Origin: Thermodesulfovibrionales bacterium
GTDB taxonomy: Bacteria > Nitrospirota > Thermodesulfovibrionia > Thermodesulfovibrionales > Dissulfurispiraceae
Reading direction: 5' to 3'
Length of the DNA stretch: 64,000 bases
Assembly: GCA_020062545.1 (NCBI GenBank)
Contig: JAGUWD010000009.1
Coordinates: 1-64,000, forward strand
This document shows, one piece after another, positions 1 through 64,000 of this stretch. A program made the position numbers and the translations under genes. Below the pieces are notes generated by a model, which had not been told where the DNA came from, did no database searches, and saw only the letters and a program-made list of their open reading frames with translations. Numbering within the stretch: position 1 is the first letter of the stretch; the number at the start of each line of letters is the position of its first letter.

Positions 1-158
1 GCCTCTTTCCTGCTTATCCTTTCTTTAATATTCTTACCTTCTTTTCCTTCTGTCTCAAATGCATCTATAAACTGGTTAATATGTCTATACCTATGTGGTT
101 GAAACTTGCAAATGCACTTGCAATGGCTTTCAGAGAGTGATATATTTTTATTGTTTAG
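1..158 (-). other. Open reverse frame at window edge, possible gene remnant
   Basis: One reverse frame stays open from an in-frame stop at 159-161 to the left window edge. It reads His-Cys-Lys-Cys-Ile-Cys followed by an Arg/His-rich stretch and a charged stretch. No ATG, GTG or TTG lies in this frame within the window, so it may be the decayed 5' part of a gene or chance. I do not recognise it. Positions 204-227 downstream hold a 9-bp hairpin (ATGGTAGCC / GGCTGCCAT, one G-U pair) with no T-tract. Confidence 0.2.
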
Positions 159-297
159 CTAAACAGGCAGAGAGTGGGGAACTTTAAGGCAAGGATACTT
201 AATATGGTAGCCAGAATGGGCTGCCATGCATGTAGTATCAAAAAAATGGTGTGGTAAGGAAGGTTATCAACACCGTTCTAAATGGTGGGGGGATACA

Positions 298-648
298 ATG
301 TTAATTACATGTCCAGAATGCACAAAACAAATCAGTGATAGTGTAAGTAATTGCCCCAATTGTGGCTACCAGCTTACGGCAGAGAGGGTGGCAACCATAA
401 AAAAAGTAGAAAAAGGCTTTGCCATCGTTTGTCTTGCTGTGCTTGTGGTCTTTTTAATTATTTTTCTTATAGATATTTTCTCATCAAAGTCTCCTAATAA
501 TAATTCAAGTGTCTCCGCAACCAGTTCTGAAAAATCGGTTTGGGAACAAAACCAAGACTTTGCCCGTGAGCTTGATAGGATGGAAAAAGCACGACAACTT
601 GACCGTATAGAAGAAGAACGCCGTGCCATAGATAAATACCGACAGTAA
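298..648 (+). CDS. Zinc-ribbon single-pass membrane protein
   Basis: Small protein of 116 residues. The start at 298 is preferred over the longer frame from 226 because a G-rich ribosome site (GGGGGGA) lies just upstream and the protein then opens directly with the zinc ribbon. Two CxxC knuckles (CPEC and CPNC) near residues 5-25 form a zinc-ribbon of the kind common at the N-terminus of small bacterial membrane proteins. A strongly hydrophobic segment follows (about residues 41-63), then a low-complexity Ser/Asn linker and a charged helical tail rich in Glu and Arg. It precedes a lipoprotein gene in the same direction, so the two may work together at the envelope. Function unknown. Confidence 0.6.
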   Translation: MLITCPECTKQISDSVSNCPNCGYQLTAERVATIKKVEKGFAIVCLAVLVVFLIIFLIDIFSSKSPNNNSSVSATSSEKSVWEQNQDFARELDRMEKARQLDRIEEERRAIDKYRQ

Positions 649-669
649 TTGCAGGATCAAGGAGGAGGT

Positions 670-1347
670 ATGGTGAAAAGGAGGATATGGAAAGTATGTT
701 TATTGTTTATATATATATCTTTACTATATGGTTGCTTAAACGCATATGGTAGAGCGGTTCAAGGTAGTCGATGGACAGAGTATCGTCAACAAAATTACAA
801 CAATCTCGTCAATAGTAGGGAGTTGGTGAATGAGCAGGCAAACTTGATTGAAAACAACACAACCGATTTTGATAAACTATTGCTTAATATAACCAAAGCC
901 ACTGCTATCAGGGCCGACCAAGAAAGTCAGTGCAGTTGGGCATATCCTTCCACTTCAACTTATATTGACTGTTTAACCAATTATCGTTTAATAGGAGAAC
1001 AATCGGCACAATTGGAGGTAATGACAGCAAAGTATTTTGCACAGAAGGGCAGGATAGACAAGGCAAAAGAATTATATCGCAATATTATCACTACCTATGT
1101 AGGCGATTCTTATAGGTCATATGTTAGGCAGGCGGAATTTGGTTTGAATGATTTAAAGGAAATAGAAGCCAAAGCCGAGAAAGAAAAGCTGGAAAAAGAA
1201 AAGGCAGAATTACAGCGTCAATTAGAGCAAGAAAAACTTGCCAAAGAAAAAGCCGAGCAGGAACGGATAGAAAAAGAGAAGGCCGAGCAGGCAGAGCAGG
1301 AACGCCTTGCGAAACAGAAAACCAAGAAGTCAGTAAAGAAGAAATAA
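670..1347 (+). CDS. Lipoprotein with charged coiled-coil tail
   Basis: The ATG at 670 follows an AAGGAGGAGG ribosome site; a TTG at 649 is in frame but less likely. The N-terminus has a Lys/Arg-rich start, a hydrophobic stretch and a lipobox ending in Leu-Tyr-Gly-Cys, so it is probably exported and lipid-anchored. The middle is helical and resembles a single TPR-like unit (AxxYFAxxGxxDKAKELYRxII). The last 65 residues or so are almost only Lys, Glu, Gln and Ala, a long coiled coil like that of TolA-type or KfrA-like proteins. It sits 21 nt after the zinc-ribbon gene. No specific function is assigned. Confidence 0.6.
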   Translation: MVKRRIWKVCLLFIYISLLYGCLNAYGRAVQGSRWTEYRQQNYNNLVNSRELVNEQANLIENNTTDFDKLLLNITKATAIRADQESQCSWAYPSTSTYIDCLTNYRLIGEQSAQLEVMTAKYFAQKGRIDKAKELYRNIITTYVGDSYRSYVRQAEFGLNDLKEIEAKAEKEKLEKEKAELQRQLEQEKLAKEKAEQERIEKEKAEQAEQERLAKQKTKKSVKKK

Positions 1348-1381
1348 AATAATCTTATAGATACATAAATTTCATTTTTTT

Positions 1382-1412
1382 CTTGACATCAAACTGTTAA
1401 TTACACTTTAAT
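1382..1412 (+). promoter_or_regulatory. Promoter repeat copy 1
   Basis: First of two 31-nt direct repeats (copy 2 at 1559-1589) that match at 29 of 31 positions. It contains a consensus -35 TTGACA (1383-1388) and, 18 nt later, TTTAAT as -10 (1407-1412). Conservation extends over the spacer (AAACTGTTAA), so a shared regulator may bind there. It drives the putative small RNA at about 1419-1506. Confidence 0.6.
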
Positions 1413-1418
1413 CGGGGT

Positions 1419-1506
1419 ATGGACATATCCCCTGTACTTGAATTGAATATAAATATCCCATCTGTCGGGCTTCAATCTAAGGCTATCCTATTGGGTAGCC
1501 TTTTTT
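1419..1506 (+). ncRNA. Candidate small RNA 1 of mobile element
   Basis: About 88 nt between promoter copy 1 and a strong intrinsic terminator, with no convincing ORF. A hairpin begins right at the predicted 5' end (GGGG at 1414-1417 pairs with CCCC at 1429-1432). The terminator is at 1481-1506. The promoter-hairpin-terminator arrangement is seen directly; that it is a functional RNA is inference. A leader or attenuator is the alternative. Confidence 0.45.
1481..1506 (+). terminator. Intrinsic terminator of small RNA 1
   Basis: An 8-bp stem GGCTATCC / GGGTAGCC (one G-U pair) with a TATT loop is followed directly by six T. It ends the transcript from promoter copy 1 before promoter copy 2 begins. 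Confidence 0.75.
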
Positions 1507-1558
1507 ATTTGCCTCCAACGCAAGGGCATAATATCATTGGAGATTCCAAAGTAAAAAA

Positions 1559-1589
1559 CTTGACATTAAACTGTTAATAACACTTTAAT
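1559..1589 (+). promoter_or_regulatory. Promoter repeat copy 2
   Basis: Second copy of the 31-nt repeat. -35 is TTGACA (1560-1565) and -10 is TTTAAT (1584-1589), spaced 18 nt. The predicted transcription start (about 1596) falls on the first base of the closing stem of the structured region 1596-1659. Confidence 0.6.
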
Positions 1590-1595
1590 GAAGAT

Positions 1596-1662
1596 AGAGC
1601 CTCTTACCTCTTCAGGCCAGAAGCGGGGACAGGCGGCAACTCTCTACCGCCGAGGCTCTTTT
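1596..1662 (+). ncRNA. Candidate small structured RNA 2 or leader attenuator
   Basis: AGAGCCTC (1596-1603) pairs perfectly with GAGGCTCT (1652-1659), closing a domain of about 64 nt. Inside it GGCGG (1632-1636) pairs with CCGCC (1647-1651), and TTTT follows. The 5' arm begins at the predicted transcription start, as in compact small RNAs. Since the Cys-rich gene begins at 1679, it may instead be that gene's attenuator. Confidence 0.45.
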
Positions 1663-1678
1663 CAAGATTAGAGAGAAT

Positions 1679-3220
1679 ATGCCGTTGAGGAGAGAGCGGT
1701 TGAAACGAATCTTAGAGAGTAAACTTGACAGCCTTAAGACTTCTTGGCTTGAAGATTTTCGTCTGCCTTCCACATCTATCATAAATGATATTGGTGAAGA
1801 TACATTCTTTAAAGCTCAACAATTCTGTAAAGATAACTTTGATGATTACTATGTGAAAATAAGAAGCCTATTACATCCTCTGCCCACCGGTCAAAGATTC
1901 ATGGATGAAGAATGGTATCGTGATAGGTATATCAATGGACTAACTGGATGGATTGTAGCTTACAAAGCAATAGAATCGGTATCAGACGAGTTATTGCTAA
2001 GTGTTAAAGAGAATGAATTAAGGATAATGCTTTTACACTCTGAATATGCTCTTGAAAGGTCTGGTATATCTGTAGCGACAGAAGATAAAGACAAACCCTT
2101 TGCTTGCGATAGCTTTATAGATTCAGAGTTAAACATTGAAACATTCAAAAAGGCATTCATGCAGAGATATTCTATTACCTATTCAGGGCTGAATAGCCAA
2201 TCCCTTGAGAATTTCTTAAAAAAGCGGTATGCACAGCATGAAAAACTTGAACACAGAGCAACAACCAGCGGAGACAAAGGACATACTGGCAATGCTGACA
2301 ATGGATTTAGGAAACGCTTGATAATTGGACTTGTCAGCGTTGCAAAAACACAATTCAGGTCAGATGCGTGGAAGGATAATTTTGAATGCACGCAATATTG
2401 TAAATTTAAAGGAACAAGGGATTGTCTTCTTGTAGGGTGGAAGATAAACTCAAAGCTGGAGTGCAAATACAACAATGAGGCTCTTAAATTTCTGACTGGT
2501 TGCTATAAAAATAATGACTGCAAAAACAAGGTCAATAACAGTTGCGATAGATGTGATTACAACTATTCACATATAGACAATCTGAAGGCATGGCAGCAAG
2601 AAATATGCACAGACGGGTTTATCCCTGAAATTGCATATTTACTGGCAAAGATTGGTATATTGCAAGTCAGCAAGTGCAATATTATCAAAAAGACTTGCAT
2701 CAAGACAGACTGTATAACTACACACGGTCAACAATGTAGGGATGAATTTAATGGAATCATACAACAAATTAAAATAGACAAATCAAGAGTTCATGGGCTT
2801 AATCCGCTCTATACGAGTATACGTAACAATAAAATTGAGCCACTATGCAGCCATGAGGAAAAGGCTGATTGTCACACATGCATTAAGCAATTATCCAGCC
2901 TCAAATCTATTCCTACAAACAATGAGATTATGGGCTACATAAAAGCATTGGATGATATAATCCCGTCCTATGATAGGATAAAAAATCCTTGCCCTTCTGC
3001 AACAAAAAGCGTCTATGAAATATCATCCGAATTTCAAAGACGCTGGATCAAGGACTGGGACAAAGGAATGAAACTTAAATATGCAAAGCTATATAGCAAG
3101 AGCAAAACAAAGAAAGAAAAAAGTGCACTGATTGATGAGGTCATCAAACAAACAGGCGGTAAAAGAAATACAATCATTCAAGACATTAAGCGAACCATAT
3201 CAAAACTTAAAGCCATTTAA
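1679..3220 (+). CDS. Unrecognised Cys-rich protein of the mobile element
   Basis: Protein of 513 residues that I cannot assign to a family. The N-terminal 200 residues are helical and Cys-poor. The middle (about residues 240-400) has many cysteines in clusters, such as CTQYC, CDRC, CIKTDC and CSHEEKADCHTC, consistent with several zinc or iron-sulfur sites. The C-terminus ends in a Lys-rich, HTH-like helix pair. No signal peptide or membrane segment. It is transcribed from promoter copy 2 through a structured leader, which suggests regulated expression. Cargo function such as host defence or element control is possible but unproven. Confidence 0.6.
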   Translation: MPLRRERLKRILESKLDSLKTSWLEDFRLPSTSIINDIGEDTFFKAQQFCKDNFDDYYVKIRSLLHPLPTGQRFMDEEWYRDRYINGLTGWIVAYKAIESVSDELLLSVKENELRIMLLHSEYALERSGISVATEDKDKPFACDSFIDSELNIETFKKAFMQRYSITYSGLNSQSLENFLKKRYAQHEKLEHRATTSGDKGHTGNADNGFRKRLIIGLVSVAKTQFRSDAWKDNFECTQYCKFKGTRDCLLVGWKINSKLECKYNNEALKFLTGCYKNNDCKNKVNNSCDRCDYNYSHIDNLKAWQQEICTDGFIPEIAYLLAKIGILQVSKCNIIKKTCIKTDCITTHGQQCRDEFNGIIQQIKIDKSRVHGLNPLYTSIRNNKIEPLCSHEEKADCHTCIKQLSSLKSIPTNNEIMGYIKALDDIIPSYDRIKNPCPSATKSVYEISSEFQRRWIKDWDKGMKLKYAKLYSKSKTKKEKSALIDEVIKQTGGKRNTIIQDIKRTISKLKAI

Positions 3221-3479
3221 AATCAAGTATTATCAATAAGTTAATGCAATTTAGTGCTTTTTAGTTTTCCCTTCAATGACAACTTTTTAATTTTTTCTTT
3301 TCTCTAAATCCAGCAAATCAAATATTAGCAAGGCTTTACAACATATTAAATCCGCAAAAATAATCAAAAAAAACGAATAGAAAATTGAGTTTTCAAGGAT
3401 TCATGCGGGTTTGCGGGGGTGTGTTTTGAAGTTTTGGTATTCTAAAAATATAAACAGACACTTTCTAACAGGAGGAAAA
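3221..3479 (+). promoter_or_regulatory. AT-rich gap with promoter for replication operon
   Basis: This 259-nt gap is very AT-rich with no ORF of note. At 3426-3454 it holds TTGAAG, a 17-nt spacer and TATAAA, placing transcription start near 3461, just before the GGAGG (3471-3475) of the HTH gene at 3480. Confidence 0.5.
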
Positions 3480-3665
3480 ATGAGGGTAGGCAACATATGG
3501 CTGACAACAGGTCAGGCGGCGAAGATGCTGGGCTGCTGCTATAACACAGTCAAGCAGATGTGCAAAAATGGCGAACTTACAGGCTGGAAGCACCCGGTCA
3601 CGGGGACATGGGCAGTTAGTCTTGACAGTATTTCAAGATTACAAAAAAGGAGAAAGAAAAGTTAA
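3480..3665 (+). CDS. Small HTH DNA-binding protein, excisionase-like
   Basis: 61-residue protein. The ATG at 3480 lies 4 nt after GGAGG, so the longer frame from 3411 is rejected. The sequence IWLTTGQAAKMLGC-NTVKQMCKNGEL is a MerR/excisionase-type winged HTH (helix_turn_helix domain 17 family), followed by a basic tail. Such proteins act as recombination directionality factors or small regulators in integrated elements. Its stop codon overlaps the ATG of the replication gene by one base (TAATG), suggesting translational coupling. Confidence 0.7.
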   Translation: MRVGNIWLTTGQAAKMLGCCYNTVKQMCKNGELTGWKHPVTGTWAVSLDSISRLQKRRKKS

Positions 3666-4438
3666 TGGCGACTCCGCAGCTGAAAAATGGCTATACACGA
3701 ATATCAAATGAACTGCTTGAAGCATTTGTAAGGGCTGAACTGTCAGGGCAGGAATTCAGGTGTGTGCTGTGCGTCATGAGATTGACTTACGGCTGGGGCA
3801 GAAAATCAGAGAAAATTTCCTTGATACAGATCGGAAAAGCGACCGGTATCTCAAAAAGCAGGGTATCAGAACTGTTGAGTTCGCTAATTCAAAAAAAGAT
3901 ACTAACCGTTCGAGAAAAGTCGAACGGTAAAACACGGGAATTGGCTATTAATAAGGATTACAGCCAATGGAAAACCGTTCGGAAAAACCTGAACCGTTCA
4001 GGAAAAGTCGAACCTACCGTTCAGGAAAAGTCGAACCCTTATTGCCCTGAAAGCCTTGACTGTCAAGGATTTGCAGAGAGCGAAAGAAATATATTAAAGA
4101 AATATATTAAAGAAAATAATAATAATACTAAGGCCGATAAGGCAAATTTCGACTTAGTAGTAGCTGATAACGAATTCATATCAAAACTTCAATCAATCTT
4201 TCCTTCAGTAGATATTCAAACGGAAATTCAGAACATGCGGTCATGGCTGTTAGTTAATCCACCCAGAAAAGATTATTACAGATTCATACAACGTTGGATT
4301 GTAAACGCTAAAACAAAGAACTCACAGCCTTATCAGAATAATGATCATTTTGAGAAAATTTTAAAAGAAGTAAGAGGTAACAAATTCGTGGGTCTTAATG
4401 ATAAAGACTACACGCAGGGGCTGGAGGGATTTAGGTAG
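3665..4438 (+). CDS. Phage O-like replication protein
   Basis: 257 residues. The N-terminal 100 residues match the phage replication protein O N-terminal domain (Pfam Phage_rep_O): NGYTRISNELLEAFVRAELSGQEFR, then a Tyr-Gly-Trp-Gly turn and a winged HTH (IGKATGISKSRVSELLSSLI). This domain binds origin repeats in lambda-type phages. The nucleotide sequence inside the gene has a run of similar words (ccgttcgaaaag type, 3907-4036), possibly origin iterons within the gene as in lambda O; this is inference. The C-terminus is not typical and may recruit a helicase. Coupled to the HTH gene upstream. Confidence 0.65.
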   Translation: MATPQLKNGYTRISNELLEAFVRAELSGQEFRCVLCVMRLTYGWGRKSEKISLIQIGKATGISKSRVSELLSSLIQKKILTVREKSNGKTRELAINKDYSQWKTVRKNLNRSGKVEPTVQEKSNPYCPESLDCQGFAESERNILKKYIKENNNNTKADKANFDLVVADNEFISKLQSIFPSVDIQTEIQNMRSWLLVNPPRKDYYRFIQRWIVNAKTKNSQPYQNNDHFEKILKEVRGNKFVGLNDKDYTQGLEGFR

Positions 4439-4440
4439 AA

Positions 4441-5292
4441 ATGCTGTTAAACAATATAAAACAACATATTCACGAAATAACCTCCGAAGTTCTGGACATC
4501 CTTACAGCCCTGAAAAATGGCAGGGAATTGCAACCTTCCGCTATAGAAGAGGGCATCACTACTATCCTTAAAAAGCAGTCTATGATTGACAGGCAAATTA
4601 ATGCTGATGCGCAAAATAGACTTCAAAAATTCAGCATCAGGCGTTCTTTGCAAAGATTGAAACCAATTTGTGATGCCTTTGTTCAGCATAAAATACAAAC
4701 CAGTAAGCGGCCAGATAAGATTGTCATTCTCCGCCAAGCCTTGATTGGATTAGGGTTGCAGGCAGGCATGAAGGCTACAGACTTGGCCGAGGTATTCGAG
4801 ATAGACGGTGGCTATCTATCAAGACAAAAGACTGAATTTGAGCAGTTTGTTGAGAGTGCTGACGCTACAATGCCTGCATTATTTGTAGAAATCAATGAAG
4901 ACATTGCGGAACGCAAAAAAGACATAACATCTGTGATGGAGATAATACAGAACGAAGAAAACAAAGTTACGGATGCTGTTAAATTCATCAATGAACAGGT
5001 AAGCATAGAAGACGATAAAGGCAACGAAAAAAACAAAGACGAACTCAAAGCTGAAATTTCTCAGCTTCTACAGCCTACAATTTCAATTTCTGAAAGTCCA
5101 GCGGATCAATTATCCGGCATCAACAATGACAACAGCAAAGCATTAACAAGAAAATTAATGCGTGATGCAAAACAAGCGGCGCCCGATTTTCTTAAAAAGT
5201 TGCCAGATGCAAGTGTTGCTGAACTAAAGCACATGGGATTTTTCCATGAAAATAGCATCAAACAAAATTCTAAAACAGGAGGAAAAATATGA
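4441..5292 (+). CDS. Element protein of unknown function with HTH
   Basis: 283 residues beginning 2 nt after the replication gene. Residues about 95-135 form a likely HTH (LRQALIGLGLQAGMKATDLA-GYLSRQKTEF). The remainder is acidic and helical, with a Lys/Glu-rich region near residues 190-215. No enzyme motif seen. Its stop overlaps the next gene's ATG (ATGA). The context with replication and integration genes suggests partition, regulation or copy control, but there is no direct evidence. Confidence 0.55.
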   Translation: MLLNNIKQHIHEITSEVLDILTALKNGRELQPSAIEEGITTILKKQSMIDRQINADAQNRLQKFSIRRSLQRLKPICDAFVQHKIQTSKRPDKIVILRQALIGLGLQAGMKATDLAEVFEIDGGYLSRQKTEFEQFVESADATMPALFVEINEDIAERKKDITSVMEIIQNEENKVTDAVKFINEQVSIEDDKGNEKNKDELKAEISQLLQPTISISESPADQLSGINNDNSKALTRKLMRDAKQAAPDFLKKLPDASVAELKHMGFFHENSIKQNSKTGGKI

Positions 5293-5735
5293 AAAAACTT
5301 TATGGAGTAAAAACAGTTGTAGATAAATTCCCACGGGGGAATGGATATTACAACAATGTTTCTATCGCTTGGTTTGCAATCGAAAGGGAAAAGCCAGCTG
5401 TTCCCTATAAAAGGGGGATTGAAAACTATAAGCCGGGCAATTTATATGCTAAAGATGCTTTAAAAGAGCTATTCACCTTTAAAGAAGTTCTTCAACTGAT
5501 ACAGTATATCTCTAACTTCCCTTTTAAAAAAATTGAGATAAAAGAAATAGCATTACCACTTCCGCACAATTGTGCTGGTTATGGCAGTTTTGCTGTTGGT
5601 GGGGAGGATGATTTTTATTGCTTATCAGAGACAGAGGGTTACCCCTTGCCGTTTAAAGTGTGGGGCTATGTCAATTTTCAAGATGCGGAATACACGCCAA
5701 ATAAGAAATTAGAAAGAAACCAACTGGAGATATAA
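5289..5735 (+). CDS. Hypothetical element protein
   Basis: 148 residues. ATG at 5289 follows GGAGG closely and overlaps the upstream stop. It is soluble, with aromatic-rich segments and no recognised motif. I do not recognise it. It lies in the same tight operon as the replication and HTH genes. Confidence 0.5.
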   Translation: MKKLYGVKTVVDKFPRGNGYYNNVSIAWFAIEREKPAVPYKRGIENYKPGNLYAKDALKELFTFKEVLQLIQYISNFPFKKIEIKEIALPLPHNCAGYGSFAVGGEDDFYCLSETEGYPLPFKVWGYVNFQDAEYTPNKKLERNQLEI

Positions 5736-5738
5736 GCA

Positions 5739-6041
5739 CTGGAAAAACTTCTGGGCATAAATGAGCTTTCTGAAATGCTTGGCGTTGAGCAATCCACCAT
5801 CTACGCATGGACTCACAGGAAGACGATTCCGTTTATTAAACTCGGCAAGCTCGTAAGATTCCGCCTGTCCGATGTGGAAAGCTGGTTGCAGTCACAAATG
5901 GTTAATCCTGTTGAGAAACAGAAACCACAGCCAGCACCAATGCCGTATCTTAAAAGAAAATCCAAGTCAGTATCGGGTGATTTTATAGATAGACTTGTCA
6001 ACAACGTAAAAAAGGAAGTCCTTAATGACAACAAAGCTTGA
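5739..6041 (+). CDS. Excisionase-type HTH protein with probable CTG start
   Basis: The first ATG in this frame (5775) would cut off the start of the HTH. Extending upstream to CTG at 5739 restores the usual beginning of this family, LEKLLGINELSEMLGVEQ, and places GGAGA (5726-5730) 8 nt upstream. The domain (ELSEMLGVEQSTIYAWTHRK then IKLGKLVRFRLSDVESWL) is the classic AlpA/excisionase HTH_17 fold. It is followed by a Pro-rich linker and a basic tail. As the gene before the integrase, it probably acts as excisionase or regulator. The start codon choice is inference. Confidence 0.6.
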   Translation: MEKLLGINELSEMLGVEQSTIYAWTHRKTIPFIKLGKLVRFRLSDVESWLQSQMVNPVEKQKPQPAPMPYLKRKSKSVSGDFIDRLVNNVKKEVLNDNKA

Positions 6042-6110
6042 AAATTTGTATAATGCAGCCGGTATTTTCAAGCCTTGTGGAGTCCCAAGAAAGGAGGGAG
6101 GATAGAAAAA

Positions 6111-7229
6111 ATGGGACAAAGCAAGAGAGACGGGCTTTTCAAGAGGAAGGATTCACATTACTGGTGGATGAGCTTTACGGCCAATGGTAAGCATTACCAG
6201 CAGTCAACGGGAACGGCAGACAGAAAACTTGCCGAGAAAATCAGGGCAAAGGTTATAACTCAGATCACGGAAGGTAAATGGTTTGAGATTAACGAGGCTA
6301 AGAACAGAACGTTTGAGGACATGACAGATAAATTCCTAAATGAACATTGCAAGCTGAACAGAACTCCCAGCACCTATAAAAGATACAAGGATGCTGTAAG
6401 ATTGTTAGAGCCTTATTTATCAGGATTGACACTTGATAAGATTACTTCGAGCCTCATTAACCACATTAAGAATGACCTTCTGCAAAAAGGATATAAACCG
6501 GCTACAGTGTTTTTAACTATCAGGATGCTGTCTAAAATGTTCAACCTTGCAATTAAGGAATGGGAATGGTGTAATCTCAATCCTGTTTCTAAAGTTACCC
6601 TCGGTAAACCTAATAACGAAGTGGACAGATGGCTAACTTACGATGAAGAACAAAAACTTTTAAGTGTTATGTCCGGTTGGGTAAGGGAAATCTGCCTGTT
6701 TGCCTTAAATACAGGCATGAGGCAGAACGAAATCCTATCCCTGAAAATTCAGGATGTAAATCTGTTTAGCAGAACTGTTAAAGTTGCCAAAGAAAACTCA
6801 AAGACCAAAGAGGCAAGGATTATCCCCTTCAACAGTGTTGCCCTTGAGATACTTAAGAAACGACTGTCCACGCCTGCTATATCAGGCTATGTATTCTATG
6901 AAAAGACAGGACGGAAAATTGACCAGTTCAGCTTTGCCAATCTCTTTAAGCACTATGTCAAAAAATCAGGGATAACACATTGCCGTTTCCATGATCTCCG
7001 ACATACCTTTGCAACAAGACTTATCCAATCGGGTGTAGACATTTACAAGGTGAGTAAACTACTGGGTCATTCTGACATATCCACAACCCAAAGATATGCT
7101 CACCATTACCCTGAAAGTCTAAGAAATTCGGTTGAGATTTTAGACACCTTCTATACCGAAAATCAAACTGGGGAAAAGGGTGAATATTACGATTTTATGA
7201 CAGTAGCAGGTGGTAAGACACAAAACTAA
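6111..7229 (+). CDS. Tyrosine recombinase / phage integrase
   Basis: 372 residues from the ATG at 6111, chosen because the AGGAGGGAGGA ribosome site at 6092-6102 precedes it. N-terminal SAM-like core-binding domain (about residues 55-165, TFEDMTDKFLNEH onward), then the catalytic domain with the expected Arg (NTGMRQNEIL), the His-x-x-Arg box (HDLRHTFATRL), a second His (LLGHSD) and the nucleophile Tyr (TQRYAHH). All catalytic residues are present, so the enzyme should be active. A TATAAT lies at 6049-6054 but no good -35 accompanies it. The gene points at the chromosome; no tRNA or direct repeat marking an att site was found in the window. Confidence 0.92.
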   Translation: MGQSKRDGLFKRKDSHYWWMSFTANGKHYQQSTGTADRKLAEKIRAKVITQITEGKWFEINEAKNRTFEDMTDKFLNEHCKLNRTPSTYKRYKDAVRLLEPYLSGLTLDKITSSLINHIKNDLLQKGYKPATVFLTIRMLSKMFNLAIKEWEWCNLNPVSKVTLGKPNNEVDRWLTYDEEQKLLSVMSGWVREICLFALNTGMRQNEILSLKIQDVNLFSRTVKVAKENSKTKEARIIPFNSVALEILKKRLSTPAISGYVFYEKTGRKIDQFSFANLFKHYVKKSGITHCRFHDLRHTFATRLIQSGVDIYKVSKLLGHSDISTTQRYAHHYPESLRNSVEILDTFYTENQTGEKGEYYDFMTVAGGKTQN

Positions 7230-7258
7230 TTGATTTTTAAGGTGAAAATAGGGGTTTT

Positions 7259-7630
7259 TTAAAGAACTCCTAACTCTTTCTTAAGCCATTCCTCCACTTT
7301 TTTGTTAATCGGATACATGCCAAAGTATGCCTTATTTTTGTTTTCTTCAACGGCCTCGATTAAAAGCTCCTGTGGAATTTCGTCTATCTGTGCTAGCGTC
7401 TCGGCATAATTTCCTGCAGTATGCCGCATCAGGAAAAGGATTGGGTTTTTATCCATCGTATCTATATAAAAAACATAACCCTTTATTGGCTCCCTTGTTT
7501 TTATTCCCTCATCTGTTATAGAAAACCTCGGCTCCATTAAATCCTTTGGTTCAATGTCCCACCTTATATGCTCTATAACAAAGGGCTCTTTTTTTATATC
7601 ATTTAATGATAAAATCTTACTGAATATCAT
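7259..7630 (-). CDS. Conserved hypothetical protein
   Basis: 123 residues, soluble, acidic. A strong AGGAGGT ribosome site precedes the ATG at 7630. No motif recognised. It directly follows the next gene (7656-8009) in the same direction and the two probably form a small operon. It is the first chromosomal gene beyond the integrase. Confidence 0.55.
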   Translation of the reverse strand: MIFSKILSLNDIKKEPFVIEHIRWDIEPKDLMEPRFSITDEGIKTREPIKGYVFYIDTMDKNPILFLMRHTAGNYAETLAQIDEIPQELLIEAVEENKNKAYFGMYPINKKVEEWLKKELGVL

Positions 7631-7655
7631 GATTTAAACACCTCCTAACGATGAC

Positions 7656-8009
7656 TTATGCATTGCCTATGGGGCTGCCCGGGTTGCTCTTCCTGTAAAT
7701 ATCTGCTGCTGTTATGCCAACATCTTCGAGCATTTCCATGTTCGCAATATCTATTGCCTTTAACGGAACTTTCAATGCATCTGCAACTTGCCTCAATGCC
7801 ATCCCCTTTGCGTAATGCATCTCGGCAATCATCACCTTGAGTGCATCGTCCACAATATACCTCTTTAATTCTTCATCTCCGACATCAACAACGCTGCATG
7901 CCTCATTAAAGTTAAGACCATTTTTCAGCCCTTCCCTTATCCTAGCCATAGCCTTCTCGTAAATCTCGCTCTCTTCAGTTGTGTATTCCTTATATTTAAT
8001 GTCTGACAT
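7656..8009 (-). CDS. Hypothetical protein with HTH-like region
   Basis: 117 residues. The helical middle (KGMALRQVADALKVPLKAIDIANMEM) looks like a two-helix regulatory or degenerate HTH segment. No enzyme motif. Paired with the hypothetical gene downstream (25-nt gap). Function unknown. Confidence 0.55.
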   Translation of the reverse strand: MSDIKYKEYTTEESEIYEKAMARIREGLKNGLNFNEACSVVDVGDEELKRYIVDDALKVMIAEMHYAKGMALRQVADALKVPLKAIDIANMEMLEDVGITAADIYRKSNPGSPIGNA

Positions 8010-8061
8010 GTGAACTCCTTTTGCTTTTTAATTTATTAAATTTAACACATCTGAAGAGATT

Positions 8062-10662
8062 TTATCTATTTTTTGACAGCGATATGACCCTCTTTCTCAG
8101 TTCATTCGCAAAAAACTGATACTCATCGATGCCCTCCGGCTTCTGCTGCATATCAATGTCTGCTGCGCTAATGGGCTCCCCGAAAAACACCTCTATTTTT
8201 GATGGCCTTATAAACTTTGCCCCTCTCGGCAGCGCCTCAAAGGTTCCCCTGATAAATGCAGGTATGACGGGTATGTCCATTTCCACGGCAAGCACTCCTA
8301 TGCCCTTTCTGAACTCCATAAGCCTTCCATCAAAAGAGCGTCCACCTTCAGGGAATATGCATAATGCCTTTTTGTTTTTCAAAACATATGCTGACATCTG
8401 CAGGGCCTTGTTTAAATATATCTCCGGATCTATTGGAATGACATGGCTTACCTTTGCAAACCATGACCTTAATCTTCCTGCAAAATACTTCTGAAAGCCG
8501 AGGAAATAAAGTCCTTTAAAGGTCTTATATGAAACAGACGATGCAATCACAAAACCGTCAAGGAAGCTGACATGATTGGGTGCAATGACAAAAGGCCCAT
8601 TCTGAGGTATGTTCTCACTCCCCTCTGCTTTGAGGCAAAATAAGAGTTTGAACAAGACCTTCTGTATGGTAAGAAAAACATACGCAATGGCAATCTCCAT
8701 GTTGTTGTAAGAAAAACCAACCTTTTCCTTGTTTTCAGGCAACGGCTCTTTTTCGAGGATATCCTTCCACGATACAGCGCCGCCTTCCTTTATACCTTCC
8801 CCTGATATCTGCTCTTTAAGCCTTGAGACTATATCCCCTACTGTCTGAACCTCTGCCATAAATGTTTCCGGAAGACTGACAGAAAATGCTGATTCCAGGG
8901 ATGATACAAGCTCTATCCTTTTTAATGAATCAAACCCTAAGTCAAGTTCAAGGTTATCTGTTGACATAATCGGAACAGCCTCAGTCATGAGCGCCATTAT
9001 ACAATCGGCAACCCTTCTTCCAACCGCATCTTCCATAAGGCTTCTGTCTTCACCTATTTTTTTCTCTTTGCCTTCAGCCTTTAATATCTCTTTTATCATA
9101 AACCTTCTAAGCTTGCCGAGGGGTGTCCGGGGCAATGGCCCTGCAAGCATGGTATAGCCCTTAATCCTCATATATTCTGGGAGTTTCATGGAGACCGCAT
9201 TTATTTCCCACTTCAGTGCCTCTGAAATATTGCCTATCAAAGACCTCTTCGCATATTCAAAGTCAGGGACTATTACTGCATGGAGCTGCCCTTGCATCTC
9301 TGTAATGCATATCTCTTTGATAAGGGGAATAGATGCATAAAAAACCTCCACATCCTCCGGATAGATGTTTTTCCCGGAACTCAAAACAATTATCTCTTTC
9401 TTGCGTCCTGTTATAAAGAGGTAGCCGTCTTTATCCAGATATCCTGTGTCGCCTGTCAAAAGCCACCCATCTCTTATAGCATCATCAGTAGCAGCCTGAT
9501 TCTTATAATAGCCCTTCATAACCATATGCCCTTTGACCATTATCTCTCCGTCATCGCTTACCTTTATCTCAACATCAGGCAATGGCCTGCCTGCAGAACC
9601 AGGCTTTCTTTTTTCGGGGGGATTGAATGTAATAACAGGAGATGTCTCTGTCAGGCCGTAACCCTCAAGAACTGTAAAACCCAGTGCCTCAAGATCTTTC
9701 ATTATAGACGGCTCCAGCCTTGCACCCCCGCTTGCAAAAAATTTAAGCCTGCCAAAGTTTTTATGAATGGATTTGAATAGAGCCTTTCCTATGTTTATAT
9801 CAAGTTTTATCCTGACCATTCCGCACAGTTTCATCATCCATAAAACAATCCCTGAAAATAATTTTTTTTCCTTTATCTTTGAGACAATCCCATTTCTTAT
9901 CATCTCAAGAAGCCTCGGAACAGAAACAACAATGGTCACATCTCTGTCTTTTATTGCTGATATAAGGTCTGCTGCCTTTAAACCTGGCGCAAAGGTGATG
10001 GTTGCGCCTATGAAGACAGGAACAATGAATGTACACATGAATGGATATGTATGGTGAAGTGGAAGTATTGACAGGACATTGTCGTCATGTGTGACCACCT
10101 TTGCCTGAATGACAGCATCGGCATCTGAGCAAAAATTCTGATGCGTGAGCATCACACCCTTTGGTTTTCCGGTTGTGCCTGATGTATAGATGATAGAGGC
10201 GATGTCATCAGGAGAAACAGGTGAATGGGTGAATGGGTGAATGGTCAAATGGGTGAATGAAGTTGTATCAAGATTTATTTTCTTTATATCAGTTCCTTCT
10301 ACGGCCTTTAAGACATTGGCTTCTGTCTTGGAACTGTAAAAAGTAATCTTCGTTTCCGAATCAATAAGCAGGTTTCTAATCTCATCGCTACCCAATTGCA
10401 TATCGATCGGAACTGCAATCCCTCCGCACATGAGTATTGCCATATACGCTGCACACCATTCAGGCCTGTTTTCAGAAACTATGGCAATCCTGTCGCCTTT
10501 ATTAAGACCATTGCTTATGAGAAAAGATGCAATACTATTTGAGAGCAAAAAGAACTCTTCATAGGTCATGGTCTTCCATGAGCCATCAAAATAATTAAAC
10601 GCAACGCGGTCTTTATTTTTCTCTACGGAGGATTGAAAAATTGAGGGTATGGTATTATCCAT
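8062..10662 (-). CDS. Fused acyl-activating enzyme, acyl carrier and PlsC acyltransferase
   Basis: 866 residues with three domains. Residues 1-530: adenylate-forming acyl-CoA/acyl-ACP synthetase (ANL family) with the AMP motif YTSGTTGKPKG at 159-169 and a later GYGLTETSP. Residues about 540-625: acyl carrier domain with GFDSLKRIEL, Ser579 being the phosphopantetheine site. Residues about 665-866: PlsC-type 1-acylglycerol-phosphate acyltransferase with NHVSFLD (His697, Asp702) and FPEGGRS near 770. The order suggests fatty acid activation, loading on the built-in carrier and transfer to a lysophospholipid at the inner membrane, like E. coli Aas but with an added ACP. Residues 135-148 derive from a repeated 'gggtgaat' word insertion. 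The gene overlaps the IMPase gene by 8 nt. Confidence 0.88.
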   Translation of the reverse strand: MDNTIPSIFQSSVEKNKDRVAFNYFDGSWKTMTYEEFFLLSNSIASFLISNGLNKGDRIAIVSENRPEWCAAYMAILMCGGIAVPIDMQLGSDEIRNLLIDSETKITFYSSKTEANVLKAVEGTDIKKINLDTTSFTHLTIHPFTHSPVSPDDIASIIYTSGTTGKPKGVMLTHQNFCSDADAVIQAKVVTHDDNVLSILPLHHTYPFMCTFIVPVFIGATITFAPGLKAADLISAIKDRDVTIVVSVPRLLEMIRNGIVSKIKEKKLFSGIVLWMMKLCGMVRIKLDINIGKALFKSIHKNFGRLKFFASGGARLEPSIMKDLEALGFTVLEGYGLTETSPVITFNPPEKRKPGSAGRPLPDVEIKVSDDGEIMVKGHMVMKGYYKNQAATDDAIRDGWLLTGDTGYLDKDGYLFITGRKKEIIVLSSGKNIYPEDVEVFYASIPLIKEICITEMQGQLHAVIVPDFEYAKRSLIGNISEALKWEINAVSMKLPEYMRIKGYTMLAGPLPRTPLGKLRRFMIKEILKAEGKEKKIGEDRSLMEDAVGRRVADCIMALMTEAVPIMSTDNLELDLGFDSLKRIELVSSLESAFSVSLPETFMAEVQTVGDIVSRLKEQISGEGIKEGGAVSWKDILEKEPLPENKEKVGFSYNNMEIAIAYVFLTIQKVLFKLLFCLKAEGSENIPQNGPFVIAPNHVSFLDGFVIASSVSYKTFKGLYFLGFQKYFAGRLRSWFAKVSHVIPIDPEIYLNKALQMSAYVLKNKKALCIFPEGGRSFDGRLMEFRKGIGVLAVEMDIPVIPAFIRGTFEALPRGAKFIRPSKIEVFFGEPISAADIDMQQKPEGIDEYQFFANELRKRVISLSKNR

Positions 10663-11443
10663 GCAGCAGCTTCAATGCCTTTTCGTGCAATTGCTTATTC
10701 CCTGAGGCAAGGATGGGCATGCTTCTTTTAAGCCCTATCTCCATATCCTCTATGGGATTTCCATCTGTATCAGAGAATACCCCACCCGCCTCTTTTATTA
10801 GAAGATAGCCGCCTGCAAAATCAAAGCTCCGCGATGGAGACGGAGTCAAAAATATACTTACAGAGCCGTATGCAACATATGCAAGATCTAATGCCGTTGC
10901 GCCAAAACACCTTGTCCTTCTCGTCTCTGAAAGCAGTCGTATCATCTTTGGGATATCATTTTTCGGACTCGGCGATTCATATGCAATCAGATAGAAGACA
11001 TCATCTTTTTGTGCATGTATCTTTTCGCCATTGAAAAATGCGCCATTGCCTCTTTCAGCCCAGAACTCATCGCCTGTAAGGAGATTTATAACATATGCAA
11101 GAGAAACGCTGCCGATGTTGTCTCCATCAACAACTGCAATTGATGTGCAATAAAATGGTATTCCTGTGATGGCATTTTTGCTTCCATCAATGGGGTCTAT
11201 CAATACCCTTTTGCCACCGCCTTTGATCTCCTTGAGGCCGGCCTCTTCTGAAATTATGCTTAATGGCTCATTAAGGGCTTCCAATGAACCGATGATAATA
11301 TCCTCAGCCTGTTTATCGATTGGAAATGTCTTGTCACCTGCAGCACCTTTGCCAATGGATTCCGATGCAAAAGGCTTCAGCCTCGTGCTACCTATGTCAG
11401 AAAAAAGTTGTTTGCCAATTTGTCTCAGACTTTCAATTTTCAT
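10655..11443 (-). CDS. Inositol monophosphatase family phosphatase
   Basis: 262 residues. It has the IMPase metal motifs: EEAG, DPIDGSKNAITG (loop giving the two metal-binding Asp and the backbone Ser/Gly) and SFDFAGGYLLIKEAGG near the C-terminus. Members hydrolyse inositol phosphates, fructose-1,6-bisphosphate or 3'-phosphoadenosine phosphates; the exact substrate cannot be read here. Overlap with the downstream synthetase/acyltransferase gene suggests a link to phospholipid (perhaps phosphoinositol) metabolism. A TTGTCA-17-TATAAT promoter ends 5 nt before the ATG, predicting a leaderless mRNA divergent from hisC. Confidence 0.88.
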   Translation of the reverse strand: MKIESLRQIGKQLFSDIGSTRLKPFASESIGKGAAGDKTFPIDKQAEDIIIGSLEALNEPLSIISEEAGLKEIKGGGKRVLIDPIDGSKNAITGIPFYCTSIAVVDGDNIGSVSLAYVINLLTGDEFWAERGNGAFFNGEKIHAQKDDVFYLIAYESPSPKNDIPKMIRLLSETRRTRCFGATALDLAYVAYGSVSIFLTPSPSRSFDFAGGYLLIKEAGGVFSDTDGNPIEDMEIGLKRSMPILASGNKQLHEKALKLLHG

Positions 11444-11448
11444 AACTC

Positions 11449-11499
11449 ATTATACCCGACAATCAGAGCATTGACAATGGTTCACTGTCCATTTATTAT
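11449..11499. promoter_or_regulatory. Divergent IMPase/hisC promoters sharing the -35 box
   Basis: Rightward for hisC: TTGACA (11471-11476), 17-nt spacer, TATTAT (11494-11499). Leftward for the IMPase gene: TTGTCA (11477-11472), 17-nt spacer, TATAAT (11454-11449). The two -35 hexamers overlap in one TTGACAA, so polymerase should not sit at both at once. Each -10 ends 5-7 nt before its ATG. Confidence 0.7.
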
Positions 11500-11506
11500 A
11501 AAAGGC

Positions 11507-12565
11507 ATGAAAAACATAGATTTCACAAAACTCGCAAAGCCTAATATCCGCTCTCTCAAGCCATACGAGGCAAAAGAGATACCTTGCAAAGTGAAGCTGG
11601 ATGCCAATGAAAGCCCCTATTGTATTAACATTACACCTGACAAAAAAGTCCTTCAAAAAATTAATCGCTACCCCGATCCAGAAGCTAAGGAACTAAAAAA
11701 GGCAATCTCAAAGGCACTCAAAATCAATATAGAAAACATTCTGCTGGGAAACGGCTCTGATGAACTAATTTACTATTTGATTATTGCTTTTGGTGGCCCT
11801 GTGCTTTACCCTGTTCCAACATTTTCAATGTACGGCATTATCTCACAGGCATTGGGAGAGAAAAATATCGGAATACCATTAAACAAAGATTTTGACCTCG
11901 ATATTGATAAAATACTTACTGCTATAAAAAAATATAACCCCAAACTTATATTCCTCAGTTCGCCAAACAATCCGACAGGAAACTGTTTTTCTGCCGAAAG
12001 CATATTAAAAATCATAGAGGCATCTAAAGGCATTGTGGTTATAGATGAGGCATATCAGCCATTCTCAAGCGAGAAGGGCTTTTTACCTTTATTAAAGGAT
12101 TACAAAAACCTCGCTATACTCAGGACATTAAGCAAAATAGGTTTTGCATCATTAAGGGTCGGCTTCCTAATAGCTGATGAAGGCTTGATCAATGAGGTCA
12201 ACAAGGTAAGACTTCCATTTAATCTAAATGCACTGTCCCAGGCAATGGCATTGGAGGCATTCAAAAACAAGAACGTCATAGGATCACAGATAAAAAATAT
12301 CATTTCAGAAAGGGAAAGGTTGTTTGAGGAATTAAGCAGAATTAATAATGTATCGCCCTATCCCTCTGAAGCAAATTTCATATTGTTCAAGACAAAAAAT
12401 GCAGATATAGTCTTTGAGAAGCTGATAAAAAATGGTGTTTTGGTGAGAAACCTAAGCAGTGCTGTCAAAGACTCCTTAAGGGTGACAGTAGGAACACCTG
12501 AAGAAAATAACTTTTTTATAAAAGCATTGAGAAAATCCATCGGAGGAAGGGATGAGAAAAGCTAA
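11507..12565 (+). CDS. hisC: Histidinol-phosphate aminotransferase
   Basis: 352 residues. PLP-dependent fold-type I aminotransferase that converts imidazole-acetol phosphate to histidinol phosphate. The N-terminus ([22 protein letters not shown]) and the [24 protein letters not shown] and [13 protein letters not shown] (PLP lysine) motifs are typical of HisC. The start at ATG 11507 fits the family; the frame open from 11408 adds non-homologous residues. No ribosome site is visible and the promoter predicts transcription from the ATG itself. hisB overlaps the 3' end by 14 nt, so the two form an operon. Confidence 0.93.
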
Positions 12566-13139
12566 GGTTGAAAGAAGGACCAAAGAAACAGACATATCAG
12601 TTGAAATAAATCTCGATGGAAGCGGCAAATACTCTATAAATACATCCATCCCTTTTCTTGACCATATGCTCTCCTTGATGTGCAGGCACGGGCTGTTTGA
12701 TGCAAAACTGAAGGCAAAAGGGGATATCGAGATCGACTATCATCACACTGTTGAAGATGTCGGAATCGTCCTCGGCAAGGCAATTAAACAGGCGCTTGGA
12801 GACATGAAAGGCATATCGCGATATGGGCAGGCATCCGTGCCCATGGACGAGGCGCTTGCGTCAGTAAGCCTCGACATCAGCGGCAGGCCTTATCTTGTAT
12901 ATAAAGTGGAATTTCCCAAAAAGAGCAAACTCAAGGATTTTGACCCTGACCTTATCGAGGACTTTCTTCAGGCATTTGTGAGCAACAGTGGTATTACGCT
13001 CCATGTGAATATCCTTTACGGCAGAAACACCCATCACATAATCGAGGCGATATTCAAGGGATTGGGACGGGCATTACGACAGGCAGTAACCATCGACCCA
13101 AGAATAAAAGGCCTGCCAACGACAAAGGGAAAATTGTAG
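12552..13139 (+). CDS. hisB: Imidazoleglycerol-phosphate dehydratase
   Basis: 195 residues, full length for the monofunctional enzyme. It dehydrates imidazole glycerol phosphate in histidine synthesis. The Mn-binding motifs are present: FLDHML...[15 protein letters not shown] and the second repeat [27 protein letters not shown] precedes the ATG inside the hisC end. The other his genes are not in the window. Confidence 0.95.
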
Positions 13140-13149
13140 GCATCAGTAT

Positions 13150-13260
13150 AGCGATTCTAATCTAAAAATATATATCAGGTGCTGCGAAAAGGCTCTCATA
13201 TACACATGCTCAAACACTTTTTAAAGTCTTTGAGCAGTGTCTGATATATATAAAATCGCT
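13150..13260 (+). repeat. REP-like intergenic element, copy A
   Basis: Multi-stem palindromic element after hisB. AGCGATT pairs with AATCGCT at the ends. ATATATATCAG (from 13169) pairs with CTGATATATAT, extended by G-U pairs. The core GCTCAAA / TTTGAGC encloses ACTTT / AAAGT. It shares CACATG, ACTTTTTAAAGTCTT, AGCAGTG and AAAATCGCTCAA with copy B at 28909-28980, in the same order and the same orientation to the upstream gene. Confidence 0.65.
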
Positions 13261-13277
13261 CAACTTAGATTTTAGTT

Positions 13278-14291
13278 TTACTTTATCGCCGGCAGGAGGC
13301 CGCCAACATTCTTTAACACTTCATGCAACGGCTTCGTTGCCTGCTCAAGGGGTGAAGTAATAGTCTTTTCCAGTTCCTCTGAAACCTTTCTTTTAAACGA
13401 CTCCTTCAGATCATGCTGTAGGTTATTCCACTTGCCCCATATATTGAAGTTTAGAACAATCTCTCCTTTTTTCTTTACAAGCTCTATCACAAAAGGAGCA
13501 CCTACCCCCATTAAAAATCCCCTCGTCTCTATATCCATATCCCTTATCCTGAGCGAAGAGGGCGCCTTAACATAGCCTTTATCGAGAATGAAATTCGAAT
13601 CCAAATTCAGCTTTCCCTTTTTAACCCTCACATCCCCTTTCATGTAAGGTCTCAGCACAGTCATGTTTAAATCCCTGATAGTGAATGTGCCTTTAAACTT
13701 GCCGTTAGAAATATTCCCTTCGGATTTCAATGAGGCATTACCTGCATCTAAAAACTTTGCCGTTGCAGTAATGGTTGTTTTCCCTGATTGAAAAAGGGAT
13801 AAACTGCTTTTCATATCGATAACCACATCGTTCAATTTCATATTGAATCCTTTAAGGTCATCCTCGATAATCACATTTCCACTGTTTACCCTGAAAGTCT
13901 TCACAATAAGCTCTACTGATGACTTCCGGTCCTCTTTCTTTTTAAGCTCAGGGAAAAGCCATTTGCCGCCTTTAGTCCTTTTAATGACAAGGCGCGGCGA
14001 GTCCATCTCTATTTCTTTGATGTCGAACTTCTTCCTTAAAAGTGCCCACAGGTATGGTTTAAGCCTGAGTTGTTTTATTTCAAGGAAATCGGTGCCGGCA
14101 GGAGTTTTTACCAGAATATCATCTGCAACTATAACATTCCATCTTATCTTTAAATTCTTGATGGAGATGTCAGGGCCGAGGGCCTTGTCAATCCTTTCTT
14201 TGACAAAAGAGTCGAATGGGAAGAATAGAATAAGCCCAGCTATTGATAGAATGAGAATTACGGCAATGCCAAAAATAACCTTTTTAAACAT
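13278..14291 (-). CDS. AsmA-like membrane-anchored protein
   Basis: 337 residues from ATG 14291 (the frame extends to 14336, but the signal anchor MFKKVIFGIAVILILSIAG is a natural start). A single N-terminal membrane segment is followed by a long region of alternating beta-strand character with the AsmA pattern (IKNLKIRW, IKEIEMDSPRLVIKR, WLFPELKKK). AsmA-type proteins are linked to outer-membrane biogenesis and lipid transport between membranes. The promoter TTGATA-18-TTTATA ends 5 nt before the ATG. Divergent from the S2P protease gene. Assignment is to the superfamily only. Confidence 0.7.
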   Translation of the reverse strand: MFKKVIFGIAVILILSIAGLILFFPFDSFVKERIDKALGPDISIKNLKIRWNVIVADDILVKTPAGTDFLEIKQLRLKPYLWALLRKKFDIKEIEMDSPRLVIKRTKGGKWLFPELKKKEDRKSSVELIVKTFRVNSGNVIIEDDLKGFNMKLNDVVIDMKSSLSLFQSGKTTITATAKFLDAGNASLKSEGNISNGKFKGTFTIRDLNMTVLRPYMKGDVRVKKGKLNLDSNFILDKGYVKAPSSLRIRDMDIETRGFLMGVGAPFVIELVKKKGEIVLNFNIWGKWNNLQHDLKESFKRKVSEELEKTITSPLEQATKPLHEVLKNVGGLLPAIK

Positions 14292-14352
14292 AGTTATATA
14301 AAAACAAAAAATTCCGATATTATCAAGCCCAAACAATGGTATAATCTATCTT

Positions 14353-15468
14353 ATGAATGCACCGTTGCAAACAGGCTCCCTAAAAATAGCGACAGTCATG
14401 GGCATACCCATAAGGGTACATTTCTCATGGCTCATTATCTTCGGCCTGATAACATGGTCATTATCAACATTTTATTTCCCGAAGGCTGCACCACAACTAC
14501 CTGTGGCAGCTTACTGGATTAACGGGGCAGTGGCAGCTTTGCTGCTTTTTGTTTCCGTTGCATTCCATGAGTTGTCGCATTCGTTCGTTGCACTTAAATA
14601 CAAATTGTCGATAATCAACATAACCCTGTTCATTTTCGGCGGGGTTGCCCAGATGAAGGGGGAGCCGCCCAGTCCAAAGGCTGAATTCAGGATCGCTATT
14701 GCAGGGCCTTTGTCAAGTTTCTTCTTGTCAATGATTTTTGGCATTGCCTATAATGTGGCAACAACGCAGGTTACAAAGGCGCTTTTCTCATACCTTGCGC
14801 AGCTTAATCTCATACTCGGTGCATTCAATCTGATACCCGGATTCCCCATGGACGGCGGAAGGGTTGTGAGGGCATTTCTATGGAAAAAGACAAACGATTT
14901 CTTTTATGCAACGCGAAAGGCATCCACTTACGGACAAAAGATTGCGATGTTCTTCATAATTTTCGGCATATTTTCCATATTTGTAGGATTTCCGGGTGGA
15001 TTGTGGCTGATGCTCATAGGCTGGTTTCTATATTCCGCATCACAGGCGAGCTATCAGCAGGCAAGTCTTCAGCAGACACTCAACGGAATTAAAGTCAGGA
15101 ATATAATGGTGAGAGATATTGTAACCATGCCGTCAACTCTAACAGTGGACGCAGCAGTCAATGAATACTTCCTGAGATACGGTTACGGCGGATTCCCGGT
15201 GGTTGATGACGGGAAATTCCTCGGATTCATTACTCTAAAAGAGATAAAGGATGTGCCGAGGGGAAGGTGGAAGGATATTAAAATATCCGAAATCTTTGTG
15301 CCTCATGACAAGAAATGGGAGGTTGCCGAGGAGGATGATATTATGAAGGCGCTTGAATTGATGATAATGGAAGACAAGGGAAGATTGGTGGTAACAGACA
15401 AAGAAAGCGTAATCGGGCTTATAACAAGAAACGGCATAGCAAGGTATGTTCAGATAATGGCCAGATAA
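14353..15468 (+). CDS. Site-2 protease family zinc metalloprotease with CBS domains
   Basis: 371 residues. Membrane-embedded M50 peptidase: His72-Glu-Leu-Ser-His76 (HExxH) in one transmembrane helix and NLIPGFPMDGGR (Asp167) as third zinc ligand in another. About six hydrophobic segments. Residues 245-371 form two CBS domains, which usually sense adenosine nucleotides, as in SpoIVFB-like proteins. The substrate is unknown; regulated intramembrane proteolysis is the family role. TATAAT (14340-14345) ends 7 nt before the ATG and no ribosome site is seen. Confidence 0.9.
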   Translation: MNAPLQTGSLKIATVMGIPIRVHFSWLIIFGLITWSLSTFYFPKAAPQLPVAAYWINGAVAALLLFVSVAFHELSHSFVALKYKLSIINITLFIFGGVAQMKGEPPSPKAEFRIAIAGPLSSFFLSMIFGIAYNVATTQVTKALFSYLAQLNLILGAFNLIPGFPMDGGRVVRAFLWKKTNDFFYATRKASTYGQKIAMFFIIFGIFSIFVGFPGGLWLMLIGWFLYSASQASYQQASLQQTLNGIKVRNIMVRDIVTMPSTLTVDAAVNEYFLRYGYGGFPVVDDGKFLGFITLKEIKDVPRGRWKDIKISEIFVPHDKKWEVAEEDDIMKALELMIMEDKGRLVVTDKESVIGLITRNGIARYVQIMAR

Positions 15469-15490
15469 TAGGAAGATAACAGGAGGAAGG

Positions 15491-16222
15491 ATGTCAGAGG
15501 CAAGGCTAAAGGTAATACTGCTTAAACACACGCCAAATCCAGAGGAGATTGTGGCAATGGCTGCAAAGCTCTGCTACAGCCCCTCGGATATAGAGGCATT
15601 GAAAGAAAAGATAGAGGCAAAGGATCAGAAGGCATTTGTGGAAAAACTCGTGAAGATGGGACACATGAGCCCGATAGAACATTCTTCATTCACCTTTGCA
15701 ATCGAAGGCATATCGAGGGCATGCAGCCATCAGCTCGTAAGGCACAGGCTCGCATCTTATTCGCAGCAGTCACAGAGATACGTTAGTGAAGAAACAGGTT
15801 TTGATTACGTAATCCCACCCATAATAAAGGAAGACAAAGAGCTTAAGAGATATTTTGAGGATTTCATGTCAGAGGCGCAGAAGGCATACAACCACATCGT
15901 AAAAAAGCTCAATGAAAAAGGCATAAAAGGCGAGTCCGCAAATCAGGATGCGCGCTTTATACTCCCCAACGCAGCAGAGACAAAGATAATAGTTACTATG
16001 AATGCAAGGGAATTGCTGCATTTCTTCAGGATGCGCTGCTGCAACCGCGCGCAGTGGGAGATAAGACATATGGCTGAAGAAATGCTAAAACTCGTCAAAA
16101 AGACGTCGCCAGTAATCTTTGAAAAGGCAGGCCCCGGCTGCCTCTATGCACCGTGCCCTGAGGGTGAATACACATGCGGAAAGATAAAAGAGGTAAGGAA
16201 GAAATATGGAGTTGCTAAATAA
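15491..16222 (+). CDS. thyX: FAD-dependent thymidylate synthase
   Basis: 243 residues. Converts dUMP to dTMP with methylene-tetrahydrofolate, FAD and NADPH. The ThyX signature RHRxxSxxxxSxR is at residues 84-96 (RHRLASYSQQSQR). GGAGGAAGG lies upstream of the ATG, 22 nt after the protease gene. The 3' end overlaps the convergent ATP-grasp gene by 8 nt. Confidence 0.95.
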   Translation: MSEARLKVILLKHTPNPEEIVAMAAKLCYSPSDIEALKEKIEAKDQKAFVEKLVKMGHMSPIEHSSFTFAIEGISRACSHQLVRHRLASYSQQSQRYVSEETGFDYVIPPIIKEDKELKRYFEDFMSEAQKAYNHIVKKLNEKGIKGESANQDARFILPNAAETKIIVTMNARELLHFFRMRCCNRAQWEIRHMAEEMLKLVKKTSPVIFEKAGPGCLYAPCPEGEYTCGKIKEVRKKYGVAK

Positions 16223-16883
16223 TCTCCATCTTTGCATCCAGTATCATCGCTCCTTTTGGATAAAGGGCAACTGGATTTAAATCTATCTCTTTAATCAAAT
16301 TAGTCGCCATCATTTCCGAGACAGAAACAATTATATTTATCAGTGCATCAAAATCCACAGGCGGATTTCCTCTATAACCCTCCAAGAGCCTGTAGCCTTT
16401 AATTTGTTTAACAAGCCAGATAGCATCATCCTTTTCAAGAGGTGCAAGACCGAATGAAATGTCTTTGAACAATTCAACAAACACCCCTCCGAGGCCGAAC
16501 ATAACAATGGGGCCGAATTGCCCATCTATTACACCACCAATAATAACCTCAAGCCCCTGCGGGGACATCGCTTCGATTAAAACACCTTCTGCATGCTCAA
16601 TTTGCATAAGTTCCGAAACTGCATTCTTCAACTCATCCTCATTTTTTATCCCAAGCCTTATACCTTTTACATCGCTCTTTGAGATAATTTTTGATGAAGA
16701 TACCTTTGCAACAAGGGGATATGAAAGGGCTGAAAGCTGAAGGCTGAAGGCTGAAAGCTGGGTGTCTTTAGGTATAAATACCCCATCAGGCACAGAGAAA
16801 CCCATGGTTTTAAATAGCCCCTTTACTTCATGTTCAAGAAAGGCTTTCCTGTCCCTGTTTTTTTCAATAAACTCTTTTAGCAT
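16215..16883 (-). CDS. ATP-grasp protein, acyl-CoA synthetase beta-type
   Basis: 222 residues resembling the ATP-grasp (beta) subunit of ADP-forming acetate/acyl-CoA ligases: YPLVAKVSSSKIISKSDVKGIRLGI, GVLIEAMSPQGLEVIIGG, GLGGVFVELFKDISFGLAPL and EIDLNPVALYPKGA. These enzymes make ATP from acyl-CoA. No alpha (CoA-binding) subunit gene is nearby, so the partner must lie elsewhere. Residues near 45-55 (QLSAFSLQLSALS) come from a 'gctgaaag' word repeat inserted in frame before the ATP-binding strand. Confidence 0.8.
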   Translation of the reverse strand: MLKEFIEKNRDRKAFLEHEVKGLFKTMGFSVPDGVFIPKDTQLSAFSLQLSALSYPLVAKVSSSKIISKSDVKGIRLGIKNEDELKNAVSELMQIEHAEGVLIEAMSPQGLEVIIGGVIDGQFGPIVMFGLGGVFVELFKDISFGLAPLEKDDAIWLVKQIKGYRLLEGYRGNPPVDFDALINIIVSVSEMMATNLIKEIDLNPVALYPKGAMILDAKMEII

Positions 16884-17002
16884 TGCAAATCGGTATTCTG
16901 TGTCAGCATTTCTATTTATTCCCTTGACGAGTTTAGGAATTGCTATAATTATAAAGTATTTTTAGGGAAAATAGTGCAGTTAAGCGTTACCGCTACTGCT
17001 TT

Positions 17003-17515
17003 TCAGTAGTTCAAAATATTATCGATTATCTCCAACTGGGAATCGGCATTCATCCAGATTATTTGAATGGAACTTTCGGGAATGCTCTTCCATGATTGTT
17101 TGGTGGGTTTAAAAATATGGGACTCTGTAGGAAGTCTGTATTTTTCCACGATACTCTCCACGTCCTGTCCCACATATATTAGACCTTTTGGAACAAAGCC
17201 GTATCGTGTGAATTCTGTTTTGTATTTCCATAATATAAGGCCATCCCGATAAATCGTCAGGAGATTGGAATAGTCCTTTAACAATTCCCTTTCCTTTTCG
17301 GATTTCACTCTATCTTTAAGGATAGCTATTTCTGAAGATAGTTTTTGCAGCAAATCCTCGAATTGCTTGATATCCGCACCAGCTTTAACATAGTCTCTTA
17401 CAGCCTTTGCAGCATGATTAACATTTTCAAACTTCTTTTTGTCGAATTCATACGACGTACAGGCAAAACAAAAAATAAAAAGGGATAATATAGCGACCAA
17501 ACTACTTCTTTTCAT
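17003..17515 (-). CDS. Lipoprotein downstream of two-component system
   Basis: 170 residues with a signal peptide and lipobox (FCFAC, Cys at about 19). The mature part is helical with a coiled-coil stretch (LLQKLSSEIAILKDRVKSEKERELLKDY) then a compact C-terminal region. It starts one base after the response regulator's stop codon, so it is likely in the same operon and may be part of the sensing system. Family not recognised. Confidence 0.6.
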   Translation of the reverse strand: MKRSSLVAILSLFIFCFACTSYEFDKKKFENVNHAAKAVRDYVKAGADIKQFEDLLQKLSSEIAILKDRVKSEKERELLKDYSNLLTIYRDGLILWKYKTEFTRYGFVPKGLIYVGQDVESIVEKYRLPTESHIFKPTKQSWKSIPESSIQIIWMNADSQLEIIDNILNY

Positions 17516-18868
17516 TTAATTCTGTGCATCCAGAAGGTCTTCCTGTTTCAGTATCCTCCAGAGGCTTGTCCTCGATATGCCAAGTACTTCCGCAGCCTTT
17601 GACTTATTGCCTCCGAACATCTCAACAACCCTCTCCGCATACTCTTTGTTAATCTCATCCATTGTCTTTATCTTGCCGGGCTCGATGGTTTCTATCTGGA
17701 ACATGGTAATGCTCTGGGGAAGGCTTTCAGGGGTAATAAGGGTGCTCCTCTCAAGTATTATGGCCCTCTCGATGATATTCTCAAGCTCCCTTACATTGCC
17801 CGGGAAACTGTAATGCATGAGGATGTCCATGGCCTCTTTAGAGATGCCTTTTATCTTTTTATTGGACTTGGGAAGGTGCTTATGTAAGAAGTAGTTGCTT
17901 AAAGGCTCGATGTCATCCCTGCGCTCCCTCAGGGGAGGGATGAATATTTCCATGACATTCAGCCTGTAATAGAGGTCTTCCCTGAACCTGCCTTCGGATA
18001 TGATCCTCCTCACATTCTGGTTGGTTGCAGCTATGAATCTCACATCCACCTTAATAGGCCTCGTACCTCCAACTCTGAAAAACTCTCCCTCCTCTATTAC
18101 CTTGAGCAGTTTTGCCTGAAGGTTTGTGGCCATCTCTGCAATCTCATCTAAAAAAAGAGTGCCTTTATCAGCTATTTCCACAAGCCCCTGTTTTGTCCTG
18201 ACAGCGCCTGTAAATGCGCCTTTTTCGTGTCCGAACAACTCACTGGCAAGGAGATCTTCTGTAAGTGTTGCACAGTTTATGGAAAGGAAGGGCATGTTCT
18301 GCCTCCTGCTGGTGAAGTGTATTATCTTTGCCAGAAGGCTCTTTCCAACGCCGCTTTCACCTGTGAGAAGGATATTGCAGTCAGAGTCCCTTATGCCTTC
18401 GATGACATTCAATATGTTCTGCATGCTCTTGCTTTTCGCAATGATAGAGACCCTTTTGTTCATGCCGAAGAATGCCTTCAGCGCAACATTCTCCTTTTTC
18501 AATACCTTGCGTTCATGGATATTCTTGACCTTCAGGATCAGTTCGTCAAGATCAAAGGGTTTTGTGATGTATTCGTATGCCCCCTTCTTCATGGCCTCCA
18601 CTGCCGAGCCTATGCTTCCGAAGCCGGTGATTATCAGAACCTCTATTTCGTGATCCAATTCCTTTGCCCTTTCAAGAAGTTCTATACCGTTCATTTCAGG
18701 CATCTTTATGTCTGTTATGAGGACATCAAAATGCTCTTTTGACATGGCATCCAATGCCTCGCGACCGTTTTTCGTGCCTGAAACATCATAGCCTTCCCTC
18801 TTGAGGGTATTCACGAGATGCTTAAGTGTTATCTCTTCATCTTCTGCTACGAGAATCTTAAATGTCAT
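17516..18868 (-). CDS. Sigma-54-dependent response regulator, NtrC family
   Basis: 450 residues. Receiver domain 1-120 with acidic pair and phospho-acceptor Asp53 (ITDIKMPEMNG). AAA+ sigma-54 activator domain about 145-380 with Walker A GESGVGKS (a Val where Thr is usual), the sigma-54 contact loop GAFTGA, and GTLFLDEI. Fis-type HTH at the end (NKSKAAEVLGISRTSLWRIL). Activates sigma-54 promoters when phosphorylated, presumably by the upstream kinase. Gene order kinase, regulator, lipoprotein on the minus strand. Confidence 0.93.
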   Translation of the reverse strand: MTFKILVAEDEEITLKHLVNTLKREGYDVSGTKNGREALDAMSKEHFDVLITDIKMPEMNGIELLERAKELDHEIEVLIITGFGSIGSAVEAMKKGAYEYITKPFDLDELILKVKNIHERKVLKKENVALKAFFGMNKRVSIIAKSKSMQNILNVIEGIRDSDCNILLTGESGVGKSLLAKIIHFTSRRQNMPFLSINCATLTEDLLASELFGHEKGAFTGAVRTKQGLVEIADKGTLFLDEIAEMATNLQAKLLKVIEEGEFFRVGGTRPIKVDVRFIAATNQNVRRIISEGRFREDLYYRLNVMEIFIPPLRERRDDIEPLSNYFLHKHLPKSNKKIKGISKEAMDILMHYSFPGNVRELENIIERAIILERSTLITPESLPQSITMFQIETIEPGKIKTMDEINKEYAERVVEMFGGNKSKAAEVLGISRTSLWRILKQEDLLDAQN

Positions 18869-18895
18869 AATTATCCCTTTATCTGCCGCCTAAAC

Positions 18896-18964
18896 CGTCA
18901 TTCCGAGCGGAGCGAGGAATCTCGTTCTTAGATTGCTTCGTCACTATCGCTCCTCGCAATGACG
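18896..18964. repeat. Palindromic repeat that encodes the kinase C-terminus
   Basis: A 69-nt imperfect palindrome: CGTCATT at one end pairs with AATGACG at the other, with CGAGCGGAGCGAGGAATCT facing AGATTGCTTCGTCACTATCG. From memory, elements of this type (gtcattgcgaggagcg...) occur in many bacterial genomes. The stop codon of the histidine kinase (18928-18930) and its last 11 codons (VIARSDSDEAI) lie inside it. Confidence 0.65.
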
Positions 18965-20526
18965 CCTCTTTGGGGCAATGTAATGGTAAACGTCGTGCCT
19001 TTGCCTTCTTCGCTTTGAACGCTTATCTCGCCGTTATGCTTCTTTGTTATATTAAAGACAATGGCGAGACCAAGTCCCGTGCCCTTGTCCTTTGTAGTAT
19101 AAAATGGCTCGAATATCTTTTCCACGGCATCCGCAGACATTCCCCTGCCCGTGTCTGATATTTTTATCTTAATAGATTCTCCTTCCCTGTTTATTCTCAC
19201 GCTCAGATTGCCCTTTCCATTCATGGCATCAACAGCATTGGTAAATAAGTTAATAAAAACTCTTTCCATCTGCTCATAGTCTGCATTTATTATTACACCG
19301 GCAGGATCAGTATCCATCTCGAAATTAATATATTCGGTATCAATGGTGGTGCTCACCAATTTGTATGCACCCATTATGAGATCGTTAAGCTCCACCTTTC
19401 TTAACTGTGGCTCCTTGCCCCTCGCAAATTCAAGGAGGTCTCCAACGATCCTCTTTACCCTTAATGTCTGCCCGAGTATATCGTTCACTGTCTCCCTTGC
19501 CGTAAGGGAACAGCTGTCCCCTGCTTCCTTCATAAGCACCTGTGCAGATATGTAGATGTTATTAAGGGGGTTGTTGAGCTCATGGGCAACACCCGATGCA
19601 AGGGTCCCTATGGCAGCCAGTTTCCTGGACTGGAGCAGTTCCTTGTTCTTTCTGTCAAGCTCTTCTTCCCTCTGGGATAGTTGATTTTCCATATCATTAA
19701 ATTCTCTGATGAGAATGCCCACCTCGTCTTTCTGGGATGAAACGGGTATGTGGGAGTAATCACCTTTCCCTGTTTTTTCCACAAAGCCTATAAGCAGTCT
19801 CAGTCTGTTCACAACATTATTGCTTATAACAAAGAGCATCCCTATCCCTACAACAAGGAACAGAGGGAAAAATATGAGGATCGCAATCTGGGACATGTGA
19901 ATAACGCCTTCTGCATTTTCCCTCGCAACCTTGTCCAGGTCTTTGGATATAACAAGTATGTCTTCTCCATCTTTTCTAAGTATCTGTATGTCAGAATATA
20001 GCTCCCTCAGGCCGATAACGAGCCTGTGATTGGGAGGCAATAAGAAAACCTTCTCTAGAAATTCTGCTGCCTGATGAGGCCTCTCCAGAAAGGTCGATTC
20101 TATGAGCGGAAAAAATTTATGGTACCTCGCATAAGTATCCTTTGTATTTTCGAACTCATCTGTCAGGTTTTTTATAGAAGACTCTATTTTATTGAACCTT
20201 CCGCCATATTCCCTTATTCGTTTCTTAAGATAGGAAAGTTTGCCTGTCTTATCAATTGCGAGATCTCTCTCAAGAATGGCATCCAGTTCATTTAAATATT
20301 TATGGATAGCCTCAGACTCTTCAGCAGCCTTCGGCATTCCGTAGAGAAAGAAGTTCTTCTCGTGTCTTCGCAGTTGAAGAGATTTGCTCCTTATTGTATC
20401 TGTAAGCTCAAGGTTCCTTATCTCTTTTTTTATCTCGATGAAGTTGATGTATTCAAATGCTGCAAGGATAGCAATGATGAACGCGCTGATGAGAAAGCTT
20501 ATGGCTATTTTTTTCTTGAGTGACAT
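18928..20526 (-). CDS. Membrane sensor histidine kinase
   Basis: 532 residues. TM1 at about 8-26, a helical periplasmic domain 27-210, TM2 at about 213-235, HAMP, then HisKA with His315 (SGVAHELNNPLNN) and HATPase (NAVDAMNGKG, DTGRGMSADAV, TKDKGTGLGLAIV). The periplasmic domain has RRHEKNFFLY at 53-62, a motif also in the kinase at 25952 and reminiscent of helical-bundle sensor domains such as HBM. It should phosphorylate the NtrC-type regulator downstream. The C-terminal tail comes from a palindromic repeat. It follows the USP terminator. Confidence 0.92.
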   Translation of the reverse strand: MSLKKKIAISFLISAFIIAILAAFEYINFIEIKKEIRNLELTDTIRSKSLQLRRHEKNFFLYGMPKAAEESEAIHKYLNELDAILERDLAIDKTGKLSYLKKRIREYGGRFNKIESSIKNLTDEFENTKDTYARYHKFFPLIESTFLERPHQAAEFLEKVFLLPPNHRLVIGLRELYSDIQILRKDGEDILVISKDLDKVARENAEGVIHMSQIAILIFFPLFLVVGIGMLFVISNNVVNRLRLLIGFVEKTGKGDYSHIPVSSQKDEVGILIREFNDMENQLSQREEELDRKNKELLQSRKLAAIGTLASGVAHELNNPLNNIYISAQVLMKEAGDSCSLTARETVNDILGQTLRVKRIVGDLLEFARGKEPQLRKVELNDLIMGAYKLVSTTIDTEYINFEMDTDPAGVIINADYEQMERVFINLFTNAVDAMNGKGNLSVRINREGESIKIKISDTGRGMSADAVEKIFEPFYTTKDKGTGLGLAIVFNITKKHNGEISVQSEEGKGTTFTITLPQRGVIARSDSDEAI

Positions 20527-20529
20527 TTG

Positions 20530-20585
20530 TTAAAAATAACAAAATGTGAAGGCAGAGGTAAAGTATTCTTTACCTCTGCCTTCAC
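20530..20585 (-). terminator. Terminator after universal stress protein gene
   Basis: A perfect 18-bp stem (GTGAAGGCAGAGGTAAAG and its complement, 4-nt loop, 20546-20585) is followed on the minus strand by a T-rich tail ATTTTGTTATTTTT. It separates the USP gene from the histidine kinase gene. Confidence 0.8.
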
Positions 20586-20604
20586 CCTTGCCTTTACCTG
20601 CCTT

Positions 20605-21489
20605 TTACGATTTGACCACAAGCACGGGGCAGGACGCATAACCGATAACCTTTTCCGTTACGCTTCCCATCAAAAGCCTCTTCAGTCCCGTCCTGCCATG
20701 TGATCCCATTACTATAGCATTTACATTCTGTTCCTTTGCGAGATCAAGTATAGCTTTATAGGTTTCTCCTTCCCTTACAAAGGTCTCTGCTTTTATACCT
20801 GCTGACTCTGCCTGTCTTTTCACATCCTCCGCATAACCCTTTGCCTTATTAATCAGGTCTTCTACGGCATCAGGGGCTTCGCCATAAAATTCAGCAGGGA
20901 CATCAACAACAGACACCACCCTGAGTTCTCCACCGTATTCTCCGGCAAAATCTATTGCCCTCTCAGCAGCAGCCTTGCTGTATCTGGAACCGTCGGTTGC
21001 AAGAAGTATCTTATTCCACCCTATTTCCGCAGTGAGCGGCACAACAAGGACATCTATGGGGCTGTGTCCTATTACCCTTGCAGTAACGCTTCCCACAAGC
21101 ACCCTTTCAAGCCGCGATAATCCTCTCCTTCCCATGACAATCAATTCGCAGTTCTCGGCCTCGGCGAGATCAATAATCCTCTCGTACGCCTCGCCTTCTT
21201 CGCACACGGTTTTTATCAATGCGCCTTCAGCCCTTGCCAGTTCATCAGCCTTGTGCAGGGCGTTTTCGCAGGGTTTCCTCATAGATGCCATAACATTTCC
21301 AACAGCTACCAGATCAAGGTCGCCCTTATACTCGGGCACCACCGAAACAACAGTTATCCAACTCTTCTCATTTCTGGCAAGCTTGAAGGACTCCTTCAAT
21401 GCATGCATGCTGGATTCAGAGCCGTCAATCGCCACTAACATCTTTTTCACCTTCCTGTTGTTGTGTTTTTTCATAATTATATTGGCCAT
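20605..21489 (-). CDS. Tandem-domain universal stress protein
   Basis: 294 residues with two UspA domains. Each has the ATP-binding pattern: MLVAIDGSESS with GRRGLSRLERVLVGSVTARVI in the first, and ILLATDGSRYSK with GSHGRTGLKRLLMGSVTEKVI in the second. Such proteins bind ATP and aid survival under stress or growth arrest; the partner is unknown. It starts 2 nt after the TSUP permease stop. An internal ATG nearer MLVAIDGS is possible. A paralogue at 44502 sits in a similar TSUP setting. Confidence 0.92.
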   Translation of the reverse strand: MANIIMKKHNNRKVKKMLVAIDGSESSMHALKESFKLARNEKSWITVVSVVPEYKGDLDLVAVGNVMASMRKPCENALHKADELARAEGALIKTVCEEGEAYERIIDLAEAENCELIVMGRRGLSRLERVLVGSVTARVIGHSPIDVLVVPLTAEIGWNKILLATDGSRYSKAAAERAIDFAGEYGGELRVVSVVDVPAEFYGEAPDAVEDLINKAKGYAEDVKRQAESAGIKAETFVREGETYKAILDLAKEQNVNAIVMGSHGRTGLKRLLMGSVTEKVIGYASCPVLVVKS

Positions 21490-21491
21490 GG

Positions 21492-22580
21492 TTATACTTT
21501 ACTATGACTTATAGCTTCCTGTGCAGACAATTTTTCTGCCCTGCGTCCCTGCCACATCGCCTTCAGGACTATAAATGCACCGAGCGCCAATGCGAATATC
21601 ATTATGGCAAAGCTTGTGCTCTTCAAAGCCTTTACAGTGGTATCACCAAGCTGCCCAATCAGCCCGAGTTGAGACATATATACAGGAACCATCAATGCAC
21701 GGCTGAAAAGGACTGTTACCATTATAACACCCATCACCACTTTAATCATAAAGGGTTTTACATATGTTGTTCCTATTGCGCCAAGCTGTATGCCGAAGAG
21801 CGAACCGCCAAGGATAATCATGGCAAGCCTTATATCAACAAGACCACTCAGTGCATATTTAAAAGAACCTCCCAATCCCATGACAAAGGCTATGACCAAT
21901 TCTGTTGCAGATGCCATAAGGCTCGGCGCTCCGAGGACATAGATCATTGCAGGCACACCAATGAACCCACCTACTGCTATAGTTGCTGCAAGCATGCCTG
22001 TGGCAAAACCGAGGGGAATGGTGAAGAGCACCGAAACTCTCGCATTAAGGCTCTTGAAATATACCATCGTACCCGGGATGTTAATTGACTGCACCCATTT
22101 TGCAATCTTCGTAACCTTTTCTTCCTCATGTGTGCTTCCTGATTTGTAGGTCTTCCATGCATCCCTCAATACAAACGTTCCAACGATTCCAAGGATTGCA
22201 ACAAAGGCAACGCTGACATAGAGGTTTGAGCCTGCATCGCCGAATGCCTTCTTAATGCTTTCCTGTATATGTGCTCCATAAAGAACACCTGCCTCTGCAG
22301 AGATGCCGAGCACTATGCCAAGCTTTACATCAACCTGTCCGTACTTTGCGCGCTTGATTGCGCCGACTAATGCCTTTGGGAACTTGTGGCACATATTGCT
22401 TGCAACTGCCACAAGGCCCGGCACACCCAGGCTCATCATACCCGGTGTAAGAACGAATGCACCGCCTGAGCCGATAAATCCGCTTACAAGTCCGCCCACA
22501 AATCCTACCAGAAACAGGTAAGTGATATTCACTATATCAAGATTGATAAAATTAGCCGCTGCATTAACAATATCGTGCAT
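21492..22580 (-). CDS. TSUP (TauE/SafE) family permease
   Basis: 362 residues with about eight membrane segments in two related halves. The motif FVGGLVSGFIGSGGAFVLTPGMM near the start and the later GFATGMLAATIAVGGFIGVPAMIYVLG are typical of the TauE/SafE sulfite-exporter family, which moves small sulfur or organic anions. A GAAGGAGGTC ribosome site precedes the ATG. Lies between a small membrane protein gene and a USP gene, all closely spaced; a second TSUP-USP module is at 44502-46764. Confidence 0.9.
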   Translation of the reverse strand: MHDIVNAAANFINLDIVNITYLFLVGFVGGLVSGFIGSGGAFVLTPGMMSLGVPGLVAVASNMCHKFPKALVGAIKRAKYGQVDVKLGIVLGISAEAGVLYGAHIQESIKKAFGDAGSNLYVSVAFVAILGIVGTFVLRDAWKTYKSGSTHEEEKVTKIAKWVQSINIPGTMVYFKSLNARVSVLFTIPLGFATGMLAATIAVGGFIGVPAMIYVLGAPSLMASATELVIAFVMGLGGSFKYALSGLVDIRLAMIILGGSLFGIQLGAIGTTYVKPFMIKVVMGVIMVTVLFSRALMVPVYMSQLGLIGQLGDTTVKALKSTSFAIMIFALALGAFIVLKAMWQGRRAEKLSAQEAISHSKV

Positions 22581-22581
22581 T

Positions 22582-22833
22582 TTATTTGACCTCCTTCTTT
22601 TTCCTGGCAGCCTCTACTCCCATAACTGTCCAGAAATCTCCTGTGAATTTTCCATGTACAAAAGAGAAGATAAATGCCGTAACTATCGGAAGAAACGCAT
22701 AGACGCCTCCCCTTCCGATATAATTGTTAATAATGTCCTGATTCATCAATAGTGCCGTGTAAAGAGCTATGGAGATAATCCCCATGATTACCATCTTTCC
22801 AACAGGCTTTTTCTTTCCATAACTACTCCCCAT
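22582..22833 (-). CDS. Small membrane protein linked to TSUP permease
   Basis: 83 residues with two hydrophobic segments (about 15-31 and 42-60) and basic ends. AAGGAGG lies upstream of the ATG. It starts the tight run small membrane protein, TSUP permease, USP, with 1-2 nt gaps, so it probably works as an accessory subunit of the permease. Family not recognised. Confidence 0.6.
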   Translation of the reverse strand: MGSSYGKKKPVGKMVIMGIISIALYTALLMNQDIINNYIGRGGVYAFLPIVTAFIFSFVHGKFTGDFWTVMGVEAARKKKEVK

Positions 22834-22888
22834 TGTCTTTCCTCCTTTTTATTTAAGATGTCCAACAACATCTATTTTTAATTTCATA

Positions 22889-23362
22889 CTAAACTCCATC
22901 CTCAACAACTACGAGGGGGCACTTGAGATTCTGCCATGCCTCGGAAAGCCTTTTGCCTTTGCAGTCAACATCGAGGTTTCCCGATGATTCCGTAACTGCA
23001 AAGAGGACTTCCTTCTTTGAATTCGTGTAGTCGATTATTTCCTGTTTTAAGCAGCCATTCTTGCGCATCAATCTGTAGTTAATGCCCTCCTTCTCCATCT
23101 CTGACAGGCATTCTTCAAGGACTGGGTCTATGGCTTCCACAGGTGAGATATAGAGGATGTCCAGATGCGCCCCGACCCTTTTACAGGCATTTATTGCATA
23201 TCTGAATGTCCTCTTATCCATCTGCTCCTTTTTCACAGCCAGTAGCACCCTTCTTTCCTCCTTCAACATCTCCTTTGCAGTATCAAATTCGCCTTCCTCT
23301 GCAAAAGAGACTGCCGACATTAACCTTTCTATTTTGCTCATCGTTTTTTTTAACTTGCGCAC
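22889..23362 (-). CDS. USP-like protein with FAEEGEF module
   Basis: 157 residues (GTG at 23362; ATG at 23341 is the alternative). The N-terminal 40 residues carry SFAEEGEFDTAKEML, shared with the 55-residue protein encoded just upstream. The rest resembles one Rossmann-like UspA half (VLLAVKKEQMDKRTFRYAINACKRVGAHLDILYI ... KCPLVVVEDG) but lacks the usual ATP-binding Gly motif, so it is probably a non-binding variant. Likely co-transcribed with the TSUP module. Confidence 0.6.
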   Translation of the reverse strand: MRKLKKTMSKIERLMSAVSFAEEGEFDTAKEMLKEERRVLLAVKKEQMDKRTFRYAINACKRVGAHLDILYISPVEAIDPVLEECLSEMEKEGINYRLMRKNGCLKQEIIDYTNSKKEVLFAVTESSGNLDVDCKGKRLSEAWQNLKCPLVVVEDGV

Positions 23363-23378
23363 AGTTACCCCAAAAATC

Positions 23379-23546
23379 TTACTCGGCCCTTAAAACTTTT
23401 CTGTCTGTCTGCCTCTTGTAAGTGGTAGGCCTTTTAGTTTCCCTTTCATCTTCCCTCATCAACTGCCTTGCTGTCTCGAATTCGCCTTCTTCTGCGAATG
23501 CGACTGCCATCATTGCAGTCTCAAACTTTTTAAGCAACTTCTTCAT
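23379..23546 (-). CDS. 55-residue FAEEGEF small protein
   Basis: The ATG at 23546 is preceded at the right distance by AAGGAG; the longer frame to 23693 has no ribosome site. The peptide MKKLLKKFETAMMAVAFAEEGEFETARQLM is clearly related to the N-terminus of the next gene's product. Helical, with a basic C-terminus. It looks like a stand-alone copy of that module and heads the leftward stress operon. Confidence 0.55.
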   Translation of the reverse strand: MKKLLKKFETAMMAVAFAEEGEFETARQLMREDERETKRPTTYKRQTDRKVLRAE

Positions 23547-23885
23547 TTTAGTCATCTCCTTTCTCTTGGAATTTGATTTTTTAATTTCATTAATATCAAT
23601 GTTCATGCCAGAAGCAGAATGATTGATAACTGACTGAAATATCAGCATTATTTTTGAATACCAGCAATACGAGAAAAACACAATTCGTTTCAATATGCAA
23701 CGGGGATAATTCGAATAACCGCTGAATGCCTATTTTTCGAGAAGATGCGGGGGTGATGCAGATAGATCCATGTATGTTGCAAATTACAACTAAATAGCCC
23801 GACATTCCGAAATAGATGTCGGGTGTGCTGAAAAAGACTTTGCACCAGGAATGCTGAACAGTTACCTTTTGTGTTAGATTAAAGA
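23547..23885. promoter_or_regulatory. Divergent regulatory region upstream of lon
   Basis: 339-nt region between the leftward stress operon and the rightward lon operon. It has a perfect 8-bp hairpin CCCGACAT / ATGTCGGG at 23798-23823 with no T-tract. No convincing TTGACA/TATAAT pair or sigma-54 GG-N10-GC box was found by eye. Confidence 0.45.
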
Positions 23886-25886
23886 ATGAAATTCTTTAAG
23901 AAATCCGAAGATACAGAGCAGGCAGCGAAGATAGAAGACCTCGGCAGGATGATTGATGCTGCCGGCATGCCGCCTGATGTCAAAAAGATTGCGGAACAAG
24001 AACTGGAGACACTATCCCGGATAAGCCCCTCATCTGCAGAATACACCATCGGCATCACCTATATCGACTATCTTGTGGGCATGCCGTGGAACAAAAAAAC
24101 AGAGGACAACCTGGACATCAGCCGTGCAGAAAAAATACTGAACAAGGAGCATTACGGTCTCCATAAAATTAAAGAGAGGATCCTTGAGCATCTATCTGTA
24201 AAGGTTCTGAGGGCAGCAAGGAAACCGCATATACTGGTGGTTGACGATGAAGAGATTGCAAGGAAAAATCTGACGCACATACTTGCAAAAGAGAATTATG
24301 AAGTGGCAACTGCTTCAAACGGTGAAGAGGCATTAAAGGAACTGGGGTCCTCGGAATTCGATGTGGTAATTACAGACCTTAAAATGCCTGGCATAGACGG
24401 TATGGAAATACTGGAAAAAATAAAGACAAAGAATCCTGACACAAAGGTGATTATGATAACCGGATACGCCACGGTGCCGTCTGCTGTTGAGGCCATGCAA
24501 AAGGGCGCCTTCAATTATATTTCAAAACCCTTCAAGCTCGATGAAGTGCGCACCACAATGAAAAATGCGCTGGAGAAAAAGATGCAAATGAGAAGCGCCA
24601 GGGGTTCTGTGTTATGTTTTGCAGGGCCTCCGGGTACAGGAAAGACATCCATGGGAAGGGCCATAGCAACAGCACTGGGAAGGAAGTTTGTAAGGATTTC
24701 CCTCGGAGGCATGAAAGACGAGGCTGAAATACGCGGACACAGACGCACATATGTAGGCGCAAAACCCGGAAGGATTATAGAAGAAATACGTAGGGTCGAG
24801 TCGGCAAATCCTGTAATCATGCTGGACGAAATAGACAAGATAGGCCAGGATTTCAAAGGAGACCCTGCATCCGCACTTTTGGAGGTATTGGACCCCGAAC
24901 AGAATCACAGTTTTGTTGACCACTATCTGGATGTTCCCTTTGACCTTTCAAGCGTTATGTTCATCGTTACTGCCAATGTAATACACAATATCCCGTCGCC
25001 TCTCAGGGACCGCATGGAGGTCATAGAATTTTCAGGATACACGCAGGAAGAAAAGACCCGTATAGCCATGCAGTTTCTTATTCCAAAACAGATAAAAGAA
25101 AAGGGGTTATATGAGCACCAGCCCTCATTTACAGAGGAAGCCGTTTATAAAATAATTCAGGAATATACCCATGAGGCAGGCATAAGAAATCTTGAAAGAA
25201 AAATCGCCTCTATCTGCCGCAAGATAGCCAGAGAACTGGTACAGCATGGAAAGGGACTTGAACCAGTCGAAATAACTCCCAAAGCGGTAGAGAGATACCT
25301 CGGTCGCAGGAAATACCATTTCGAGGTGATAGAAGAAGGCAACAGGGTCGGAGTTACAACCAGTCTTGTATTGACCGAGGCAGGAGGGGACATTATCTTT
25401 GTAGAGGCTGTAAAGATGAAAGGCAAAAAGGGGTTGATACTCACAGGCTCCATGGGAGATGTAATGAGGGAGTCTGCACAGACAGCCTTAAGCTATATCA
25501 GGAGCAATGCAGGCTCACTTGGCATACCGGAAGATTTTTTCGAGCATTACGATATTCACATCCATATACCAGCAGGGTCTATACAGAAGGACGGGCCTTC
25601 AGCCGGCCTTGCTATTGTAACAGCGCTTGTTTCGCTCATGACAGGGCAGCCCGCCATCAGGGGCATTGCCATGACAGGTGAAATAACACTCACGGGGAGG
25701 ATACTCCCTGTTGGAGGGATTAAAGAGAAGATACTTGCTGCCAGGCGCGCAAGGGTAAAGGCTATTATCATTCCTGCAAAAAACAGTATGGATCTGGAAG
25801 AATTAAGCGACGACATCAAAATGGACATAGATGTCCATCCCGTAGACAACATAAATGAAGCCATAGACCTTGTGATTTCGAAATAA
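23886..25886 (+). CDS. Lon-type protease with internal receiver domain
   Basis: 666 residues. Residues 1-108 match only the last helical part of the Lon N-terminal region (IDYLVGMPWNKKTEDNLDISRAEKILNKEHYGLHKIKERILEHL, 59-103); the usual substrate-binding N-domain is absent. Residues 114-232 are a response-regulator receiver: Asp120/Asp121, phospho-acceptor Asp164 (ITDLKMPG), Thr192, Lys214. The Lon AAA+ domain then resumes with Walker A GPPGTGKT (247-254) and Walker B IMLDEID (311-317). The protease domain has Ser572 (KDGPSAG) and Lys613 (GGIKEK), so it should be active. The receiver is inserted exactly between the Lon linker helix and Walker A. It heads a cluster with a kinase and an NtrC regulator whose receiver is very similar (KPFKLDEVR shared). 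Confidence 0.93.
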   Translation: MKFFKKSEDTEQAAKIEDLGRMIDAAGMPPDVKKIAEQELETLSRISPSSAEYTIGITYIDYLVGMPWNKKTEDNLDISRAEKILNKEHYGLHKIKERILEHLSVKVLRAARKPHILVVDDEEIARKNLTHILAKENYEVATASNGEEALKELGSSEFDVVITDLKMPGIDGMEILEKIKTKNPDTKVIMITGYATVPSAVEAMQKGAFNYISKPFKLDEVRTTMKNALEKKMQMRSARGSVLCFAGPPGTGKTSMGRAIATALGRKFVRISLGGMKDEAEIRGHRRTYVGAKPGRIIEEIRRVESANPVIMLDEIDKIGQDFKGDPASALLEVLDPEQNHSFVDHYLDVPFDLSSVMFIVTANVIHNIPSPLRDRMEVIEFSGYTQEEKTRIAMQFLIPKQIKEKGLYEHQPSFTEEAVYKIIQEYTHEAGIRNLERKIASICRKIARELVQHGKGLEPVEITPKAVERYLGRRKYHFEVIEEGNRVGVTTSLVLTEAGGDIIFVEAVKMKGKKGLILTGSMGDVMRESAQTALSYIRSNAGSLGIPEDFFEHYDIHIHIPAGSIQKDGPSAGLAIVTALVSLMTGQPAIRGIAMTGEITLTGRILPVGGIKEKILAARRARVKAIIIPAKNSMDLEELSDDIKMDIDVHPVDNINEAIDLVISK

Positions 25887-25951
25887 CAACCACTGTTGCA
25901 CTCAAACTATATATTGTTGCTTTTTGCAATATGGGACTGTTAAAATAAGAT

Positions 25952-27442
25952 ATGTTCAAATACCAGCCGAGCATAAGACAGAAAATTACATTTGGTTATT
26001 ACACCATACTGGTCATCATAATCGGCCTGTCTGTATTCACATTTATAGAACTCAGATTCATGGAAAAAAAGATAATGTTCGGGGAAGCCATATCGGAATT
26101 TTTCGACACAACGCTGGAGATCAGGAGGTTTGAAAAGAATTACTTTCTGTACAATCAGGAGGCGGATTATTACGAAAACACCGAGTATGTAAAAAAAGCA
26201 CAGGACTTGCTCGAAAAAAACATCAAAGGCTTCGAAACAATTGCCAGCCCACAGCAGATATCATCCCTAAAAAACGATCTTAAACTATATAAAGAACTTG
26301 TGGAAGAATATGCTGGCTTAAACAGAAGGCACAGCATTCAAAAAACAATCCTTGAGGGTAAAATAAGAAAAACCGGCAAGGACGTAATAACAGCAGCAGA
26401 AGACATATCAAAGACAGAGAGGAGAAATCTTCAGGTGATGCTGTACAATTCCCAGAGCATCCTCATCTTTTCGATTATCTCTCTATCGCTTTTAGGCATA
26501 GCCATCGGACAGGTGCTTTCAAGAATGGTGGTCAGGCCGCTCAAACAACTTGAAAACAGCATGGAAGTAATTGCAGAAGGCAGATTCGGGAGCATACAGA
26601 TAAGATCAAAGGACAGGGAAATCGTTTCCCTCACCAATGCCTTTAACAAGATGCTCAAGGAGCTGGAATTGAGGCAGAGGCACATCATTCAGTCAGAAAA
26701 ACTTGCATCCCTCGGAACGCTCCTTTCGGGCGTTGCCCACGAGTTGAATAATCCTCTGTCAAACATTTCGACCTCCACCGAAATACTAAAGGAGGAGCTT
26801 GAAGAATCGGACAGAGAATACAAGAGGGAGTTACTCTCCCAGATAGAAGATCAGACAGACAGGGCAAGAAATATAGTCCGCTCCCTGTTGGAATTCTCGC
26901 GCGATAAGGAGTTCAAAAAAGAAAAGGTTCCCTTAAAACCCCTCTTTGAAGAGACCATCAGGTTTGTAAAGGGACAGATCCCCACAAAGGTGAGTATAGG
27001 CATCAACATACCGGACGATATCTTTATTTTCGCGGATAAACAGAGAATACAGCAGGCATTTTTAAACCTGATAAAAAACGCAATAGAATCCATTGTCGAT
27101 GAGGGAAGCGTGTCTATCAGGTCGCAAAAACACAGGGCAATAGATAAGGTGGAAGATGAAGCAGCAATATATAATTACCTCAAGTATCGCGGCAAGTGCA
27201 CCCTCGAAGAGGATACCGTGGACATCGAGATAAGGGATTCAGGAGAAGGAATACCTTCTGAATTATTGCCAAAGGTATTCGACCCATTCTTCACCACAAA
27301 GGATGTTGGGAAAGGTTCTGGATTGGGATTATTCATTGTCCACGAAATCATAGAAGAGCATGACGGCTGCATTGCTGTAGACAGCGAGGTAGGAAAAGGG
27401 ACAACGTTTTTAATAAGATTACCGATAAGAGAGAGTAATTAA
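25952..27442 (+). CDS. Membrane sensor histidine kinase next to REC-Lon
   Basis: 496 residues. TM1 (about 13-33), periplasmic helical domain with RRFEKNYFLY (58-67), TM2 (about 168-192), HAMP, HisKA with His263 (SGVAHELNNPLSN) and HATPase (NLIKNAIESIVDEG, DSGEGIPSELL, GKGSGLGLFIV). Paralogue of the kinase at 18928, sharing the sensor motif. It lies between the REC-Lon gene and an NtrC regulator gene, either of which could be its phosphorylation target. TAAAAT lies 5 nt before the ATG but the -35 is poor. Confidence 0.92.
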   Translation: MFKYQPSIRQKITFGYYTILVIIIGLSVFTFIELRFMEKKIMFGEAISEFFDTTLEIRRFEKNYFLYNQEADYYENTEYVKKAQDLLEKNIKGFETIASPQQISSLKNDLKLYKELVEEYAGLNRRHSIQKTILEGKIRKTGKDVITAAEDISKTERRNLQVMLYNSQSILIFSIISLSLLGIAIGQVLSRMVVRPLKQLENSMEVIAEGRFGSIQIRSKDREIVSLTNAFNKMLKELELRQRHIIQSEKLASLGTLLSGVAHELNNPLSNISTSTEILKEELEESDREYKRELLSQIEDQTDRARNIVRSLLEFSRDKEFKKEKVPLKPLFEETIRFVKGQIPTKVSIGINIPDDIFIFADKQRIQQAFLNLIKNAIESIVDEGSVSIRSQKHRAIDKVEDEAAIYNYLKYRGKCTLEEDTVDIEIRDSGEGIPSELLPKVFDPFFTTKDVGKGSGLGLFIVHEIIEEHDGCIAVDSEVGKGTTFLIRLPIRESN

Positions 27443-27460
27443 AATTAAGGAGTAATGACA

Positions 27461-28831
27461 ATGCAAAACCATACAACGATATTAATAGTTGATGATGAAA
27501 AAATAGCCCTCAAAAACCTTGAACATGTGATGAAAAAGGAGGGCTATGAGGTAGTCGGAACGCAGAGCGGACAGAATGCCTTGAAATTGCTCGACGAGCA
27601 GAAATTCGATGTTGTGCTTACAGATTTAAGGATGGAGAAGGTGGATGGTATGCAGATATTAAGGAGATGCCATGAGCTTTATCCAGACACAGAGGTAATA
27701 ATGATAACAGGCTATGCAACCCTTGAATCGGCAGTAAACGCAATGAAACAGGGCGCATTCTATTACATCGCAAAACCATTCAAACTTGACGAGGTAAGAA
27801 AGGTCGTAAGAGAGGCATGCGAAAAGGTAAGGCTCAAAAAGGAGAATGCCCAGTTAAGAGAACAGATAGAAAAATATCAGGGAAAGGTAAAAATAATTAC
27901 TCAGGATGCCAATATGCAAAGGCTTCTTGATACGGCAAGGCAGATTGCGCCGACAGACTGCAATGTTCTTATAAGCGGCGAAAGCGGCACAGGCAAAGAG
28001 CTTTTTGCACGCTATATACACTTCAACAGCAAACGGTTGGAGGGGCCTTTCTTTGCAATAAACTGCGGTGCATTCACAGAAGAACTCCTCGGCAACGAAT
28101 TGTTCGGCCATGAAAAAGGTGCATTTACAGGCGCAACCACGATGAAAAAGGGGTTGATAGAAATGGCATCCGGCGGGACGCTGTTTTTGGACGAGATAAC
28201 AGAGATGCCCCTGTCCATGCAGGTTAAGTTATTGAGGGTTATTCAGGAGAGGGAAGTACTGAGGCTCGGCGCAACAAAACCGGTAAAGGTGGATGTGAGG
28301 TTCATAGCAGCAACAAACAGGGATGTTCAGGATGCTATAAAAGGCGGACAATTCAGGCAGGACCTTTATTTCAGACTAAATGTTGTCTCGCTCTATATTC
28401 CGCCCCTTTCCGAAAGAAAGGATGACATACCGCTTCTGAGCTACTATTTTTTAAAAAAATATGCTGCCCTCATGAAAAAAAACGTCACGGAAATTTCCCA
28501 TGATGTGATTGCCATATTGATGAACTACGACTTTCCAGGCAATGTGAGGGAGCTCGAAAATACAATAGAAAGGGGAGTCGCCCTCACTACAGGAAATGTT
28601 ATAGAGCTTGCCCATCTCCCTGAAGACCTTCGTGAGTTGAACATAAGGACATTCAGAAAAAAGGAAGGAAAAATCCCTTCCCTTGAAGAGCAGGAGATGG
28701 CTTACATCCAATGGGTATTAAACGAAGTGGGCGAAAACAGGACACTTGCAGCGCAGATACTCGGTATCGATCGGGTATCGTTGTGGAGAAAGCTGAAAAA
28801 ATATGGGCTGGAAAACACCAACAGTCAGTAG
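27461..28831 (+). CDS. Sigma-54-dependent response regulator, NtrC family
   Basis: 456 residues from ATG 27461, which is 8 nt after AAGGAG (an ATG at 27455 is too close). Receiver with Asp55 (LTDLRMEKVDG; the usual Pro after Met is Glu here), AAA+ activator domain with GESGTGKE, GAFTGA and GTLFLDEI, and Fis-type HTH (NRTLAAQILGIDRVSLWRKL). Twelve nt after the kinase stop when the first ATG is counted, so clearly one operon. Its receiver is closely similar to the one inside Lon. Confidence 0.92.
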   Translation: MQNHTTILIVDDEKIALKNLEHVMKKEGYEVVGTQSGQNALKLLDEQKFDVVLTDLRMEKVDGMQILRRCHELYPDTEVIMITGYATLESAVNAMKQGAFYYIAKPFKLDEVRKVVREACEKVRLKKENAQLREQIEKYQGKVKIITQDANMQRLLDTARQIAPTDCNVLISGESGTGKELFARYIHFNSKRLEGPFFAINCGAFTEELLGNELFGHEKGAFTGATTMKKGLIEMASGGTLFLDEITEMPLSMQVKLLRVIQEREVLRLGATKPVKVDVRFIAATNRDVQDAIKGGQFRQDLYFRLNVVSLYIPPLSERKDDIPLLSYYFLKKYAALMKKNVTEISHDVIAILMNYDFPGNVRELENTIERGVALTTGNVIELAHLPEDLRELNIRTFRKKEGKIPSLEEQEMAYIQWVLNEVGENRTLAAQILGIDRVSLWRKLKKYGLENTNSQ

Positions 28832-29005
28832 ACAATAGACAGAAAAAAATCTGGCTACCGACCACTGGCTACTGGTTACTGGTAGCTAAAATGCTTATGT
28901 CATCTTGCAGGCGCACATGAACGAGGACTTTTTAAAGTCTTGTAGCAGTGCCTGCCTTACAAAATCGCTCAAATTGAGTGTAGTCATGTTAAAATCTGTG
29001 TAATC
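28832..29005 (+). repeat. Word repeats and REP-like element, copy B
   Basis: The 174-nt gap starts with degenerate 'tggctac' words (about 28848-28888). From 28909 to 28980 it holds copy B of the REP-like element: GCAGGC pairs with GCCTGC around a perfect GACTTT / AAAGTC hairpin, then AAAATCGCTCAA. A TAAAAT (28990-28995) before the PilZ gene lacks a clear -35. Confidence 0.6.
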
Positions 29006-30595
29006 ATGTTCAAAAGAGAATATTTCAGAATAGATACCTTTATACCGCTGAAAGTGAATGTCGTGCCTCCGCACCTGAAGGATTCTGTGGCTGCAAGGGC
29101 AGAGGATTTCAGTGACTTGAAGCCATGCATCGTCAATATAAGCGGAGGCGGCATGAGCTTTAAATCCGCAAAGGAATACAGCAAGGGCGACATTCTCGAA
29201 ATAATAATGGCCCTGTACCTGCCGTCAAAGATTACCATCTGGGTTTATGGAGAAGTCCTCAGGGTTGAAAAAACAAAAAACAAGCATTACCAGACATTCA
29301 TAAAGTTCATTAATATAAGCGACAAGATAAGAGATAAAATCGTGAACTTTGTTTTTCAGATGGAGAGAGAAATTATTAAAAATACACAGATTAACTTCAA
29401 CACAAAATTCACAGACATACCCCTGAACAAACTCATCGACGGCACCTTGTTCCCTTTTGAGATTTTTACAAGAGATGAAGAAGGGGTAAAGTATCTATTT
29501 GCAGAGGGGCTGCCGTGCGACAGCATATCACGGGAGTTTTTCGAAGAGAAAGGCATATCCAGAATCTATATAAGAACAGACGAGCTATCCTCCCTCGACG
29601 ACTATGTAGAAAAAAACAGGGTAAAACGAAAGGTCTTCGATAGAGATGATATTGTCTCATTTAAAGAGTATTCCTTCAATAAAAAGAGCTATCACCCCGT
29701 GGATAAAACCGTTCTTTTACAAATAAAGGATATAGATTTCAGTCTGTTCACGGCAAACGATTTCGTATATGACCCTCTTATCGAGGCCTCTCCTGAAAAA
29801 ATAGTCACAGTGGATGAAAATAATCTGAATGCAAAACATATCCTCATAAAAAAATCCGATATGCCGGTTTATCAAAAGAAGCTCCATGCCATATTCTCTG
29901 CATCCGATAATCTAAAAAAGATACGCATATTGAAAGAAAATGCCAGTATAGTAATAAGCGAACTCCTTGCAAACCCTGAAGATAAAGAAAAGATGCAGGC
30001 AGCCATTACAATTGCAAATCGGATTATCGATTGTATCCTGGAAAATAACGACTCTGTTTATATCCTCTTTTCACTGAACAGCGGTGACTATTACACCCAT
30101 ATCCACTCGGTCAATGTGGCTGTAATGAGCATAGGCGCAGGTGTTGCATTAGGTCTTAACCGGGATAATATCGAGAAGCTTGGAATCGGTGCATTGCTAC
30201 ATGATATAGGACACAGCGTTATCAGCGAAGACATAGTGAACAAGCAGGGAAGATTGGGCATGAGAGAATTTGAGATATTTAAAACCCATGTAACCGAGGG
30301 CGTAAAAATACTGCGCAAACATGAAGCCATTCCCGTAGAGTCGTATTCGGCCGTTTTGCACCATCACGAAAAACTCACAGGAAAAGGTTATCCTTCAGGG
30401 GCAGCCGGCAATGAGATATCGCTCTTTGGGAAAATAACAGCAGTTGCGGATGCATATGACCTGCTGACAACAAACAAGCCTTACAGGGCAAATATGACGC
30501 CCTTTCAGGCCATGACTGTCTTCGCAAAAGAGGCAAAGAACTACGACCCGGAAATTCTGAAGGCATTTATCAAGATACTTGCAAAGGTGAAGTAG
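29006..30595 (+). CDS. PilZ and HD-GYP domain protein
   Basis: 529 residues. N-terminal PilZ-like domain (FKREYFRIDTFIPLKV, then VNISGGGMSF; about 1-115) that would sense cyclic di-GMP. A middle region (120-330) of unknown fold. C-terminal HD-GYP phosphodiesterase domain with HDIGH, the later HHHEKLTGKGYP and VADAYDLLT. The GYP loop reads TGKGYP rather than the usual DGSGYP. It should hydrolyse cyclic di-GMP while sensing it. Follows the REC-Lon, kinase and regulator genes in the same direction. Confidence 0.85.
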   Translation: MFKREYFRIDTFIPLKVNVVPPHLKDSVAARAEDFSDLKPCIVNISGGGMSFKSAKEYSKGDILEIIMALYLPSKITIWVYGEVLRVEKTKNKHYQTFIKFINISDKIRDKIVNFVFQMEREIIKNTQINFNTKFTDIPLNKLIDGTLFPFEIFTRDEEGVKYLFAEGLPCDSISREFFEEKGISRIYIRTDELSSLDDYVEKNRVKRKVFDRDDIVSFKEYSFNKKSYHPVDKTVLLQIKDIDFSLFTANDFVYDPLIEASPEKIVTVDENNLNAKHILIKKSDMPVYQKKLHAIFSASDNLKKIRILKENASIVISELLANPEDKEKMQAAITIANRIIDCILENNDSVYILFSLNSGDYYTHIHSVNVAVMSIGAGVALGLNRDNIEKLGIGALLHDIGHSVISEDIVNKQGRLGMREFEIFKTHVTEGVKILRKHEAIPVESYSAVLHHHEKLTGKGYPSGAAGNEISLFGKITAVADAYDLLTTNKPYRANMTPFQAMTVFAKEAKNYDPEILKAFIKILAKVK

Positions 30596-30600
30596 TGTCA

Positions 30601-30623
30601 GTAGCCAGATTTTTTCTGGCTAC
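30601..30623 (+). terminator. Hairpin after HD-GYP gene made of word repeats
   Basis: GTAGCCAGA pairs perfectly with TCTGGCTAC (9 bp, T5 loop) five nt after the stop codon. The arms are copies of the 'tggctac' word family. No long T-run follows on either strand, so termination is possible but unsure. Confidence 0.4.
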
Positions 30624-30641
30624 CGGTAACTGGCTACTTGT

Positions 30642-31082
30642 TTATACAGTTCTTTCACCAAGTAGGTCGCCTTTCACGCCGATGATCGTTTCAGTAAGCG
30701 GTATATTTTTACCGGACCTGTTTATCGCCTCCCTTAGGACCGCTGTCATGCCGCCACAGCACGGAACCTCCATCCTCAGGCATGTGACTTTCTGAATAGG
30801 AATGTTGGTGAATATCTCTGTGAACTTATCAACATAAAACATAGCGTCGTCCAGCTTTGGGCAGCCTATGAGTACCTTTTTGTCCTTCATGAAACTCCTG
30901 TAAACCTCGCTTCCTGCAAAGGCTGTGCAATCGGCAGCAACAAGCAGGTCTGCGTCATTCAGAAACGGAGCAACCGTTCCTATTAGCTTAATCTGTATAG
31001 GCCAGTGTGAGAGTTTATAACCTGCCTCTGTGTTGTCCTGCACTACTCCAACTGTTGAACACGATGGACATTCGTTAATCAT
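30642..31082 (-). CDS. Cys-rich iron-sulfur type protein lacking ferredoxin domain
   Basis: 146 residues. It resembles the C-terminal part of a family of ferredoxin-like proteins in anaerobes: CPSC near the start, LSHWPIQIKL, DLLVAADCTAFAG, GCPKLDD and RMEVPCCGG. The CxxCxxCxxxC ferredoxin part that often precedes this domain is missing. Probably a redox or metal-cluster protein; exact function unknown. A palindrome TGAT-N4-ATCA at 31147-31158 lies upstream and could be an FNR/CRP-type site. Confidence 0.65.
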   Translation of the reverse strand: MINECPSCSTVGVVQDNTEAGYKLSHWPIQIKLIGTVAPFLNDADLLVAADCTAFAGSEVYRSFMKDKKVLIGCPKLDDAMFYVDKFTEIFTNIPIQKVTCLRMEVPCCGGMTAVLREAINRSGKNIPLTETIIGVKGDLLGERTV

Positions 31083-31144
31083 AGTTTACCTCCAAATTTT
31101 TTGTGATTCTATATTTAGAGTACAGCCAATCGGCAGGTTGATGC

Positions 31145-31160
31145 TATGATGTAAATCATA
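31145..31160. promoter_or_regulatory. Candidate FNR/CRP-family operator
   Basis: Perfect palindrome TATGAT-GTAA-ATCATA, close to the FNR consensus TTGAT-N4-ATCAA. It is about 63 nt upstream of the leftward redox gene (start 31082) and also in front of the DUF2318 gene's end. Direct match seen; regulator inferred. Confidence 0.45.
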
Positions 31161-31181
31161 ATATGCAAACAAACACTCGAT

Positions 31182-31613
31182 TCAGAATTTGTCAGACTCT
31201 CTCTGGAGCACTGAAACAGGGATGAGGTATTTGCTTCCTTTAAGATGACCTGAAATGCGAATCGGAAAGCAGCTACCAAATCCCTTCTCTACCTCGGATA
31301 CCGAATATCTTACACTGCATTGCTTGCAAATTATATACCCGTTGTCATATCTGTAGCCGAGTTTTGCAGGATAACAATTTGCACATGCATCGAGGAATGA
31401 AAGGATTTTGCCGTTGGTCTTGATAACAAAGAAGTTTATATTCTTATTCCGGTAATGATATGTATAGAATCTTGGGATATCCGGCTCAAGCGTCCCTGCA
31501 TCTATAACTATATCCGTGCCCTCTATGGCAGGCACCGTATAGACAGGCTGCCTTGAGCATGATATGAGGAGTAGCAGCGATAACGAGATATATAAAGGTT
31601 TCATAATGGACAT
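31182..31613 (-). CDS. DUF2318-like Fe-S lipoprotein
   Basis: 143 residues (ATG 31613, or 31604 which gives a cleaner signal peptide). Lipobox LLISC. The mature domain has CANCYPAKLGYRYDNGYIIC, CSVRYSVSEVEKGFGSCFP, which matches the DUF2318 (FtrD-like) membrane-linked iron-sulfur domain associated with iron uptake. Fits the neighbouring TonB-ExbB-ExbD genes. Exact role unproven. Confidence 0.7.
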   Translation of the reverse strand: MSIMKPLYISLSLLLLISCSRQPVYTVPAIEGTDIVIDAGTLEPDIPRFYTYHYRNKNINFFVIKTNGKILSFLDACANCYPAKLGYRYDNGYIICKQCSVRYSVSEVEKGFGSCFPIRISGHLKGSKYLIPVSVLQRESDKF

Positions 31614-31710
31614 TCAGTTTACATTTTGGGGCAATAATGCCGCAACCAGCACATAATTTGTTCACTTATTATATTTAGCAAAACAGATGCCATAAAAATA
31701 TTGTCAACTG

Positions 31711-32427
31711 TTACTCCAGCCTGTACACTATAGGCATTATCAATTCTGCCCTGACAGGAGGTTTTGGAAACGGCATCACCTTCTTAATGGTCCCCATTGC
31801 ATTTTTATCAAGCAACCCAATCCCTGAAGTTTCGAGTATTTTTAAATTCTCAACATACCCATTTTCGCAGACAACAAAGGATACAGTTACTTTACCTGCC
31901 CATCCCATTCTCCTTGCCATGTGCGGGTAAGAGAGGTTCTTCATTATGGTGTCCCTTATATACGCAAAATGCTCCTTGAGATATCTCATCCTCGCCTTCT
32001 CTTCCGAATTTCCGGATGCTCCATCAATACCCTTTTTATCACCTGATGACCTGTCTGTTCTTGAAGAGGCAATAGTATGTCCCTCGTTTTTAGCAACTAC
32101 CTGTTCAGTGCGTGGCTGAACAGAAGGAATCGACACCTGAGCCTCTGTTATCGGTATAGGATGCACGTCAGCAACCGGAGTTGGTTTTTCTATTTCCTTT
32201 TTCTGTTCCTTGACCTCCTGCTTCAGACTTCTCGCCACCGGTCTGGTTTTAGGAGCAGGCAGTTCCTTTGGCTTCTCTTTTAGCGCATCGGCTGAATCTT
32301 CTATATTAAAGTCGATAACAATGGGTTTGTTTATCGGTACAATGGAGCTGCTGAAAGCGATGATAAATGCAAACACCACTGCATGGAGAATAAGGGAGAA
32401 CTGTAATCCCTTGGATTGATAGGTCAT
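31711..32427 (-). CDS. tonB: TonB energy-transducing protein
   Basis: 238 residues. One N-terminal membrane anchor (about 10-28), a Pro/Lys-rich periplasmic spacer, and the TonB C-terminal domain (YIRDTIMKNLSYPHMARRMGWAGKVTVSFVV ... ILETSGIGLLDKNAMGTI) ending in IVYRLE. Links inner-membrane proton motive force to outer-membrane receptors. The start overlaps the exbD stop (4 nt). Confidence 0.9.
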   Translation of the reverse strand: MTYQSKGLQFSLILHAVVFAFIIAFSSSIVPINKPIVIDFNIEDSADALKEKPKELPAPKTRPVARSLKQEVKEQKKEIEKPTPVADVHPIPITEAQVSIPSVQPRTEQVVAKNEGHTIASSRTDRSSGDKKGIDGASGNSEEKARMRYLKEHFAYIRDTIMKNLSYPHMARRMGWAGKVTVSFVVCENGYVENLKILETSGIGLLDKNAMGTIKKVMPFPKPPVRAELIMPIVYRLE

Positions 32428-32804
32428 CTTCTTTCCTCTGTCTGAAGGCTGACCCTCTTGAATCCAAGGTTTTTCACAACATCGAGCACATTTACAAAAA
32501 CCTGAAGGGCAATATCCCTGTCAGCCCTTATCAGTATAGGCGTGGATTTGTCCATTGACTTCATGTTTTCCCTTATATCATTAATTGACACAATCCTTGA
32601 ATTCAGGTATATAACGCCCTTTTTGTCTATTTCTATCGTCTGTGTCTTCAATGTCTCCTGATGGCTCTTTGATGCCTTTGGCAGTTCAACAGGGATAACC
32701 CCTGTGGCAATGAATGTGGATGTTATAAGCACTATAGTCAGTAGCACGAGCATAACATCCACAAGTGGAATGACATTCATGTAATCAAACTCTTTCTCTT
32801 CCAT
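32424..32804 (-). CDS. exbD: ExbD/TolR proton channel subunit
   Basis: 126 residues. One transmembrane helix with the key Asp (INVIPLVDVMLVLLTIVLI pattern: NVIPLVDVML), then the periplasmic ExbD/TolR domain. It works with ExbB and TonB. 21 nt after exbB in the operon. Confidence 0.92.
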   Translation of the reverse strand: MEEKEFDYMNVIPLVDVMLVLLTIVLITSTFIATGVIPVELPKASKSHQETLKTQTIEIDKKGVIYLNSRIVSINDIRENMKSMDKSTPILIRADRDIALQVFVNVLDVVKNLGFKRVSLQTEERR

Positions 32805-32825
32805 TCCTTAACCCGCAGGAGAATT

Positions 32826-33269
32826 TCATTCCCCCTCGCTCCCCTTTCTTGAGTTATTAATTTCCCATTGAGCCATAAGCACCTTCACTCTCCTTAAAAG
32901 AAAGTTGTAGATAGTGACAGCAGGTATTGCAACAAGGAGACCAACTGCTGTTGCCTTCAATGCAAGGGCAAGTCCGGACATTATCCTGCCTGTGTCCATA
33001 AACCCCTCTTTGCCCATAGTATAGAATGTGAGCATGATTCCAAGAACAGTCCCTAACAATCCTATGTATGGAGCGTTACTTCCTATGGTGGCAATTATGT
33101 GAAGTTTTTTTGTGAGCTCAAGCTCAAGGGACTTTTTATCGCTGAAGCTATCAATTTTCAGATTCTTATAAAACAGTCTCCTTTCAACAGCAATTGCAAC
33201 TGCTATAACGCTAAGGACTGTCAGAAACCCAATTATCCCGTAATCAATTGCAGCCTTAAGCCATTCCAT
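32826..33269 (-). CDS. exbB: ExbB/TolQ-type proton channel subunit
   Basis: 147 residues, a short member of the MotA/TolQ/ExbB family with three transmembrane segments and the signature YIGLLGTVLGIMLTF and LKATAVGLLVAIPAV. Forms the proton channel with ExbD. The start overlaps the preceding small Cys-rich gene by 14 nt. Confidence 0.9.
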   Translation of the reverse strand: MEWLKAAIDYGIIGFLTVLSVIAVAIAVERRLFYKNLKIDSFSDKKSLELELTKKLHIIATIGSNAPYIGLLGTVLGIMLTFYTMGKEGFMDTGRIMSGLALALKATAVGLLVAIPAVTIYNFLLRRVKVLMAQWEINNSRKGSEGE

Positions 33270-33456
33270 TATTCCTTTGACCTCCTTTTAACTTCTTATT
33301 AATTAATGCAATAAGCAAAATGCCTATGCCTATGCCCGCACATCCAAAACACGATGTACAGGTATTCCCGGGGCATTTTGATAAAGATATAAGCCCGGTC
33401 AATCCACCAGATGCACCGATTGCTGAATAAAGCACCTTTTCCTTAAGCCCTTCCAT
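33256..33456 (-). CDS. Small Cys-rich membrane protein
   Basis: 66 residues. The first half is a hydrophobic Gly-rich stretch, then CPGNTCTSCFGCAG and a second membrane segment (GIGIGILLIALI) with a basic end. The C-x4-C-x2-C-x2-C cluster could bind metal or a cluster at the membrane. It leads the exbB-exbD-tonB operon and resembles small Cys-rich proteins seen next to iron transporters. AAGGGG is a modest ribosome site. Confidence 0.55.
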   Translation of the reverse strand: MEGLKEKVLYSAIGASGGLTGLISLSKCPGNTCTSCFGCAGIGIGILLIALINKKLKGGQRNNGMA

Positions 33457-33526
33457 ATTTTATAGCCCCTTTCTGACACACCCTTTCGCACTCCCGGCAA
33501 GACATACAGGATGCTTGATTTACCAT
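33443..33526 (-). CDS. 27-residue ferredoxin-like mini-ORF
   Basis: A very short reading frame with a perfect C-x2-C-x2-C-x3-C motif: CMSCRECERVC at residues 7-17, followed by QKGAI, as in 4Fe-4S ferredoxins. The ATG at 33526 sits on the stop of the receptor remnant, and the stop overlaps the start region of the Cys-rich membrane gene. It may be a real mini-protein working with its Cys-rich neighbour, or the last piece of an eroded ferredoxin. Confidence 0.35.
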   Translation of the reverse strand: MVNQASCMSCRECERVCQKGAIKYGRA

Positions 33527-33735
33527 GGCCTGCTTTCAAAATCTGCTTTTGTCAATCCGCTTGTGCCTCCGGTCTTCTGGTCTATATTCGAGAAGGCAAG
33601 TATGGTTTTGGCAGATGCAGTGCCACTGATCACCCTGTCCCACCGGAGTGTTACGCTCTGACGGTCATATCCGCTCCTTTCTCTCCATCCGTCTGAATGC
33701 GTATTATTAAGGTCAAGCCTGAAACCATTTTGAGT
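33520..33735 (-). pseudogene. TonB-dependent receptor remnant
   Basis: A reverse frame reads QNGFRLDLNNTHSDGWRERS, then YDRQSVTLRWDRVISGTASA and AFSNIDQKTGG, and ends with a stop after about 70 codons. This beta-strand-rich text is typical of the plug/barrel part of a TonB-dependent receptor. The rest of the gene is missing; it is cut off by the RAYT-type element at 33738. Its neighbours tonB-exbB-exbD support the call. Confidence 0.55.
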
Positions 33736-33737
33736 TT

Positions 33738-34486
33738 ATTAGGGACACATCCCATATTTCTTGACATTAAAATAGCTGTTCTGTAAAATTATTAAATGCC
33801 AAGGATAGCAAGAGCGGTTGCGGTAGGATTCCCTCATCATATCATCCAAAGGGGGAATAATAAAGAGAAAGTCTTCTTTGAAGAGGAAGACAGACAAAAG
33901 TATTTAGAATTGCTCAAAAAATATTCAGATAAATGGGAATGCCCGATCCTTGCGTATTGCCTTATGAACAACCATGTTCATTTACTTGTGAGACCTAAAC
34001 GCGAGGAATCTCTTTATAAAATGATGCAAGGTCTAACTCTTTGTTACACCCAGTATATCAACAGGAAATATGAAAAGACAGGAAGATTGTGGGAAAGCAG
34101 ATACCATTCGTGCATAGTTGACAGAGAGCATTACTTATGGGCTGCCGCAAGATACATTGAGCAGAATCCAAAGCGGGCAAAAATAGTCAAAAAAGAAGAA
34201 GAATATCCGTATTCAAGTGCAAGGGCTCATGTTGCAGGCAGGAGAGACGACATCTTGGGCGAAAAGCTTTTTAACGATAATCAGAGGAAAGATTATATAG
34301 CATTTATCAGAGAGAGCATTACAGAAGAGGAGATAAAACGCTTAAAATATTCCACGAGAACTGGAAGACCCTTTGGTAGAGAGGAGTTTATAAAGAGGAT
34401 GGAAAAGAAGCTGAACAAAAGGTTTATACTACAGAGACCTGGCAGACCAAAAGGGCGAAAGAGTTAATAAGGGATGTGTCCCTAAT
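33738..34486. mobile_element. RAYT-type transposable element with inverted ends
   Basis: Perfect 16-bp terminal inverted repeats: ATTAGGGACACATCCC at 33738-33753 and its complement at 34471-34486. Each end is itself a small hairpin (GGGA-CACA-TCCC). They enclose a single transposase gene of the REP-associated Y1 type. It abuts the receptor remnant on one side and the Ehr small-subunit gene on the other (34487-34557 holds nothing I recognise). Confidence 0.75.
33796..34467 (+). CDS. REP-associated tyrosine transposase
   Basis: 223 residues, Y1 (HUH) transposase of the RAYT group. MPRIARAVAVGFPHHIIQRGNN at the start, the HUH motif in MNNHVHLLVRP, and the catalytic Tyr in AARYIEQNPKRA. Basic C-terminus with GRPKGRK. 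TTGACA (33761-33766), a 17-nt spacer and TAAAAT (33784-33789) lie 6 nt before the ATG, with no ribosome site, so the mRNA is likely leaderless. Confidence 0.9.
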   Translation: MPRIARAVAVGFPHHIIQRGNNKEKVFFEEEDRQKYLELLKKYSDKWECPILAYCLMNNHVHLLVRPKREESLYKMMQGLTLCYTQYINRKYEKTGRLWESRYHSCIVDREHYLWAAARYIEQNPKRAKIVKKEEEYPYSSARAHVAGRRDDILGEKLFNDNQRKDYIAFIRESITEEEIKRLKYSTRTGRPFGREEFIKRMEKKLNKRFILQRPGRPKGRKS

Positions 34487-34557
34487 TAATTCTACAACGA
34501 ATTTATCAACCACGAGCCAAAGCCATTCCGGCAGATAAAAGATAAAATAATGCGGCT

Positions 34558-35073
34558 TTAAGGATTCCTGTCAACAGCCCTCAGTATCCCTTTTAGCAGT
34601 GCCGTAGGTGTAGGCGGACAGCCCGGAATATAGACATCCACAGGTATCACCTTGTCTATCCCGCCAAGGGATGCATAGCTTTCCCCGAATATTCCTCCGT
34701 TGCATCCACAGTCTCCAACAGCCACTACAAGTTTTGGCGGGGGGGTCGCATTATATGTCCTGCGCAATGCTATCTCCATGTTTCTTGAAACAGGTCCTGT
34801 GACAAGCAGCATGTCTGCAAATCTGGGCGATGCCGTGAAGTGAATGCCGAAGCGCTCACAATTGTATATGGGGTTGTTAATGGCATGTATCTCGAGTTCG
34901 CAGCCATTGCACGAGCCTGCATCCACCTCCCTGATTGTGAGGCTTCCGCGAAAGCGGCGCTTTATAGCCTCCTCAAGCTTTGCGCCGATAACAATTATCT
35001 CCTCTTCAATCACCGCAGGCAGAGGCTCAGTTACAATACCTGTCCTGAATATCTGATGAAGAATCCTTATCAT
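34558..35073 (-). CDS. Ehr complex NuoB-like small subunit (HyfI-like)
   Basis: 171 residues of the NuoB/small hydrogenase subunit family. All four cluster cysteines are present: SCNGC, GDCGCNGG and IPGCPPTP, so a 4Fe-4S (N2-like) cluster should form. It overlaps the large-subunit gene by 4 nt. No ferredoxin-type (HyfH) subunit is in the operon. Confidence 0.88.
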   Translation of the reverse strand: MIRILHQIFRTGIVTEPLPAVIEEEIIVIGAKLEEAIKRRFRGSLTIREVDAGSCNGCELEIHAINNPIYNCERFGIHFTASPRFADMLLVTGPVSRNMEIALRRTYNATPPPKLVVAVGDCGCNGGIFGESYASLGGIDKVIPVDVYIPGCPPTPTALLKGILRAVDRNP

Positions 35074-36635
35074 AGATCATGCCCCGAATACGATTGATTA
35101 AAGCTCTTGTTGCAGAGTGGAAAGTCGGGTACTATGTTGTTAGGTATTGCCTGTTCAAGCCCGAGCCAGTTGACGCTGGACGGGTCTCTCACCATACAGC
35201 GGTTTATTTCTCCCCTTGGTCCTGCCTGAACCCAGTAGATAATCTCTCCGCGCCAGCCCTCAACTGCCGCAAATCCCGATGTGTCTGGAGATGGCTTTGC
35301 AATGTTTACAGAAAGCGAGCCGTCAGGTATATTTTCGAGGATAAATCGGATGATACGGATGGATTCCCTTATCTCTTCCACCCTCGCCCATACCCTTGCA
35401 TGTACATCGCCGGAAATCAGGACAGGCACATTGACTTCGAACCGGTCATAAGGCGGAAATGGATTCTGAAGCCTGCAATCGAGGTTCAGTCCGCTTGCCC
35501 GCGCCACAATGCCTACTGTGCAGAGTTCACGTGCCCTTTCAGGAATAAGAATGCCTGCATCCCTTACCCTGTCTTCAAGTGAAGAATTTTCATCGTAGAT
35601 ATTAACAAGCCTTTCAAACTCTTTGGACAGGAGATTTAGTTCTTTCAGAATCTCCTTCTTTCCATTTTCGTCTATATCAGCGGTTACCCCGCCCGGTATC
35701 ACCCTGTCCATGATAAACCTGTGTCCAAAGAGTTTGAGGTTGGTGCGAAGAAGCATCTCCTTGAGCCTCATCATCTGATACAACATAAAGGCAAAGGCTG
35801 CATCGTTACAGATTGCGCCGATATCTCCAAGATGGTTTGCTATCCTCTCCCTTTCGAGAAAGAGCGCCCTTAGCCAGTGCGCCCGCTCAGGAATATCGCA
35901 TTGTGCTATGGCCTCGACTGCCATTGAATATGCTATACTGTGCGCCACGGTAGTGTCGCCGGACACCCTTCCTGCCAGCCTTACGCCATCCTGCCACGAA
36001 AAAGACTCGAACCGCTTCTCGATGCCCTTATGCACATAACCAAGACGCTCTTCAAGATTTACAATCATCTCTCCTACTGCCTGAAAACGAAAATGCCCGG
36101 GCTCTATGATTCCTGCGTGAACAGGCCCGACCGGAATCTCATAAACTCCTTCGCCCTCAGCCCTTGCCCATTGATATTCCCCATTGACCCTCAACATTGG
36201 CTTTGAAGCATCAAAGGTCTTTCTTAAAGGATATGCTTCCTGAGGCCAGTCCTCGAACTTTATCCATGGCCTCAAGTCAGGATGTCCTGCCGGAACAAGA
36301 CCCATGAGACTGTGAATCTGGCGTTCAAAGCGATAGGCAGGGACATATTTCTTTGTAAGGCTCGGGAATGTCGGGTCATCAACCGGAACCTCTGTTCTCA
36401 CAATCAGGTACTCGCTCCCCCAGCGATAGCAGGCATATACGGCAAACCCGCCTCCAAACGGCGTTTCATCCGAAGCCCACTCTGCGGCAAGAAGGGCGTA
36501 TGCCTTTTTCATAGCCTTTGCCGCATCCACAAACCGTTCTCTCGGAACAGTGCATGATACCACAGATTGCGGGAACTGCCGTTCAGTATACGCTGCTGCT
36601 GTGCCTAAAACATTATCTATAGCCTCTTTTAACAT
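35070..36635 (-). CDS. Ehr complex large subunit lacking NiFe ligands (HyfG-like)
   Basis: 521 residues from ATG 36635 (2 nt after the HyfF-like stop). N-terminal NuoC-like part, then the NuoD/hydrogenase large-subunit domain (GPVHAGIIEPGHFRF, YVHKGIEKRFE). The two CxxC pairs that hold the NiFe site in true hydrogenases are missing: the first region reads LAGRVSGDTTVAHS and the C-terminus reads KSFNQSYSGHDL. Hence it cannot carry a normal NiFe centre and belongs with energy-converting hydrogenase-related (Ehr) complexes. Confidence 0.88.
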   Translation of the reverse strand: MLKEAIDNVLGTAAAYTERQFPQSVVSCTVPRERFVDAAKAMKKAYALLAAEWASDETPFGGGFAVYACYRWGSEYLIVRTEVPVDDPTFPSLTKKYVPAYRFERQIHSLMGLVPAGHPDLRPWIKFEDWPQEAYPLRKTFDASKPMLRVNGEYQWARAEGEGVYEIPVGPVHAGIIEPGHFRFQAVGEMIVNLEERLGYVHKGIEKRFESFSWQDGVRLAGRVSGDTTVAHSIAYSMAVEAIAQCDIPERAHWLRALFLERERIANHLGDIGAICNDAAFAFMLYQMMRLKEMLLRTNLKLFGHRFIMDRVIPGGVTADIDENGKKEILKELNLLSKEFERLVNIYDENSSLEDRVRDAGILIPERARELCTVGIVARASGLNLDCRLQNPFPPYDRFEVNVPVLISGDVHARVWARVEEIRESIRIIRFILENIPDGSLSVNIAKPSPDTSGFAAVEGWRGEIIYWVQAGPRGEINRCMVRDPSSVNWLGLEQAIPNNIVPDFPLCNKSFNQSYSGHDL

Positions 36636-36637
36636 GT

Positions 36638-38098
36638 CTATTTCAACAACTCCACTGCAGTATGAAACCACCTGCTCAGAAAGTCAGGCAGATATATTCC
36701 AATGACAAGCACCAGGGCCATGTGGAGCATCACAGGCACATTGGCGACCTTCATTGGTTTCTGATACTCGGGGATTTCCCCTGACACCATCTGCTGCACC
36801 CTCCTGAATATGGCTGCAAAAGCTACTCCAAGCCCGAGGAGAAGGAATGGTGTCATGAGCGGAGCATCTTTCATGGTCGCTGTAAGTATGAGAAACTCGC
36901 TCGTAAAGATTCCGAAAGGCGGCATTCCTACAATTGCCATTGCCCCGAACATAAGACCCCATCCTACAAGCGGATTGCCCTTGAAAAGCCCCCTGATTTT
37001 ATCCATCTCCTGCGTCCAGTGCATCTGCGAGGCATGCCCCACTGTAAAAAATATGGACGATTTTGCAAGGCTGTGCATAAGCATATGCAGTAGCGCGCCA
37101 AAGGTCGCTATTGGGCCGCCAAGGCCGAATGCAAAGGTGGCTATTCCCATATGTTCTATGGACGAATAAGAAAACATGCGTTTAATATCTTTCTGCCTGA
37201 GCAGCGAAAAGGCTGCAACGAGGATCGAGATAATTCCAAAGCCCATCATTATGTCTCCGGCATGGTGCGAATGGGTAGAGCCGTCAACGAGCACCTTGCA
37301 CCGCACGAGTGCGTAAAGGGCGATATTAAGCAGCAGACCTGAGAGCACTGCCGAGATGGGCGTGGGGCCTTCGCTGTGCGCATCAGGAAGCCAGTTGTGA
37401 AGCGGTACAAGCCCCACCTTTGTGCCGTAGCCCACCATCAAAAAGACAAATGCAAGGGAAAGGACCGTTGGTTCAAGCTTGTCGCTCATCTGGCTCAGGT
37501 TTGTCCAGAGCAAGGATTCTCCGCCTTCTCCCAGCACCTTTTCTGCTGCGAAATAGAGCAGTACCGTGCCGAAAAGCGCCTGCGCTATGCCAACGCCGCA
37601 GAGGATAAAATACTTCCATGCCGCTTCTATTGCAGTGGGTGTACGGTAGAGCGACACAAGGAGTACGGTTGACAGCGTAGCAAGTTCCATTGCTATCCAT
37701 AGAACGCCTATATTATTGGTCAGCAGGCAAAGGAGCATGGCGAATATAAAGAGCTGAAACATGGCGTGATAGAAACGCATTCCTATATGTCCGACCCTTC
37801 CGTGTTCCCTTTCCCTGCGCATGTAACGCCTGCTGAATACGGCGGTAGTCATCGATACAAATGATGTCAAAACAGAAAGATAGATATTGAATGCATCGAC
37901 AAAGAAAAACTTGCCTCCTGCAAGCATCGGCCCCTGAGCATAAACTTCAAGGGCAAGCCCGAGCCCTGCCGCAAAAGTGGCTGCCGACCCTACGATATTA
38001 ACCTCGGGAGCAAACCGCCTGTCTCCTACAAAGGCTAAAACAACTGCTGCAAAGAGTGGCGTCCCCAATAATATAAGCAACATCGTACTGGTTTGCAC
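36638..38098 (-). CDS. Ehr antiporter-like membrane subunit (HyfF-like)
   Basis: 486 residues, about 14 membrane segments, NuoL/M/N and Mrp antiporter family (proton-conducting membrane transporter). Key features: WIAMELATLSTVLLVSLYR (Glu in TM5), KYFILCGVG (Lys), and LHNWLPDAHSEGPTPISAVLSG. Likely translocates ions. Four nt after the HyfE-like gene. Confidence 0.88.
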   Translation of the reverse strand: MQTSTMLLILLGTPLFAAVVLAFVGDRRFAPEVNIVGSAATFAAGLGLALEVYAQGPMLAGGKFFFVDAFNIYLSVLTSFVSMTTAVFSRRYMRREREHGRVGHIGMRFYHAMFQLFIFAMLLCLLTNNIGVLWIAMELATLSTVLLVSLYRTPTAIEAAWKYFILCGVGIAQALFGTVLLYFAAEKVLGEGGESLLWTNLSQMSDKLEPTVLSLAFVFLMVGYGTKVGLVPLHNWLPDAHSEGPTPISAVLSGLLLNIALYALVRCKVLVDGSTHSHHAGDIMMGFGIISILVAAFSLLRQKDIKRMFSYSSIEHMGIATFAFGLGGPIATFGALLHMLMHSLAKSSIFFTVGHASQMHWTQEMDKIRGLFKGNPLVGWGLMFGAMAIVGMPPFGIFTSEFLILTATMKDAPLMTPFLLLGLGVAFAAIFRRVQQMVSGEIPEYQKPMKVANVPVMLHMALVLVIGIYLPDFLSRWFHTAVELLK

Positions 38099-38102
38099 TA
38101 TC

Positions 38103-38768
38103 TTAATCCCCCTCTTTCAGCCGCGCCATCTGCTCCACATCGAGGCTGTCAAATGTAGTGTGTATGTGGAAAAAGAATATGCCGAAGATAAATGCGGCTA
38201 TCAGTATGTCGAGGGCAACGCCCAGCTCAACCACAAGGGGCATTCCGTATGTCGCGCTTGTGGCTGCAAAGAAAAGGCCGTTTTCCATTGCAAGAAACCC
38301 GATGATCTGCGTAACCGCGTGCCTTCTCGTTATCATCATCAGCAGCCCGATCATGACCGTAGCAAGGGCAACCGCAAGGGTTGAACGCGTTATGAGCGTG
38401 GAGAGTTCTCTCACAGGCGCGGTGAGATGATAAGAAAATATAACGAGGGCTATGCCTATGAGCATTGTCATCGGGATATTGATAATGGTTTCGACCTCCT
38501 TGCGGATCTTCAAACGAACAATAAGGACATGAAGGATGTACGGCAGGAGGATTACCTTCAAAGAAAGCGTCAGGATCGAGGATATGTAAAGATGGTGTCT
38601 GCCTGCAACATATCCCACGATTGCCGTGCTTATAGAAAGAAAAAGTCCCTGCCACGCGAAGAGATGTATCAGGCTGTATATCCTCTTCTGCACCAGCATG
38701 CCGAAAGCAGTCAGGAGAACAAATGCTGCTAAAAAACTGTTTATATGCGCCACTGTTTGCAAATTCAT
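38103..38768 (-). CDS. Ehr membrane subunit (HyfE-like)
   Basis: 221 residues with six or seven membrane segments, similar to HyfE and to MnhC/NuoK-type subunits. No soluble domain. Its position between the HyfF-like and HyfC-like genes is as in group 4 hydrogenase operons. Four nt from HyfC-like. Confidence 0.8.
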   Translation of the reverse strand: MNLQTVAHINSFLAAFVLLTAFGMLVQKRIYSLIHLFAWQGLFLSISTAIVGYVAGRHHLYISSILTLSLKVILLPYILHVLIVRLKIRKEVETIINIPMTMLIGIALVIFSYHLTAPVRELSTLITRSTLAVALATVMIGLLMMITRRHAVTQIIGFLAMENGLFFAATSATYGMPLVVELGVALDILIAAFIFGIFFFHIHTTFDSLDVEQMARLKEGD

Positions 38769-38772
38769 GCCA

Positions 38773-39711
38773 TTACTCCAGAATAAAAAATGATAACATT
38801 CCCAATGTCGCCATCAGAAATGCAGCGCCGAGAAATTCGGTCAGTCTGAACAGCCTCATCTTTGCAAGACCTGTCTCTATCAATACCAGCACGATGCCCG
38901 AAGCTCCAATCTTAAGAATCAAATAGCCGAATGCCAGAGGAATGGATCCCGGCGCGCCGGCGTATGCAATCCCCCACGGTGCAAACAGCGCTGCCCCGAT
39001 GGCCATGAAGAGGAAGAGCTTCATCATGCCCGCCCACTCAATAAGCGCAAGGTGCCTCCCTGAGTACTCAAGGATCATGGCCTCGTGAATCATGGTGAGC
39101 TCCAGATGTGTAGCCGGATTATCCACAGGGATCCTTCCTGTCTCTGTAAGAGCAATAAGGACAAAGGCAATAAATGCAAATACCAGAGAGGGTTTGACTA
39201 TGCTTGCAGGGCTGTATATAACCTCAACAATGCGCGAAAGCGATGTGGAGCCGCATGCAAGTGATACTGTAAAAATAGCCATGAGCATTGCTGGTTCTGC
39301 AAGAGACGCTATCATCATCTCACGGCTCGAGCCCATACCACCGAATGCTGTGCCTATATCCATTCCGGCCAGCGCCGTAAAAAAGCGGGCTATGGCAAAC
39401 AATGCCACCAGCACAATTACATCAGCTGTAAGGGACAACGGCAGGTCTGTGGATAACATCGGGATAATGCCTCCGGCAAGAACAGCTGTACTGAAAACGA
39501 GATATGGGGTAAAGCGGAATATCCACGATGCATTTTCAGCCAGTATCACATCTTTGGAAAAGAGTTTTGCCAGATCCCTGTAAGGCTGAAGGATGCTGGC
39601 TGACGAACGCCCCTGAGACCAGCATTTCAACATCTTCACCCAGCCCGAGAACATCGGTGCCAGACCGATAAGCATCATCACTTGAAGTATCTCTATAATA
39701 AACCCGCTCAT
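38773..39711 (-). CDS. Ehr NuoH-like membrane subunit (HyfC-like)
   Basis: 312 residues from ATG 39711, two nt after the HyfB-like stop; the longer frame to 39855 adds a non-homologous tail. NuoH/HyfC family: QPYRDLAKLFSKD near the start, then GSSREMMIASLAEP and DNPATHLELTMIHEAM, typical of the subunit that links the membrane and hydrophilic arms. About eight membrane segments. Confidence 0.9.
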   Translation of the reverse strand: MSGFIIEILQVMMLIGLAPMFSGWVKMLKCWSQGRSSASILQPYRDLAKLFSKDVILAENASWIFRFTPYLVFSTAVLAGGIIPMLSTDLPLSLTADVIVLVALFAIARFFTALAGMDIGTAFGGMGSSREMMIASLAEPAMLMAIFTVSLACGSTSLSRIVEVIYSPASIVKPSLVFAFIAFVLIALTETGRIPVDNPATHLELTMIHEAMILEYSGRHLALIEWAGMMKLFLFMAIGAALFAPWGIAYAGAPGSIPLAFGYLILKIGASGIVLVLIETGLAKMRLFRLTEFLGAAFLMATLGMLSFFILE

Positions 39712-39713
39712 AA

Positions 39714-41756
39714 TCACCTTGTAAAAAACAAAAGTATAATAATGGTTACAAATGAATATATAAGATAAGCCTGTATGCGTCCCTGCTGGAGCCTTCCAAC
39801 CTTCCTCGAACACCAGAAACTCGCATCGGCAACCGGCTTGTAAATCCATTTCCAAAACCGGTCCCGCACCTTGAGTTCATAATGCAATTTTTTTGGAAAT
39901 GCAGGATGAGCGGATTGGGGAACAAGACTTACCTCTTCCTTTATTTTAAAGAGAAAACCGAATATCCTCCGGATAGGCATTGAAAAGGATGTAGCATTGT
40001 ACTGCATCCTGCTTGTGAGTTTTTCAAAGCCGCAGTCCCATATCGGCCCGCGATGTATTTTACCTGGATTGACATGCAGTATGAAATATACAATCCCGTA
40101 CACGGCTATAATTCCCACGAATACTACAATTCCGGAGTATGACGCCCTTTCCGGAGCCACAGGGGTAAGCCACATCCAGCCGCCGACAGCCGCAGATGCA
40201 GCTAATTTTGCTCCTACCAACTGCTCTGATAGAATATCCATCCACTCGATATAAAGGGTCGGCAGAATGCCGAGTAATAGGCATGTAAGTGCAGCCATCA
40301 GCATTGCAGAGCGCATCGACCAGTCGGTTTCATGGATATGGGGATTGTGATGCCCCCTCCAGTGTCCTAAAAAAGTTACTCCGAATGCCTTTACAAAACA
40401 TGCTGCTGCCAATGCGCCGGTAAGCGCAAGCAGCGCGGCGCCCATCGGCATAAGCAGTCTCATCATAGGTATGGGCAGGGATGGAGAAAGGAGGAACGCC
40501 TGAAATGTGAGCCACTCGGAAACAAAGCCGTTAAATGGAGGCAGCGCGGATATGGAGATGCATCCCACTAAAAAGAGTGCAGCAGTCCACGGCATCCGGT
40601 GGATAAGCCCTCCCATTTCCTCCATATTCCTTTCGCGGGTAGCATGAAGCACAGATCCGGCCCCCATAAAAAGGAGGCCCTTAAACATCGCATGGTTCAT
40701 GGTATGATACAGCCCTGCAATCAGTGCAAGGGCAGCCAGCATCGGCAAATTAAATGATTTAAATATCATTGCCAGTCCAATGCCTATAAGAATAATGCCG
40801 ATATTTTCCACAGAATGATAGGCAAGGAGCCTCTTTAAATCGTGCTGCATCAGCGCATAAAGAACTCCCATAACCGCCGAGACAATGCCCAGTATCAGCA
40901 CGAAAGCGCCCCACCACCACGGGAACACCTTGAGCAGGTCGAAGGTGACGCGCACGATTCCATAAATTGCGGTCTTGAGCATAACACCGCTCATAAGCGC
41001 AGAGACATTGGAGGGAGCCACAGGATGGGCCTCCGGAAGCCAGACATGCAGAGGGACGACGCCGGCCTTCGCTGCAAAGCCGAAGAATGCGAGCAGAAAG
41101 GCAACTGTTGCCCATCCTGTCGGGAATTGAGCCTGCCTCATGGCGTCAAATGTAAAACCGTTGAAATTCTCAAAGCCGGCAGCAAGTCCGGCCATTACGC
41201 CGAAAGAAAGAAGAATAGCTACAGCGCCCACGTGTGCAACCACCATATAGAGAAAGGCCGCCCGCCTGTTCTCGGCATTCTCGTCTTCGAACATCACCAG
41301 GAAATAAGATGCCGCAGCCATAGCCTCCCATGAAATAAGGAAAAACAGGGCATCGTCAGCAAGCACCACCATAAACATGCCTGCAATGAAAAGACAGTAA
41401 AAAACAACGAGTCTGGTTACGGATCTGCGTCCCAGAAATCCCTTCACATAGCCTGTGGAATATATAGAGACAAAGAATGACAGAAGACCTACGACAGTGA
41501 GGAAATAACCTGCCAGAGGGTCGAGCCTGAGATGAAACGGCAGGTCAGGCAGGCCGATAATGAGGGTTACCCTTTCCGTAATACCGCTTCCAACAGTCCA
41601 TATACCTGCCGACAACGCTGCCAGTGAGGCAAATGCCGAAAGAGAAAATGACACCTTTATCAGAAGCGCCTGGTTCCGGCGAAGTAGACCTGCCGTCAAA
41701 AAAGTAATCAAAAGCAGCACAATAGACGCAGAGGCTATATCAATAGGCGTAATCAT
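39714..41756 (-). CDS. Ehr antiporter-like membrane subunit (HyfB-like)
   Basis: About 680 residues (ATG 41756 overlaps the stop of the regulator gene as TGATG; GTG 41759 is possible). Large NuoL-type subunit with the membrane antiporter core (SWEAMAAASYFLVMFE, LHVWLPEAHPVAPSNVSALMSG) and a long C-terminal extension. First structural gene of the complex after the HTH-EIIA regulator. Confidence 0.9.
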   Translation of the reverse strand: MITPIDIASASIVLLLITFLTAGLLRRNQALLIKVSFSLSAFASLAALSAGIWTVGSGITERVTLIIGLPDLPFHLRLDPLAGYFLTVVGLLSFFVSIYSTGYVKGFLGRRSVTRLVVFYCLFIAGMFMVVLADDALFFLISWEAMAAASYFLVMFEDENAENRRAAFLYMVVAHVGAVAILLSFGVMAGLAAGFENFNGFTFDAMRQAQFPTGWATVAFLLAFFGFAAKAGVVPLHVWLPEAHPVAPSNVSALMSGVMLKTAIYGIVRVTFDLLKVFPWWWGAFVLILGIVSAVMGVLYALMQHDLKRLLAYHSVENIGIILIGIGLAMIFKSFNLPMLAALALIAGLYHTMNHAMFKGLLFMGAGSVLHATRERNMEEMGGLIHRMPWTAALFLVGCISISALPPFNGFVSEWLTFQAFLLSPSLPIPMMRLLMPMGAALLALTGALAAACFVKAFGVTFLGHWRGHHNPHIHETDWSMRSAMLMAALTCLLLGILPTLYIEWMDILSEQLVGAKLAASAAVGGWMWLTPVAPERASYSGIVVFVGIIAVYGIVYFILHVNPGKIHRGPIWDCGFEKLTSRMQYNATSFSMPIRRIFGFLFKIKEEVSLVPQSAHPAFPKKLHYELKVRDRFWKWIYKPVADASFWCSRKVGRLQQGRIQAYLIYSFVTIIILLFFTR

Positions 41757-42448
41757 CACAGTTGTTTTGTCCCCCCGAATATCTCGGACTCTTTTCTGGA
41801 AATTAAGGAATAAAATTCCTGCGTAGAGGTATGTTTCAGCGCCAGCAAAATCTCCTCTTCTTTTAAAAGGCGCAATAGTTTTGCCTGAATCCTCAAAAAA
41901 CGCCTCTCGCTTTTAGGGAATATAAAAAAGAGCGTATCCACATCTTCGTTATCAGGCGATCCGAACGGCACAGGCGTTTTAAGATGACATAAGGCGATCG
42001 AAGACAAAGGCGCCGCAAATTCCCTGAATGGCCTCGGATGCGGAAAGGCTATACCATTGCCTATCGCCGTTGGACATATCTGCTCTCTATTCATAATAGC
42101 GCGAAAAAGCCTCTGCATATTAATCTGGGGAATAGCGGCCTTTATTCTTTCCAGACACACATAAATAGCCTCTTCCTTCGTCTGTCCGACCACCCCGTAA
42201 TGTATCCCGCCTCTTTTGAGAAACTCCGCAATGGAAATGGATTCCTCATTGGAAACGGCAGGCCCTTTTGCAGCGGTCTCGTATGAAAACTCTCTCGCAT
42301 CCTCTATCCATGAATTGATCTCCCGTCTGTCAAACCGCCACTGTCCGCCGACCCTGAAGCAGGGAATCGTTTCGTTCCTGATCATACGGTAAATCGTTTT
42401 CTCTGAGACCTTCAGAAGTTCCGCCATATCTTTGACGCTTAGGTTCAT
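41756..42448 (-). CDS. HTH and PTS EIIA fusion regulator
   Basis: 230 residues. Residues 1-52: excisionase-type HTH (MNLSVKDMAELLKVSEKTIYRMIRNE). Residues about 70-225: PTS EIIA domain of the fructose/nitrogen type with the phospho-His context GNGIAFPHPRP. No sugar permease is nearby, so it probably works as a phosphorylation-responsive regulator, like PtsN. Translationally coupled to the first Ehr gene and may control it. Promoter at 42489-42518. Confidence 0.85.
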   Translation of the reverse strand: MNLSVKDMAELLKVSEKTIYRMIRNETIPCFRVGGQWRFDRREINSWIEDAREFSYETAAKGPAVSNEESISIAEFLKRGGIHYGVVGQTKEEAIYVCLERIKAAIPQINMQRLFRAIMNREQICPTAIGNGIAFPHPRPFREFAAPLSSIALCHLKTPVPFGSPDNEDVDTLFFIFPKSERRFLRIQAKLLRLLKEEEILLALKHTSTQEFYSLISRKESEIFGGTKQL

Positions 42449-42488
42449 TTTGTCTATTATTGTCCTATTCTGGGCAAAGTTGGGACTA

Positions 42489-42518
42489 TATTAAAAACAA
42501 ATGATTGCCTTTGTCAAG
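42489..42518 (-). promoter_or_regulatory. Promoter of the Ehr operon
   Basis: On the minus strand TTGACA (42518-42513), an 18-nt spacer and TAATAT (42494-42489), with a start near 42482 and a leader of about 34 nt before the EIIA regulator ATG at 42448. Confidence 0.5.
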
Positions 42519-42544
42519 GGAAAAGTGGAAATGGCTGGATTATG

Positions 42545-43912
42545 TTATATCCTCATTAGATAATACCTTAGCCACACATACGCGGTAGAGATAACAACAC
42601 TCATTATCATTATGGGCATTCCGTAAAGCATGAATTTTATGAATGATATTTTGTTTCCAGCCTTCTCGGACATACCTACTACTATTACGTTTGCAGATGC
42701 TCCTATGGCAGAGCCGTTGCCGCCGAGACACGCTCCCAATGCCAATGACCACCAGAGCGGCATTAAATCAGGATGCTGCAAAAGCTGGATGCCGGATAAA
42801 TTCGGCCAGAGATGTCTTGCCATATCGATCACCAACGGATTCATTGTTGCAACATAAGGGATATTGTCAACTATTGCAGATGCAAATGCAGAAAACCACA
42901 TAACAACCATCGAAGTTGCAAACATATTGCCCTGCGTTAAGTCGAGCACTTGAATGGACATCCATTTAATCAACCCTACTTTTACAACACCACCCACTAT
43001 TATGAAGAGTCCCATAAAGAAGAATATTGTCGGCCATTCCACCTCTGCAAGGATGTGGTGAGGTTCGTGGATTTTAGATAACAGGAGCAAAAGCCCTGCC
43101 CCGAATAAGGCGATTGTTGCAGGCTGAAAATGAAGAACTCCGTGAAATACAAAACCTGTCAGCACAACTGCAAGGACAAAAAGGGATTTCTTGAGCATAA
43201 CAAGGTCTTTTATCGCCTCCTTTTCATCCATCGCCATTATCCTTCTTTTAAGCTCCTCCCTTGTCTTAAGCTTTTTACCCCAGATGAGCTTTATCGCAAA
43301 AATATAGAAAACCATTATGACAACCACAACCGGTGTTAAATGATAGATAAAATCCATAAAGTTTAACTGCGCCTTTGATGCAATCATTATATTCGGTGGG
43401 TCGCCAATAAGAGTTGCAGTACCTCCGATATTTGATGACAGGGCGCATGAAATAAGATATGGTATAGGGTCCACTTCGAGGGCATCCGCTATAAGAAGCG
43501 TTACCGGCGTGATAAGCAGAACTGTTGTAACATTATCCATAAATGCACTTAAAACCGCCGTGACAACAGCAAATATTGCCATTATCCTGAAAGGCTCACC
43601 CTTCCCCCATTTTGCACTTTTGATTGCGAGATATTCAAACACTCCTGTCGGTCTCATAAGGTTGATTATCACCATCATAGATATAAGGAGGAATATCACA
43701 TTCCAGTCGACTCCGAACTCCTCTATATAGAATGCTTCATGCTGATGGAGGATTTTAAGAACAAGCATTAATCCGGCACCAAATATGGCGATTATTGTCT
43801 TGTGTATCTTCTCGGATATGATTAAGGCATAAGCAAGCAAAAATATTGTTGTTGCAGTCCAGAAGGCTGTATCCATGACAAAGGGCTGTAAAGCCGTCGC
43901 CCCATGTGTCAT
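42545..43912 (-). CDS. NhaD-like Na+/H+ antiporter (ArsB/NhaD superfamily)
   Basis: 455 residues, about 12 membrane segments. Typical NhaD/ion-transporter motifs: FMDNVTTVLLITPVTLLIA, SSNIGGTATLIGDPPNIMIAS and VDNIPYVATMNP. Exchanges sodium for protons in the family's studied members. It overlaps the upstream CBS gene by 4 nt (ATGA), suggesting regulation by or with CBS. Confidence 0.85.
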   Translation of the reverse strand: MTHGATALQPFVMDTAFWTATTIFLLAYALIISEKIHKTIIAIFGAGLMLVLKILHQHEAFYIEEFGVDWNVIFLLISMMVIINLMRPTGVFEYLAIKSAKWGKGEPFRIMAIFAVVTAVLSAFMDNVTTVLLITPVTLLIADALEVDPIPYLISCALSSNIGGTATLIGDPPNIMIASKAQLNFMDFIYHLTPVVVVIMVFYIFAIKLIWGKKLKTREELKRRIMAMDEKEAIKDLVMLKKSLFVLAVVLTGFVFHGVLHFQPATIALFGAGLLLLLSKIHEPHHILAEVEWPTIFFFMGLFIIVGGVVKVGLIKWMSIQVLDLTQGNMFATSMVVMWFSAFASAIVDNIPYVATMNPLVIDMARHLWPNLSGIQLLQHPDLMPLWWSLALGACLGGNGSAIGASANVIVVGMSEKAGNKISFIKFMLYGMPIMIMSVVISTAYVWLRYYLMRI

Positions 43913-44394
43913 CTCTCATCTCCTGTATTTTCAAGCATCGCCTTTGTAATTGCGAAAAACACATCCCTTTCATAGAGCATTCCTATTACTTTGCCTGACC
44001 TGTCCACAACAGGCAGCCTTTTGATATTGTGTTTTATCATATGGTCTACGCACTCCATCAAAGACGCTTCCTCATCAACAGTTATGACATCCTTGCTCAT
44101 AACTTCGCCGACCTTTCTGTTTGAAGATTTTTTGGCAATGCTTTCTACCATGCCGTCCCAAGTAAAATCGCCTAAGTCCATCATTGTCATATAAAAAGGA
44201 AACACAACCTTTAAGATATCCCTCATAGAGAGCATTCCTACAAGTTTACCCTTTTCATCAAGCACCGGAAGTCCTTTTACCCCAACCTTTTCTTCTCCCC
44301 TTTTTGCTGTCCTCAGAAGATTGACAGCTTCTTTAAGGGTGTTGTCAGGTCTTAAATATTCCTGAAGATGGATCATTAAATCTTTGGCTTTCAT
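43909..44394 (-). CDS. CBS domain pair protein
   Basis: 161 residues from ATG 44394, 10 nt after GGAGGG (the frame extends to 44442 without support). Two CBS domains: MKAKDLMIHLQEYLRPDNTL ... LPVLDEKGKLVGMLSMRDI, and VGEVMSKDVITVDEEASL ... LPVVDRSGKVIGMLYERDV. CBS pairs bind adenosine nucleotides and control partner enzymes or transporters. Overlaps the NhaD gene, its likely partner. Confidence 0.88.
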   Translation of the reverse strand: MKAKDLMIHLQEYLRPDNTLKEAVNLLRTAKRGEEKVGVKGLPVLDEKGKLVGMLSMRDILKVVFPFYMTMMDLGDFTWDGMVESIAKKSSNRKVGEVMSKDVITVDEEASLMECVDHMIKHNIKRLPVVDRSGKVIGMLYERDVFFAITKAMLENTGDER

Positions 44395-44413
44395 GGCATA
44401 CCATCCCTCCGTT

Positions 44414-44442
44414 TTAATAATGTATACTTTACAAGAATTCAA
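44414..44442 (-). promoter_or_regulatory. Promoter of CBS-NhaD operon
   Basis: Minus strand TTGAAT (44442-44437), 17-nt spacer, TATTAA (44419-44414). It begins just after the terminator of the USP gene, so CBS-NhaD is a separate unit. Confidence 0.5.
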
Positions 44443-44444
44443 AT

Positions 44445-44474
44445 AAAAAAGGCAGCCCGTGGGCTGCCTTTTTT
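44445..44474. terminator. Bidirectional intrinsic terminator
   Basis: GGCAGCCC (44451-44458) pairs with GGGCTGCC (44461-44468), flanked by six A on one side and six T on the other. It ends the leftward USP transcript. Confidence 0.85.
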
Positions 44475-44501
44475 ATGTCTTTATCTTTATAAAGACTATG
44501 C

Positions 44502-45344
44502 TTATGCCTTAACTACCAACACCGCACATGGGGAAAGTGCAATTACTCTCTCCGCCACACTGCCCATAAGGAGTTTTTCTATCCCTGTCCTTCCATACTC
44601 ACCTATTATAATCATATCCACATCTCTTTCCTTTGCCGTATTTACAGTTACTTCAAAGGGTCTGCCGACCGGGGTAAGCGTTTCTACCTCTATACCCTTT
44701 TGTTCTGCATCCTGCCTAACTTTCTCAACGTTCGCCTTTGCCTGCTCAAGTCTTTCGTTTGTCCGCGCAACTGAAAGCACTATGAGCTTCTTTGTTTGAG
44801 AACATCTCTTGCTCATATTAATTGCCTCAATCTCTGCAGCTTTACTGTATTTTGAACCATCAGTGGCAAGCAAGAGATTCTCACACCGTATCGCGGCATC
44901 CTTTGGCACCACAAGAACCTTACACGGTGCATAGCCTATAACTTTAGCAGTCACGCTCCCCATTAGAACCTTCTTGAGACCTGTTTTCCCGCGCCTTCCC
45001 ATAATGATCGCGTCTATCCCTCTTTTTTCAGCCTCTTCAACTATCGCCTTATATGGCTGGTCTGTTCTCCTTACAATAACCTCGCACTCAACATTGTCCT
45101 GCGCCGCCCTCTTCCTTATTGCATCTATATGCGCCTTTGCTTCGCTCTCCATCTTTTCCACTACTTTCTGTCCATCTGTCTCTAACTCCGGATTGACCTC
45201 CAATACATAAATCACGGATAGCTTTGCAATACATGATTTCGCAAGGTATATTGCCTCTTTTACTGCTCCTTCACTGTATTCTGACCCATCCGTAGCAAGA
45301 AGAATGTTTTTCAAAGGTCCCATGTAATCCATTCTGGTTTCCAT
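44502..45344 (-). CDS. Tandem-domain universal stress protein
   Basis: 280 residues from ATG 45344, 7 nt after GGAGGG. Two UspA domains, each with its ATP loop (NILLATDGSEYSEG ... GRRGKTGLKKVLMGSVTAKVI; NLLLATDGSKYSKA ... GEYGRTGIEKLLMGSVAERVI). Paralogue of the protein at 20605. Last gene of the GntR, TSUP, membrane protein, USP operon, closed by the terminator at 44445-44474. Confidence 0.92.
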   Translation of the reverse strand: METRMDYMGPLKNILLATDGSEYSEGAVKEAIYLAKSCIAKLSVIYVLEVNPELETDGQKVVEKMESEAKAHIDAIRKRAAQDNVECEVIVRRTDQPYKAIVEEAEKRGIDAIIMGRRGKTGLKKVLMGSVTAKVIGYAPCKVLVVPKDAAIRCENLLLATDGSKYSKAAEIEAINMSKRCSQTKKLIVLSVARTNERLEQAKANVEKVRQDAEQKGIEVETLTPVGRPFEVTVNTAKERDVDMIIIGEYGRTGIEKLLMGSVAERVIALSPCAVLVVKA

Positions 45345-45345
45345 A

Positions 45346-45762
45346 TCAGTGCCCTCCAGACTTAAGTATTCCGGATGCTGCAAGCACTAAGACAAGAACT
45401 TCCAATATCGCAAGCACTCCGTATACCGTGTCTTTCTTTTTAAAAAGTATCGGGATAATCCTTATATAGCAAAGAATAGTAATTCCAGCAAGAAAGGCTA
45501 TGCCTACAAAGTTCAGGAAATCCCCTTTTCCTATCATGCCAAGCCATCCCCAGCCGTGAGGGATATTCGTAACCTCAAGATATTTATGCACTGATAATCT
45601 CCAATATTTTGAAACATCGCCGACGGGAATATGAGGGGTTAATATTCCCGTAAGATAAATTATGAATGTTATTACAAGCGCCAGCAGCCCGACTTTCATT
45701 CCAATATCCAGCAGCTTTGCGTATGCTATCTGCTCTTGTGTTGCTTTTATTTCATTAGCCAT
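45346..45762 (-). CDS. Membrane protein linked to TSUP permease
   Basis: 138 residues, three membrane segments (about 22-42, 84-104, 112-134), preceded by AAGGAGG. Possibly a DUF1634-like accessory protein, a group often beside TauE/SafE permeases; similarity judged by layout only. Lies 33 nt after the TSUP gene. Confidence 0.6.
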   Translation of the reverse strand: MANEIKATQEQIAYAKLLDIGMKVGLLALVITFIIYLTGILTPHIPVGDVSKYWRLSVHKYLEVTNIPHGWGWLGMIGKGDFLNFVGIAFLAGITILCYIRIIPILFKKKDTVYGVLAILEVLVLVLAASGILKSGGH

Positions 45763-45795
45763 TTTATTCCTCCTTAAATTAGTAGTTTGAACTGT

Positions 45796-46764
45796 TCAGT
45801 TCCATATTCCAAGGCCTTTAAGAAGCGCTCTGGCGCCTGCAAAAAGGAGCAGTCCTATAACCATATACCTGATTGCAGTGGGTTTTGCCTTAGCAAGAAT
45901 CCTTACCCCTACGATAGAGCCGAGCATTATTCCGATAATTGAAGGAACTACCATCATGGGCAAAACAGCGCCGTTATTGACATAAATCCATGCAGCCGAT
46001 GTGTCGGTTATGGAAAGCAGAAACTTGCTTGTAGCAACAGAGACTTTCAAAGGTGCTCCCATGAGCAAATTCAGCACCGGCACATTGGCCCATCCCGCAC
46101 CGAGACCGAACATGCCTGCCATTATTCCTATGATTATAAATAACGCAAGACCCTGAGGGGTGCGATGTATCTTCCAGTTTACATCCTGCCCCGTCGAGAC
46201 CTCATGATATATGCCGTTTATTCTTAAAGCGGTAGAAAGCGCATCCGCCTGTTTGACCTCGGGATACTCCGATTTCTTCGCCATAATCATTATCGCCACT
46301 ATACCCAAGATTGTGGCTCCAAGCGCCGTTTGTACAACATTCTGAGGCAGGGCAAGACCTATCATCGCGCCTACGATTGCGCTGGATGAAGCTATAAGAG
46401 CAACCGGAATCGCCAGCCTCAAATTAGCCATTCCTTTTTTAAGGAGCCCTGGGCCGGCCGCGAGAGCGCCCGCAAGAGCGACCAGAAGACCGGCTCCTCT
46501 AACAAAATCAAGATGGAAAGGGAAAAAACCACCGATAATCGGAACAAAAAGAACGCCACCACCTACGCCTCCCAAAACAGCCACGATACCCAACACAAAT
46601 GTGACGATAAAAAGAATCAGCGGCCATCCCCACCACGGCATTGACGATTTCACGGCAGCCGACGCGTCAGTTCCCTCTGTGGATGCGAATACTGCTGCCG
46701 ACATGACAAGAACTGCAAAAACAACTGTTGCTACGAGTAAGACCTTTGAATACTGCCTTAACAT
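45796..46764 (-). CDS. TSUP (TauE/SafE) family permease
   Basis: 322 residues with an N-terminal signal or anchor and about eight membrane segments. TSUP motifs: GIVAVLGGVGGGVLFVPIIGGFF and MAGMFGLGAGWANVPVLNLLMG. Related to but distinct from the permease at 21492. AAGGAGG before the ATG; 29 nt after the GntR regulator stop, so likely controlled with it. Confidence 0.9.
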   Translation of the reverse strand: MLRQYSKVLLVATVVFAVLVMSAAVFASTEGTDASAAVKSSMPWWGWPLILFIVTFVLGIVAVLGGVGGGVLFVPIIGGFFPFHLDFVRGAGLLVALAGALAAGPGLLKKGMANLRLAIPVALIASSSAIVGAMIGLALPQNVVQTALGATILGIVAIMIMAKKSEYPEVKQADALSTALRINGIYHEVSTGQDVNWKIHRTPQGLALFIIIGIMAGMFGLGAGWANVPVLNLLMGAPLKVSVATSKFLLSITDTSAAWIYVNNGAVLPMMVVPSIIGIMLGSIVGVRILAKAKPTAIRYMVIGLLLFAGARALLKGLGIWN

Positions 46765-46793
46765 GGCTTATTCCTCCTTATAATTATTATCTA

Positions 46794-47579
46794 TTATCTT
46801 ATCCTCTCAAATTCCGTTTGAAACTTATATCTGTCACCCCTGCCCATAAGCCTTGTATAGGCAACAGGAGTGCCATCCGAACTGAGAAAAAGCCTGTGAA
46901 CAACAAGTACAGAAACACCTTCGCCTATATCAAGATTTTTTGCAGAATCTTCCCATGCCTGAGAAATCTCTATTGTCTGCAAGACCTTGAATATCTTTTT
47001 TGCCCCCTTTTCCTGAAGGACAGAATAAAGTGAGCTTTGCGCAATATCCAGATCCTCTATTTCGGGAAGCATCTGGCAAGGGACAAATGACTCCTCAAGA
47101 TATGCAGGCTCTCCATTAACCATCCTTCTGTTAAGGATGTAATATGTCTTATCATCCGTTTTCAGATACCCCTTTGCATCAGAAGGTGGCTCTTTTATCC
47201 CTTTAAACAATACCTCTTTCTCAACCTTCACCTCCTTTCCAAACATCTCTTCCGTAAGCCTCGTCTTCATTGCAAGGCCAACGACAGGCAAATTGCTGGC
47301 AACGAAAGTGCCCTTGCCCTGAATTTTTATGAGACAACCATCGGATACGAGATTATTTATAGCCTGCCTGACCGTTATCTTACTGACATTGTATTTCTTG
47401 CACAGTTCATCCTCTGTTGGAATCTGCTGCTCCATCTGCCACCTACCCGAATTTATCTCCTCAAGGAATATCCTCGTGAGCTGGATGTATAATTTCTCCC
47501 GATCGAACCTGTCTATTGTTTTATTTGGTGTTTTATTTTGTGTTTTGTTTTGCAATAGTTGTGTTTCATCTTGCATCAT
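46794..47579 (-). CDS. GntR family regulator (HutC/UTRA type)
   Basis: 261 residues. Winged HTH at about 25-95 (IFLEEINSGRWQMEQQIPTEDELCKKYNVSKITVRQAINNL), then a UTRA-type ligand-binding domain (LNRRMVNGEPAYLEESFVP ... YTRLMGRGDRYKF). Likely represses itself and the TSUP-USP operon that follows. Its promoter at 47586-47614 is full of TGATATGAT repeats, and the predicted transcription start coincides with the ATG. Confidence 0.88.
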   Translation of the reverse strand: MMQDETQLLQNKTQNKTPNKTIDRFDREKLYIQLTRIFLEEINSGRWQMEQQIPTEDELCKKYNVSKITVRQAINNLVSDGCLIKIQGKGTFVASNLPVVGLAMKTRLTEEMFGKEVKVEKEVLFKGIKEPPSDAKGYLKTDDKTYYILNRRMVNGEPAYLEESFVPCQMLPEIEDLDIAQSSLYSVLQEKGAKKIFKVLQTIEISQAWEDSAKNLDIGEGVSVLVVHRLFLSSDGTPVAYTRLMGRGDRYKFQTEFERIR

Positions 47580-47614
47580 ATTGATATGATATTATAATGA
47601 TATGATGTTGTCAA
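47575..47614 (-). promoter_or_regulatory. GntR promoter with operator-like repeats
   Basis: Minus strand TTGACA (47614-47609), 17-nt spacer, TATCAT (47591-47586). The region contains TGATATGAT twice (47582-47590 and 47599-47606 in part) and a perfect palindrome ATCATA-TTGA-TATGAT (47575-47590) over the start codon. Suits autoregulation; inferred. Confidence 0.5.
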
Positions 47615-47656
47615 GAAAATTTTAGATCCAAATCCCGATTTAGAACTTATGCTATT

Positions 47657-47784
47657 GGTAGGGATGATTGCCTGGAGCGACTTCGGCAGCCCAAGCGTAA
47701 CATGGATGTTTAAGCGGGCTGGCGTAGCTTCGGAGGAAGGCTGGATGCCTTCCGAGAATGAAGCGGAAGGCTGTCATCTCTACC
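47657..47784 (-). ncRNA. Structured 3' element, copy 1
   Basis: A 128-nt element closed by an outer stem (GGTAGGGATGAT facing GTCATCTCTACC). Its core of about 98 nt aligns without gaps with the reverse of the copy at 52867-53004. Two inner hairpins have TGGAT loops. Stem bases differ in pairs between copies (G-C to A-T, A-T to T-A, A-T to G-C twice), which keeps pairing. It lies 46 nt after the threonine dehydratase stop, on that gene's strand. Confidence 0.6.
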
Positions 47785-47830
47785 AAAAAAATTTCTATCT
47801 CTGTTTTTGGGGAAAGATGGCCAAAATGAA

Positions 47831-49015
47831 CTATTGAATAATCCGAAAACCAGCCTCTCTTATGGCGGATATTATCTCTTCTAAATGCCCATGCCCTTTT
47901 GTCTCTACAGTAAATATCACCGGTGTCTTTCCGATGGGCACATCCTGAGAAAGCCTATCATGGACAACATTGAGGATATTTCCACGTTGTACAGCAATAA
48001 TCCCTGTGATTTTATGCAGACCGCCGGGCACATCATCCACAATGACCTTAAACACGCCTATCCTGCCGCTTGAGACCAGACCCTTATGGATTATCCTGTC
48101 TATGAGGGTGAAATCGATATTACCTCCGCTCACAACCAATACTATTCTTTTGCCTTTAAGTCTCTCTTTTTGCTCTATCAAAGCGGCAAGCGGAACAGCC
48201 CCTGCACCCTCAACAACAAGCTTTTTCCTCTCAAGGAATAACAGCACGGACATTGCAATGGATTCTTCGCTGGCCTTGATAATATCATCCACATATCTCT
48301 GCATGACCTCGAATGTTTTATTCCCGATCCTGCCAACAGCTATTCCATCTGCAAGAGTGGGATGAGGAGTCCTTTCCACAATTCCCTTTGTATGAAAGGA
48401 GTCATATGCAGATGTGGCAGATACTGTTTGGATGCCTATAACTTCTGTCTTCGGAGAGAGATTTTTAATTGCTATAGATATCCCTGAAATAAGCCCGCCG
48501 CCACCAACAGGAACAAGGACAGCATCTATATCCTGTAATTCGTTTATGATCTCAAGCCCTATGGTTCCCTGACCTTCTATTATATCTTCATCGTCAAATG
48601 CATGGATGAATGTGTAATCCTTCTGAGAAATTGCATAATTCAAGGCATCGCTAAAAGTCTCGCCATGCAGGACGACCTCTGCGCCATATCCCTTTGTCGC
48701 CTCCTGTTTGACAATGGATGCAGTCAGAGGCATAACAATCTTTGCCTTTATTCCGAGTCCCGCAGCAGCAAAAGCAACGCCCTGTGCATGGTTGCCCATG
48801 GATGCGGCAATGACCTTATCGGTCTCGAGTTTCATTAATTTATTGAATGCCCCCCGCACCTTAAACGAGCCTGTCTTCTGAAGATTTTCAGCCTTTATAT
48901 AAACCTCTGCGCCGAACATTTTGCTGAATGAATTGGAATAGATCAGAGGCGTTCTGTGAATATATGTAGATATGGATTGCAGGGCATCCTGAATCGATGA
49001 AAGGTCAATATTCAT
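47831..49015 (-). CDS. ilvA: Threonine dehydratase (threonine ammonia-lyase) with ACT domain
   Basis: 394 residues. PLP enzyme that deaminates threonine to 2-oxobutyrate. PLP lysine in KTGSFKVRGAFNKL, then ASMGNHAQGVAFAA, and the Gly-rich phosphate loop VGGGGLISG. C-terminal ACT domain (about 325-394) for allosteric control. At about 390 residues it is the shorter form, between biosynthetic IlvA and catabolic TdcB; the symbol is therefore tentative. Confidence 0.88.
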   Translation of the reverse strand: MNIDLSSIQDALQSISTYIHRTPLIYSNSFSKMFGAEVYIKAENLQKTGSFKVRGAFNKLMKLETDKVIAASMGNHAQGVAFAAAGLGIKAKIVMPLTASIVKQEATKGYGAEVVLHGETFSDALNYAISQKDYTFIHAFDDEDIIEGQGTIGLEIINELQDIDAVLVPVGGGGLISGISIAIKNLSPKTEVIGIQTVSATSAYDSFHTKGIVERTPHPTLADGIAVGRIGNKTFEVMQRYVDDIIKASEESIAMSVLLFLERKKLVVEGAGAVPLAALIEQKERLKGKRIVLVVSGGNIDFTLIDRIIHKGLVSSGRIGVFKVIVDDVPGGLHKITGIIAVQRGNILNVVHDRLSQDVPIGKTPVIFTVETKGHGHLEEIISAIREAGFRIIQ

Positions 49016-49100
49016 AATGATTTCATAATTAAATCATAAATTAAGACATAAATCTATAAAAATTGACAATCTATTCAGCCTTAATGTAAAGTTTTTGTAA

Positions 49101-49952
49101 ATGGTGAAAAAGATTTTTATAATCATACCCTTCCTTGTTCTGATATTTTCTGCTATTCCAAATGCATATTCAACTGGAAAGCAGTATATAGGCATCCTTC
49201 CCTATTATGCACCTGATAAAATATGGCATTTCTATAAGCCCTTTATAGATTATCTCAACAAGACAACAGGCATTCCATGGGAACTAAAGCTTTACCACAA
49301 TTATGACGCAATAATTGACGGCATATGCAGCAACGAGATTTCCATAGCCTATCTCGGACCAAACCCTTTCGGTCTTGCTTACGAAAAATGCAAGGTAAAA
49401 CCTTTGCTGGTAATCCTCGGAGACGATGGAAAGCCTTATTATAAGTCAATAATCTTCACCAATAACCACAAAATCAGTTCCTTAAAAGAACTTAAAGGCA
49501 AACCCTTTGCCTTTGGAGACAAAGACTCCACCTCCTCCAATATTATCCCCAGAAAAATGCTTGAAGACGCGGGAATAACAATGGACATGATAAAACCGGT
49601 TTTTCTGAAAAGCCATGAAAAGATTATAAATGCAGTTGCAAGAAATGAGGCAACAGCAGGCGCTGTCAAGGTATCGGTATTCGAAAAATTCAAGGGATTG
49701 AAATTTAAAGTATTAAAGGTTTCAGAACTGATCCCCCATCACTCGTTCTGCACCGCATCAAATATCAACCCTGACATCGAGAAGAAATTTGTGAATGCAC
49801 TCCTGAAACTAAAACCGATACACGATAGTTCTGATAGAAATATCGTGAAAAACTGGGACAATGAATTACAGTACGGCTTTACACTGCCTCCTAAAGATTA
49901 TATTCAGAACATCCTGAAACTCCATAGACTATTAGAAAAATATAATGATTGA
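49101..49952 (+). CDS. PhnD-like periplasmic binding protein
   Basis: 283 residues with a signal peptide (about 1-24). Phosphate/phosphite/phosphonate-binding (PhnD, PBP type 2) family: YIGILPYYAPDKIWHFYKPFIDYLNKTTG, EISIAYLGPNPFGLAYEKC and KGKPFAFGDKDSTSSNIIPRKMLEDAG. No ABC transporter genes nearby; it overlaps the hybrid kinase gene by 8 nt, so it probably serves as a ligand sensor for that kinase. TTGACA-18-TAAAGT ends 8 nt before the ATG. Confidence 0.85.
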   Translation: MVKKIFIIIPFLVLIFSAIPNAYSTGKQYIGILPYYAPDKIWHFYKPFIDYLNKTTGIPWELKLYHNYDAIIDGICSNEISIAYLGPNPFGLAYEKCKVKPLLVILGDDGKPYYKSIIFTNNHKISSLKELKGKPFAFGDKDSTSSNIIPRKMLEDAGITMDMIKPVFLKSHEKIINAVARNEATAGAVKVSVFEKFKGLKFKVLKVSELIPHHSFCTASNINPDIEKKFVNALLKLKPIHDSSDRNIVKNWDNELQYGFTLPPKDYIQNILKLHRLLEKYND

Positions 49953-52641
49953 CAGAAACAGCATAAGATTCAAAATCATAACTCCCTTACTCATCTTCCT
50001 TACAATCATAATGCTGTCACTTCTTATTGTCGGCTATCAGGTCTCGAAAAATGTATTCTGGGAATACCACACATTCATCATATCCAGACATTCATCCGAA
50101 GTCCAGAAAATAGTAAATACCGCAATTAACGAACTCACAACATCCGGGCTCCTCGACAAAGAGATGGTTGTGGATGCAAAGAAAAAAGCGGTGATCGACG
50201 AGATAAAATCATACTGGTTAAGCAACAACCTCGCCGGGTTCATAAAAACCACAGACGGCAATATAGTCTATTCATCCCTCAATAGCACATTGATGAAATC
50301 GCTTGAGCCGCATCTCCCTGAAGATGGAGATTTCCACTTTAGCAAGACATTCACACATATCGGCGGCTCTGTAATAAATATTCCACTTTGGAACTGTAAG
50401 GCGGTCTTCATAGAAGAACCCCTCATCCCCTTTATATACCTCTTATCCAGAGACACAACGACGGCACTTATGGCTCCTTTGATTGCCATAAGCTGTATAC
50501 TGATTGCCGTAGTTACCTTTCTTGTCATGCGGAAAAATCTCCAGAAGCCCATAGAAGCTATGATATCCAATATACAGGCCGGTCAAGAGGTGAATGGGAC
50601 AGGCATAACAGAACTGGATACGGTTGGTTCTGCCATAAACAATGCATTCGAAAGGCTCAACAAAAAGACAGCACAGTACCAGACACTTCACAACATTGCC
50701 GTATCCATACATGAATATTTCTCGATAGACGAAATACTCAATTTAATCATTGACAGAGCCAGCCAGTTGATAAATGCAGAGCTTGCTGCCATTACCCTCT
50801 ATGACGACAAGGGGAAATTCAAAAGACTCATTACAAGAGGCACAACAATAAGAACCGGAGATGCATTGCCAGAAGGCAAAGGACTGCTAAAATTTATGCG
50901 TCTTTCCATTACACCGGTTCGCATAGACAATGTATCGGAGCATCATGCATTCAGCGGCTCATTTCCCGAAGGCCATCCTGTAATAAGGAATCTGCTGGCA
51001 TATCCCATATTTTCGGGTGAAGGGAGGCCTGTCGGCGCTCTATATTTCGGCAATAAACCAGAAGGTTTTACCGATGATGATGAGAGCATCCTCAAGGCCA
51101 TTTCTGCAGACGCAGCAATAGCACTCAATAAGGCCGAAAACCTGATGCAGCTTCAAAGATTCCAGCAGGTCATAGACTCTGCCTTCGATGTAATTGTAGT
51201 TACTGATGCCGACGGATACATCACATACGTCAACCCTGCATTTGAAACCGTTACGGGCTATTCAGTGCAAGAGGCCATCGGCAAAAAGACCAATATATTG
51301 AAAAGCGGCTACCACGATGAAGACTTTTATAAAAACCTGTGGAATACCATCAAGGCAGGCGACGCATGGAAAGGAGAATTCATAAACAGGAAAAAGAACG
51401 GAGAGATATATTATGCATCGTCGGTCATCTTTCCAATTTATGCAGAAGGAGATGTCCAATATGCCTCTATACAGAGGGATGTGACACAGGAGAAAAAGCT
51501 TTACGAACAGCTCTTAAGGGCGCAGAAGATGGAGGCAATCGGGACACTTGCAGGCGGCATAGCCCATGACTTCAACAACCTCCTGACAGCAATACTCGGG
51601 TATTCAGAGATTATGCTGGGCATGACAAAAGAGGGAGAGCCGTTCTATAGACCTGCAACCATCATTAACAATGCAGCACAGAAAGGTGCGGATCTGGCAA
51701 AGAAGATCCTCATGGTAACCAGAAAAGAGAAGATGGAGGCAAAGCCTGTCAATATAAACGAGATAATCCACAACTCCATGGAGCTCCTTCAGAGGAGCAT
51801 TCCCAAGAACATAGAGATTGTAATAAATCTTAAAGAAGACGTCCCAAAAATAATGGCTGACCCCTCACAGATGCAGCAGGTGATCATGAACCTTGCCGTG
51901 AATGCCCGCGATGCCATGCAGGATGGAGGAAGATTGATCATAGAAACGGCTGTGGTGGGCACAGAGAACGGTGCTGCCAACGGCATACCTTTTGACAAAG
52001 GTGGGTTCATAAAATTATCCGTTTCCGATACAGGCACAGGCATGGACACAGAGACACAGAGAAAGATATTCGATCCGTTCTTCACAACAAAGGAGACAGG
52101 AAAAGGCACAGGACTCGGGCTCTACATAGTTCATTCAGTGGTAAGCAATCACGGAGGATACGTAAACCTCTATAGCGAACCGTTCAAAGGGACAAGGTTC
52201 AATATATACCTGCCCATCACAAAAACCGCTGATATGGAGGAATCAGGCGAAGCTGAAGATATAATGGGTTCGGGGACTATCCTCGTGATAGACGATGAGA
52301 CTGATGTCAGGGAACTATGCAAGGATATGCTGGAACCCCTTGGATACACTGTCCTGCTTGCAGGAAGCGGCAGCGACGGCATAAACCTCTTCAGAGCGAT
52401 GAAGGATAAAATATCACTTGTTATTGTTGACATGATAATGCCAAAAATGGGGGGCAGCGAGGTTTTTCAGGCGCTGAAGACAATAAAGCCAGATATAAAG
52501 GTAATACTCTGTTCAGGCTATAGCCATGAAGGCTTTGCAGGAATAGACAAACTACTGAAAAGCGGTGCCGCAGGGTTTGTACAAAAGCCATTTACTCGCC
52601 ATTCAATCGCACAGGCCATCAAAAAGGCGCTGTCAGAATAG
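49945..52641 (+). CDS. Hybrid histidine kinase with GAF, PAS and receiver
   Basis: 898 residues. Two membrane segments (about 10-32 and 176-196) around a periplasmic domain, HAMP-like linker, GAF (about 255-397), PAS/PAC (400-520), HisKA with His541 ([21 protein letters not shown]), HATPase ([36 protein letters not shown]), and a C-terminal receiver with its Asp in [12 protein letters not shown] phosphorelay kinase, likely sensing through the PhnD-like protein with which it is translationally coupled. No separate output regulator is adjacent. Confidence 0.92.
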
Positions 52642-52663
52642 AAAAGGAAGGAGATTTATAAAA

Positions 52664-52867
52664 ATGACAGAGACTACTTTAAAAATCGAAGGCATGAGCT
52701 GCCAGCACTGCGTGATGAGGGTGAAAAAGGCCGTCGATGCAGTTGCAGGTGTTACAAAATCAGATGTGGCTGTGGGCAGTGCCACTATTCAGTTCGATGA
52801 ATCAAAAGCGAAAAAAGAAGACATCAAGGCAGCAATCGAGAAAGCAGGATATAAGGTAATAAGTTAA
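52664..52867 (+). CDS. Heavy-metal-associated (HMA) metallochaperone
   Basis: 67 residues from ATG 52664, 9 nt after AGGAGA; the frame from 52565 is a shadow of the kinase end. Complete HMA domain: LKIEGMSCQHCVMRVKKAV (metal site MSCQHC) and AIEKAGYKVIS. CopZ/MerP-like copper or mercury chaperone. No metal ATPase gene is close by. Confidence 0.92.
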   Translation: MTETTLKIEGMSCQHCVMRVKKAVDAVAGVTKSDVAVGSATIQFDESKAKKEDIKAAIEKAGYKVIS

Positions 52868-53004
52868 AACAGAGAGCAGGTAAAGCATTTCCGCTTCATT
52901 CTCGAATGGCATCCAGCCATTCTCCGAAGCAAAGACAGCCCGCTTAGGCATCCATGCCTCGCTTGGGCTGTCCAAGTCGCTCCAATACTTTGCCTGCTCT
53001 CTGT
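52867..53004 (+). ncRNA. Structured 3' element, copy 2
   Basis: A 138-nt element beginning at the HMA gene's stop codon. AACAGAGAGCAGG (52867-52879) pairs perfectly with CCTGCTCTCTGTT (52992-53004). The inner part is the reverse of copy 1 (47657-47784), so each copy has the same orientation relative to its upstream gene. The outer stems are unrelated in sequence between copies. It may also mark the convergent pheT end. Confidence 0.6.
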
Positions 53005-53010
53005 TATGTA

Positions 53011-55143
53011 TTATGTTCTCAGTTGTCCTTTGGTCTTATCGAGAATATAATCCACCAGTGATTTGTGCAGGGCATCGATTTCGTCATCCTTCAGGGTCCT
53101 GTCAGATGCCCTGTATCTCACATTAAACGCAATGCTCTTCTTGCCTTCAGGGATATTCTTTCCCTGATAGACATCAAAAATATATGTATCCTCTATCAGG
53201 TCAGAAGGATATGATTTTAGCCATTTCATGAGCATCTCTGCTTCGAGTAAAGAATCGACAACAATCGCTGTATCCCTTTCTATGTATGGATACCTTGGCA
53301 GCGGTCTGTATTTCACCACCTGCATTGCATACGGGATTATGCTGTCTATGTCTATCTCCATCACAATAACAGAGGGCTTGTGTGCCTTTATATCGAGAGA
53401 ATCCACAATAGCAGGAGAAAGGGCACCAACATATCCTGTTTTGACGGACTGTCTACTGGCTACCGGTAACTGGCTACCAATAAATATATCGGCAGACTGT
53501 CCGGGATGCAAAAAGGGCTCCGATGACCTGACAAAAGAGTAGTCATAAATCCTGAGGTTGTTGAGGATAGCTTCGATAACACCCTTGACGATATAAAAAT
53601 CCGGCGTGTCATCCCTGTACAGTGCCTTGCCTTTCTCCTTGTAATAAATGGCGGCAAGATGTTCACGCTCAATGGGCAACTGGCTACTGGCTACCGATAA
53701 CTGGCTACTAATAAATACCCTTGCTATCTCGAATAACCTCAATTCCCTGTTACCGTGAGATAAATTTTGCACCAGATTTTTTATAAATGAAGGAATAAGG
53801 GTTGTCCTCATAAAGGAGTCCTCTGTTTTCAATGGATTCTTTATCTGCACGAGATTTCTTCTTTCATCATCTCCGTTGATTCCTAATAAATCAATGTCCT
53901 GCAGGCCCATGAAGCTGTAGTTGATTACCTCTGTAAAACCTGATTTCAAAAATGATTCCTTAATATTGTTTTTAATTTTTAACTCTTGACTCTTGACTCC
54001 CGACCATTGACTGTCTATTCCTATGGTTGCCTTTGGCAGTTGTGCAGGAATCCTGTCGTAGCCATAAATCCTCGCAACCTCTTCTATAACATCGATCTCC
54101 CTCTTTATATCCCTTCTGTATGCCGGAGGCTTTATCTTCAGGCTGTTTACCGACTTTTTCATCTCGAAACCCAGTCCATCGAGACAATCTGCAATCTCTT
54201 CTTTGGTCAGCTTCAATCCGAGTGTCTCATTAACCTTATTGTATCTGACATTTATCTCATCAGGTTTGTATCTCTTTGGATAAATATCTATCTTTCCGCA
54301 AATAGTGCCACCAGCCACTTCCTTCATTAGATATGCTGCCCTGTCAAGGGCCTTCTTGAGCATCTTTATATCCGTTCCCCTTTCGAACCTGTAAGAGGAT
54401 TCTGTCTTCAACCCGAGGGCCTTTGACGTCCTTCTCACAGACACCGGATCAAAATAGGCGCTCTCGATAAATATATCCACAGTGGAATCCGAAACCTCTG
54501 TTTCCATGCCGCCCATAACGCCGGCAATTGCTATCGGTCTTTCAGCATCCCATATAAGCAAAGATTCCTCGGGTATTTCACGCTCGATATTGTCCAGTGT
54601 CCTAAACTTGATCCTTGTCCCTTGACCCTTGACTCTATTAGGCGTGCCGACTATGATACGGCAGCCTTTAATCGTTTTAAGGTCAAAGGCATGGAGGGGA
54701 TGACCCAATTCCAAAAGCACGTAGTTCGTAACATCCACAATATTGTTGATCGATCTTATACTACACTTTTCGAGCCTTTTCCTCAGCCACTCAGGTGAAT
54801 GGCCTATCTTGAGATTCCTCACAACCCTTCCTGCATACCTGTGGCAGAGTTCTGCATCTACAATATCAACATTAAAATCAAGCTCCCCGGTTTCTGCAAG
54901 GACATCGTGCTCAGGAAATACAACAGGGGTTTTATATGAAGCAGAAAGCTCCCGCGCAATGCCGATAATGCTCAGACAGTCAGGCCTGTTCGGGGTAACA
55001 TTTACCTCAAAGACAACATCATCACTGCCCACCTGCTCTACAGCTTCAACCTCAAGGCCTATCATGGTAAGCCTGTGGGCCACATCATGAGGCGACTCCT
55101 TAATGTCGATAAATTCTTTTAACCATTCAAAAGGGACGCGCAT
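53011..55143 (-). CDS. pheT: Phenylalanyl-tRNA synthetase beta subunit
   Basis: 710 residues. MRVPFEWLKEFIDIKESP start, B3/B4 domain, B5 domain, catalytic-like core and anticodon-binding FDX-ACB domain (YRASDRTLKDDEIDALHKSLVDYI). No tRNA-binding EMAP-like insert near residues 40-150, so a shorter bacterial form. Four places carry peptide from short word repeats: NRVKGQGTRIKF, IDSQWSGVKSQELKIKNN, SSQLSVASSQLPIE and GSQLPVASRQSVKTG. Starts directly after the pheS stop. Confidence 0.95.
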   Translation of the reverse strand: MRVPFEWLKEFIDIKESPHDVAHRLTMIGLEVEAVEQVGSDDVVFEVNVTPNRPDCLSIIGIARELSASYKTPVVFPEHDVLAETGELDFNVDIVDAELCHRYAGRVVRNLKIGHSPEWLRKRLEKCSIRSINNIVDVTNYVLLELGHPLHAFDLKTIKGCRIIVGTPNRVKGQGTRIKFRTLDNIEREIPEESLLIWDAERPIAIAGVMGGMETEVSDSTVDIFIESAYFDPVSVRRTSKALGLKTESSYRFERGTDIKMLKKALDRAAYLMKEVAGGTICGKIDIYPKRYKPDEINVRYNKVNETLGLKLTKEEIADCLDGLGFEMKKSVNSLKIKPPAYRRDIKREIDVIEEVARIYGYDRIPAQLPKATIGIDSQWSGVKSQELKIKNNIKESFLKSGFTEVINYSFMGLQDIDLLGINGDDERRNLVQIKNPLKTEDSFMRTTLIPSFIKNLVQNLSHGNRELRLFEIARVFISSQLSVASSQLPIEREHLAAIYYKEKGKALYRDDTPDFYIVKGVIEAILNNLRIYDYSFVRSSEPFLHPGQSADIFIGSQLPVASRQSVKTGYVGALSPAIVDSLDIKAHKPSVIVMEIDIDSIIPYAMQVVKYRPLPRYPYIERDTAIVVDSLLEAEMLMKWLKSYPSDLIEDTYIFDVYQGKNIPEGKKSIAFNVRYRASDRTLKDDEIDALHKSLVDYILDKTKGQLRT

Positions 55144-56157
55144 TTAAAATTGCCTCAAAAACCTGATATCATTCTCGAAAAATAATCTTATATCATCTAT
55201 CGAATACTTGAGCATGGCAATCCTCTCTATTCCCATGCCGAATGCGAAGCCCGAATACTCTTCCGGGTCGTATCCCACATGTTCGAAGACCCTCGGATTA
55301 ACCATTCCTGCACCGAGGATTTCGAGCCATCCAGAGCCCTTGCAAACCCTGCACCCGGTGCCATTGCACAATATGCATCCAATATCAACCTCTGCCGAAG
55401 GCTCTGTGAATGGGAAAAAGCTCGGCCTGAAGCGCACCGGCGTATCCGCACCAAACATCTGATGGAGGAATGCCACAAGAACCCCCTTGAGATTGCTGAA
55501 TGTTATCCCCCTATCCACCATCAGGCCTTCCACCTGATGGAACATGGGTGTATGGGTTATATCTGCATCGCACCTGTAAACCTTGCCGGGAGCGATAAAC
55601 CTCACAGGCGGTTTCCTTTTCTCCATAACCCTTACCTGGACAGGAGATGTATGAGTTCTCAGAACAATGTCATCGCTTATGTAAAATGTATCCTGCATGT
55701 CCCTCGCAGGATGATCTTTGGGAATATTCAGTGCCTCGAAGTTATAGTAATCTAATTCAACCTCCGGTCCTTCCTCAACACTAAAACCCATCTTAACAAA
55801 GATATCCGTTACCTCTGAAAGGACTTTATTTATGGGATGCTCTTTGCCAAAGGGGATGAACTTGCCGTTCAATGTAATGTCGAGAGACTCTGAAAGCAGT
55901 TGTTTCTTTAATTCTTCTTGCTTTAACCGGGACTCCTGCAAATCGAGTTCTGTTTCGATGAATTGTTTTATTTCATTTATCTTTTTGCCGTATAATGGCC
56001 TTTCCTCTGGAGGGACTTTCGAAAGGGATTTCAGTTCCGAAGTTATAATCCCCTTTTTGCCGAGATATTTGACTTTGATATTGGCTAAGTCGGCAAGATT
56101 TTTTACGGACTTCAGTTCTTCAAGGAATGTCTGTTTCGGGTCTTCCATATAGCTCAT
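55144..56157 (-). CDS. pheS: Phenylalanyl-tRNA synthetase alpha subunit
   Basis: 337 residues, class II synthetase. Coiled-coil N-terminus, motif 2 region ([43 protein letters not shown]) and motif 3 ([14 protein letters not shown]). Charges tRNA-Phe with PheT. No ribosome site is clear; an ATG at 56148 is possible. Follows rplT with a word-repeat hairpin between. Confidence 0.95.
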
Positions 56158-56166
56158 AGCCGATGG

Positions 56167-56212
56167 CTCATGGCTGATAGTAAAAAATACTATGAGCTAT
56201 GAGCCATGAGCT
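56167..56212 (-). repeat. Word-repeat hairpin between rplT and pheS
   Basis: Degenerate 'catgagc' words form an imperfect long hairpin (GGCTCATGGCTGATAGTA facing TACTATGAGCTATGAGCC around A5). Might attenuate transcription into pheS-pheT, as the E. coli operon is attenuated here, but there is no leader peptide visible. Confidence 0.45.
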
Positions 56213-56214
56213 AA

Positions 56215-56562
56215 TTAACCTTTTATTTGATTTGCCAGTTCGCTGAAGGCTTTGGGATCGTTGTATGCCAGATCGGCAAGTGCCCTTCTGTTTAAGGTAA
56301 TATTTGCCTTTTTCAACCCATTCATAAACTGGCTGTAAGACATACCGAGGGACCTGACAGCGGCATTAATCCTTGCAATCCATAATGCCCTGAATTCACG
56401 CTTTTTAAGCCTTCTATCTTTATAGGCTGCGAGGAGACCCTTGTCAACAACCTGGGCAGCGACCTTGTAAACACGGTGCCTTCCACCATACTGGCCTTTT
56501 GCCATATCCATGACTTTCTTATGGTATCTCTTTGTCTTAAAACCACCTTTTGCCCTGGGCAT
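56215..56562 (-). CDS. rplT: Ribosomal protein L20
   Basis: 115 residues, very basic, complete. [29 protein letters not shown] start, then [24 protein letters not shown]. Large-subunit assembly protein; in E. coli it also represses rpmI-rplT translation. GGAGGAATAG before the ATG. Confidence 0.97.
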
Positions 56563-56638
56563 TTTCTATTCCTCCTCAAATTCATTACTTTAAAGACGTA
56601 TAGTTTAATAAATAAAAAACATTTACGTCAAGCTAACC

Positions 56639-56839
56639 CTAAAACATGTAAGGCAGAAGTTTCTTTACATTATCATGCTGCACTTCCGGCACAAGGCTGC
56701 TCTGTCTGAGACCTCTCATCCTCTTGGCAGGCTTGCCTGTCAGGAGATGGCTCTTGTATGCCCTGTATCTCTTTATCTTTCCGCTGCCTGTCACCTTGAA
56801 CCTCTTGGCAGCGCCTCTGTGCGTCTTAAGCTTCGGCAT
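56639..56839 (-). CDS. rpmI: Ribosomal protein L35
   Basis: 66 residues, complete: [20 protein letters not shown] start and [21 protein letters not shown] ribosome site. The gap to infC (56840-56901) contains a 9-bp hairpin AGTGAATAG / CTATTCACT (56862-56896) formed by word repeats. Confidence 0.97.
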
Positions 56840-56901
56840 TTCTATCCTCCTCTCTATAATTAGTGAATAGTATTTAGTATTTTTTAGCTATTCACTATCG
56901 A

Positions 56902-57405
56902 CTACTTGCTACTTGGCGCTATCACCATAGTAATGCTCTTGCCTTCCAGCTTAGGCGGCTGTTCTACCTGAAACTTTCCGCTAAGAAGTTCCTGTATCCT
57001 GTCAAATAGCTTCATCCCCAATTCCGGCCTCACAATCTCACGCCCTCTGAAAAACATGGTAACCTTGGCCTTGTCGCCGTCATCCAGGAATCTCCTGATA
57101 TTTTTGACCTTTAGCTGGAGGTCGTGGTCTGTTATCTGGGGCCTTATCTTTACTTCTTTGACATCAATGGTCTTCCGCGCTGCATGCTTTTTACTCATCT
57201 GGTACTTATACTTGCCATAATCCATTATCCTGCAAACAGGCGGCGTGGCATTAGGGGCAACCTCGACAAGGTCATAACCTCTATCCCGTGCTATCCGGAT
57301 AGCTTCCTGAACAGAGACCACTCCGAGCTGCTTGCCTTCATCATCGATGAGTCTTACTTCTCGTGCCCTTATCCCCTCGTTAACTCTTACAGTGTCCTTA
57401 CTTAT
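56902..57405 (-). CDS. infC: Translation initiation factor IF-3 with ATA start
   Basis: 167 residues. The first ATG or GTG in frame (57321) would delete the conserved N-terminus RVNEGIRAREVRLIDDEG, which is present upstream. The only fitting start is ATA at 57405-57403, seven nt after a perfect GGAGG (57417-57413). E. coli infC uses AUU, which IF-3 itself discriminates against; ATA here suggests the same feedback. The C-terminal domain (VKNIRRFLDDGDKAKVTMFFRGRE) is complete. Confidence 0.93.
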   Translation of the reverse strand: MSKDTVRVNEGIRAREVRLIDDEGKQLGVVSVQEAIRIARDRGYDLVEVAPNATPPVCRIMDYGKYKYQMSKKHAARKTIDVKEVKIRPQITDHDLQLKVKNIRRFLDDGDKAKVTMFFRGREIVRPELGMKLFDRIQELLSGKFQVEQPPKLEGKSITMVIAPSSK

Positions 57406-57468
57406 GCTATCACCTCCGAAATTAAGTTATTGAGTCATTATTTTTCAATTACTCATTTACTTATTTAC

Positions 57469-59193
57469 TCATTTACGAGAATTTATTTCGTCTTTGATTA
57501 TATCTATAAATTGCTCAATTGTAAATGGCCCGATGTTTTCGCCGTTTCTCTTCCTGATCGTTATTTTATTTTCGGCAATCTCCCTGTCGCCTATTATAAC
57601 AAGATACGGAATTTTTCTCACAGTTGCTTCTCGTATCTTGTATCCTATCTTTTCATTTTCAAGAACAATCTCAACTCTTATATCAGATTCTCTAAGTTTT
57701 TTATATATTTCTTTTGCATAATCATCATGCCTTTCTGCTATTGTCAATACCGATACCTGGACAGGAGAGAGCCATAACGGGAATGCACCTGCATAATGCT
57801 CTATAAGAATACCAAAAAATCTTTCGAGTGAGCCCATTAATGCCCTGTGGATCATTATAGGCCTGTGCTCTTTGCCGTCGCTCCCCCTGTATGTGACATC
57901 AAACCTCTCGGGGTTATTGAAGTCGACCTGTATGGTGCTGCACTGCCATGACCTGTTCAGTGAATCCTTTATCTTTATGTCTATCTTTGGTCCATAGAAT
58001 ACACCTTCCCCGGGGTCTATCTGGTAAGACAAACCCTTTTTTTCAAGGGCATGTTTTAAGGCATTGGTTGCACTTTCCCAATTTTCCAGAGTTCCCACAT
58101 ATTTTTCAGGGCGGGTTGAAAGATAAACATCGTATGCGTCAAATCCGAATGTCCTAAGTATAAAAAGCGTAAAATCAAGGATGTTCAGTATTTCATCCTC
58201 TATCTGGTCTTCTCTACAGAATATGTGGGCATCATCCTGCGTAAAACCCCTTACTCTGAGAAGTCCGTGCAAAACCCCTGATCGCTCATATCTATAGACT
58301 GTGCCGAGTTCAGCATATCTTATTGGCAGTTCCCTGTAGCTCTTCAAAGAACTTTTATAAATCTCTATATGAAATGGACAATTCATCGGCTTTAATTCAT
58401 AAGCAACCTCGTCTATCTCCATGGGTGAATACATGTTTTCCCTGTAGAAATCCCAGTGGCCGCTCCTCTGCCATAGATTCAACTTGGCGATATGCGGCGT
58501 ATAGAGAATCTTATAATCAGCCTTTAAATGCTCATTTCTCCAGAAGTCTTCGACGGTCTTTCTTATAATCGCACCATTGGGATGCCACAGGATAAGTCCG
58601 GGACCTATCTCATCGCTGAGACTGAAGAGATCCAGTTCTTTGCCGAGCTTTCTATGGTCTCTCTTCTTGACCTCTTCGAGGAAATTCAGATATGCATTCA
58701 GGTCATCCTTATTGTCAAATGCAGTTCCGTAAATCCTCTGGAGCATCTTGTTCTTTTCATCCCCGCGCCAGTATGCACCTGCAATGCTTAACAGCTTGAA
58801 TGCCTTTATCTTTCCTGTATTTGGAATATGAGGCCCCCTGCAAAGGTCAATAAATCCGCCTTCTTCGTATATGGATACTGTTTCGTCCGGTATTTCTTGC
58901 AAAAGCTCTACTTTGTAATTCTCGCCCATTTTTTTAAATAATTCTATGGCCTCTGTTTTTGGGATATCTTTTCGGACAAAGGGATTGTTCTTTTTGATAA
59001 TCTCCTTCATCTTCTTTTCTATCTTCTCCAGATCTTCGAGAGTGAAAGGTGTGTCCCTGTCAATATCGTAATAAAACCCGTCTTCGGTTGCTGGGCCTAT
59101 GGCAAGCTTTACATCGGGGAATAAGTCCTTTATAGCATGCGCCATTACATGGGACGTGCTGTGTCGTAGGATCTCCAGTTCTTCTTTATTAAT
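57469..59193 (-). CDS. thrS: Threonyl-tRNA synthetase without TGS domain, ATT start
   Basis: 574 residues. The first ATG (59145) lies within the editing domain: the conserved [16 protein letters not shown] needs upstream codons, and these are open to ATT at 59193-59191, seven nt after GGAGG (59205-59201). Thus the protein starts at the editing domain (His11 and His15 of HxxxH; CRGPH present) and lacks the TGS domain. Catalytic core ([48 protein letters not shown]) and anticodon domain complete. Ends with word-repeat sequence 57447-57476. Confidence 0.93.
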
Positions 59194-59239
59194 GGCAAAA
59201 CCTCCGAGAAAATTTGGGTTATATAATAACTGATTCTAA

Positions 59240-59330
59240 GTGAATGAGTAAATGGGTGAATGAGTTAACAATCGAATGAAATATTTTAAACCCATACCTC
59301 ATATGCTCATCTACCCATATACTCATTTAC
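59240..59330. repeat. Inverted word repeats between lolD and thrS
   Basis: GTGAATGAGTAAATGGGTGA (from 59240) and its imperfect complement at 59306-59330 (21 of 25 positions pair) form a long hairpin around 41 nt. The right arm covers the lolD stop codon. Made of the same 'gggtgaat' words found inside the acyltransferase gene. Confidence 0.5.
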
Positions 59331-60006
59331 TGTGCAACTTCCCGTCGACCATTTCCAGCGTTCTGTGGCATCTCTTTGACAGGGATTCATTGTGGGTTAC
59401 AATAATGAAAGTTATGCCGTGCTTTTGATTTATATCCATCAGTAACCTGAAGAGTTCTTCTCCTGTCTTTGTATCGAGGTTGCCTGTAGGCTCATCTGCA
59501 AGAACAACCTTCGGAGCAAGCAATAATGCCCTTGCAACAGCAATCCTCTGCTGCTCTCCACCTGACAATTCTCCGGGCTTGTGGTTTTTCCTCGCATATA
59601 AACCAAGTTCGTCCAATAGTTTTTCTGCCTTTTCGTATATCTCCTTATACCTTGAACCCATACTTATCATTCCCGGCATCATCACATTCTCTATGGCAGT
59701 AAATTCAGGAAGGAGATAATGAAATTGGAAAATGAATCCTATTACCTTATTTCTAAAAATCGCAAGTTCTCCATTGCTTAAATCAAATGGATTAATTTCA
59801 GGTTCGTAAATTACTTCTCCAGATGTAGGTTTATCGAGGGTTCCAAGGACATGCAAAAAAGTGCTCTTTCCAGCTCCAGAGGCGCCAACAATGCTGACTA
59901 CCTCTCCTCCATTGAAAACTGCATCTATTCCTTTTAAGACCTTCAGCTCTCCAGCAGGCATATAGAATGATTTTTCGAGTCCTTTTACACTTATAAGCTC
60001 TTTCAT
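59323..60006 (-). CDS. lolD: Lipoprotein-releasing ABC transporter ATPase LolD
   Basis: 227 residues from ATG 60006 (GTG 60018 adds four residues). Walker A GASGAGKS, ABC signature LSGGEQQR, Walker B VVLADEPTGNLD, H-loop VTHN. MacB/LolD-type with the partner permease gene upstream. Powers release of outer-membrane lipoproteins. An 11-bp hairpin covers 60016-60042 just before the start. Confidence 0.92.
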   Translation of the reverse strand: MKELISVKGLEKSFYMPAGELKVLKGIDAVFNGGEVVSIVGASGAGKSTFLHVLGTLDKPTSGEVIYEPEINPFDLSNGELAIFRNKVIGFIFQFHYLLPEFTAIENVMMPGMISMGSRYKEIYEKAEKLLDELGLYARKNHKPGELSGGEQQRIAVARALLLAPKVVLADEPTGNLDTKTGEELFRLLMDINQKHGITFIIVTHNESLSKRCHRTLEMVDGKLHSK

Positions 60007-60015
60007 TTCTTCACG

Positions 60016-60042
60016 CACAAGGGGGATGCAGTCCCCCTTGTG
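60016..60042 (-). promoter_or_regulatory. Hairpin at lolD translation start
   Basis: CACAAGGGGGA and TCCCCCTTGTG pair perfectly (11 bp, 5-nt loop), starting 9 nt upstream of the lolD ATG. No T-run follows, so a processing or translation-control role is more likely than termination. Confidence 0.45.
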
Positions 60043-60070
60043 AAAACCCCCTTCTTTGAATTCTTTGTCT

Positions 60071-60322
60071 TTATTTCTGGCTGGAGTCTTCCGGTTTTTC
60101 TTTGCCTGTCCACTTCTTTACCTTCTCTTTTGTGGTCACTGTCTTCTCTTTAATCTCATCCGCCTTCTCACCAAGCTTATCCGCACCCTTCTTGATTATC
60201 CCGCCTGTTTTTTCGCCAATCCATCTGAATTTATCGCCGCCCTTACCCCATATTGTGATGCCGACAAACAACACCAGAGCAGTTATCATTATGCAGATAA
60301 TTTTTTTAATAATCTTACACAT
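60071..60322 (-). CDS. Small membrane-anchored helical protein
   Basis: 83 residues: membrane helix (about 8-26), then a Lys/Glu-rich helix ending in KKWTGKEKPEDSSQK. Set between the lolC/E and lolD genes on the same strand. No family recognised. Confidence 0.55.
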   Translation of the reverse strand: MCKIIKKIICIMITALVLFVGITIWGKGGDKFRWIGEKTGGIIKKGADKLGEKADEIKEKTVTTKEKVKKWTGKEKPEDSSQK

Positions 60323-60347
60323 GTTGTCTCTCGCCTATTGCCTGCCT

Positions 60348-61568
60348 TTATTCATACCTCAATGGCTCGACAGGATTCAGTTTTGCTGCATAGTATGAAG
60401 GGTATAATGTTGAAAAAAAGCTTATGGCAATTGCTGAAACCGATACAGCAATAAAGTCTATAAGTTTCATCTTGACCGGAAGTTTGCTCAGGTAATACAC
60501 ATCTGCAGGGAGCTTTATAATCTCGTAATTATTGATAATCTTTCCAAGGATATACCCTCCTGTCACGCCAATCATTGTGCCGATTATCCCTATCAGTAAT
60601 CCCTGAATCATGAAGACCATCATAATGCCCTGATTTTTCGCACCCATTGCCTTTAATATGGCTATCTCCTTCTGCTTTTCCATCACATTCATCATCAGGG
60701 TGCTGACGATATTGAAAGAAGCAACCAGCACAATAAGTATCAATATGATAAACATCGCAAACTTCTCCAATTTCAATGCAGAAAACAAATTCCTGTTCAT
60801 CTGCATCCAGTCCCTCGCATAGTAAGGGAAACCGATCTTTTTATTTACAGAATCACGGACCAAAGACGCCTTGTAAATGTCGTCAAGGCGCAATTGAATT
60901 CCGGAGACAGCGCTGCCGTAACCGAAGAACTCCTGTGCTGATTTTATGTCTGTGAAAGCAAGGTTTGTGTCATACTCGAACATTCCTATCTCAAATACAG
61001 CAGCAACCTTAAATTGTTTTATCTTTGGCAGCATTCCCAGCGGTCCTATTTCACCAACAGGAGATATCAGATTAACTGTATCTCCTGCAATAACACCTAA
61101 CATTGAAGCAAGCTCTTTGCCGAGGATTATCCACCCTTGACCCGTTATTTCTTCTATACTGCCTTCTTTGATATGCCTCAAAATATCCGTGGTCTTTAAT
61201 TCAGAAGAAGGCTCTATCCCCCTTAGAAAAACACCATGCGCCCTTCTTCCTGAAGATACCATCACCTGACCGAGAACAAAAGGGGACATAGAAATAACAT
61301 GCGGCTCGTTTTTGAGCTTCTCCATCACCGACCTGTAATCTTCAATCCCGCCTTTGTAACTGAGAACTACTGCGTGGGCATTGGCTCCAAGTATCTTTTT
61401 CTGCAGGTCTTCATGGAAACCGCTCATAACAGAAAGCACAACAAGGAGCGCCATTACGCCAACAGCAACACCGCTGATGGATATAACTGTGTTAAAGGAG
61501 ATGCCCTTATGTTTTTTTTTCGACTTCAGATACCTTAAGGCAATGAATAATTGATAAGGTAGATTCAT
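60348..61568 (-). CDS. Lipoprotein-releasing permease LolC/LolE type
   Basis: 406 residues with four membrane segments: one at the N-terminus and three after a large periplasmic domain, FtsX/LolCE pattern (ISGVAVGVMALLVVLSVMSGFHEDLQKKILG; IVSTLMMNVMEKQKEIAILKAMGA). Single permease for the complex, probably acting as a homodimer (as in LolF-type systems). Starts directly at the lysS stop. Confidence 0.9.
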   Translation of the reverse strand: MNLPYQLFIALRYLKSKKKHKGISFNTVISISGVAVGVMALLVVLSVMSGFHEDLQKKILGANAHAVVLSYKGGIEDYRSVMEKLKNEPHVISMSPFVLGQVMVSSGRRAHGVFLRGIEPSSELKTTDILRHIKEGSIEEITGQGWIILGKELASMLGVIAGDTVNLISPVGEIGPLGMLPKIKQFKVAAVFEIGMFEYDTNLAFTDIKSAQEFFGYGSAVSGIQLRLDDIYKASLVRDSVNKKIGFPYYARDWMQMNRNLFSALKLEKFAMFIILILIVLVASFNIVSTLMMNVMEKQKEIAILKAMGAKNQGIMMVFMIQGLLIGIIGTMIGVTGGYILGKIINNYEIIKLPADVYYLSKLPVKMKLIDFIAVSVSAIAISFFSTLYPSYYAAKLNPVEPLRYE

Positions 61569-63044
61569 TTATTGTTCTGGTTTTAGCTGCGGGAAAAGTA
61601 TTACATCCCTTATGGATTGGGAGTTGGTAAGCAGCATGATCAGCCTGTCTATGCCTATTCCCTCACCGGCGGCGGGTGGCATACCATACTCCAGCGCCTT
61701 TACAAAATCCTCATCCATCCAGTGGGCCTCTTCGTCCCCTTTCTTCTTTGCCTCCACCTGTTTTAAAAACCTTTCCTTCTGATCAACAGGGTCGTTCAGC
61801 TCGGAAAATGCATTTGCTATTTCCCTTGCTGCTATAAATAACTCGAATCTCTCCACAAGCTCAGGATTATCCCTCTTCCTCTTTGCAAGTGGAGATAGCT
61901 CAACAGGATAGTCGATTATGAATACAGGCTGTACTAATTCTGGCTCAACAAGCTCCTTGAATATTTCATCCAGCACCCTGGCATGGGAGGCTCCTTTGTC
62001 TATATCTATCTTTTTTGATTCCGCCCATTTCCTCGCCTTTTCAGGGTCTGTTATCACGTCATCAGGCACTCCCTTTTGCTTAAGGGCATCGAGCATCGGA
62101 ATCCTCGGCCACGGCGGAGTAAGGTCTATTACTGTGTCTCCATAAGGCACCTTTAGCGTGCCAAGAACACGATTTGCGATGTATGAAAATATCTCTTCCG
62201 TGAATGACATCAGGAAGTTGTAATCCTTGTATGCCATATAGAATTCGAGCATTGTGAATTCAGGATTGTGCTTGGTAGATATACCTTCATTTCTAAAATT
62301 TTTATTCAACTCAAAAACCTTCTCATAGCCTCCTACAAGAAGTCTCTTGAGATAAAGCTCCGGGGCAATCCTGAGATATAAATCCATACCAAGGGCTATG
62401 TGATGCGTTCTGAATGGCTTCGCAGCAGCTCCTCCTGGAATGGGGTGCATCATGGGTGTCTCGACCTCGATAAAGCCTCGGGACTCGAAGAAATCTCTCA
62501 TTGCCTTCATAATAGCGCTTCTCTTTGCAAATACATCCTTTACTTCGGGATTGACGATAAGGTCTACATATCTCTGTCTGTATCTGAGTTCTATATCTTT
62601 AAGACCATGCCACTTCTCGGGCAATGGTCTCAGGGATTTGCTCAGGAAAACAAAGTCATTGACTTCTATAGTAAGCTCATTGGTCCTTGTCCTGAACAAT
62701 CTGCCGCTAACACCTATGATGTCTCCGATGTCGAGCTTTTTTATGAGAGAATACTTCTCTCCAAGGACATCTTTCTTGAGGTATATCTGAATCTTGCCTG
62801 TTGCATCCTGGATGTGGGCGAATGATGCCTTGCCAAAGTCCCTCATCGCAATAATCCTGCCGGCAACAGAGGTATTTATATTATTGGACTCTAAAGACTC
62901 TTTATCGGAATCCCCATGTTTTGCATGAAGTTCTGCAGCGGTTGACTCAGGGTCGAAACGTCCGTCATACGGATCGATTTTGAGGCTGCGCAGTTCATCG
63001 AGCTTTTTAAAACGCTGTTCTATAAGTTCATTTATTTCTTCCAT
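61569..63044 (-). CDS. lysS: Lysyl-tRNA synthetase, class II
   Basis: 491 residues. OB-fold anticodon domain (SVAGRIIAMRDFGKASFAHIQDATGKIQIYL), class II motif 1 (FFESRGFIEVETPMMHPIPGGAAAKPF), motif 2 (FRNEGISTKHNPEFTMLEFY) and motif 3 (GEGIGIDRLIMLLTN). Promoter TTGACT-18-TATAAT ends 8 nt before the ATG with no ribosome site: probably leaderless. lolC/E follows without gap. Confidence 0.96.
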   Translation of the reverse strand: MEEINELIEQRFKKLDELRSLKIDPYDGRFDPESTAAELHAKHGDSDKESLESNNINTSVAGRIIAMRDFGKASFAHIQDATGKIQIYLKKDVLGEKYSLIKKLDIGDIIGVSGRLFRTRTNELTIEVNDFVFLSKSLRPLPEKWHGLKDIELRYRQRYVDLIVNPEVKDVFAKRSAIMKAMRDFFESRGFIEVETPMMHPIPGGAAAKPFRTHHIALGMDLYLRIAPELYLKRLLVGGYEKVFELNKNFRNEGISTKHNPEFTMLEFYMAYKDYNFLMSFTEEIFSYIANRVLGTLKVPYGDTVIDLTPPWPRIPMLDALKQKGVPDDVITDPEKARKWAESKKIDIDKGASHARVLDEIFKELVEPELVQPVFIIDYPVELSPLAKRKRDNPELVERFELFIAAREIANAFSELNDPVDQKERFLKQVEAKKKGDEEAHWMDEDFVKALEYGMPPAAGEGIGIDRLIMLLTNSQSIRDVILFPQLKPEQ

Positions 63045-63052
63045 AGCTGATG

Positions 63053-63108
63053 ATTATACTTGCCCAAATTCAGCTAAGTCAACATGTTCTGCGGAAATGT
63101 AGTATAAT
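63053..63108. promoter_or_regulatory. Divergent lysS/mgtC promoters
   Basis: Leftward: TTGACT (63082-63077), 18-nt spacer, TATAAT (63058-63053). Rightward: TATAAT at 63103-63108 with a weak TCAACA (63079-63084) 18 nt upstream. The -35 boxes overlap, as in the IMPase/hisC pair. Confidence 0.55.
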
Positions 63109-63130
63109 TAACTAATATCTGGAGACAATA

Positions 63131-63769
63131 TTGGAAAATTTTTTTAAACTTCTCATTGCTGCAACACTCGGCGGGCTTATAGGGATCGAAAGACAGATCG
63201 GCGGACAGACTGCCGGTTTTCGCACACAGCTTCTTGTCTGCCTCGGTTCGTGTCTATTCACTATCGCCTCCGTTCATGTTTATAAGATCTACGGCGCATA
63301 CACAGACCCCGGAAGAATTGCAGCACAGATTGTAGTTGGCATCGGCTTTCTTGGCGCAGGTGCAATACTGAGGCATGGCATTTCCATAAGGGGACTGACT
63401 ACTGCTGCAACCCTCTGGATAGTCAGTGCAATCGGTATGGCAGTGGGATTCGGAGAATATATTGTAGCCGGCTTCGCGACTTTTCTCGTACTTGTAAACC
63501 TTGCAATCCTTAAAAATATCGAGGATATACTTCCGAAAAACCGTTATTCCATACTGATAATCAAGATAAAGGGCGCAGAGGAATTAAAAATAGCGGAATT
63601 TATCAATGGTTATAACATCAAAATCTTAGATGCTAAAATTAAATTTATGAAGGAACAGAACATCGTCGAACAGGAAGTATCGCTCAGGTATAAGGATTAC
63701 GCACAATTAACAGAGTTTCTAAAGATTTTAAAAGAAATTCCCAACCTCATCGAGCTTCATATTTCTTAA
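63131..63769 (+). CDS. MgtC/SapB family membrane protein
   Basis: 212 residues, TTG start 6 nt after GGAG. MgtC signature: AATLGGLIGIERQIGGQTAGFRTQLLVCLGS and GIGFLGAGAILRHGISIRGLTTAATLW. Five membrane segments and a C-terminal ACT-like domain. Family linked to growth in low magnesium; exact action unknown. Confidence 0.9.
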   Translation: MENFFKLLIAATLGGLIGIERQIGGQTAGFRTQLLVCLGSCLFTIASVHVYKIYGAYTDPGRIAAQIVVGIGFLGAGAILRHGISIRGLTTAATLWIVSAIGMAVGFGEYIVAGFATFLVLVNLAILKNIEDILPKNRYSILIIKIKGAEELKIAEFINGYNIKILDAKIKFMKEQNIVEQEVSLRYKDYAQLTEFLKILKEIPNLIELHIS

Positions 63770-63774
63770 TATTC

Positions 63775-64000
63775 CTATGCCTTTCCCTTCTCCCACGCTA
63801 CAACCCTTTCGTAATATTTAAACAATTTCTCACGCCTCCTGAATTCCCTTGAATGCACAGAACGCCTGCCGTTTTTAGTCTCAACATCAATGTCGGCATG
63901 GAGCATCTCATGGTAAACAATGAATTCTACAAAATAAAGCGGAACCGATTTTTTATCGAGTATGGGATTAATCCTTATAGTATTTGTATAGCCGCTGTAA
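63775..64000 (-). CDS. SprT-like metallopeptidase, C-terminal part
   Basis: Cut by the window end. The last 74 codons read RINPILDKKSVPLYFVEFIV then YHEMLHADIDVE and a basic, Arg-rich end. HEMLH is a zinc HExxH motif, as in SprT/YgjP-like proteins. Stop TAG at 63777-63775. The N-terminus lies beyond 64000. Confidence 0.65.
   Translation of the reverse strand, partial: YSGYTNTIRINPILDKKSVPLYFVEFIVYHEMLHADIDVETKNGRRSVHSREFRRREKLFKYYERVVAWEKGKA

Follow-up and report, generated by a model that had tools for sequence, protein, structure and literature searches.

BOX, RUP, and SPRITE of pneumococcus are interspersed repeats of less than 200 bp that are predicted to form stem-loops if transcribed and are probably moved in trans (PMC3049150), and REPINs are miniature, non-autonomous, palindromic elements that are extragenic and fold as single-stranded DNA or mRNA (PMC3116915). 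CsrB, CsrC, and RsmX-Y-Z are decoy sRNAs in which GGA in hairpin loops sequesters CsrA dimers (PMC7652899, PMC7366521). According to a review, sRNA decoys and FliW represent mutually exclusive restraints on CsrA, and the FliW species studied had yielded no sRNA antagonists (PMC7366521).

The window analyzed here—that is, a 64,000-nt stretch of DNA from a Thermodesulfovibrionales bacterium (contig JAGUWD010000009.1)—contains two members of a large dispersed family of small, interspersed, insertable elements, each with a core of ~96 nt between inverted arms of ~18 bp. Like BOX, RUP, and SPRITE, the family is small, interspersed, and intergenic, with a predicted foldable transcript and empty orthologous sites, but its host, sequence, and fold are different, its terminal arms are variable and its core conserved, one strand is the folded one, and its hairpin tips fit CsrA. 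With REPINs it shares its miniature size and palindromic character; however, no linked RAYT was found, and it has a three-way junction and site-specific arms. Integron attC is a recombination site that, like this family, folds in a strand-specific manner and has paired arms, but RYYYAAC/GTTRRRY ends are absent from the copies inspected and there are no cassettes. Unlike those of a DDE-transposase MITE, the terminal arms are not conserved, and differ among copies with near-identical cores. With respect to CsrB, CsrC, and RsmX-Y-Z, the hairpin-loop GGA motifs of the family should likewise sequester CsrA dimers, yet those sRNAs are dedicated many-site genes best known in Gammaproteobacteria, whereas the family consists of tens of dispersed, insertable, two-site copies in CsrA–FliW bacteria. 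No mobile repeat with CsrA-fitting hairpin tips was found in the open-access papers searched. We consider it about an even chance that these are mobile structured RNA repeats that bind CsrA, probably as decoys.

Conserved fold of the elements

An earlier note, made from the sequence of the window, had described two structured elements, and both were recovered, with slightly refined boundaries (Table 1): a covariance-model search of the window returned exactly two matches, and the copies are mutually inverted. The gapless core alignment, put at about 98 nt in that note, covers 96 nt with 85% identity. As claimed, two of the seven pairs in the GGAAGGC/GCCTTCC stem and two pairs in the AACAT/ATGTT stem are changed on both sides, each set of outer arms is self-complementary although wholly different between the copies, and TGGAT is the sequence of both hairpin loops when read on the folded strand. 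The core of copy 1 is 99% identical to that of another copy in the same genome whose arms are unrelated. The single-sequence folding energy of the folded strand corresponds to z values of −6 to −9 relative to shuffles for both copies. The dispersal and mobility of the element, the separate histories of its arms and core, and the significance of the TGGAT loops had been missed in the earlier reading.

Table 1. Features of the two copies in the window, with positions counted along its forward strand
Feature	Position	Strand	Sequence, pairing, or basis
Copy 1, whole element	47655-47786		
Copy 1, 5′ arm	47655-47672	+	TTGGTAGGGATGATTGCC; pairs with 47769-47786
Copy 1, conserved core	47673-47768	+ (folded strand)	Model match 47656-47785, 144.0 bits
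Copy 1, hairpin 1	47684-47724	+	Fold; pair counts of helices 2-4
Copy 1, GGA in hairpin 1 AUGGAU loop	47704-47706	+	Loop compared with CsrA consensus in PMC7652899
Copy 1, helix 3, enclosing hairpin 2 (47735-47753)	47727-47764	+	Fold; pair counts of helices 5 and 6
Copy 1, GGA in hairpin 2 UGGAU loop	47743-47745	+	
Copy 1, 3′ arm	47769-47786	+	GGCTGTCATCTCTACCAA
Copy 2, whole element	52866-53006		
Copy 2, 5′ arm	52985-53005	− (folded strand)	AACAGAGAGCAGGCAAAGTAT; pairs with 52868-52888
Copy 2, conserved core	52889-52984	−	Model match 52872-53001, 143.8 bits
Copy 2, GGA loops	Hairpin 1, 52951-52953; hairpin 2, 52912-52914	− (read on this strand)	
Copy 2, 3′ arm	52868-52888	− (folded strand)	

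The element is ~130-140 nt long. In its consensus fold, terminal arms of 17-22 bp (P1) enclose a core that forms a conserved three-way junction with two hairpins; hairpin 1 contains an internal loop, and helix 3, which encloses hairpin 2, has a conserved CGGAG/CGAGAAU internal loop. In an alignment of 67 copies, 97.6% of 3001 cells were observed to be paired (83.2% in shuffles and only 35-46% in slid controls), 425 cells were compensatory (107 in shuffles), and 26 of the 45 pairs covary, with changes on both sides. The covariation score was 0.431, compared with 0.143 for shuffles and 0.09 or less for slid controls, and none of 500 shuffles reached any pairing or covariation measure of this alignment. 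Covariation extends to 17 of the 18 arm pairs, with only T1, G4, A7, and G10, counted from the core, being strongly conserved among the arm positions. The earlier proposal of selection on RNA or single-stranded DNA structure is thus supported, and the constraint on pairing, whose absence from more copies had been named as a refutation, became stronger instead.

BLAST revealed 24 credible loci in the 2.6-Mb genome to which the window belongs—21 full-length, two with deletions, and one with an extra hairpin inserted. Of 60 relatives searched in the same way, 21 gave matches, and the number of first-look candidates per relative reached 78. In a public genome collection, the named hosts are MAGs of Nitrospirota, for example, GWB2_47_37, FK1.bin72, and UBA665. 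A covariance-model search of 246 Nitrospirota genomes extended the range of full-length relatives to other families and classes and to one further branch of the phylum; these retain the junction (U)GAGCGG, CUCGGAG, and CGAGAAUGAG, with the arms and hairpin stems replaced. The family is absent from Rfam and previously unlisted: no Rfam family reached its gathering score within the window and nothing credible appeared near the elements at a relaxed E-value, in agreement with the earlier remark that no known family matches, and the match to a known transposon end family, also named there as a refutation, was not found. The Rfam models of CsrB/CsrC/RsmX-Y-Z gave no match at E values up to 5 in two loci. 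Neither a phage collection nor a plasmid collection contained a family match; carriage by phages or plasmids was rejected. The two pattern matches in viral contigs are within coding regions and are not compatible with the model.

Hairpin loops and csrA

On the folded strand, hairpin 1 reads AAC-AUGGAU-GUU and hairpin 2 reads GGC-UGGAU-GCC. The SELEX consensus of CsrA is RUACARGGAUGU, with most of the selected loops being six nucleotides long and closed by AC/GU, and the target used in NMR is an ANGGAN hexaloop (PMC7652899). The AUGGAU loop of hairpin 1, closed by AC/GU, matches both. The genome containing the window encodes one CsrA (75 aa, Pfam PF02599) with the RNA-contact residues L4 and R44 present, beside fliW.

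GGA loops are associated with csrA. Of 113 copies in csrA-bearing genomes, 107 show GGA in a hairpin loop, 84 of them in both hairpins, whereas in csrA-lacking genomes outside the window's family such a loop is found in 4 of 23 copies (three of these four having GGAAC tips) and never in both hairpins; calls for single copies are rough, with G048 scored as positive by script and neither of its tips visibly containing GGA. The association was significant at the genome level (Fisher p = 1.6e-7, with G012 counted against it) and between nine csrA-bearing and four csrA-lacking families (p = 0.0014), and within the window's family the presence of any copy tracks csrA (18/20 vs 3/11, p = 0.0007), with families and genera being non-independent points. 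Since csrA and GGA loops both track family lines, the association is partly phylogenetic. For GGA in hairpin 1 within one hairpin type, a simple count of GGA anywhere gave no significant difference (4/8 vs 4/20, p = 0.17); by eye, its csrA-lacking cases fall outside hairpin loops. Two genomes are exceptions, namely G012 (96% complete), in which GGA loops are kept and csrA was not detected, and G041, in which csrA is present and three of the four sampled copies are without GGA.

From these features, the family may be pictured as a non-autonomous insertable element whose folded strand, as RNA, would adopt the conserved scaffold. Both hairpin tips expose an unpaired GGA in hosts that have csrA, and a transcript of this strand should therefore bind a CsrA dimer; tens of copies per genome would then constitute a distributed CsrA decoy, which is the likeliest effect; transcription, CsrA binding, and the decoy effect are all predictions from sequence. 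A broader version, in which a mobile RNA element spread through the phylum, its dispersed, invertible copies would titrate CsrA, and GGA loops were lost in the absence of csrA, seems to us plausible but somewhat short of even. If the CsrA reading is true, a CsrA–FliW bacterium with genome-wide, insertable CsrA-type hairpins would break the rule that sRNA decoys and FliW exclude each other, and the family would be an example of a selfish repeat adapted to a global regulator. On the other hand, FliW can already restrain CsrA in the genome containing the window, and an orientation that is free and flips at shared sites is ill-suited to a dedicated transcript.

The folded strand and gene context

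In the arms of 77 copies, read on the strand of the core drawn here as folded, there are 1164 Watson–Crick pairs, 97 G·T pairs, 14 A·C pairs, and 34 other mismatches, counts that are not all independent events because the copies share ancestry. As G·U far exceeds A·C on it, this is the folded, functional strand. The G·T:A·C ratio is 39:6 for copies antisense to their neighboring genes, 21:2 for sense, 18:4 for convergent, and 17:1 for divergent copies; the excess is thus alike in every gene context and is not explained by transcription-linked mutation, and a mutation bias of the transcribed strand was rejected as its cause. It also holds in csrA-lacking relatives (40:6) and in distant csrA-bearing relatives (41:9). 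Since csrA-lacking hosts keep the strand-specific scaffold, CsrA binding is not the basic function of the element. Apart from CsrA, the family offers an unusually clean case in which a strand-specific G·U excess reveals the functional strand of a dispersed repeat.

Because G·U is a normal pair in RNA, the strand most likely works as RNA rather than as single-stranded DNA. The converse, modeled on the REPIN/RAYT or IS200/IS605 systems, is that the folded strand is recognized as single-stranded DNA by a strand-specific recombinase (HUH/Y1 or other), with the CsrA-like loops being coincidental. Such recognition would fit a strand specificity that is irrespective of gene orientation, DNA folding also favors the same strand, albeit weakly, and Y1 transposases are common in these genomes, with one in the window (33796-34467). 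We nevertheless regard it as unlikely, given that G·T in DNA is costlier than G·U in RNA and that the tracking of csrA by the GGA loops would be left unexplained. Furthermore, the two Y1 genes inspected, in the window and in G001, bear other palindromes (AGGGACACATCCC and GGGACAGCG), and copy number is high in G024, a genome without a detected Y1 transposase (no Y1_Tnp match); on these grounds a RAYT partner was also rejected.

Among the same number of copies with both neighbors called (77), the folded strand is antisense to the neighboring genes in 34, sense in 19, convergent in 12, and divergent in 12. In the window, the folded strand of copy 1 is antisense to both neighbors, which encode a GntR/UTRA regulator and an IlvA-type PLP enzyme, and that of copy 2 is sense and downstream of pheT. 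The earlier placement of both copies downstream of a co-oriented gene is therefore correct for the strand opposite to the folded one only, and does not hold for the folded strand. A cis-acting mRNA element, serving as a terminator, transcript stabilizer, or processing site of the adjacent operon, would accord with the location of copies in short intergenic gaps, often in operons and near stop codons and Shine–Dalgarno sites. This role on the adjacent gene is quite improbable, because orientation to neighboring genes is free—between co-directional genes the folded strand is more often antisense than sense, and it is flipped at orthologous sites. In addition, the flanks of the element show neither a conserved promoter nor a U-tract, and neither window copy has a Rho-independent terminator call or a T-rich run right after the arm; the arms were accordingly rejected as a terminator, for want of a U-tract, and as attC, for want of attC ends. 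As copies lie in every orientation to their neighbors, the decoy reading would be preferred to regulation of adjacent genes.

Insertion and separate histories of arms and core

Arms and core are both missing from many of the corresponding sites in sister species, as exemplified by the empty site in G015 (TCCTCCAATCGTAAACC) compared with the filled site in G028. Similarly, a separate host repeat of ~180 bp is unoccupied in about a dozen of its copies, whereas five others, of which four are in the genome containing the window and the fifth is in G015, have arms and core at their center. Because the empty sites lack both, arms and core enter a site together; a pre-existing palindromic target is likewise rejected in view of empty sites without arms, although a core-less palindrome was seen at one site in G002. 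Direct repeats of 9 bp at L008, abutting the arms, about 8 bp at L127, and 7 bp at L125 were observed, but over all copies direct repeats show no excess, which does not favor a general target duplication. The repeat at L008 also counts against recognition of single-stranded DNA by a Y1 enzyme, as Y1 elements are not known to make a target duplication.

After insertion, the arms and core follow separate histories. Loci L001, L002, and L003 have cores that are 96-99% identical and arms with an identity of 0.50-0.61, compared with 0.58 for random pairs, whereas arms are retained at orthologous sites (0.95 for both L003 vs L033 and L126 vs L239). Conversely, L127 and L259 share 97.5% of their arms, and about 98% of arms plus near flanks, but only 85% of the core, with 14 of the 96 positions differing, many of them compensatory. 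Between the homologous arms at L003, G001 and G015 carry the core in the opposite orientation to that seen in the window's genome and G012, and the orientation of a core-deleted remnant at this site in G024 is likewise inverted. Inverted cores were also found at L010 and L022; inversion is less certain for L049/L054 and L132/L264, because their arms differ. Core-less remnants occur at L173, L289, and L298. Thus, at shared sites the arms persist and keep pairing by compensatory change, and the core is flipped or swapped for that of another subfamily; the simplest mechanism would be recombination, both between cores and via the inverted arms. Independently of CsrA, such separate histories of the arms and core of a single element are of interest in themselves.

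These exchanges bear on a further possibility, namely a functionless MITE or palindromic repeat, with arms kept by template-switch correction and the core by gene conversion or recent spread. The dispersed, intergenic, insertable copies, some with target duplications, would accord with it, and recombination of inverted repeats typically produces homogenized and inverted cores. It is doubtful, to a slightly greater degree than recognition as single-stranded DNA: arm correction gives no reason for a seven-fold excess of G·T over A·C on one strand, the core hairpins covary as well, the structure is kept across the phylum though most of the sequence changes, and the variable part is the terminal repeats, the reverse of a usual MITE.

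Interrupted cores, a core-less palindrome and a host repeat

At three loci (L197, L249, and L287), the core of the element was found to be split by other palindromic inserts, with the arms still paired, suggesting that structured sites draw further insertions. The core-less palindrome of the relative G002 has, as its counterpart in G012, a full element with matching arms. The ~180-bp repeat is present in about a dozen unoccupied copies in the window's genome and in G001, G002, and G012; in five occupied copies, namely four in the window's genome and one in G015 (L349), the element is located at the centre of the repeat.

Features discussed in this section
Feature	Location	Remarks
RAYT/Y1 transposase gene	window 33796-34467	own palindrome AGGGACACATCCC on flanks
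Core-less palindrome (L285)	G002:C1:1979700-1980800	GCAGGGTGATG-GCATCACCCTAC
Second element type	L380-L383, L389-L407	Nitrospirota families lacking csrA
Element copy L115	G015:C78, 1000-1095	between fliW and greA; folded strand in sense
pheT	window 53011-55143	- strand
39-nt repeat copies	window 53448-53717	within pheT; ACTGGCTACTGGCTACCGATAACTGG...
~180-bp repeat	L333-L348, L013/L015/L017/L021	separate from the element; ends ATCCAGCGATAAGGATAAG

A second element type and a copy beside csrA-fliW

The second element type shares its arms and junction with the first and is without GGA tips; its hairpin 1 reads UUUUGCC..GGCAAAA and has a GAUAUUCC-like segment that is conserved. In G015, a copy of the element lies directly downstream of csrA-fliW, a position that may be due to chance, given the many copies.

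Other repeats in the window

The RAYT/Y1 transposase has a flanking palindrome of its own and showed no linkage to the element. The 39-nt repeat is in frame within pheT, encoding the peptides SQLPVASRQ/SQLSVASSQLP, and resembles the palindromic inserts known within Rickettsia proteins.
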